A stretch of 26,929 nt of DNA from a virus. Made by a program: the position numbers and the translations under genes. Positions within the stretch are counted from its first letter, which is position 1. The number at the start of each line of letters is the position of its first letter. The notes beneath the pieces were generated by a model. The model had not been told where the DNA came from, did no database searches, and saw nothing but the letters and a program-made list of their open reading frames with translations. The stretch is taken from positions 19,608-46,536 of the IMG/VR virus record IMGVR_UViG_3300021225_000334; one strand, written 5' to 3'. Of the stretch, positions 1 to 26,929 are shown piece after piece.

Positions 1-706
1 CATTAGTTTCCGAACAATAATTAATACTTGAAGCACTTATTGAGTCTACACCAAAAACGTTAGTTGCCGCTGAATATCCGGCAGCAATATTTGCGGTTAT
101 TTGAGCTCCCGATACCGCTCCAAAATAATAAATTGATGAAGCCGATGTTGCGGGTGAACCAATCACAGCACTAATTTGAGATTGTAATTGTGAGTAAATT
201 GTTGACGTACCACCATTATAAGTTGTATAAGGAGTGGTCAAATTAGCAATTTGTGTTGGTAATCCTGTTATTACTACACTTGTAGTTGACGCTGTAGTTC
301 CAACCCAATAAGCTGTAAATGTTATAGGAGTACCTGTTAACTCAACTGTGCTACAATCAACATTTGCAACTGTAGTAACTGACCAAGAAGGTCCTGCGTC
401 ATAACCTGATAACCCTAATATTCTTGTAACGAACAATTGGTTAGATTGTTGTAAATATGATTTAGCGATATACGCCGCCTCATACTTAGGTATCTGTGTG
501 TTCACAAATTTTTCAGGAGTTGTTCCACCGAAATAGGTTTCAAATTCTCCATAGCTTGAAATGAAGATTGGTTCAAATGCTGGACCTTTTAAGGTTTCTC
601 CAGCAATACCCAAGGTAGTAATCCCAACACTTTGTGAAACAAAAGATAAATCTCTTTCTGATGTATATACACCAGGTGAGACGAAAACTTTGTTTGATGT
701 TGCCAT
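1..706 (-). CDS. Contractile tail sheath protein, N-terminal part (gp18-like)
   Basis: The reading frame is open from an ATG at 706 (minus) to the window edge, giving about 235 residues; the C-terminal part lies outside. The N-terminus reads MATSNKVFVSPGVYTSERDL, then a segment with GITTLGIAGETLKGPAFEP and SSYGEFETYFGG. A VSPGVY-type start followed by a GETLKGPA strand and an F..YFGG turn is typical of myovirus tail sheath subunits, which polymerise around the tail tube and contract at injection. Residues from about 115 on are rich in Thr, Ser and Ala, like the surface-exposed variable domain inserted in many sheath proteins. The gp15-like and gp14-like genes lie upstream on the same strand, matching a tail/neck module. 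A TATTTATC element lies at 748-741 upstream. Family assignment is confident; full length is unknown. Confidence 0.9.
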   Translation of the reverse strand, partial: MATSNKVFVSPGVYTSERDLSFVSQSVGITTLGIAGETLKGPAFEPIFISSYGEFETYFGGTTPEKFVNTQIPKYEAAYIAKSYLQQSNQLFVTRILGLSGYDAGPSWSVTTVANVDCSTVELTGTPITFTAYWVGTTASTTSVVITGLPTQIANLTTPYTTYNGGTSTIYSQLQSQISAVIGSPATSASSIYYFGAVSGAQITANIAAGYSAATNVFGVDSISASSINYCSETN

Positions 707-740
707 TTTTATTTTAAATGTTTTTAAAAATTTATTTATT

Positions 741-796
741 GATAAATATTGTGTTTTTAACCAAAAACTAATAGGTATTCTAACTATTTATTTATC
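741..796. promoter_or_regulatory. Paired late-promoter-like elements between sheath and RHH genes
   Basis: GATAAATA at 741-748 and TATTTATC at 789-796 are reverse complements of each other, placed between the minus-strand sheath gene and the plus-strand small gene. Each can be read as TATTTATC facing the nearer gene or as GATAAATA (close to the T4 late consensus TATAAATA) facing the farther one. The same arrangement recurs at 13110-13137. Such a motif is common by chance in AT-rich DNA, so position is the main argument. Confidence 0.4.
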
Positions 797-826
797 AGTA
801 GGAATAAATTCTACCTTTTTTCTACC

Positions 827-976
827 TTGAAAATTAAGAACATTAAAATATCACCTGAGAGTCATGAAATCCTAAAAAACTATTGTAATAAACATGGTTA
901 CAAAATTCACAAGTTTTTAGAAAAACTAATTAAAGACAATTGTGAAGAAAAAAAGGATATCTATGGGGAACGTTAA
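827..976 (+). CDS. Small ribbon-helix-helix-like protein, TTG start
   Basis: A 49-residue frame begins at TTG 827; no ATG or GTG lies between it and the upstream in-frame stop at 758-760. The product has a short beta-like segment (KIKNIKISPES) followed by two helices (HEILKNYCNKHGYKIHKFLEKLIKDN), the layout of small ribbon-helix-helix or Arc-like DNA-binding proteins. It lies opposite in strand to its neighbours. Its TAA (974-976) overlaps the TAA of the converging gp15-like gene within one TTAA, exactly as at the other convergent pair in this window, which supports a real gene. A TATTTATC element lies about 30 bases upstream. No good Shine-Dalgarno is seen and the exact start is uncertain. 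A role as a small regulator is inference from fold resemblance only. Confidence 0.55.
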   Translation: MKIKNIKISPESHEILKNYCNKHGYKIHKFLEKLIKDNCEEKKDIYGER

Positions 977-2022
977 AGGATTATTGAAACAAGATTTATA
1001 GTACTACTAATACTACCATTTGTTTTAACAATGTTTAATGTTAACTCGTCACCATTATTGATTTGAATATATCCTGTTGACAACGTAGTTGAACTATTTC
1101 CATAGTATAAACCATTAATATATATTTCATACGACGTAACATTTTCACTACCATCAATTTTAATATTTGCTGTATAATCAAATGTATGAGTATATGCTGT
1201 AACGCCAACATCAAAATTGGTATTAAAAACATATTGGTCAGGATTAGGTGGGTTAACTTTTTTTCTTACCTTTTTCTTTTTGTTATCCACTTCAATTAAA
1301 AGTAAACTTCTACTAATTCCGGGTTTAACTTGATATTCTTCTTCATCACTTAAAAATCCTTGTAAAGTAAAACCATACGACTGAATATAATACCTTCTTT
1401 TTTCCACATCCATTACCGATTCATCAGAAATATCATCTAAAGTAATTGGAATATAATGTCCTTTAATTTTAGTATACGCCTGACGTGATGAAAATTTTTC
1501 AATTACAATTTGATTAAATTTGTTCAGTTCTCTCATTCTGTTACAAATTATTTTAACAGAATATTTTATGTCAACAGGAACAGGTTGTGGTATCGTGTAT
1601 ATATCAACCCCTTTTCTTTGTCCATCCCAAGTCGGTACCGCAGCGTAATAAAATTGTTTTCTATTAGGAATAGTATATTTTAACGATGGTAATGTACCAT
1701 ATTTTACTTCAGGAGTTCTTACAGTTGTAATAATTGGTGGTTGAACATTTTTATCAATGTTATTAAAATCCCACGTTTGAGTAAACTGAGCCCAATTCTG
1801 AGTAGTCATTAATACATCAACTACTTTAACAACTTTACCCGAAACAACAGTTTTTAAATCATTTTTAACAAAATCCAAAAAACCCCTATCTAAATCTTCA
1901 TGTAAAATAGATTTAGGTAAATAAGTTCCATCCTTATTAATGTCCTCAAGAAGTTCTAATCTCCTTTCGTAACCAACAGGTGGATAAGTTAATGGTAAAG
2001 TTTTTTTTATCTTTGGTATCAT
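973..2022 (-). CDS. Tail sheath stabiliser/completion protein (gp15-like) with extra C-terminal beta domain
   Basis: 349 residues. Residues about 150-235 (VDIKYSVKIICNRMRELNKF, then ITLDDISDESVMDVEKRRYY and YGFTLQGFL) follow the order of T4 gp15: a long helix after a beta-strand, an acidic turn, an RR-containing helix and an aromatic strand. gp15 forms the hexameric ring capping the contractile tail and joining it to the neck. T4 gp15 has about 272 residues. Here a Lys-rich hinge (about 247-256) and a Pro/Asn segment lead into roughly 85 extra residues (about 265-349) rich in alternating Thr, Tyr, Ile and Asn, which look like an added Ig-like beta-sandwich. The start overlaps the stop of the upstream gp14-like gene by one base (TAATG), suggesting coupled translation. 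The assignment rests on pattern and context; a neck-terminator of another family is possible. Confidence 0.65.
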   Translation of the reverse strand: MIPKIKKTLPLTYPPVGYERRLELLEDINKDGTYLPKSILHEDLDRGFLDFVKNDLKTVVSGKVVKVVDVLMTTQNWAQFTQTWDFNNIDKNVQPPIITTVRTPEVKYGTLPSLKYTIPNRKQFYYAAVPTWDGQRKGVDIYTIPQPVPVDIKYSVKIICNRMRELNKFNQIVIEKFSSRQAYTKIKGHYIPITLDDISDESVMDVEKRRYYIQSYGFTLQGFLSDEEEYQVKPGISRSLLLIEVDNKKKKVRKKVNPPNPDQYVFNTNFDVGVTAYTHTFDYTANIKIDGSENVTSYEIYINGLYYGNSSTTLSTGYIQINNGDELTLNIVKTNGSISSTINLVSIIL

Positions 2023-2537
2023 TATAATCCTCTAAATTCGTTTTCCATTACAGGTGATGCGTTTATAGTTCTATAGAACGGTTTGTATCCTGCGTATGTA
2101 TGTTTGTTATCTGACACTACACGCCCGTCATTATTTACAACATAATATCTAACTCGGGTTTCAGTTTCATAGTAACCGATGTAATCACCATATTCAATGT
2201 CAATTTCTAATTCATCTAAATGTTTTTGGTAAACAGAAATTCTTGCATTACCAGGTTCCATTTGATTAATTTTACTTGTCCCAAGGAACTTGTTTTCAGG
2301 AGCAACAATTTGTAAAAACGCTTTAAACTCAACGGGAGGTAAAAATTTAATTCCGTCTTCCTGAGTTTCACCGTAAACGTCATCAACATTTGTTTTCTTT
2401 TTATCTACTTTATACAAAATAAGTGTAAAGTTCATATCCCCCTCTAACCACTCTCTTCCCATACTAATATCCAAGTTATAATCTTCCCCTCCGAAAAATT
2501 TACCTAATCTTGTTATTGGAACTATTCTATTTGACAT
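2022..2537 (-). CDS. Putative neck protein (gp14-like)
   Basis: 171 residues from ATG 2537 (MSNRIVPITRLGKFFGGEDY). The central part (LYKVDKKKTNVDDVYGETQE, then a Phe/Leu-rich strand and NKFLGTS) resembles the part of T4 gp14 that reads TIYGED before an acidic, aromatic beta region. gp14 joins gp13 at the portal to complete the head neck. Its place directly before the gp15-like gene agrees with the T4 order 13-14-15. A longer frame starting at 2615 would add 26 residues (MSCGCGQNIL and an Ile-rich stretch). I reject it because those residues are unlike the rest, overlap the diverging helicase gene, and a promoter-like TATTTATC lies at 2548-2541 just before the chosen start. The family call is tentative; a virion neck/tail role is likely. 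Confidence 0.5.
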   Translation of the reverse strand: MSNRIVPITRLGKFFGGEDYNLDISMGREWLEGDMNFTLILYKVDKKKTNVDDVYGETQEDGIKFLPPVEFKAFLQIVAPENKFLGTSKINQMEPGNARISVYQKHLDELEIDIEYGDYIGYYETETRVRYYVVNNDGRVVSDNKHTYAGYKPFYRTINASPVMENEFRGL

Positions 2538-2540
2538 ATT

Positions 2541-2548
2541 GATAAATA
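2541..2548 (-). promoter_or_regulatory. Candidate late promoter element TATTTATC
   Basis: TATTTATC on the minus strand ends three bases before the gp14-like ATG. Read on the plus strand it is GATAAATA, 46 bases before the helicase start. If it serves the minus gene, the transcript would be almost leaderless. Direction is not settled. Confidence 0.35.
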
Positions 2549-2564
2549 TTTCTTTTTTGATTAT

Positions 2565-2575
2565 TATTATAGTTG
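2565..2575 (+). promoter_or_regulatory. Candidate -10-like element TATTATAGTTG
   Basis: TATTATAGTTG lies 19 bases before the helicase TTG start. The same 11 bases occur at 15734-15744 before the glycosyltransferase operon, and TATTATACTTC lies at 22472-22482 before the aminotransferase-fold gene. These may be promoters of a class distinct from the TATTTAT sites. Weak evidence, since the sequence is AT-rich. Confidence 0.3.
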
Positions 2576-2594
2576 TAGAGTTAATTAAAATATT

Positions 2595-4355
2595 TTGACC
2601 ACATCCACAGGACATTTAAGTGTTGAACAGAGAGCAATTTCTATTCTTGAGAATTATCAAGGGTCAAATAACTATATCCTCAAATTAAAAAAACAAATTG
2701 AGACAAACAAGAAGTATGTCCCGACAAGAGCCCAATGTGATTATGTGATTGATTACAATTCAGTTGTTCCAAAAGTTGCAAAAAAATGGGTTGATATTGA
2801 TTCATACTTTTCTCAAAAACTTGTTGAAGACAATCCATTCATTAAAGAGCCTGATAAGATTTACGTTGAAAAGATTTTAATTGAAAAGGATAAGTCATAT
2901 CACATATGGGGTAAGATTTTTAGTGCTGAAACTATCCACGATTTTTGGATACCAAAAGCTGCGGTGATTAAACAACATACTGAAAACTTGGTTGATGTTG
3001 ATTACTCAAAATATGAAAATCGTCCACCACTTGCACACCAAAAAGAAGCTATAGAAAAGTTACTTAAAAATGATAAATTCATTTTAGCTGATGACATGGG
3101 TCTTGGTAAAACAACAAGTACGGTAATTGCTTCTTTAGAAAGTGGAGCAAATAGAGTTTTAATCATTTGTCCAGCATCTCTTAAAATAAATTGGGAAAGA
3201 GAAATTAAAAATTATACTGATAAAACAACTTACATATGTGAAGGTAAAAAGTATGAACAAGCCGAGTATGTAATTGTTAACTATGATATTCTTAAAAACT
3301 TTCATGACCCAAAGGACAAAGAAAATTCAATAATCCTTAATTCAAAATTTGATTTAGTGGTTATTGATGAAGCACATTATGTTTCAAACGCTCAAGCTCA
3401 AAGAACAAAAATAATAATGGACTTAACCAAGAACATTAAAAAACTTTGGTTATTAACGGGAACACCAATGACTTCTCGTCCAATGAATTATTATAATATT
3501 TTAAAACTTATTGATAGTCCCGTGAGTCAAAACTGGCAAGCGTATGCTATCAGATATTGTGCAGGTTATCAGTTTAGAGTTGGTGGTAAAAAGATTTGGA
3601 ATGTTACAGGAGCTTCCAATTTAGAAGAATTAAGAGAAAGAACTTCTCGTCAAATTTTAAGAAGATTAAAAACTGAAGTTTTAGATTTACCTGAAAAAAT
3701 TATGACACCCGTTTATCTTCGTTTAAAATCACGTTTATATGAAGGATTGATGGGAGAATATTATGATTGGTATAATAACAGACAAGACGAATCAAAATCT
3801 CTTTCAGTTCAGTTTACCAAACTTATGAAAGTAAGACAGGTAATTGCTGAAGAAAAAATACCAATCACAATTGAACTTGCTGAAAACATTATTGAACAAG
3901 GTAAGAAAGTTATTATCTTCAGTAACTTCACCGAACCACTTAAAAAGATACACGAACATTTTGGTAAAAAGTCTGTTTATTTAGACGGTTCATCAACTAA
4001 ACCTGCACGACAAGATGCGGTTGACAGATTCCAAGAGAGTGATAAAGTTCAAGTTTTTTGTGGTAACATGAAAGCGGCGGGTGTTGGTTTAACATTAACC
4101 GCAGGTGAAGCGGTAATTATGAATGACTTATCATTTGTACCCGCTGAACATAGTCAAGCTGAAGATAGAGCTTACAGGTATGGTCAAAAAAATTCCGTTT
4201 CAATCTATTATCCTTTATTTGAAAACACTATTGAAGGTGTTATTTATGATATCCTTATAAAAAAGAAACAGATAATTGGTACGGTTATGGGAGATATTGA
4301 AGATAATTCTGTTGATACTGTTGAACAAATACTTAACGAAATCAATAGTAAGTAA
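2595..4355 (+). CDS. SNF2-family (superfamily 2) DNA helicase/translocase
   Basis: 586 residues from TTG 2595; the in-frame stop at 2586-2588 leaves no ATG near the N-terminus. All core SF2/SNF2 motifs are present: the Q-like LAHQKEAI (about 146-153), Walker A ADDMGLGKT (about 164-172), CPASLKINW (motif Ia, about 192-200), Walker B DEAH (about 258-261), LLTGTP (motif III), FSNF (motif IV), GVGLTLT (motif V, about 496) and QAEDRAYRYGQ (motif VI, about 521-531) with two Arg residues for ATP contact. Residues 1-140 form an N-terminal region of the kind seen in small SMARCAL1/HARP-like helicases. It should move on DNA using ATP without classic unwinding, and may act in fork remodelling or recombination, as UvsW does in T4. 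It diverges from the gp14-like gene and is followed after 13 bases by the SOD fusion gene. Confidence 0.93.
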   Translation: MTTSTGHLSVEQRAISILENYQGSNNYILKLKKQIETNKKYVPTRAQCDYVIDYNSVVPKVAKKWVDIDSYFSQKLVEDNPFIKEPDKIYVEKILIEKDKSYHIWGKIFSAETIHDFWIPKAAVIKQHTENLVDVDYSKYENRPPLAHQKEAIEKLLKNDKFILADDMGLGKTTSTVIASLESGANRVLIICPASLKINWEREIKNYTDKTTYICEGKKYEQAEYVIVNYDILKNFHDPKDKENSIILNSKFDLVVIDEAHYVSNAQAQRTKIIMDLTKNIKKLWLLTGTPMTSRPMNYYNILKLIDSPVSQNWQAYAIRYCAGYQFRVGGKKIWNVTGASNLEELRERTSRQILRRLKTEVLDLPEKIMTPVYLRLKSRLYEGLMGEYYDWYNNRQDESKSLSVQFTKLMKVRQVIAEEKIPITIELAENIIEQGKKVIIFSNFTEPLKKIHEHFGKKSVYLDGSSTKPARQDAVDRFQESDKVQVFCGNMKAAGVGLTLTAGEAVIMNDLSFVPAEHSQAEDRAYRYGQKNSVSIYYPLFENTIEGVIYDILIKKKQIIGTVMGDIEDNSVDTVEQILNEINSK

Positions 4356-4356
4356 G

Positions 4357-4364
4357 TATTTATG
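4357..4364 (+). promoter_or_regulatory. Candidate late promoter element TATTTATG
   Basis: TATTTATG starts one base after the helicase stop codon and ends four bases before the SOD-fusion ATG. No minus-strand gene lies downstream of it, so here only the sense reading makes sense. The short spacing would give a nearly leaderless transcript. Confidence 0.35.
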
Positions 4365-4368
4365 ATTA

Positions 4369-5886
4369 ATGAAATCATTAAATTTAGTATCGGAATCATT
4401 AGTTAGTCGTATATTAGGTGAGGATACTCAACCTGAAACCAAATTTTTTATTAACGAAATGAAAACAATTGGTATTGATAAATTACCATATGGATACGCA
4501 TCATTAAGAAGATTTATTGACCCTGAAACAATGAAGTTTCATTATCAGAAACATTACAAAGGGTATGTCAAAAAATTAAATTCAGCTCTTCGTAAAAAGG
4601 ATTATGGTGATGTTGAATTAGAAAACATTGTAAAACAAATATCAAAGTATAACACAACAATAAGAAATAACGCAGGTGGAGCATTTAACCACGCTTTATT
4701 TTGGAAGATGTTATCACCTACACCGCAAAAACCAAATGGTGAAGTATTTCAAAAAATAGTTAAACAATTTGGAACGTACCGTAATTTTAAAACTAAATTT
4801 GAAGAAGTTTCAAGAAAAAAATTTGGTTCAGGATGGTGTTGGTTAGTTTTAACTGATACAGGTAGGTTGAAAGTTATGTCCACTTCAAATCAGGATAATC
4901 CACTTATGAATATAATAAGTAAAGGTGGTTTTCCGTTGTTAGGTTTAGATTTGTGGGAACATGCTTATTATTTGAAATACCAAAACAAAAGAGACGAGTA
5001 TATTGAAAACTTTTGGGATGTAATTAACTGGGAATTTGTTAATGAGTTATACAAAAGTAAAACTAACAAAAATTTGAAAGAGTCTGTATCTGATAAAAAA
5101 CTTTTAATGGAACAATATAACACTTCTGATTTCGCAGATATTTTTAGTAACAACAAAGCCGTTCTTTGGAAATATAGAAAATGTATTGATAACACTTTGA
5201 AAAGTGTTATGTCAGATAAGTGGTATGAAAATAACCAATATCATCATGGTTCCGCTTCAGGCATTTACAACTATGAAACAGAGGGTCGTTCAGTTATTAA
5301 TAAATTGAACACAAATTATATTGGATTTAAGATTTTAGTTGAGGATATTAACATTGTCTTACAAAAATTAAATCAACCAAAATTAGAATTCATTGGTGTA
5401 ACTCCTGAAAAACAAATCCAAGAAATTGATAGATTTTGTTCAGTTTTAAAAACATACGGATTTGGAAAAAGAATATTTGAAGGTTCCAAAACTTTAGATA
5501 AGATTATGTCTCTTTTAAATAGAACACACAAAAAAGGTGGTGACCTTGAGGCATATGTTGCAAATAAAATCAACAAAGAATTTGATGATAAAACCGCAAC
5601 TCTTATAGGTAGTTTAGGTTCCAAAGAAGATTTCGCAGGAACTGACTTAATAGTAAACTTTGATAATAAAATACAATCCGCTCAAGTAAAACCTATTTTG
5701 AGTATGGAAGTTATTGAAGGTTTTTATCACATTAAAATCAAAGGGTTTGTTAAAAAGTTCAATACCGACCTATTAATTTTTTCTAACTTAAATGAACCTG
5801 TATATATTTTCAAAAATGAAAATGTTGATTTTAGTTCAAGTTTATTTAAAATCCCAACACAAGATTTAATTTATACTGTGAATTGA
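4369..5886 (+). CDS. Manganese-type superoxide dismutase fused to a PD-(D/E)XK nuclease-like domain
   Basis: 505 residues. Residues about 35-230 are a complete Fe/Mn superoxide dismutase. Metal ligands are His58 (FHYQKHYKGYV), His108 (FNHALFW), Asp194 and His198 (DLWEHAYY); gateway Tyr66 is kept. Gly104 and Gln175 (STSNQDNPLM) are the Gly/Gln pair typical of manganese rather than iron enzymes. The reaction would turn superoxide into peroxide and oxygen. Residues about 390-445 read GGDLEAYVANKIN, then GTDLIVNFD and QSAQVK: Glu394, Asp426 and Gln439-x-Lys441 fit a PD-(D/E)XK nuclease core with Gln in the Glu place, as in Mrr-like enzymes. The 230-390 linker is unrecognised. About 30 N-terminal residues precede the SOD core; MKSLNLVSESLVSRILGED could be a capsid-targeting leader. 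It lies beside the gp13-like gene with late-type elements on both sides. The SOD call is near certain, the nuclease call moderate. Confidence 0.9.
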   Translation: MKSLNLVSESLVSRILGEDTQPETKFFINEMKTIGIDKLPYGYASLRRFIDPETMKFHYQKHYKGYVKKLNSALRKKDYGDVELENIVKQISKYNTTIRNNAGGAFNHALFWKMLSPTPQKPNGEVFQKIVKQFGTYRNFKTKFEEVSRKKFGSGWCWLVLTDTGRLKVMSTSNQDNPLMNIISKGGFPLLGLDLWEHAYYLKYQNKRDEYIENFWDVINWEFVNELYKSKTNKNLKESVSDKKLLMEQYNTSDFADIFSNNKAVLWKYRKCIDNTLKSVMSDKWYENNQYHHGSASGIYNYETEGRSVINKLNTNYIGFKILVEDINIVLQKLNQPKLEFIGVTPEKQIQEIDRFCSVLKTYGFGKRIFEGSKTLDKIMSLLNRTHKKGGDLEAYVANKINKEFDDKTATLIGSLGSKEDFAGTDLIVNFDNKIQSAQVKPILSMEVIEGFYHIKIKGFVKKFNTDLLIFSNLNEPVYIFKNENVDFSSSLFKIPTQDLIYTVN

Positions 5887-5904
5887 TATTTATATAGAAA
5901 TATC
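5885..5904 (+). promoter_or_regulatory. Late-promoter-like TATTTATA within an AT inverted repeat
   Basis: TATTTATA at 5887-5894 lies 15 bases before the neck-protein ATG. It sits in an inverted repeat, GATATTT and AAATATC (5885-5891 and 5898-5904) around a six-base loop. The arms are almost all A and T, so a strong RNA terminator is unlikely; a promoter is the better reading. Confidence 0.35.
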
Positions 5905-5909
5905 ACTTC

Positions 5910-7040
5910 ATGAATACAATAATCGCAGAACCTTACAGAAGTCAACTTTATACAAAAGTTAGACACATATTAGGAGCACCAATTCGTTCAATTGAATTAG
6001 AGGACGAACAAATGGACTCAATTTTGGAATTTGCTATTGGGGATTATTCTCAATACGTACAAGATTGGTTGATTGAATCACAATGGACTTCATTATATAA
6101 TTTAAATTTAGATACACAATCTTTATCACGAGCATTTGTAACTAAAAGTTTAGATTATGAAAACAGATATGCTCAAGCCTACTCTAAAATAGTTGGTTTA
6201 CAATCAAGTCCTCTTGGAGATTGGGTTCTTAAAAAAGACTATATTACTTTAGTTCCTAATCAACAAATTTATGAAATTCCAGCAGGTCGTGAAATTAATG
6301 AATTGTTATGGTTCACACCTTCAGTATTAAATAATGTATTATTTGACCCATGGAGTTTTGGGGCTTTAGGTGGTTATGGGATGGGTGGACCGGCAGGATA
6401 TTCACAAATGGGATATACCGGCTCATATTTTATGATGCCAGCATTTGACATGTTATTAAGAATGCAAGAGATTAATATCCAAAGAAGAATTATCGGAGGT
6501 GATTTAACTTATAGAATTACAGGATTACCTAATGGTAAAAAGGCAATTCATTTAATGCAAACTCCAGGTGGTAAATTTGACTTTGGGAATTCTTCATTAA
6601 GACAATCACAAATTTGGTATTGGTATTATGATGTCGGACCCGAAGATAGAGACGCTTGTTTAGCAGCAAATCCTGATATTATTAAACTTCCTTCAGATGT
6701 TCCTATGAACTCAATTGCTTGGGCAGACTTAAATGAGCCTGCACAACAATGGGTTAGAAGATATTTTGTTGCAGGATGTAAAGAAACATTATCAAAAGTA
6801 AGAGGAAAATATTCAGGTAATTTAAAAACACCTGATTCTGAATTAACGATGGATTACGCTACATTAGCGACTGAAGGTAAAGATGAAAAAACAAAATTAA
6901 TTGAAGAATTAATTGGTGCTGATGGTAGATTAACAAGATTAAGACCTGAAAAAATAATGGAACGTGAAGCATTACTTGCTGAAAATCTTAACAAACAAAT
7001 GAAGTTTAGAGCGTTTCCAAGAAATATGTATGTAATTTAA
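5910..7040 (+). CDS. Neck/head-completion protein (gp13-like)
   Basis: 376 residues. The start (YTKVRHILGAPIRSIELEDE, then QMDSILEFAIGDYSQYV) follows the same pattern as T4 gp13, which has LRRLGAPIINVELTPDQ and a helix ending in EYHF. Further on, QQIYEIPAGREINELLWF precedes a Gly/Met/Tyr-rich loop (about residues 150-172) that T4 gp13 also has. Near the C-terminus WVRRYFVAGCKETLSKVRGKY parallels the gp13 helix [20 protein letters not shown]. gp13 attaches below the portal after DNA packaging and receives the tail. Unlike T4, the gp13-like gene lies on the opposite strand to the gp14/15/18-like genes and is separated from them by the helicase and SOD genes. The small virion-like gene follows after four bases. 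Confident for family, though sequence drift is large. Confidence 0.8.
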   Translation: MNTIIAEPYRSQLYTKVRHILGAPIRSIELEDEQMDSILEFAIGDYSQYVQDWLIESQWTSLYNLNLDTQSLSRAFVTKSLDYENRYAQAYSKIVGLQSSPLGDWVLKKDYITLVPNQQIYEIPAGREINELLWFTPSVLNNVLFDPWSFGALGGYGMGGPAGYSQMGYTGSYFMMPAFDMLLRMQEINIQRRIIGGDLTYRITGLPNGKKAIHLMQTPGGKFDFGNSSLRQSQIWYWYYDVGPEDRDACLAANPDIIKLPSDVPMNSIAWADLNEPAQQWVRRYFVAGCKETLSKVRGKYSGNLKTPDSELTMDYATLATEGKDEKTKLIEELIGADGRLTRLRPEKIMEREALLAENLNKQMKFRAFPRNMYVI

Positions 7041-7044
7041 TTTT

Positions 7045-7380
7045 ATGAGTATACAAAAATCAATTCCGATGAAACGTGTTATCGGAAATCAAGTTTTGAC
7101 AACTTCTGAAGTATGTATGATTTCAGATGAAACCTACACAACCGAAGGGGAATCTGTGGTTATTACAAAAGAATTAGAACAAATTGAAATTATTTTAAAT
7201 CATTCTAATACTGACCACGTAATAGTTAAAGCACTTACAAATACAAAAATCAAACCCATTGAGGGTTTGATTGATGAAGAGTATAATGAAATTAATATTG
7301 AAAAAGGTGCCTGTGTTGAACTATATTACGCTTTTGGTTCTTGGTTTATAGTTTCATCAGACGGGTTGAAACAGTCTTAA
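7045..7380 (+). CDS. Small virion-like protein with a C-terminal beta motif
   Basis: 111 residues, beginning four bases after the neck gene, so probably co-transcribed with it. The C-terminal half (IKPIEGLIDEEYNEINIEKG, then VELYYAFGSWFIVSSDGLK) shows a pattern seen in many small phage structural proteins: an Ile-rich strand, a turn, a strand with Val/Leu, then a Gly-Ser-Trp-Phe-Ile-Val-Ser-Ser-Asp-Gly ending. Such modules occur in head decoration and fibre proteins. No catalytic motif, signal peptide or membrane segment is visible. The stop codon overlaps that of the converging DNA polymerase gene in a shared TTAA at 7377-7380. Function is not recognised beyond probable virion decoration. 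Confidence 0.7.
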   Translation: MSIQKSIPMKRVIGNQVLTTSEVCMISDETYTTEGESVVITKELEQIEIILNHSNTDHVIVKALTNTKIKPIEGLIDEEYNEINIEKGACVELYYAFGSWFIVSSDGLKQS

Positions 7381-10172
7381 ACCATTTCTTCCCATCCTTC
7401 TTCGGCCAATTCGTAAATGTATTCAGGGTCAATTCCTCGTTTACCCCAATACTCCATTTCTTGGTCGGTAATTTTTAACAAATCTTCAATACTATCTTGG
7501 TCACCATCTTCAAATGGTACACCATTGATTAACTTACATTGTTCTTTAGTAAATAATCCTCTGTCTTTCGGGTCAGTAACAATTAGATTATTTCTAATTT
7601 CTTCATTAAAGACAATCAATAATGGCTCAATACGTTTGTTAAATGTAACAACCGCTCTTGCTACGTTATATTCACCTGTCATACCAGGATTTGATTCTAA
7701 CTCAGCAGGATTTAGTCTATAACAGTTAAGTTTTACATAGGATTCAACCATTTCACGAGGTATTTTACCATACCCTTCCATCATATTATCCAAATCAGAT
7801 TGTGACCATCCCTTTTTAGGTCGGTTAACTTTTTGAACATCCCCGTGTGACGCTTTAACACCATTGTTTACATAGAAAATAACATCACCTAAACTAACCG
7901 CAATACCATCACGGATTGCAAGTTCCATGTGTGCCATACGAGACATTTCATTACCCGCTTTTGTCTTCTCCTTTGAACGCTTGTTGTAATCGTCAATAGA
8001 TAATTTTACTTTTGCTCTTTGAGCAATTTTCATTAAAGGAATCTGTTGGTTGAAGATGATTTCCAAATATTCATAGTACCACTCAACAAATGATTGTCCA
8101 TTACCTTCTAACAACATCTTAATTCCTTTGTCCAAGAAGTCCTCAATGTATAATGGTAGTTTTTTACTTTTAATGGAGTTGCCTGTAAGTTTAATCTTAC
8201 CATTGTGTTCCATCGTTGCGTAGTTCTTACGAGCAATATTCATACAGGATTTCCAAGTACCGTCACAGTCAAGACCCATAGCACCTTTCATAAACATATC
8301 GTTAAACTCGGCAACATCAGCATCGTATCCTTTATATTCCTTCCCTTCTTTAACCAACCAGTTCTTACCCTTACCGATATATACTCTATCTTCCACACCA
8401 CCTTCAGGTAACGAGAAGTTCATACCATCCGTATCACATACAAGTGGGGTATATCCTCGTTTCATAAAGAATCGTAACATCTGACGTAAGTATTGTCGTC
8501 CTGTACAGGTAATCTGTTCACCCATATACATATCACCCCAGTGATATACTTGTGGGGCCGATAATGCTCCAAACATGGAGTTGATGAAAATCTTAATCGG
8601 TAATTGTTTACGGTCATAAGATGTCGCTTGTTTTTTGTCAATATCCTGATATTCCTTAGCCAAGTTTTTATACTTGATACGAGTGTTACGGAAGTAATTT
8701 AACATCCCTTTCATTGCCCCTGTAATATCACAAGTTGGGAATACATCGTGAACAAGTTGTATTGAAGGATAAAGTGACGAGAAGTCAAGTTTCAATACAT
8801 CGGTTGAATATCCTACTTTTAATAATCGTGATAACCCCCCTACAAAGTCTGTTTTTTCATTCTTTTTAGGAATTGCTAACATGTTTTTATATGACCAAGC
8901 CCTCATTTGGATTTCCCATAATGTAGCTGTTCCCATTGTTGAAACTCTTTCGTATGTTGTTGGAACCAAAGATGCAAGTAAGAATGAACCTTGGTTAAAT
9001 TCTTCGTCAACCGTTAGAGTTTCTTCCAAGTCATCGTCAAGATATCTTTCAACCAAGTCATCACCTGTTGTTTTAATATAGATGTTTGAATGTTTAGAAC
9101 ACGCTTCATCAATCTTTGGGTCAACACCAACTTTCTTATATTTACCATTTTGGATGTTCAACCAAAAATCTTCTTTCTTCGCATAGAACGGACCAATATC
9201 TGTGTGGTCAATATATACTCGGTCAGGTGCTTCAGCCTTAATGTATTGAGTGATATACTTCAAACCTGCAGACTTAATAGATGAGTTAATTGCCTGAGCT
9301 CTTCTAACTGCGTGTAACGTATCTACAACATTATAACCCCACATGGATGTTTGATTAAATCTTTCAACCTCGTTTGCCAACTTCAACATACTTTCAGATT
9401 GTTTGATTGGGTTGATTGGATTTAATGTCTTTGCAATTTTCTTAATATCCAATTTTAATGCTTTGGCTCGTTCAAAAATCCATAACCAGTCAAAGTTAAA
9501 TCCGTTGTATGATGCGATGATACTTGGTTTAAGTTCATCTATAGTATTGAAAAACTTAATGATACCTTCTCTTTCTTGGTCTTCATTTGAACACTCAATT
9601 ACTTGACTAAAACCTTTATTAGTTTTCATACCTATCATGAATATACGACCATCCTTTGGTTCTAATGCGGTCGTCTCCAAGTCAAATACAAACCTCGTGA
9701 TACTGTTGTAATCCTCAAAACCTTTGAATAATCTTTTTTCTTTCGTGACCAAGAATTGTTCAACTGGAGGTAATATGAGTACCAATCCTTTTGTTGTTTC
9801 ACCCCAAGGGTCAACACCACCATCTCTAAAGAATTGTATTAATGAACGGTAACCATTTAAGGATTTAACCATAAAGGTTAATCCTTTTTCTAATCTTTCA
9901 TTACCGTCTGTTCTTAATTTTTCTATTACGATTTTATGTTTGGACATTGCCTCTTTTTGTAACGCCTTTGAGGACTTGTAAAAGTTTAATCCACGTAAAT
10001 CACCTACCCAAGCGAATGGGATGAAGGTATCTTTTTTAATCTGTTTTCCGTGAATTGGGTGTTCAATAATTTTCCAAACACAATCTTTGACGTAATCGTA
10101 TTCTACACTGACGATATATTTTTCGTCATCATTTCCCTGAAGGAAATTTTCAATTTCTTCGTTTGATATCAT
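7377..10172 (-). CDS. Family B DNA polymerase with 3'-5' exonuclease domain
   Basis: 931 residues. The exonuclease domain has Exo I FDLETT (Asp164, Glu166), Exo II SYNGFNFDW (about 221-229) and a Tyr-x3-Asp near 377-381 (YLDDD) as Exo III. The polymerase domain has motif A KLDFSSLYPSI (about 461-471), motif B KIFINSMFGALS (Lys527, Asn531) and motif C VCDTDGMNF (Asp580, Asp582). It is the replicative polymerase of the phage and a counterpart of T4 gp43 (898 residues). The first 150 residues are a family-typical N-terminal domain. The gene lies among virion genes, unlike the T4 layout. Its 93-base leader carries two adjacent hairpins, a candidate site for autogenous control as known for T4 gene 43. 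It uses visibly more G and C than the sugar genes downstream. The ATG at 10172 is the first start in the frame. Confidence 0.96.
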   Translation of the reverse strand: MISNEEIENFLQGNDDEKYIVSVEYDYVKDCVWKIIEHPIHGKQIKKDTFIPFAWVGDLRGLNFYKSSKALQKEAMSKHKIVIEKLRTDGNERLEKGLTFMVKSLNGYRSLIQFFRDGGVDPWGETTKGLVLILPPVEQFLVTKEKRLFKGFEDYNSITRFVFDLETTALEPKDGRIFMIGMKTNKGFSQVIECSNEDQEREGIIKFFNTIDELKPSIIASYNGFNFDWLWIFERAKALKLDIKKIAKTLNPINPIKQSESMLKLANEVERFNQTSMWGYNVVDTLHAVRRAQAINSSIKSAGLKYITQYIKAEAPDRVYIDHTDIGPFYAKKEDFWLNIQNGKYKKVGVDPKIDEACSKHSNIYIKTTGDDLVERYLDDDLEETLTVDEEFNQGSFLLASLVPTTYERVSTMGTATLWEIQMRAWSYKNMLAIPKKNEKTDFVGGLSRLLKVGYSTDVLKLDFSSLYPSIQLVHDVFPTCDITGAMKGMLNYFRNTRIKYKNLAKEYQDIDKKQATSYDRKQLPIKIFINSMFGALSAPQVYHWGDMYMGEQITCTGRQYLRQMLRFFMKRGYTPLVCDTDGMNFSLPEGGVEDRVYIGKGKNWLVKEGKEYKGYDADVAEFNDMFMKGAMGLDCDGTWKSCMNIARKNYATMEHNGKIKLTGNSIKSKKLPLYIEDFLDKGIKMLLEGNGQSFVEWYYEYLEIIFNQQIPLMKIAQRAKVKLSIDDYNKRSKEKTKAGNEMSRMAHMELAIRDGIAVSLGDVIFYVNNGVKASHGDVQKVNRPKKGWSQSDLDNMMEGYGKIPREMVESYVKLNCYRLNPAELESNPGMTGEYNVARAVVTFNKRIEPLLIVFNEEIRNNLIVTDPKDRGLFTKEQCKLINGVPFEDGDQDSIEDLLKITDQEMEYWGKRGIDPEYIYELAEEGWEEMV

Positions 10173-10193
10173 AAATTTAAATGGTGTATTTGC

Positions 10194-10229
10194 TTCCGAA
10201 TTAAGGTCGGAATTTACCTTGTGTGGTAA
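10194..10229 (-). promoter_or_regulatory. Two adjacent hairpins in the DNA polymerase leader
   Basis: On the minus strand the leader reads TTACC, six-base loop, GGTAA, one base, TTCCGA, seven-base loop, TCGGAA: two perfect stems of five and six pairs within 36 bases. They end 21 bases before the polymerase ATG. No T-run follows, so an intrinsic terminator for the upstream fibre gene is unlikely. T4 gp43 represses its own translation by binding a leader hairpin, so this could be an equivalent operator. Function is inferred. Confidence 0.45.
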
Positions 10230-10265
10230 GTTTAACCAATCAAATCTTATAAGTCAAATTCAAAA

Positions 10266-13103
10266 TTAAGGTAATTTCTCAATTCTAATTTTGTTTTCAG
10301 CTGTAAATGTTCTACCCGAGAATGAATAAACACTTTCACCTGCATAATCAACAGTTTGATTAACCCCATTACAATCAACATAATTTAAAGTCAAAGTAGG
10401 TGGTGTTGTGTGACAATATGTTGTGGCTTGGAAATTATAACAACTTGTAGACGAATAAACACCCAAATCAATTAAGTCAAATCCATCAATAGATGCTGGA
10501 CCTGAAATCCATCTAGGTGGATAACTAGCATATGAAATAACCGTCATATAACCAATATCAGTAAGATTTCCTAATGTTTGAGTAACATATTCACCAAGAA
10601 TATTTCTATATTCAACAACCATACTTGAGACTGAACAATCACCGTCTTTTTCATTACCAATTACATACATTCTTAACGGCTCAGCTGGTGATGGTGATGG
10701 CGTTATACTTAGTGTTGGTGTAACAGTAGGTGTAGGTGTTAATGTAGGAGTAACACTAGATGTGATTGTTGGGGTTGGTGTAGGTGTTAGTGTGGATGTG
10801 GTGGTTGGTGTTGGGGTAAGAGTTGAAGTATTAGTAGGTGTCAGTGTAGATGTATTAGTAGGTGTAGGTGTTATAGTTTCTGTTGGTGTTGGTGTTGTAC
10901 CAATTGTAGCGGTGACTGATGGTGTTGGTGTATTTGTTGGTGTTAATGTAGGTGTCGGTGTCGGTAAACTTGGTATTACACAAGTTAAAATAAATGTTTG
11001 GTCATCCTCAATCAAATACAAATAAAAATTATTATAACAACAATTTGGTATAGTTGTGTTATTAACAGTATACGGAAAACTTTGACCTGATGTAATTAAA
11101 TGTCTTGGGTCATTCTCTGATACTTCATAATATAAATTAAATGTACGATTAGCAAAAGTTTCAGAACTAAAAGTTAAGTTATTTCCTGAAACTATTATAC
11201 AAATATCATTAATTAATCCATCTGAACAATCAGGACAACCATAATCAAAAAGTAAAAACGGACTTTTAAGTATATCAAAATTGTGTATAACTTCAGGATA
11301 ACTTAATGGTTCAGTATACATTCTAAATTGTGAAATTGCCCCATCAAAAGTTCCACCAAAAGTTGGTTCTAAAAATATATCAGTCGTTAAACCTGACAAT
11401 GATGTACCAGATAAAGTTTGATTTGGCATTACTTCAGGGTCTTGAATGTAAGTCAATCCTGTAAGTGTAGTTGGACATCCCGTGAATGTTAAACTTTCTC
11501 TCAAACCCTGTGTACCACCACCCCACGAAATGTTAAATGGAACCCCAAGTTGTTTTTCTTTTTCAGTGTTTAACGCTCTTGGGATAACTTCTTCAAAACC
11601 ATTAATTACATAAAATAATCTTCCGTTAATATAAATTTTTAATACACCCAATCTGTCTTCTCTTTCAATTAACCATCTTTCATTTAGATTAACAATTTCT
11701 ACTTGTTCTGCTGGAGGAGAACCTTCTTGTGTTATGGGTGGTTGAATAAGTAAAATACTATTATTTGATAAACTATCAACATATTCTGTATCACTAATTA
11801 AACCTAATCCACCTCTATAATATAAATCACACGTATCAAAGTAAGTATTTCTTTCCCACACACAATCAACCAAAATCCAGTGTTCCTTTGTTGTGTAGTC
11901 AGCATTTAAATTTTCACAATAATCAAAAATTTGATTTGTTGAACAATATTCAGTAATTGTATAACCTGTTTGATATGTTATACCTGTTGTTGGACAAGTT
12001 CCTGTAGTTACACATCCACCTGTTAAAGTTAAAACTTTCACACAAACTTTTGGATTTTTAGGGTCGCCCGATAACCTTAATGAAAATGAATTTGACATTG
12101 AATCATATAACGGGTTTTTGTCACCATTTGGAACTTCATTATTTGAAGTACATCCACAATTACAATCAGTATTATGTTGTACTGTATATAATAAAGGTTC
12201 ATAAACTTCTACGCATCTTGAGTTTGTTACCCCTGTGTTTGAACACGCGCAAGTTTCTAAACAACCTAATGTACTTGTAACTCTTGTATATCCACTGTCT
12301 GACAATGGAGAACCTGAGGCGTGATGATAAAATTTGTTTTCAGCTCTTGCTCCAAAATAGAAAAATGTATTATTGTTTTCAGGATAAGTTAAATTTAAAG
12401 TTGTTTGAGATGATGTCGGAGCAAATTCATCAACATATCTTGGTCTAATTAACATTTCTGCGGTCCATCCTTCATTAGTTCTAGTAGGAAATGTTTCGTA
12501 GTCATAACCAAACAATTTAAAAAACCCTTGATAAAATCCACCGTACAATTGATTATAATATGTAATAGTTAAACCAGATTTTGAGACCATATTATAAACA
12601 GTTTCTTTTGTGTTTCCTGAAAATCTTTCATTAGGTAAATTAGTATAACCAGTTACTTGAAATAATTTTGTTCTCCTATCAAAGTGATATCTATCCCATT
12701 TACTTGACCCTGTGAATAAACCCATAGTGTAATTAATAGTTTCGCCAGTCATTTGTGGAACTAACCCATTATCAATACCCGTTAATCCAATATCACATAA
12801 TGTAGAAGCTGTTAAACAATCTAAATCTTGATTAAGTGGATTATAATAATTTAATGAAACTAAAGTATTACCTGACAAAAATTGTCCGTAATTAATTGTT
12901 AGTTCTTGTGAAGAAAGTGGATTATTTAAATCAAAATAAATAGGTAACCTATTACCATCATTGTAACCAATAAGTTGGGTAGAAAATACTACCTCTTCAT
13001 TATAATCTCTTTCATCTGATGCTAAACAAATGTCAAAAATTTTAGGTACTGGTTTGATGTACCACTTTTTAAAATTGAACTGATTTATATTCTGTTGAGC
13101 CAT
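10266..13103 (-). CDS. Large fibre/adhesin-like virion protein with LamG-like domain and Thr/Pro-rich linker
   Basis: 945 residues. Two stretches fit the strands of a concanavalin/LamG jelly roll: WTAEMLIRPRYVDEF with a later FFYFGARAENKFYHH, and LGVLKIYINGRLFYVINGFE with GTFDGAISQFRMYTEPLSYP. Between them is a Cys-rich insertion (CLETCACSNTG, CNCGCTSN and more), perhaps a disulfide or metal-binding patch. After a CPDCSDG turn and a beta-rich segment comes a mucin-like linker (about residues 711-808) of Thr, Pro and Ser, then a 135-residue Cys-containing C-terminal domain. There is no signal peptide. The layout suits a tail- or head-bound fibre that binds host glycans. It is transcribed toward the polymerase gene and diverges from the small-gene operon across a 47-base promoter region. 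The exact virion location is unknown. Confidence 0.75.
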   Translation of the reverse strand: MAQQNINQFNFKKWYIKPVPKIFDICLASDERDYNEEVVFSTQLIGYNDGNRLPIYFDLNNPLSSQELTINYGQFLSGNTLVSLNYYNPLNQDLDCLTASTLCDIGLTGIDNGLVPQMTGETINYTMGLFTGSSKWDRYHFDRRTKLFQVTGYTNLPNERFSGNTKETVYNMVSKSGLTITYYNQLYGGFYQGFFKLFGYDYETFPTRTNEGWTAEMLIRPRYVDEFAPTSSQTTLNLTYPENNNTFFYFGARAENKFYHHASGSPLSDSGYTRVTSTLGCLETCACSNTGVTNSRCVEVYEPLLYTVQHNTDCNCGCTSNNEVPNGDKNPLYDSMSNSFSLRLSGDPKNPKVCVKVLTLTGGCVTTGTCPTTGITYQTGYTITEYCSTNQIFDYCENLNADYTTKEHWILVDCVWERNTYFDTCDLYYRGGLGLISDTEYVDSLSNNSILLIQPPITQEGSPPAEQVEIVNLNERWLIEREDRLGVLKIYINGRLFYVINGFEEVIPRALNTEKEKQLGVPFNISWGGGTQGLRESLTFTGCPTTLTGLTYIQDPEVMPNQTLSGTSLSGLTTDIFLEPTFGGTFDGAISQFRMYTEPLSYPEVIHNFDILKSPFLLFDYGCPDCSDGLINDICIIVSGNNLTFSSETFANRTFNLYYEVSENDPRHLITSGQSFPYTVNNTTIPNCCYNNFYLYLIEDDQTFILTCVIPSLPTPTPTLTPTNTPTPSVTATIGTTPTPTETITPTPTNTSTLTPTNTSTLTPTPTTTSTLTPTPTPTITSSVTPTLTPTPTVTPTLSITPSPSPAEPLRMYVIGNEKDGDCSVSSMVVEYRNILGEYVTQTLGNLTDIGYMTVISYASYPPRWISGPASIDGFDLIDLGVYSSTSCYNFQATTYCHTTPPTLTLNYVDCNGVNQTVDYAGESVYSFSGRTFTAENKIRIEKLP
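10683..10973 (-). repeat. Hexamer-like repeat tract coding the Thr/Pro linker
   Basis: About 290 bases made largely of GGTGTN and GTTGGT units (plus strand) encode alternating Thr-Pro, Thr-Leu-Thr-Pro and Asn-Thr-Ser-Thr units. An eight-residue unit (TPTNTSTL) is seen twice in a row with near copies after it. Such tracts can change length by slippage. They usually form extended, stiff linkers and are common O-glycosylation targets. Confidence 0.8.
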
Positions 13104-13109
13104 TACAAT

Positions 13110-13137
13110 GATAAATAGTTAAATCCAAGTATTTATA
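13110..13137. promoter_or_regulatory. Divergent late-promoter-like pair between fibre gene and small-gene operon
   Basis: GATAAATA at 13110-13117 and TATTTATA at 13130-13137 lie in the 47 bases between the two ATGs. Read on the minus strand, the second is TATAAATA, the exact T4 late consensus, 26 bases before the fibre ATG. Read on the plus strand, the first is 33 bases before ATG 13151. The outward TATTTAT reading is also possible, as at 4357 and 5887. Confidence 0.45.
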
Positions 13138-13150
13138 TGTAAAAAGCCAA

Positions 13151-14020
13151 ATGGAATTTAATAAAGAATATTTTTCATCACCTTATTACTTCTATATTAA
13201 AGAGGGTAAAGAGACTATTTCTGTTTATTTTAGCGTCAGCAACACTTTAACTGAAGCTAGAAAAAAAGATGAAGTTGTTAAATTTAATAAGAAAGATAAA
13301 AAAGAAGTTGAAAAAACAATTTCAAAAATCCAAAAAGAAAAAAAATTAAAGAATAATTCTGACGTTAAAAAAACTTTATCAAAAAAGAAAGACGAGTTAG
13401 AAGAGTTAGTTGATTATGATGGAAGTTTTTTAAGTTCTAAAATCCCAATTCATAATCCTTATCTTTCACCAAAGAGTACTATGGACCAAGAAGTTGTTGC
13501 GACAAGACAAACAAACAATCCTGTAACTCGTGGTTATCGTGTATATTGGGGTGAAGGTGAAGAAGAAACTGATGAAGTTATTAATGAAACAGATTTTTCA
13601 GATGCGTTTGGTTATGAAGAGACAAAAGACAAAAACGGTCCTGAAACATTTAAAACATTTGTTAAAGAATTAGGATTAGATAAAGATGAGGCGGCGGAAA
13701 GAACAAGACAACAAGGTAAAGAACCTGATGTTAAAAAACATAGAAGAAAATTAGAACAGGTACCTAAAAAAATCAAAAAACAAAAAGGTTTTATTGACAG
13801 AATGACAATATCTGAAAAAGAAAATTTAGAAGAAGAAAAAAAGGATATGATGCGTAAGATGGTTGAGGATATTGTTATGAAAAAAAAGTCATCAGAAAAA
13901 GATATTTCTAAAAAAAATAATTTAAGTAAAATTCTTATGAAGAATTTAGAAAATATTAAAAAGTTGGCAGACAAAGAAGGTATTGAAATAAACGACTTGG
14001 TTAAAATATTAAAAAAATGA
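13151..14020 (+). CDS. Highly charged Lys/Glu-rich protein, probably virion-assembly related
   Basis: 289 residues, first gene of a five-gene operon. Residues 1-30 look like a short aromatic beta segment. Residues 35-85 and 190-289 are Lys/Glu-rich and predicted to be helical or coiled. The middle (about 90-165) is less charged, with FLSSKIPIHNPYLSPKSTMD and TRGYRVYWGEGEEETDEV. No enzyme motif, signal or membrane segment is seen. Charge and helical make-up recall scaffold or internal head proteins, but I do not recognise a family. The stop overlaps the next ATG by four bases (ATGA), so translation is likely coupled. Confidence 0.75.
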   Translation: MEFNKEYFSSPYYFYIKEGKETISVYFSVSNTLTEARKKDEVVKFNKKDKKEVEKTISKIQKEKKLKNNSDVKKTLSKKKDELEELVDYDGSFLSSKIPIHNPYLSPKSTMDQEVVATRQTNNPVTRGYRVYWGEGEEETDEVINETDFSDAFGYEETKDKNGPETFKTFVKELGLDKDEAAERTRQQGKEPDVKKHRRKLEQVPKKIKKQKGFIDRMTISEKENLEEEKKDMMRKMVEDIVMKKKSSEKDISKKNNLSKILMKNLENIKKLADKEGIEINDLVKILKK

Positions 14021-14427
14021 ACAGTGAAATGTACGGGAACCAATACCAAGTCCCTCAAAATGTTTTGAGTTCTTTAGAAAACCATAAAGATGAAACTACA
14101 ATAAATAATATTTTTGTTAATGGTTATCTAACGTATCAAAATATGAAAAAAATACTTCATGACATTGATAATGGTAAATTTGGTGATAAAGATTTAAGTA
14201 CATTAAAATCTTTTATTACCCAAAATTTAGGTTCAGATAGAGGAAGTGTTAAAAGACAAAAAAGAGACGCAAGTGATTCAGGTATGCAAAACCAATTTTT
14301 ATCAGCACACCAAAAGAATGACCCAAGAAATATAACTGATAAACCACATTCAAAATTTTATGAAAATTACAATAAAGAAGTTGTTGACAGTTTAAAAAGA
14401 ATAAACGAAATAATGAATAAAATATAA
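14017..14427 (+). CDS. Small conserved-type phage protein of unknown function
   Basis: 136 residues; its ATG overlaps the previous stop. The N-terminal half has a helix-turn-helix-like run (TTINNIFVNGYLTYQNMKKI), then basic and polar residues (RGSVKRQKRDAS) and a C-terminal helix (NKEVVDSLKRINEIMNKI). No recognised domain. Tight packing in the operon that ends at the 15709 terminator suggests a virion or late-assembly role, but that is context only. The next gene starts four bases after the stop. Confidence 0.7.
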   Translation: MNSEMYGNQYQVPQNVLSSLENHKDETTINNIFVNGYLTYQNMKKILHDIDNGKFGDKDLSTLKSFITQNLGSDRGSVKRQKRDASDSGMQNQFLSAHQKNDPRNITDKPHSKFYENYNKEVVDSLKRINEIMNKI

Positions 14428-14431
14428 AATT

Positions 14432-14725
14432 ATGGCTTCAAAAATTCCGATTGATTTAAATCAACCAGCAAATACTTTAAGCGCAATCGCAGATAAAGTA
14501 AGAAAAGATTTGGTAGTTAAAAATGATTACCAATTATCTAAAAATGAATATGGTGTAACAAATGCCGATGCAATCTCTGATGGGGATAATAAAGGTAGAG
14601 GTACAGGAGTATTTTTAGATATATTTAATGGAGGTACTTCAACTGACCAAGTTACTAAAGTTGATAATATAAAGTTAAATAAATACAGCCCAAAAAATCC
14701 ATATAACTCACCTTCAACAGAATGA
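14432..14725 (+). CDS. Small polar protein of unknown function
   Basis: 97 residues starting MASKIPIDLNQPANTLSAIA. It has one likely helix (residues about 14-30), then Gly, Asp, Asn and Ser-rich segments (DGDNKGRGTGVFLDIFNGGT) with low predicted order. No family recognised. It overlaps the next gene by four bases (ATGA). The composition recalls small structural proteins, but no function can be given. Confidence 0.7.
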   Translation: MASKIPIDLNQPANTLSAIADKVRKDLVVKNDYQLSKNEYGVTNADAISDGDNKGRGTGVFLDIFNGGTSTDQVTKVDNIKLNKYSPKNPYNSPSTE

Positions 14726-15114
14726 AGCTTTACAACGTAATAAAACAACTTATTTTTGAAGCTAGTAGCGAAGAAATAACTAATGCAATTAAAAATAGAC
14801 ATTTGGTTACAATTTACTACAATGGTAAAGATAATGGTGGTAAAGGACTTCGTGTTATTGAACCTTTTTGTTACGGAACCTCAAAAAGAGGAAACAAAGT
14901 AATTAGAGCTTGGGAGAGAGAAGGAGCGTCTCACACCTCACAAATAGGTGACCAACCGTTACCGGGATGGAGATTATTTAGGGTTGATAGAATTGGTAAC
15001 TTTTCAGTAGACCCAAGAGATAAATTTGACGTAGTCAGACCAAATTATAATCCTGACGATAAAGGAATGATAGGATTAAAAGTTTGTACAAAATTTGAAT
15101 TAGAAAATGAATGA
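14722..15114 (+). CDS. Stand-alone WYL-domain protein with capsid-leader-like N-terminus
   Basis: 130 residues. After residue 17 it follows the WYL pattern: an opening helix (ITNAIKNRHLVTIYYNGKD), an RVIEPFCYG strand, a basic turn, an aromatic strand (KVIRAWEREG) and the closing WRLFRVDRIGNFSV. WYL domains are SH3-like beta folds that bind nucleic acids or nucleotides and often sit beside a DNA-binding domain in regulators of phage defence. Here no helix-turn-helix is attached. The first 14 residues (MKLYNVIKQLIFEA) resemble the T4 capsid-targeting leader MKTYQEFIAEA, including the I-x-E/A site cut by the prohead protease. With its place in a late-type operon this suggests a packaged internal protein; that is inference. 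It overlaps both neighbours by a few bases. Confidence 0.75.
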   Translation: MKLYNVIKQLIFEASSEEITNAIKNRHLVTIYYNGKDNGGKGLRVIEPFCYGTSKRGNKVIRAWEREGASHTSQIGDQPLPGWRLFRVDRIGNFSVDPRDKFDVVRPNYNPDDKGMIGLKVCTKFELENE

Positions 15115-15685
15115 TTTAATGCAGAAATTAATGGTGTCTAAACAGATAATGGATAGACACAATGAAATGGATAGAGGTGTTACCCCAAACAAATCTAATA
15201 AACAACAATTAGTTAGGGAGTATGATGAAACTCCTGTTGCGGCATCTTATAATATACCACAAGAATATTTATCCTCAGCACCTCAAACACCAAAAGCCCC
15301 ACCTGCAGTAATGAGTGAAGAAAGAATTAAAAACTCTAAACTTCCTGAATCCATTAAAAAGCTTATGATGGAACACCCAATCCAACAACCTCAACAATAC
15401 CAAGCAACAATATCTGATGATATTATTGAAAAAGCGGCAAGATTAATGGGTAATAATAAACAATCTGTTTCTGAGTCAATCCCACAACAAACAAAACAAC
15501 AAAATACATCATTTAATTTATCGGCTGCGGATATTAAAAAAATTGTAAGGGAAACTGTTGAAGAAGTTTTAAGTGAAAATGGATTAATGGTTGAATCAAC
15601 TCAAAAATCAAATGAATTGATGACAATTAAAGTTGGTAAACACATTTTTGAAGGTAAAATTTCTAAAATTAAAAAAGTTCAATAA
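15107..15685 (+). CDS. Gln/Pro-rich protein with helical C-terminus, unknown function
   Basis: 192 residues, last gene of the operon, overlapping the WYL gene by eight bases. Residues 20-100 are polar and Pro/Gln-rich (TPKAPPAVMSEER, QQPQQYQATIS). The C-terminal 55 residues are ordered: a helix (SAADIKKIVRETVEEVLSEN), a turn and a short beta hairpin (LMTIKVGKHIFEGKISKIKK). The compact end may bind a partner while the rest is a flexible tether. No known family recognised; a virion-associated role is suggested only by context. The intrinsic terminator at 15709 lies 24 bases after the stop codon. Confidence 0.7.
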   Translation: MNDLMQKLMVSKQIMDRHNEMDRGVTPNKSNKQQLVREYDETPVAASYNIPQEYLSSAPQTPKAPPAVMSEERIKNSKLPESIKKLMMEHPIQQPQQYQATISDDIIEKAARLMGNNKQSVSESIPQQTKQQNTSFNLSAADIKKIVRETVEEVLSENGLMVESTQKSNELMTIKVGKHIFEGKISKIKKVQ

Positions 15686-15708
15686 TGTAATTTATATATA
15701 AGATTATT

Positions 15709-15734
15709 GTCCCCATATTGGGGACTTTTTTTTT
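15709..15734 (+). terminator. Rho-independent terminator
   Basis: A perfect six-pair stem, GTCCCC and GGGGAC, with a five-base loop ATATT is followed by nine T. It stands out in this AT-rich DNA. It ends the five-gene operon that starts at 13151 and separates it from the sugar genes. Confidence 0.93.
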
Positions 15735-15755
15735 ATTATAGTTGAATTATAGTTG
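15734..15755 (+). promoter_or_regulatory. Candidate promoter with repeated ATTATAGTTG
   Basis: ATTATAGTTG occurs twice (15735-15744 and 15746-15755) between the terminator and ATG 15778. TATTATAGTTG is shared with the helicase leader at 2565-2575. It is the likely start of transcription for the sugar operon, since a terminator stands just before it. No Shine-Dalgarno is seen before the ATG. Confidence 0.35.
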
Positions 15756-15777
15756 TCTTTCTATTATCTTTTAGATT

Positions 15778-16992
15778 ATGAAAGAAAAAATTAAAGTTTT
15801 AGTCATACCTTCTGACACAACAGGTGTTGGTAGATTTAGGTCAATTACACCACACACTCATTTACAATCAAAATATGGTGAAGATTTTCATGTTGATATT
15901 GAATTTAATCCTGATTTAAATGATTTGAATTATTTTAAAAATTATCAAATTGTTCATTTCCATCGTTCATTAGGACAAAATATGGATTTATCTGTACAAG
16001 TTGTACCAATTTTAAACTCAATGGGTATAATAACAATTTGTGATTTAGATGATTATTGGTTACCAGGTAAAGAACATCCACTTCACCAATTAATTTTACA
16101 AGAAAAAATTCATGAAAAAATTATTGCAAATTTAAAAGTTGCAAAATATGTGACAACTACAACTGAATTGTTTGCCGATGAAATTAGAAAATATAATAAA
16201 AATGTTATTATATTCCCAAACGCAATTGACCAAAACGAAGCTCAATTTAAAGAACCTACAGAAGAATCTGATTTAGTTAGAGTTGGATGGTTAGGTGGTT
16301 CGTCACACTTACATGATTTAATGTTACTTGATGGCATGGTATCAAAATTATCAGATATACAAGATAAATTACAATATGTTGTTTGTGGATTTGATACTCG
16401 TGGTATGATGACTGAGATTAATCAAGCAACAGGAGAACAAACAAGAAGACCAATCAAACCACACGAAACAGTATGGTATGACTACGAAAAGATTTTTACA
16501 AATAACTATTCAATTATCCCAACAGATTATAAAAATCATTTAGAACTTTTTGTTGAAACTCCATTTGAAAATGAAAAGAATTTACCATATAGAAGAGTAT
16601 GGACAAAACCTGTAACATCTTACGCTCGTAATTACTCTAAATTTGATATATCTTTGGCACCAATTAAACAACACATGTTTAACAAAGTAAAATCACAACT
16701 TAAAGTTATTGAAGCAGGTTTTTATAAAAAAGCGTTAATTGCCTCAAATTATGGACCTTACACAATTGATTTAAAACACTCAATGAAAAATGGTGAGTTT
16801 ACTGATGGAAATGCTCTTTTAGTAGATGATGTAAGAAATCATAGTGATTGGGCAAAATATGTTAAAAAATTAGTTCAAAACCCAAACATGAGAATTGATA
16901 TGGGTGAAAGATTATATGAATACGTTTCACAACGTTATAGTTTAGATATAGTAACAAAAACAAGAGCAGAATTTTATAAATCAATTGTATGA
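15778..16992 (+). CDS. GT-B fold glycosyltransferase (family 4-like)
   Basis: 404 residues. The N-terminal domain begins IKVLVIPSDTTGVGRFRS, has a VHFHRS strand and ICDLDDYW; the second domain starts near RVGWLGGSSHLHDL and ends with FDISLAPIKQHMFNKVKSQL followed by KVIEAGFYKKALIASNYGPY. The latter is the nucleotide-sugar site of GT4-type enzymes, with the conserved Glu in KVIEAG. It should move a sugar from a nucleotide donor onto a glycan. Donor and acceptor cannot be read from the sequence. It is the first gene after the terminator, and its stop overlaps the ATG of the exonuclease gene by four bases. Confidence 0.88.
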   Translation: MKEKIKVLVIPSDTTGVGRFRSITPHTHLQSKYGEDFHVDIEFNPDLNDLNYFKNYQIVHFHRSLGQNMDLSVQVVPILNSMGIITICDLDDYWLPGKEHPLHQLILQEKIHEKIIANLKVAKYVTTTTELFADEIRKYNKNVIIFPNAIDQNEAQFKEPTEESDLVRVGWLGGSSHLHDLMLLDGMVSKLSDIQDKLQYVVCGFDTRGMMTEINQATGEQTRRPIKPHETVWYDYEKIFTNNYSIIPTDYKNHLELFVETPFENEKNLPYRRVWTKPVTSYARNYSKFDISLAPIKQHMFNKVKSQLKVIEAGFYKKALIASNYGPYTIDLKHSMKNGEFTDGNALLVDDVRNHSDWAKYVKKLVQNPNMRIDMGERLYEYVSQRYSLDIVTKTRAEFYKSIV

Positions 16993-17687
16993 TAAAACAC
17001 CCATTACACAAAATTTTATTTATTGACATTGAAACCGTAGGGGTTTCAAGTAATTACGAAAATTTTAAAAAGGATTATCCCGAACTTCATTACCAATTTA
17101 TTAATTATATAGATTGGTTTCAAAAAAGGTTTCCTGAAGACTCAGGAAAAAGTTTAGATGAAATCTTTGTTAATAGGGCCGCTCTTGTACCTGAATTTTC
17201 TAAAATTGTTTGTGTATCAGTAGGTTTCGTTGACCCAAAAGGAGATATTAAAAAACAAAGTTTTTTTAACTCAGATGAAAAACAATTACTTAAAGACGCT
17301 AACACATTACTAAATCGTGTGGATAAATTAGGGTTTATCCTTTGTGGACATAACCTTAAAAACTTTGACATTCCCGTATTGGCTAAAAGGATGTTAGTAA
17401 ATGGTATTTTACCATCATCTATCTTACCATCTTATGATACTAAACCATGGGAAATTAAAGCCATTGATACTAAAGAAATTTGGCAATATGGACAATTTGG
17501 TGCTATCAGTTCATTAGAATTGATGTGTGTATCTCTTGGTATTGAAAGTCCTAAAAATATGGAGGTAACAGGTAATAAAGTACATCAGGCATTTTGGTTG
17601 GAAAACAAATACCAAGAAATACAAGATTATTGTGAGAAAGATGTTGAGGTTTTAATAAAAGTTTTAATTAAATTAACTAATTTATGA
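16989..17687 (+). CDS. DEDD-type 3'-5' exonuclease (PolB-like proofreading fold)
   Basis: 232 residues. It has FIDIETVG (Asp13, Glu15), CGHNLKNFDIPVL (Asp127) and YCEKDVEVL (Tyr214, Asp218): the full DEDDy set. It fits the predicted 3'-5' exonuclease family related to the family B polymerase proofreading domain (Pfam DNA_pol_B_exo2). It should trim 3' DNA ends with two metal ions. The polymerase in this window already has its own exonuclease domain, so this would be a second, separate activity for repair, recombination or nucleotide recycling. It lies between a glycosyltransferase and the dUTPase with four-base overlaps on both sides. Confidence 0.9.
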   Translation: MIKHPLHKILFIDIETVGVSSNYENFKKDYPELHYQFINYIDWFQKRFPEDSGKSLDEIFVNRAALVPEFSKIVCVSVGFVDPKGDIKKQSFFNSDEKQLLKDANTLLNRVDKLGFILCGHNLKNFDIPVLAKRMLVNGILPSSILPSYDTKPWEIKAIDTKEIWQYGQFGAISSLELMCVSLGIESPKNMEVTGNKVHQAFWLENKYQEIQDYCEKDVEVLIKVLIKLTNL

Positions 17688-18268
17688 GTGAAAAATTTGA
17701 TTTAATAAAAGAATTAAATGAATTACGAGAGCTTGTTGATAAAGCATATTCTGACCAAGAACAAGAATTAAGTGATGAATTAGGATTTGATTTATCTGAA
17801 TTTAACGATGCTAATCAGTTTGTTGGAGATGGTAAATTAACAATAAATTTTGTCTCAACAAATAAAAAAGAATTAGGTTACGCTTATGAATCAGATAGTG
17901 GGTTTGATTTATACGCAAACGAAGAGGTTACAATACCATCCTTTGGTAGAGCATTAATTCCTACAGGTATATCTGTAGATTTACCACAGGATTTTGAAAT
18001 CCAAGTTAGGTCAAAAAGTGGTTTAGCGATTAATCAGGGATTAATGGTTTTAAATTCACCTGGTACAGTAGATGAAGGATATACAGGTGAAATTAAAGTA
18101 ATCATTTTTAACACAAATAATCATGAATTTGTAATAACAAAAGGTATGAAAGTAGCACAAGCAGTCGTATCAAGATGTATTACAGGTAGATGGGTTAAGT
18201 TAAATAAGGTTGATAAAATAGAAGATAAAGATAGAGGTAATAAAGGTTTTGGAAGTACAGGAATATGA
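17684..18268 (+). CDS. dut: dUTP diphosphatase (trimeric dUTPase)
   Basis: 194 residues. All five dUTPase motifs are present in order: SDSGFDLYA (71-79), RSKSGLA (109-115), GTVDEGYTGEIKV (127-139, catalytic Asp130 and base-stacking Tyr133), GMKVAQAVV (154-162) and RGNKGFGSTG (184-193). It hydrolyses dUTP to dUMP, keeping uracil out of phage DNA and feeding dTMP synthesis. The homotrimer shares active sites. About 50 residues at the N-terminus (acidic, helical, rich in Glu and Leu) precede the usual start and are unusual for the family. Coupled by four-base overlaps to the exonuclease and the next glycosyltransferase. Confidence 0.96.
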   Translation: MSEKFDLIKELNELRELVDKAYSDQEQELSDELGFDLSEFNDANQFVGDGKLTINFVSTNKKELGYAYESDSGFDLYANEEVTIPSFGRALIPTGISVDLPQDFEIQVRSKSGLAINQGLMVLNSPGTVDEGYTGEIKVIIFNTNNHEFVITKGMKVAQAVVSRCITGRWVKLNKVDKIEDKDRGNKGFGSTGI

Positions 18269-20286
18269 TAACAATAGGATATAGTACAAGAAATTCAAAT
18301 ACAGAGTTTAAAGAATATTTAAAAAAATCTTGTGGACACCCAAAAACAGAAATTATTGAAAAAGTTACAAATGGTGAAAAAAATTTATCACAAGTTTACA
18401 ATGAAATAATTTCAGAATCTACAAATGATATTGTAGTTCTTTGTCATGATGACATATATTTTGATACAAAAAATTGGGGTCAAAAATTAGAAAAACTTTT
18501 TGATAAAAATGAAGAGTTTTCAATTATAGGTATTGCAGGAACTACTGAAATGCCTAAAAGTGGTATGTGGTGGGAAGATAGAAGTAAAATGTGTGGAATA
18601 GTAAATCACGAACATAACGGAAAAAAATGGGAGTCAAGATACTCTGATTCTTTACAAAATTCAATTAAGGAGGTTGTTGTTGTTGATGGTTTATTTATTG
18701 CAATTAATAAAAATAAAATTAAACATACTTTTGATGAAACTGTTGACGGATTTCACATGTATGATATAAATTTTTGTTTTAAAAATTACTTAGAGAATGT
18801 TAAAATTGGTGTAACAACAAGTATTAGGGTTACCCATAAATCAATTGGTCAGACTAGTAATACATGGGAAAAAAATAGAGTTTTGTTTTCCAAAAAATAT
18901 AAATCAAATTTACCAACAAAAATTAAATTACCTAATTTAAAAGACTCAACAATTTTAGTTTTTACAGATAATCAATCAACTGATAGTTTTGTATATGATT
19001 TTTCAAACCAATTAAATAAAATTTCAAATATTTCGGTACTTTCAGTTAATAAAAATGTAAATGTATTAAATCATTTAAAATTAAATAAAATTAATTTTAT
19101 TGATATCCAATCAACACCAGGATATAAAGTTGGTGATGGTAAATGGTATATTAACACACCTAACGGACCAGAATTAACACAACCAAATAATTACTATAAA
19201 ATTTCAGAACCAAAAATTGATTTAATAATATTTGATGACACTAAATTTTCTTCAATATTAAATAATCTTTATCCAAACGTTAATAAAGTTTTGTTATTAG
19301 ATAATATCAATAATTTTAATAGTGAAATTATTGATATTAAAACTGTCAGAAAAATTTTATTTTCAAATACAGATGTTAAAATAAATTTAGTTTCAACAAA
19401 TAATTTTCCTACTGAAAAAATAGATGTTTTTGAAAATTATAACACTATTGAAAATTTATTTTTAGATATTTTAAATTCGTATGAAGAAAATAACGGACCA
19501 AAAAAAATAAAAATTATAACAGGATTTTCAGATAAAGGAGGTTCAACAACATCTTTTGTTAATTTAACTAATGAGTTTAATAAACTTGGTTATGATTGCA
19601 CATTATATGGACCTCATAATTGGCATTTAGATAAATGTAAGTCAAAATTAAGTAGTGAACTAGTTATTAACAAAGAAGATATTTTAATATCTCATTTTGT
19701 TGATTTAGGACAAAGACCAATTGCGGATAAAGTAATTTTATCTTGTCATGAAAAAAATTTATATGAGGTATCAACTAAAAGACAGTTTTGGGATACCGCA
19801 GTTTTTTTAAATGATACACACAGAAATTACCATTCGGGTTATACTGGTGATTTTAAAATAATACCAAATTTAAAAGCAAATTTATCTAAAATTGATAAAA
19901 CTGATAAAAATTTAATTGCTGGTATTATTGGGTCAATTGACGAAAACAAACAAACACATATATCAATTAATAGAGCGTTAGAAGATGGATGTGAAAAAAT
20001 ATATGTGTTTGGTAGTATAAATGACTCAAATTATTATAGTAATTTTGTTCGTCCATTATTGTCTGATAATGTAATACATAAAGGACATATGGAAAATAAA
20101 CAAGAGATGTATAATATGATAGGTAGAGTTTATCAATCATCAATTAGTGAATGTGCATCTTTAGTTAAAGACGAATGTTATCAAACAGGAACTGAGTTTT
20201 TTGGGAATGATGCAACTAAAAATGAAGTTTCAGTCTTAGAAAATTCTGATGTAATGAATAAATGGATTGAATTATTAGAAATATAA
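18265..20286 (+). CDS. Two-domain glycosyltransferase (GT2-like plus GT-B-like)
   Basis: 673 residues. Residues 1-225 form a GT-A type domain: MITIGYSTRNSN, NEIISESTNDIVVLCHDDIY (the DD pair as metal site), GIAGTTEMPKSGMWWEDRSK, VVVDGLFIAINK and FDETVDGFHMYDINFC. Residues about 230-410 are a weaker Asn/Ile-rich region. From about 415 a GT-B-like domain starts (IKIITGFSDKGGSTTSFVNL) with LISHFVDLG, IAGIIGSIDENKQTHISI and a C-terminal SISECASLVKDECYQTGTEF as nucleotide-sugar site. One protein would thus transfer two sugars in sequence. The gene is very AT-rich. Its TAA is part of TATAAATA (20282-20289), a late-promoter-like element for the next gene. Confidence 0.85.
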   Translation: MITIGYSTRNSNTEFKEYLKKSCGHPKTEIIEKVTNGEKNLSQVYNEIISESTNDIVVLCHDDIYFDTKNWGQKLEKLFDKNEEFSIIGIAGTTEMPKSGMWWEDRSKMCGIVNHEHNGKKWESRYSDSLQNSIKEVVVVDGLFIAINKNKIKHTFDETVDGFHMYDINFCFKNYLENVKIGVTTSIRVTHKSIGQTSNTWEKNRVLFSKKYKSNLPTKIKLPNLKDSTILVFTDNQSTDSFVYDFSNQLNKISNISVLSVNKNVNVLNHLKLNKINFIDIQSTPGYKVGDGKWYINTPNGPELTQPNNYYKISEPKIDLIIFDDTKFSSILNNLYPNVNKVLLLDNINNFNSEIIDIKTVRKILFSNTDVKINLVSTNNFPTEKIDVFENYNTIENLFLDILNSYEENNGPKKIKIITGFSDKGGSTTSFVNLTNEFNKLGYDCTLYGPHNWHLDKCKSKLSSELVINKEDILISHFVDLGQRPIADKVILSCHEKNLYEVSTKRQFWDTAVFLNDTHRNYHSGYTGDFKIIPNLKANLSKIDKTDKNLIAGIIGSIDENKQTHISINRALEDGCEKIYVFGSINDSNYYSNFVRPLLSDNVIHKGHMENKQEMYNMIGRVYQSSISECASLVKDECYQTGTEFFGNDATKNEVSVLENSDVMNKWIELLEI

Positions 20287-20289
20287 ATA
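20282..20289 (+). promoter_or_regulatory. T4-type late promoter motif TATAAATA
   Basis: TATAAATA, the exact T4 late consensus, overlaps the stop codon of the previous gene and ends 13 bases before ATG 20303. It is the only place in the sugar cluster where I see it in sense orientation just upstream of a gene. By itself weak, because of the AT content. Confidence 0.35.
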
Positions 20290-20302
20290 CATATTTTAAA
20301 CA

Positions 20303-21001
20303 ATGATTATAGGTAATGGTTCAATTGCAAATATTTTTAAATCGGAATTTGAAAAAGACGATTCAATAATTATTTTTGCATCAGGAGTTTCAAATTCAAG
20401 TGAAAATAGACAAAGTGAATATCTGAGAGAAACAAAATTACTTACAGAAACGTTATTAAAGTTTTCAGAAAAAAAAATAATTTATTTTAGTAGTGTATAT
20501 TCAAAACACGTAAACTCTGATTATTTTAATCATAAAGAATCAATGGAAAATTTAATTCTTGGGAAATCTAAGAATTTTATAATAATTAGATTACCTCAAA
20601 TAATTAGTAATAGTGGTAATCAAAATAATTTAGTAAATTTTTTAGTTGATTCAATAAAAAATAATCGTAATATAAAAATACAAAAAAATGTTTATAGGGC
20701 AATTATTGATATTGATGATGTAAAAAAAGTAACATTAGAGATTATTAAAAATTTTAAAAATAAAGTTTTTAACTTTTCTAAAGTTGAAAGAATTTCAGTT
20801 ATTGATTTATGTGAAATGATTTTTGATATTTTAAATCATAGAGTTAATATAATTGAAGTATCTCCAAAATTTGAAACTCCTAATTTAGGAAATAGTCCTG
20901 AAATAGATTATATTTTAGAAAATTTAATAGACAAAGAAAATTATACAAATAAAATTTTAAAAAAATATTTAATCAATGGTAATTCTAACAGGATTTTATA
21001 A
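20303..21001 (+). CDS. SDR-type sugar-nucleotide epimerase/reductase
   Basis: 232 residues. It begins with a short glycine motif (MIIGNGSIANIF) and has the SDR active site: Ser63/Ser64 (IYFSSVYSK) and Tyr74-x3-Lys78 (DYFNHK). FIIIRLPQIIS and RAIIDIDDVKKVTLEII follow the usual order of extended SDR sugar enzymes (epimerase/dehydratase or RmlD type). It is shorter than the usual 300 residues, with little of the substrate-binding C-terminal domain. It probably acts on a deoxysugar nucleotide in the glycan pathway, but substrate and product cannot be told. Its end overlaps the next gene by 26 bases. Confidence 0.8.
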   Translation: MIIGNGSIANIFKSEFEKDDSIIIFASGVSNSSENRQSEYLRETKLLTETLLKFSEKKIIYFSSVYSKHVNSDYFNHKESMENLILGKSKNFIIIRLPQIISNSGNQNNLVNFLVDSIKNNRNIKIQKNVYRAIIDIDDVKKVTLEIIKNFKNKVFNFSKVERISVIDLCEMIFDILNHRVNIIEVSPKFETPNLGNSPEIDYILENLIDKENYTNKILKKYLINGNSNRIL

Positions 21002-21698
21002 TGCCGAAAATTATATTGAAAGAAGTATTCTTTCAATAATGGGTCAAACATATAAAGATTTTACATGTTATATCACACATGATATGTCTACAGACAATTC
21101 TGTTCAAAAAATCAAAGATTTAATTAAAGATGATAGTAGATTCATCTTAATTGATGAATATGATAAAAAATTATATCAAGCCGGTAATTTTGATAGAACA
21201 ATTAGAAATAATCCAAACATTTCAGATGATGAATTATTAATTGAAGTTGATGGGGATGATTGGCTTCCTGATTCAAAAGTTTTTGAAAGAATTAATAACG
21301 TGTATAAAGACCCAAATGTTTGGATTGCTAATGGTAGTTTTAAATACTCAAATGGTACACCAGGATTTTCAAGTCCACAAACAAATTTTGATAATTTAAG
21401 AAAAAATAGATTTACGGCATCTCATATTAGAACATGGAGAGCATTTTTATGGAGAAATATTAAAGAAGAAGATTTACGTGATGAAAATGGAAACTATTGG
21501 CAATGGAGTGGTGATTTATGTTTTATGTACCCCATGTTAGAAATGTCAGGACCTGAACATTACAGATTTATGCCAGAAATTAATTATGTATACAATGGGG
21601 ATAATCCAATTAATGAACATAAAGTAGATATGACTATGGTTAATGACCACGCTATAAAAATTAGAAATAAAACACCTTATCAAAAATTAATTAAATAA
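20976..21698 (+). CDS. Family 2-like glycosyltransferase
   Basis: 240 residues: MVILTGFYNAENYIERSILS, IMGQTYKDF, DMSTDNSV and a DGDDW metal motif (residues about 91-95) are the GT-A, family 2 signature. Later WRAFLWRNI and WQWSGDLCFMYPMLEMSG form an acceptor region seen in phage and cyanobacterial homologues. The enzyme should invert the donor configuration. The ATG chosen gives the usual short start before the first strand, and explains the 26-base overlap with the SDR gene. The stop and the fucosyltransferase start share one base (TAATG). Confidence 0.9.
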   Translation: MVILTGFYNAENYIERSILSIMGQTYKDFTCYITHDMSTDNSVQKIKDLIKDDSRFILIDEYDKKLYQAGNFDRTIRNNPNISDDELLIEVDGDDWLPDSKVFERINNVYKDPNVWIANGSFKYSNGTPGFSSPQTNFDNLRKNRFTASHIRTWRAFLWRNIKEEDLRDENGNYWQWSGDLCFMYPMLEMSGPEHYRFMPEINYVYNGDNPINEHKVDMTMVNDHAIKIRNKTPYQKLIK

Positions 21699-22462
21699 TG
21701 ATATCTGTAAGATTACAAGGAGGATTAGGTAATCAAATGTTTCAAATTGCATCTGCAGTCTCATTAGCAATATCTAATAATGACACATATTCTTTTAATT
21801 TTGATGATTGTTTTACCCCAAATCAAGGTAATAAATCATCCAAATATGTAGATAACATATTTAAAAATATCCCAAGTTATAATAATTACACTTTTGATAA
21901 AATTTATAACGAACCTAAATTTTCATTTTCTGAAATACCATATGAAAAAAATTTATTATTAAATGGTTATTTTCAGAGTGAAAAATATTTTAAAAAAAAT
22001 TCTAGTGACATCAAAAAATTATTTACACTAAATAATGATGATATTAAACATATATCTATGAAATACGATGTTAAAAATTTAACATGTGTTCATATTAGAA
22101 GAGGTGATTATTTAAAATATAAAGATTTTCATTTTACGTGTGACATTGATTATTATCAAAAAGCAATTGAATTAATTAATGATACTAAATTTATATTTGT
22201 GTCAGATGACATGGACTGGGTTAAATCTAATTTTAAATCAGACAATTTTTTATATTCAGAGTTTGATGATGAAATTTTAGATTTTACATTAATTACGATG
22301 TGTAAAAATGTTATAATGTCTAATAGTTCATTTAGTTGGTGGGGGTCATATCTCAATAATAATAACGGTAAAATAATTGCACCAAAAAGATGGTTTGGTC
22401 TAACAGGTCATAAAGATACCCAAGATATTATACCTAATAATTGGATTTTAATTGATAATTGA
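21698..22462 (+). CDS. Alpha-1,2-fucosyltransferase-like (GT11)
   Basis: 254 residues with the GT11 signature: VRLQGGLGNQMFQIASA at the N-terminus, LLNGYFQSEKYF, VHIRRGDYLKY (HxRRGD, 132-137, GDP-sugar binding) and SNSSFSWWGSYLN (about 208-220). These enzymes move L-fucose from GDP-fucose to galactose in an alpha-1,2 link; human, Helicobacter and O-antigen enzymes share the fold. The host or a gene outside the window must supply GDP-fucose. At about 250 residues it is slightly shorter than usual (280-300). Linkage and acceptor are inferred from the family. Confidence 0.92.
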   Translation: MISVRLQGGLGNQMFQIASAVSLAISNNDTYSFNFDDCFTPNQGNKSSKYVDNIFKNIPSYNNYTFDKIYNEPKFSFSEIPYEKNLLLNGYFQSEKYFKKNSSDIKKLFTLNNDDIKHISMKYDVKNLTCVHIRRGDYLKYKDFHFTCDIDYYQKAIELINDTKFIFVSDDMDWVKSNFKSDNFLYSEFDDEILDFTLITMCKNVIMSNSSFSWWGSYLNNNNGKIIAPKRWFGLTGHKDTQDIIPNNWILIDN

Positions 22463-22471
22463 AAATAGATT

Positions 22472-22482
22472 TATTATACTTC
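22472..22482 (+). promoter_or_regulatory. Candidate -10-like element TATTATACTTC
   Basis: TATTATACTTC lies four bases before ATG 22487 in a 24-base gap, one of the few gaps in the sugar cluster. It resembles TATTATAGTTG at 2565 and 15734. A minor internal promoter is possible. Confidence 0.25.
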
Positions 22483-22486
22483 TTAC

Positions 22487-23791
22487 ATGTCAAATCAATT
22501 AGAAATATTATTAGACGGTATTAAAGATTACTTGTCTGAAAACAACCCAAAATATCTTTACAACCAAAAATTTGAACCAGGAAAAAGTCAAGTTTTATAT
22601 TCAGGACCTTACTGGGACCACCAAGAAGTATTAGCAGCAATTAATACTTTAATTTCAGGTAAATGGATAGTAACAGGTGAAAATGTTTACAAATTTGAAA
22701 ATAAATTTTCAAAAATGTTTGGTGTTAAATTTTCACATATGGTAAACTCAGGTAGCTCTGCAAATTTAGTTTTAATCACCGCACTTAAAAAATATTTTGG
22801 GTGGAATGATGGTGATGAAATTATTGTATCACCTGTTGGTTTCCCTACTACAATAGCACCAATTGTTCAAAATAATATGGTACCTGTCTTTGTTGATATT
22901 GAATGGGAAACTTTAAATTTTGATATCACTAAAATTGAAGAAAAAATTACAGAAAGAACAAAAGCAATATTTGTATCCCCAGTTCTTGGTAATCCTCCGG
23001 ATATGGATTTTCTTAAATCTTTATGTGAAAAATATAATATACAATTAGTAGGTGATAGTTGTGACACTTTAGGTACCAAATGGGACGGAAAACCTATTTC
23101 AGATTACTATATTGCCTGGTCATCATCATTCTATCCAGCTCACCATATATCAACAGGTGAAGGTGGAATGTGTTGTACAAACATTGAAGACCTTAAAAAA
23201 TTATTTGTAAGTATTTCATGGTGGGGTAGAGATTGTTACTGTGTTGGTTCGGCAAATTTGTTATCTTGTGGCACATGTCAAAACCGATTTGGTAAATGGT
23301 TAGATTCTTATGATGGAATTATTGACCACAAATATGTATTCACAAATATGGGTTACAATTTAAAACCTATGGACTTACAAGGTTCTATTGGTTTAGTACA
23401 GTTATCAAAATTTGAAGAAATTGATAGAAAACGTAAAAACAGTAAAAAAAGAATTGAATCAATTTTAGTTAAATATGTTGACGGTTTGAAAGGTGTTGAA
23501 TCTTTAGAAAAATCTGACGTTTGTTGGTTTGGTACACCTTTTATATGTGACAACAAAGAAATTAAAAATAAACTAGTTTCTTTCCTTGAGGAAAACAAAA
23601 TTCAGACAAGAAATTATTTTGCAGGTAATATTCTTTTTCATCCAGGATATTCACATTTGGACTCAATTGAGTATTATCCAAATTCTAATAAAGTTTTAGA
23701 TAAAGTATTTTTTCTTGGAGCCGCACCTCATTATAATGATGATGTATTTGAATACGTTGAAAATGTTTTTAGAGAAAAATGGGAGAACTAA
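22487..23791 (+). CDS. RfbH-like sugar-nucleotide 3-dehydratase (aminotransferase fold)
   Basis: 434 residues of the DegT/DnrJ/EryC1/StrS fold. The cofactor-lysine site reads SFYPAHHISTGEGGMC, with His220 in place of Lys; this is the mark of the CDP-6-deoxyhexulose 3-dehydratase (E1, RfbH/DdhC) and of ColD, which remove the 3-hydroxyl instead of transaminating. RDCYC and SCGTC give Cys250, Cys252, Cys261 and Cys264 near the site of the [2Fe-2S] ligands of E1, so RfbH is a better match than ColD. VNSGSSANL binds the cofactor phosphate. The product would be a 3,6-dideoxyhexose precursor, as in some O-antigens. The reductase partner (E3) and the 4,6-dehydratase are not in this window. The end overlaps the next gene by 13 bases. 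Confidence 0.9.
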   Translation: MSNQLEILLDGIKDYLSENNPKYLYNQKFEPGKSQVLYSGPYWDHQEVLAAINTLISGKWIVTGENVYKFENKFSKMFGVKFSHMVNSGSSANLVLITALKKYFGWNDGDEIIVSPVGFPTTIAPIVQNNMVPVFVDIEWETLNFDITKIEEKITERTKAIFVSPVLGNPPDMDFLKSLCEKYNIQLVGDSCDTLGTKWDGKPISDYYIAWSSSFYPAHHISTGEGGMCCTNIEDLKKLFVSISWWGRDCYCVGSANLLSCGTCQNRFGKWLDSYDGIIDHKYVFTNMGYNLKPMDLQGSIGLVQLSKFEEIDRKRKNSKKRIESILVKYVDGLKGVESLEKSDVCWFGTPFICDNKEIKNKLVSFLEENKIQTRNYFAGNILFHPGYSHLDSIEYYPNSNKVLDKVFFLGAAPHYNDDVFEYVENVFREKWEN

Positions 23792-25167
23792 AAGTACTGA
23801 TATTAGGCGACGGTTTATTAGGTTCGGAAATTGAAAAACAAACAGGGTGGGATTGTATTTCAAGAAAAAGAAATACGTTTTCAACGGAAGATTTAGAAAA
23901 TTCAATTCAAAAAAATAAATACAATATTATATTAAATTGTATTGCGAATACCGACACATACTCAACTGACCAAAAATCTCATTGGGATATTAACTACAAA
24001 TTTGTACATAATCTTATAAATTTTTGTAATGAAAATAATATAAAATTAGTACACATATCAACTGATTATTTATACACAGGTTCTGTCAATAATGCATCAG
24101 AGTTAGATGTTCCAGTACATTGTAACACATGGTATGGTTATACAAAATTACTATCCGATGGTTTAGTTCAGTTATTATCTAATAATTACCTTTTAATTAG
24201 GTGTACACATAAACCTAACCCATTCCCATATAATAAAGCTTGGGTTGACCAAATTGGTAATTTTGATTATGTAAATGTAATTTCAGAATTAATAATAAAA
24301 TCAATTAATAAAGGATTACAAGGTTTATATAATTTAGGAACGGATGTTAAAACAATGTTTGAGTTAGCGTCAACAACTAACAATGTGGATAAAGACTTTT
24401 CACCTTTAAACGTACCAAAAAACACTTCAATGAATGTTAGTAAACTTATATCGGATTTAAACGAATCTATTTTTTTTTCAATATCAATACCAACGTATGG
24501 GTATAATGGTAAGGGTTCTGAGTTTTTAGAATTTAGTTTTGAAAAACTTTATTCCCAAACTTTTAAAAATTTTGAGGTAGTCATTTCTGACCATAGTATT
24601 GATAATACTATAAAAGATATTTGTGATAAATGGAAAGAAAAATTAAATATTACACATTTTTTTAATGAAAAAGGTAGAGGAATTATTTCACCTAACATAA
24701 ATGAATCAATGAAAAATTGTAATGGTAAATGGATTAAAATCTTATTTCAGGATGATTTTATGTTTGATAAAAATTCATTACAAAAACAATATGAATTCAT
24801 CAAACAAAATGAAAATTTAATATGGTTTTTTACACAATTTTATCATAGTAATGATGGTATAAATTTTTATAGACATTATTTTCCACAATGGAATAATTTA
24901 GTATGGTCAGGAAACAATACTTTAGGATGTCCAAGTGGATTGACTTTAAAAAATAATGATTTAATATTTTTTGATGAAAATTTAAATTGGTTTATGGATT
25001 GTGATTTTTACCAAAGAATGTTTTTAAAATATGGCGAACCTTCAATATTAAATGAAATCACAGTTGTTAATAGAACTTGGGGAGCTAGATTAACAGATAC
25101 AATTCCTCAAAGTTTAAAAGATAAAGAATTTAATATATTAAAATTAAAATATGGTACAACTACCTAA
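23779..25167 (+). CDS. RmlD-like SDR reductase fused to a family 2-like glycosyltransferase
   Basis: 462 residues. Residues 1-232 are an RmlD-type short-chain reductase: VLILGDGLLGSEI (Gly-rich NAD(P) site), ILNCIANTDTYSTD, HISTDYLYTGS (Ser94, Thr95, Asp96) and WYGYTKLLSD (Tyr119, Lys123). Residues 233-462 are a GT-A domain: FFSISIPTYGYNGKGSEFLE, YSQTFKNFEVVISDHSIDNT and ILFQDDFM as the DD metal site. RmlD enzymes reduce a 4-keto-6-deoxy sugar nucleotide; fusion would link making the donor to its transfer. I see no stop or frameshift between the parts. The gene overlaps the RfbH-like gene by 13 bases and the next by 17. Confidence 0.88.
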   Translation: MGELKVLILGDGLLGSEIEKQTGWDCISRKRNTFSTEDLENSIQKNKYNIILNCIANTDTYSTDQKSHWDINYKFVHNLINFCNENNIKLVHISTDYLYTGSVNNASELDVPVHCNTWYGYTKLLSDGLVQLLSNNYLLIRCTHKPNPFPYNKAWVDQIGNFDYVNVISELIIKSINKGLQGLYNLGTDVKTMFELASTTNNVDKDFSPLNVPKNTSMNVSKLISDLNESIFFSISIPTYGYNGKGSEFLEFSFEKLYSQTFKNFEVVISDHSIDNTIKDICDKWKEKLNITHFFNEKGRGIISPNINESMKNCNGKWIKILFQDDFMFDKNSLQKQYEFIKQNENLIWFFTQFYHSNDGINFYRHYFPQWNNLVWSGNNTLGCPSGLTLKNNDLIFFDENLNWFMDCDFYQRMFLKYGEPSILNEITVVNRTWGARLTDTIPQSLKDKEFNILKLKYGTTT

Positions 25168-25810
25168 TGTAACTTTAATAGCACTAACAAGTGTTAGAAT
25201 ACCTGAAACAATTAAAGCTTTAGAGTATAGTTGTAGAGGTGTAAAATTTGGTAAAGTAAAAATTGCATCCGACATTAAACCTAATAATTTACCTGATTTT
25301 ATTACACATGAATTTACTGAAAAAAGTTCAAATATTGATGAATGGAATTATAATATAATTTATAATTTATCAAATCATATTGATACTGATTTTGCTTTGT
25401 TAATACATGATAATGGATTTGTTGTAAATCCTGAGTCATGGAGAGATGAATTTTTAAATTATGACTATATTGGTGCTCCTTGGCCATTACCCGTTGATGA
25501 TTTTTCATATAGAGATATTAACGGTAATATAATTAGACAAGGTAATAGTGTTTCACTACGAAGTAAAAAATTGTTAGATGTTCCGATTAAATTAAATTTA
25601 GAATGGAAACCTTTTCATGGGTTTACTAATGAAGACGGATTCATATGTGTAAATTATAGACATAAGTATCTTGAAGAGGGATGTAAATTTGCAGACATTG
25701 ATGTCGCAAAATATTTTTCACATGAAAGTATGATACCTGAAATAAAAAATATTAAACCATTTGTATTTCACAATTATAACGGTACTAACATGCAATACCC
25801 TAAATTTTAA
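25151..25810 (+). CDS. DUF5672-like putative glycosyltransferase
   Basis: 219 residues: NVTLIALTSVRIPETIKALE, DTDFALLIHDNGFVVNPESW, RDEFLNYDYIGAPWPLP and NSVSLRSKKLLDV match the order in DUF5672 proteins, which are linked with glycosyltransferases in surface-sugar loci. In place of the usual QxD-type motif here is HDNGF, so the metal site is altered. FHGFTNEDGFICVNY would be the acceptor or catalytic acidic loop. Enzyme activity is not proven for the family. It overlaps the previous gene by 17 bases and is followed after four bases by the next. Confidence 0.8.
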   Translation: MVQLPNVTLIALTSVRIPETIKALEYSCRGVKFGKVKIASDIKPNNLPDFITHEFTEKSSNIDEWNYNIIYNLSNHIDTDFALLIHDNGFVVNPESWRDEFLNYDYIGAPWPLPVDDFSYRDINGNIIRQGNSVSLRSKKLLDVPIKLNLEWKPFHGFTNEDGFICVNYRHKYLEEGCKFADIDVAKYFSHESMIPEIKNIKPFVFHNYNGTNMQYPKF

Positions 25811-25814
25811 AAAA

Positions 25815-26582
25815 ATGAAAAAGAAAATTGCACTAGTTACGTTAGCACATAAAGATGAATTATATATCCAAGAATGGATTGACTATAATCTTAAATTAGG
25901 ATTTGATGATATACATATATTTCAAAATAATTGGAGATGGGATAATAATGATTTAAACTATAATGTTTATCTTCATGAATATGATGGGTTTTCATATTTA
26001 AGTGATGAACCATTATGGGTTAGAAATATACAATCTAAATGTTTTACCGAATTCTGTAGAAATTATTACGAAAAATATGAATGGGTTGCGTTTTTTGATA
26101 TTGATGAATTTTTAGTATTGAAAAAAAACAAAAACATTAAAGAGTTCATAAACAATTATAATAATTGTAATTGTTTAATAATAAATTGGGCAATGTTTGG
26201 AGATAATGGAATAACCACATTTGACGAATCTTATACAAGTCAACTTAAAAGATTTACTAAAAGAAAAAAAGAATTACACGTTCAATTTAAAAGTATTTGT
26301 AAACTAGGACCTTTAGTTGAACATCATATCCATTGGTGCGGGGACTCATGGACTGATACCCATTTTAACCAAGGTACCGGTCCATTTAATTTTTTTCCAA
26401 ATGATGAAATTGCTCAATTAAACCATTATTATATTAGAACCTATACTGAATTTTTAATCAAAAGAGAAAGAGGAGGTGTTGATAATGTGAATGTGAAAAA
26501 ACCAATTGATACTTTTAATGAAAATAATCATAATGATATTGAAGATACATTTGCAAGAGATTTTTTATATTCAAAAGAATGA
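25815..26582 (+). CDS. GT92/GT2-like glycosyltransferase
   Basis: 255 residues from ATG 25815 (MKKKIALVTLAHKDELYIQE). An earlier in-frame ATG at 25761 would add 18 residues of poor fit inside the previous gene, so I take the later one, four bases after that stop. The motifs DELYIQEWIDYNLKLGFDDI, then WVAFFDIDEFLVL with a DxD, and an HVQFKSICKLG strand are typical of the glyco_tranf_2_4/GT92 group, in which a short N-terminal DxD domain moves a sugar such as galactose. A His/Trp-rich part (VEHHIHWCGDSW) may shape the active site. The stop overlaps the next ATG by four bases. Confidence 0.86.
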   Translation: MKKKIALVTLAHKDELYIQEWIDYNLKLGFDDIHIFQNNWRWDNNDLNYNVYLHEYDGFSYLSDEPLWVRNIQSKCFTEFCRNYYEKYEWVAFFDIDEFLVLKKNKNIKEFINNYNNCNCLIINWAMFGDNGITTFDESYTSQLKRFTKRKKELHVQFKSICKLGPLVEHHIHWCGDSWTDTHFNQGTGPFNFFPNDEIAQLNHYYIRTYTEFLIKRERGGVDNVNVKKPIDTFNENNHNDIEDTFARDFLYSKE

Positions 26583-26902
26583 TGGAAAAAAAAATACTAT
26601 ATGTTAATTGGGGAGGACTCGGGGACCATTTATCGTTTACTACATTACCTGAAATATTTACAAATTTAGGATATGAATTTTACATAAGTGATAAGTCATC
26701 ATTTAGAAGCCAAGAAATTTATGATTTAGTATGGGGAACTAATCCACATGTTAAAGGTTTGACTTCAGAAACTGCAAATTGTGGTCATCTTGATAATTGG
26801 GGTGTTTCTGATACAGTTGATTTTAATAAAGAATTTACAACTCATAAAAATATTGAATTAATTTATGGGGTTAATAATGAAAGTAAAAATGAAAAAAAAT
26901 AA
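26579..26902 (+). CDS. Short GT9-like (heptosyltransferase-type) fragment, probably truncated
   Basis: 107 residues. MEKKILYVNWGGLGDHLSFT followed by TLPEIFTNLGYEFYISDKSS is the N-terminal nucleotide-sugar fold of family 9 glycosyltransferases, with the G-x-GD turn. Related proteins are usually 200-330 residues long. Here the frame ends in NNESKNEKK within A-rich DNA 27 bases from the window edge. Two readings fit: a frameshift in an A-run (sequence error or true mutation), or a naturally short protein. The C-terminal GT-B half, which binds the donor, is absent, so the listed product alone is unlikely to be active. Confidence 0.6.
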   Translation: MMEKKILYVNWGGLGDHLSFTTLPEIFTNLGYEFYISDKSSFRSQEIYDLVWGTNPHVKGLTSETANCGHLDNWGVSDTVDFNKEFTTHKNIELIYGVNNESKNEKK

Positions 26903-26929
26903 TAAAACACAAAAAAAAAAGAAAAAAAA
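26889..26929 (+). other. A-rich window end; possible start of a Lys-rich frame
   Basis: The last 41 bases are nearly all A. From ATG 26889 an open frame would encode MKKNNKTQ then Lys/Glu up to the edge, overlapping the previous gene by 14 bases. It may be a real gene start or a low-quality contig end. I cannot decide. Confidence 0.25.

Follow-up and report, generated by a model that had tools for sequence, protein, structure and literature searches.

The SOD-nuclease gene and its recurrence

The window, by which we mean the whole 26,929-nucleotide stretch of DNA analysed here, belongs to a 46.5-kb IMG/VR record that is itself a fragment. On its plus strand, positions 4369-5886 form a single uninterrupted frame of 505 codons plus stop, the product of which has a superoxide dismutase (SOD) domain at its N-terminal end and a nuclease domain at its C-terminal end. 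A SNF2/UvsW-like helicase gene (2595-4355, plus strand; Pfam and PHROG) lies upstream, and a gene for a neck or head-tail adaptor protein (5910-7040, plus strand; phrog_211, head-tail adaptor) lies downstream. The same fusion is found at the same syntenic spot, with uvsW-like helicase, SOD gene and neck gene in that order, in dozens of independent freshwater contigs of T4-related phages; the helicase precedes the SOD gene at all 37 scorable loci, and the neck gene follows it at 41 of 43.

Thirty-five dereplicated sequences, each from a separate contig, carry the intact fusion, which is therefore the product of neither chance nor mis-join; an assembly artefact, considered as a candidate explanation, is ruled out on the same grounds. 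Shortened forms occur in two dereplicated relatives, one interrupted by a stop codon (L099) and the other by the end of its contig (L053). Direct search of IMG/VR for relatives of the C-terminal part returned 35 loci, and an alignment search at least 444 matching stretches. An earlier, sequence-only reading of this DNA had looked to recurrence across phage genomes as a check on the fusion, and this recurrence is now established. The same reading knew of no described SOD-nuclease fusion, which holds for the searchable literature but not for the databases, as UniProt entry A0A6J5L953, already deposited and named only "superoxide dismutase", has identical architecture. Our literature search found neither a SOD-nuclease fusion nor a SOD in a phage virion, although this is weak evidence because subscription papers were partly out of reach.

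The phage and its probable host

Larger relatives of the window encode a capsid protein of the gp23 type, which in its best segment shares 28% identity with T4 gp23, and a Peptidase_S77 prohead protease, with a bS21 ribosomal-protein gene adjoining on the opposite strand. The gp21-type prohead protease, counted in relatives and not in the window's own record, is present in six of nine relative records, the remaining three being fragments. This layout matches that of bS21 phages that infect Bacteroidetes in freshwater (PMC9723584), and Flavobacterium phages are among the cultured phages with the most closely related capsid proteins. As the SOD domain likewise resembles Bacteroidota enzymes (see below), the host of this T4-related phage is probably a freshwater member of the Bacteroidota. 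Elsewhere in the window, a 945-residue protein encoded at 10266-13103 (minus strand) contains an extended region of Thr-Pro-rich repeats and has a weak match of lectin-like type; it may serve at a surface or in adhesion.

The N-terminal domain is a manganese-type SOD

Residues 36-226 (4474-5046, plus strand) form a Mn-type SOD domain according to Pfam, two profiles of which score above the cut-off (Sod_Fe_N at residues 36-116, 3.3e-23; Sod_Fe_C at residues 122-226, 2.2e-40), and according to the nearest solved relatives, which are MnSODs. The four metal ligands (His58, His108, Asp194 and His198), Tyr66 and the Gly104/Gln175 pair were correctly numbered in the sequence-only reading, and all seven residues are invariant across the 35 dereplicated relatives. 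The attributes by which a Fe/Mn SOD of the Mn type is recognised, namely both Sod_Fe domains, three His and one Asp, the Tyr and the Gly/Gln pair, are all present; the N-terminal domain is an intact Mn-type SOD with predicted dismutase activity.

The nearest solved structure is the MnSOD of Sphingobacterium sp. T2 (PDB 6gsc, 5a9g), an exported-type enzyme from the Bacteroidota with the same active site; bacterial exported-type MnSODs differ from the phage protein in having no C-terminal nuclease, and many of their leaders are signal-peptide-like and do not end in L/I-x-E. More broadly, Bacteroidota supply most of the bacterial SODs nearest to the phage domain, which are about 50% identical to it. 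In a tree of SOD domains every phage form falls in a single clade, within which the nuclease must have been gained or lost several times, at least three of these events being forced by well-supported branches. Many of the nearest bacterial SODs (L227-L306) carry twin-arginine or other signal-like leaders, and given these leaders the phage SOD may derive from an exported host form.

The C-terminal domain is a predicted PD-(D/E)XK nuclease

A fold search with the whole chain gave SODs among the matches listed, and the C-terminal part was therefore modelled and searched separately. This part comprises residues 253-505 (5125-5883, plus strand), with a helical N-terminal half and a PD-(D/E)XK core at about residues 374-505. 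Searches of Pfam, PHROGs and PADLOC, and a tblastn search of phage records, with the C-terminal 276 residues of the window protein found nothing significant; a sequence profile of the C-terminal part found no match in the PDB, and the corresponding parts of relatives gave weak scattered matches only. The identity of the domain thus rests on motif, model and fold.

The sequence-only reading had noticed Glu394, Asp426 and Gln439-x-Lys441 in the order of a PD-(D/E)XK nuclease (codons 5548-5550, 5644-5646, 5683-5685 and 5689-5691, plus strand), and alignment, model and fold search all bear this out. The four residues are invariant in the 35 dereplicated relatives, among which identity to the window in the C-terminal part falls to 28%; together with Gly390, Gly417, Asp421 and Gly424, likewise invariant, they make up eight of the 14 invariant columns of this part. 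AlphaFold, supplied with the relatives' alignment, gave a confident model (pLDDT 87, pTM 0.80) in which Glu394 lies in a long core helix, Asp426 opens a strand and the QxK motif is on the next strand. Structure prediction followed by fold search had been set beforehand as a check on the nuclease assignment, and the best PDB matches are indeed PD-(D/E)XK enzymes: the homing endonuclease I-Ssp6803I ranks first (probability 0.99, E = 0.011), followed mainly by Hjc resolvases; RecU and MGME1 rank further down, and unrelated low-probability matches are interspersed. The Foldseek E-values against the PDB are modest for the nuclease part, 0.011 being the best, but the assignment stands because several families match independently and the catalytic residues fit. 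With I-Ssp6803I and Hjc/RecU the phage domain shares the core fold and the order E, D, QxK; it differs from them in its extra helical half, and sequence identity is very low.

With the core fold modelled and E, D and (D,E,Q)xK ordered and conserved, the C-terminal domain is, on the combined evidence of alignment, model and fold search, a PD-(D/E)XK nuclease for which cleavage activity is predicted. Its closest viral fold match is a deposited 501-residue 'superoxide dismutase' from a phage not yet in culture, which carries the same fusion and shares 76% identity with the C-terminal part. No second copy of the nuclease was found in the window or in relative G001. The BFVD model of A0A8D9CCA0, an uncharacterised 1113-residue protein from an uncultured phage of marine origin, aligns with the nuclease part over its full extent at 20% identity, and the protein is possibly a larger marine version of it.

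Prohead-protease motifs precede and separate the two domains

In T4, the IP proteins enter the head by means of short N-terminal propeptides, or capsid-targeting sequences, and gp21 cleaves after L/I-X-E (PMC9026906). Residues 1-30 of the window protein (4369-4458, plus strand) are a candidate for such a propeptide, ending FINE30/M31, where a slash marks the bond that would be cut; an additional L/I/V-x-E site, VSE9/S10, lies within it. In all 45 dereplicated members the approximately 30 residues preceding the SOD end in FINE, FLTE, LITE or similar, with L or I at P3 and E at P1 (for L063, in which the residues that follow diverge, this was judged by eye). A candidate propeptide ending in L/I-x-E, one mark of an internal head protein of the T4 type, is thus found throughout, although in the metallopeptidase-like forms described below the segment is internal rather than N-terminal.

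A second candidate site, LLME248/Q249 (Glu248 codon 5110-5112), lies in the linker between the domains (residues 230-252; 5056-5124, plus strand). Of 36 linkers, 28 carry the motif [LIVY][LIV]xE[GSAQ], where shuffled sequences give 1.0, and the remaining eight lack its strict form; of 12 control stretches elsewhere in the protein, 11 have none and the remaining one has a single occurrence. In the model, pLDDT drops below 50 only at residues 1-40 (all but two of them) and 234-251. The residue at P1' is mostly Met at the first site, Gln in the linker of the window and Ala or Ser in the capsid protein.

T4 gp23 is cleaved at FLTE65/A. In the capsid protein of the phages studied here, LINE/A or LINE/S aligns with this site (BLASTP and MAFFT). 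The linker of L078 reads MKYIITE/G, and several separate small proteins of G001 start MKYIITE/S or MKKFIITE/S; N-terminal sites of this kind are over-represented in that genome, where 11 of 214 proteins have one and shuffling gives 3.0. These matches need to be weighed with some caution, as L/I-x-E is a short motif. Within the window, a small WYL-domain protein (14722-15114, plus strand) has the N-terminus MKLYNVIKQLIFE/AS, which looks like a capsid-targeting sequence of T4 together with a site for the prohead protease, and is a second candidate virion cargo.

A putative late-expression signal

The sequence TATTTAT (4357-4363, plus strand), which is late-promoter-like, lies 5 nt before the start codon of the SOD-nuclease gene and is shared with structural genes in relative G001. 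There it is approximately 11-fold over-represented just upstream of genes, and is found ahead of the genes for neck, scaffold, protease and SOD-nuclease as well as tail sheath- and tube-like genes (judged by first residues); it is missing before the capsid gene and almost every gene of the adjoining sugar cluster. This distribution fits late expression from a putative promoter. The suggestion of the sequence-only reading that the product may be made late and enter the virion is now considered probable, and gains support from the sharing of TATTTAT with structural genes and from the prohead-protease motifs.

Across L134-L146 of G001 many genes, most of them structural, have the element 4-18 nt ahead of the start codon, and in the window it also occurs just upstream of 5910. 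It reads as the T4 late promoter TATAAATA in reverse complement, and could give rise to late mRNAs that are nearly leaderless.

A modular slot between helicase and neck genes

The position held by the SOD-nuclease gene has different contents in different relatives: SOD alone (about 235-260 residues), SOD with nuclease, an N-terminal, metallopeptidase-like HExxH domain with SOD, or HExxH and SOD followed by other C-termini, at least one of which is nuclease-related. Judged from these arrangements, the slot is modular. The HExxH domain (LAHEWVH or LAHEWIH), about 135 residues in length, precedes the SOD in L067, L070, L071, L084, L089, L108 and L110; its only Pfam matches are SprT-like and sub-threshold.

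The nuclease also occurs apart from the SOD. In G010 a stand-alone homologue of 318 residues (L316:1237-2190), whose N-terminus, MKITISE/G, is targeting-like, sits between the prohead protease and acidic scaffold genes; it matches the nuclease profile at E ~1e-14 and is 34% identical to the C-terminus of L108. Zinc-ribbon proteins of about 500 residues, which start MKIVITE/S or similar, carry the same PD-(D/E)XK domain at their C-terminus and have no SOD, are encoded on the minus strand a few kilobases from the SOD gene in L081, L186, L193, L198, L200, L206, L215 and L218. In G003, where the SOD stands alone, a separate and weakly related nuclease is found elsewhere. Separate nucleases of this kind would be expected if two targeted internal proteins had fused, the targeting and cleavage segment of the second being kept as the linker.

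A proposed head-packaged polyprotein and its alternatives

We consider it fairly probable that the gene encodes a two-cargo internal head polyprotein that enters the head, is cleaved by the prohead protease and leaves with the DNA, as Alt and the IP proteins of T4 do. The fusion, the domain identities, the invariant active sites, the conserved motifs, the synteny and the separate nuclease in the head operon of a relative support this at the level of sequence. From these we infer the packaging, cutting, ejection, enzymatic activities and targets, as follows. The SOD-nuclease would be made late in infection and brought into the prohead core by its N-terminal propeptide; a gp21-type prohead protease would remove the propeptide after FINE30 and cut the linker after LLME248, leaving free Mn-SOD and free PD-(D/E)XK nuclease in the head. 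Both would then be ejected with the DNA, in the manner of T4 Alt and IP proteins, the SOD clearing superoxide just as infection begins and the nuclease cutting host or rival-phage DNA. Oxidative stress can limit phage infection, as a Campylobacter phage plates more poorly on host sodB, katA and ahpC mutants (PMC8540345). Several observations count against the proposed reading: the shortness of L/I-x-E, the Met or Gln found at P1' where the capsid site has Ala or Ser, the internal propeptide segment of the metallopeptidase-like forms, the eight linkers that lack the strict motif and the modest Foldseek E-values.

An unlikely alternative, but the best of those considered, is a late intracellular enzyme that is never packaged, in which an auxiliary metabolic SOD that shields the cell and progeny DNA late in infection and a recombination or packaging nuclease, for example a Holliday-junction resolvase, are joined for co-expression only. 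The adjoining UvsW-type helicase and the Hjc and RecU resolvases among the fold matches are in keeping with such a role, as is the interpretation of viral SODs as auxiliary genes against reactive oxygen (PMC12542629); it leaves unexplained, however, the prohead-protease motif of the propeptide, the second site in the linker and the nuclease homologue inside a head operon.

Less likely still is a virion protein that is packaged and remains uncut, its linked SOD protecting the nuclease or DNA, or superoxide modulating the nuclease. A widespread and long-lived fusion with a propeptide-like N-terminal segment could be read in this way, but a conserved protease-type site lies within the low-confidence linker, SOD and nuclease occur apart in relatives, and the nuclease has been repeatedly gained or lost. 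The superoxide-linked control of the nuclease raised in the sequence-only reading finds no support here; the conserved linker site and the modular parts argue against a permanent link, and make two cargoes the more likely reading. That the C-terminal part is a mis-join, which the relatives already refute, or a decayed structural remnant resembling PD-(D/E)XK but without nuclease function, is very improbable, as the shortened forms in L099 and L053 are outweighed by 35 intact fusions with invariant E, D and QxK at C-terminal identities down to 28%, by the confident model and by the fold matches.

Relation to known systems and significance

The proposed packaged polyprotein resembles T4 Alt and IPI-III (PMC9026906) in its N-terminal segment ending in L/I-x-E, in belonging to a phage with a gp21-type protease and a gp23-type capsid, and in its late-type gene beside head or neck genes. 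It differs in that its two enzyme domains are separated by a further conserved site, and in its cargo, which is an ADP-ribosyltransferase or a small anti-restriction protein in T4 and here a SOD and a nuclease whose place in the virion is predicted. Polyvalent proteins (PMC5512222) likewise combine several enzymatic domains in a virion-gene setting with predicted injection, comparable to the two enzymes in one chain adjoining a neck gene and to the HExxH domain of relatives. Here, however, the arrangement of sites suggests cutting by the prohead protease and not by a built-in peptidase, and the window form is without a peptidase domain; SOD was not found in the text of the polyvalent-protein survey. 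If packaged, the SOD-nuclease would by analogy work like a T4 internal protein and like a small polyvalent protein. SOD has been reported in giant-virus virions (PMC9405923), but the Megavirus case is of the Cu,Zn type, in a eukaryotic virus and with no nuclease fusion.

The broader proposition, that phages of lake Bacteroidota package in the head a polyprotein of SOD and nuclease divided by the prohead protease, that its gene occupies a swappable cargo slot and that this is the first phage-injected SOD known, is in our judgement slightly favoured over its negation. If true, superoxide at DNA entry would be a real barrier to infection in lakes, worth a head-carried SOD to a widespread group of phages, and internal head proteins could be cleavable polyproteins of swappable enzyme modules. 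Propeptides ending in L/I-x-E, together with a gp21-type protease, would then provide a sequence rule for recognising injected cargo in uncultured phages, and some SODs whose genes are now classed as auxiliary metabolic would have to be considered as possible injected shields.
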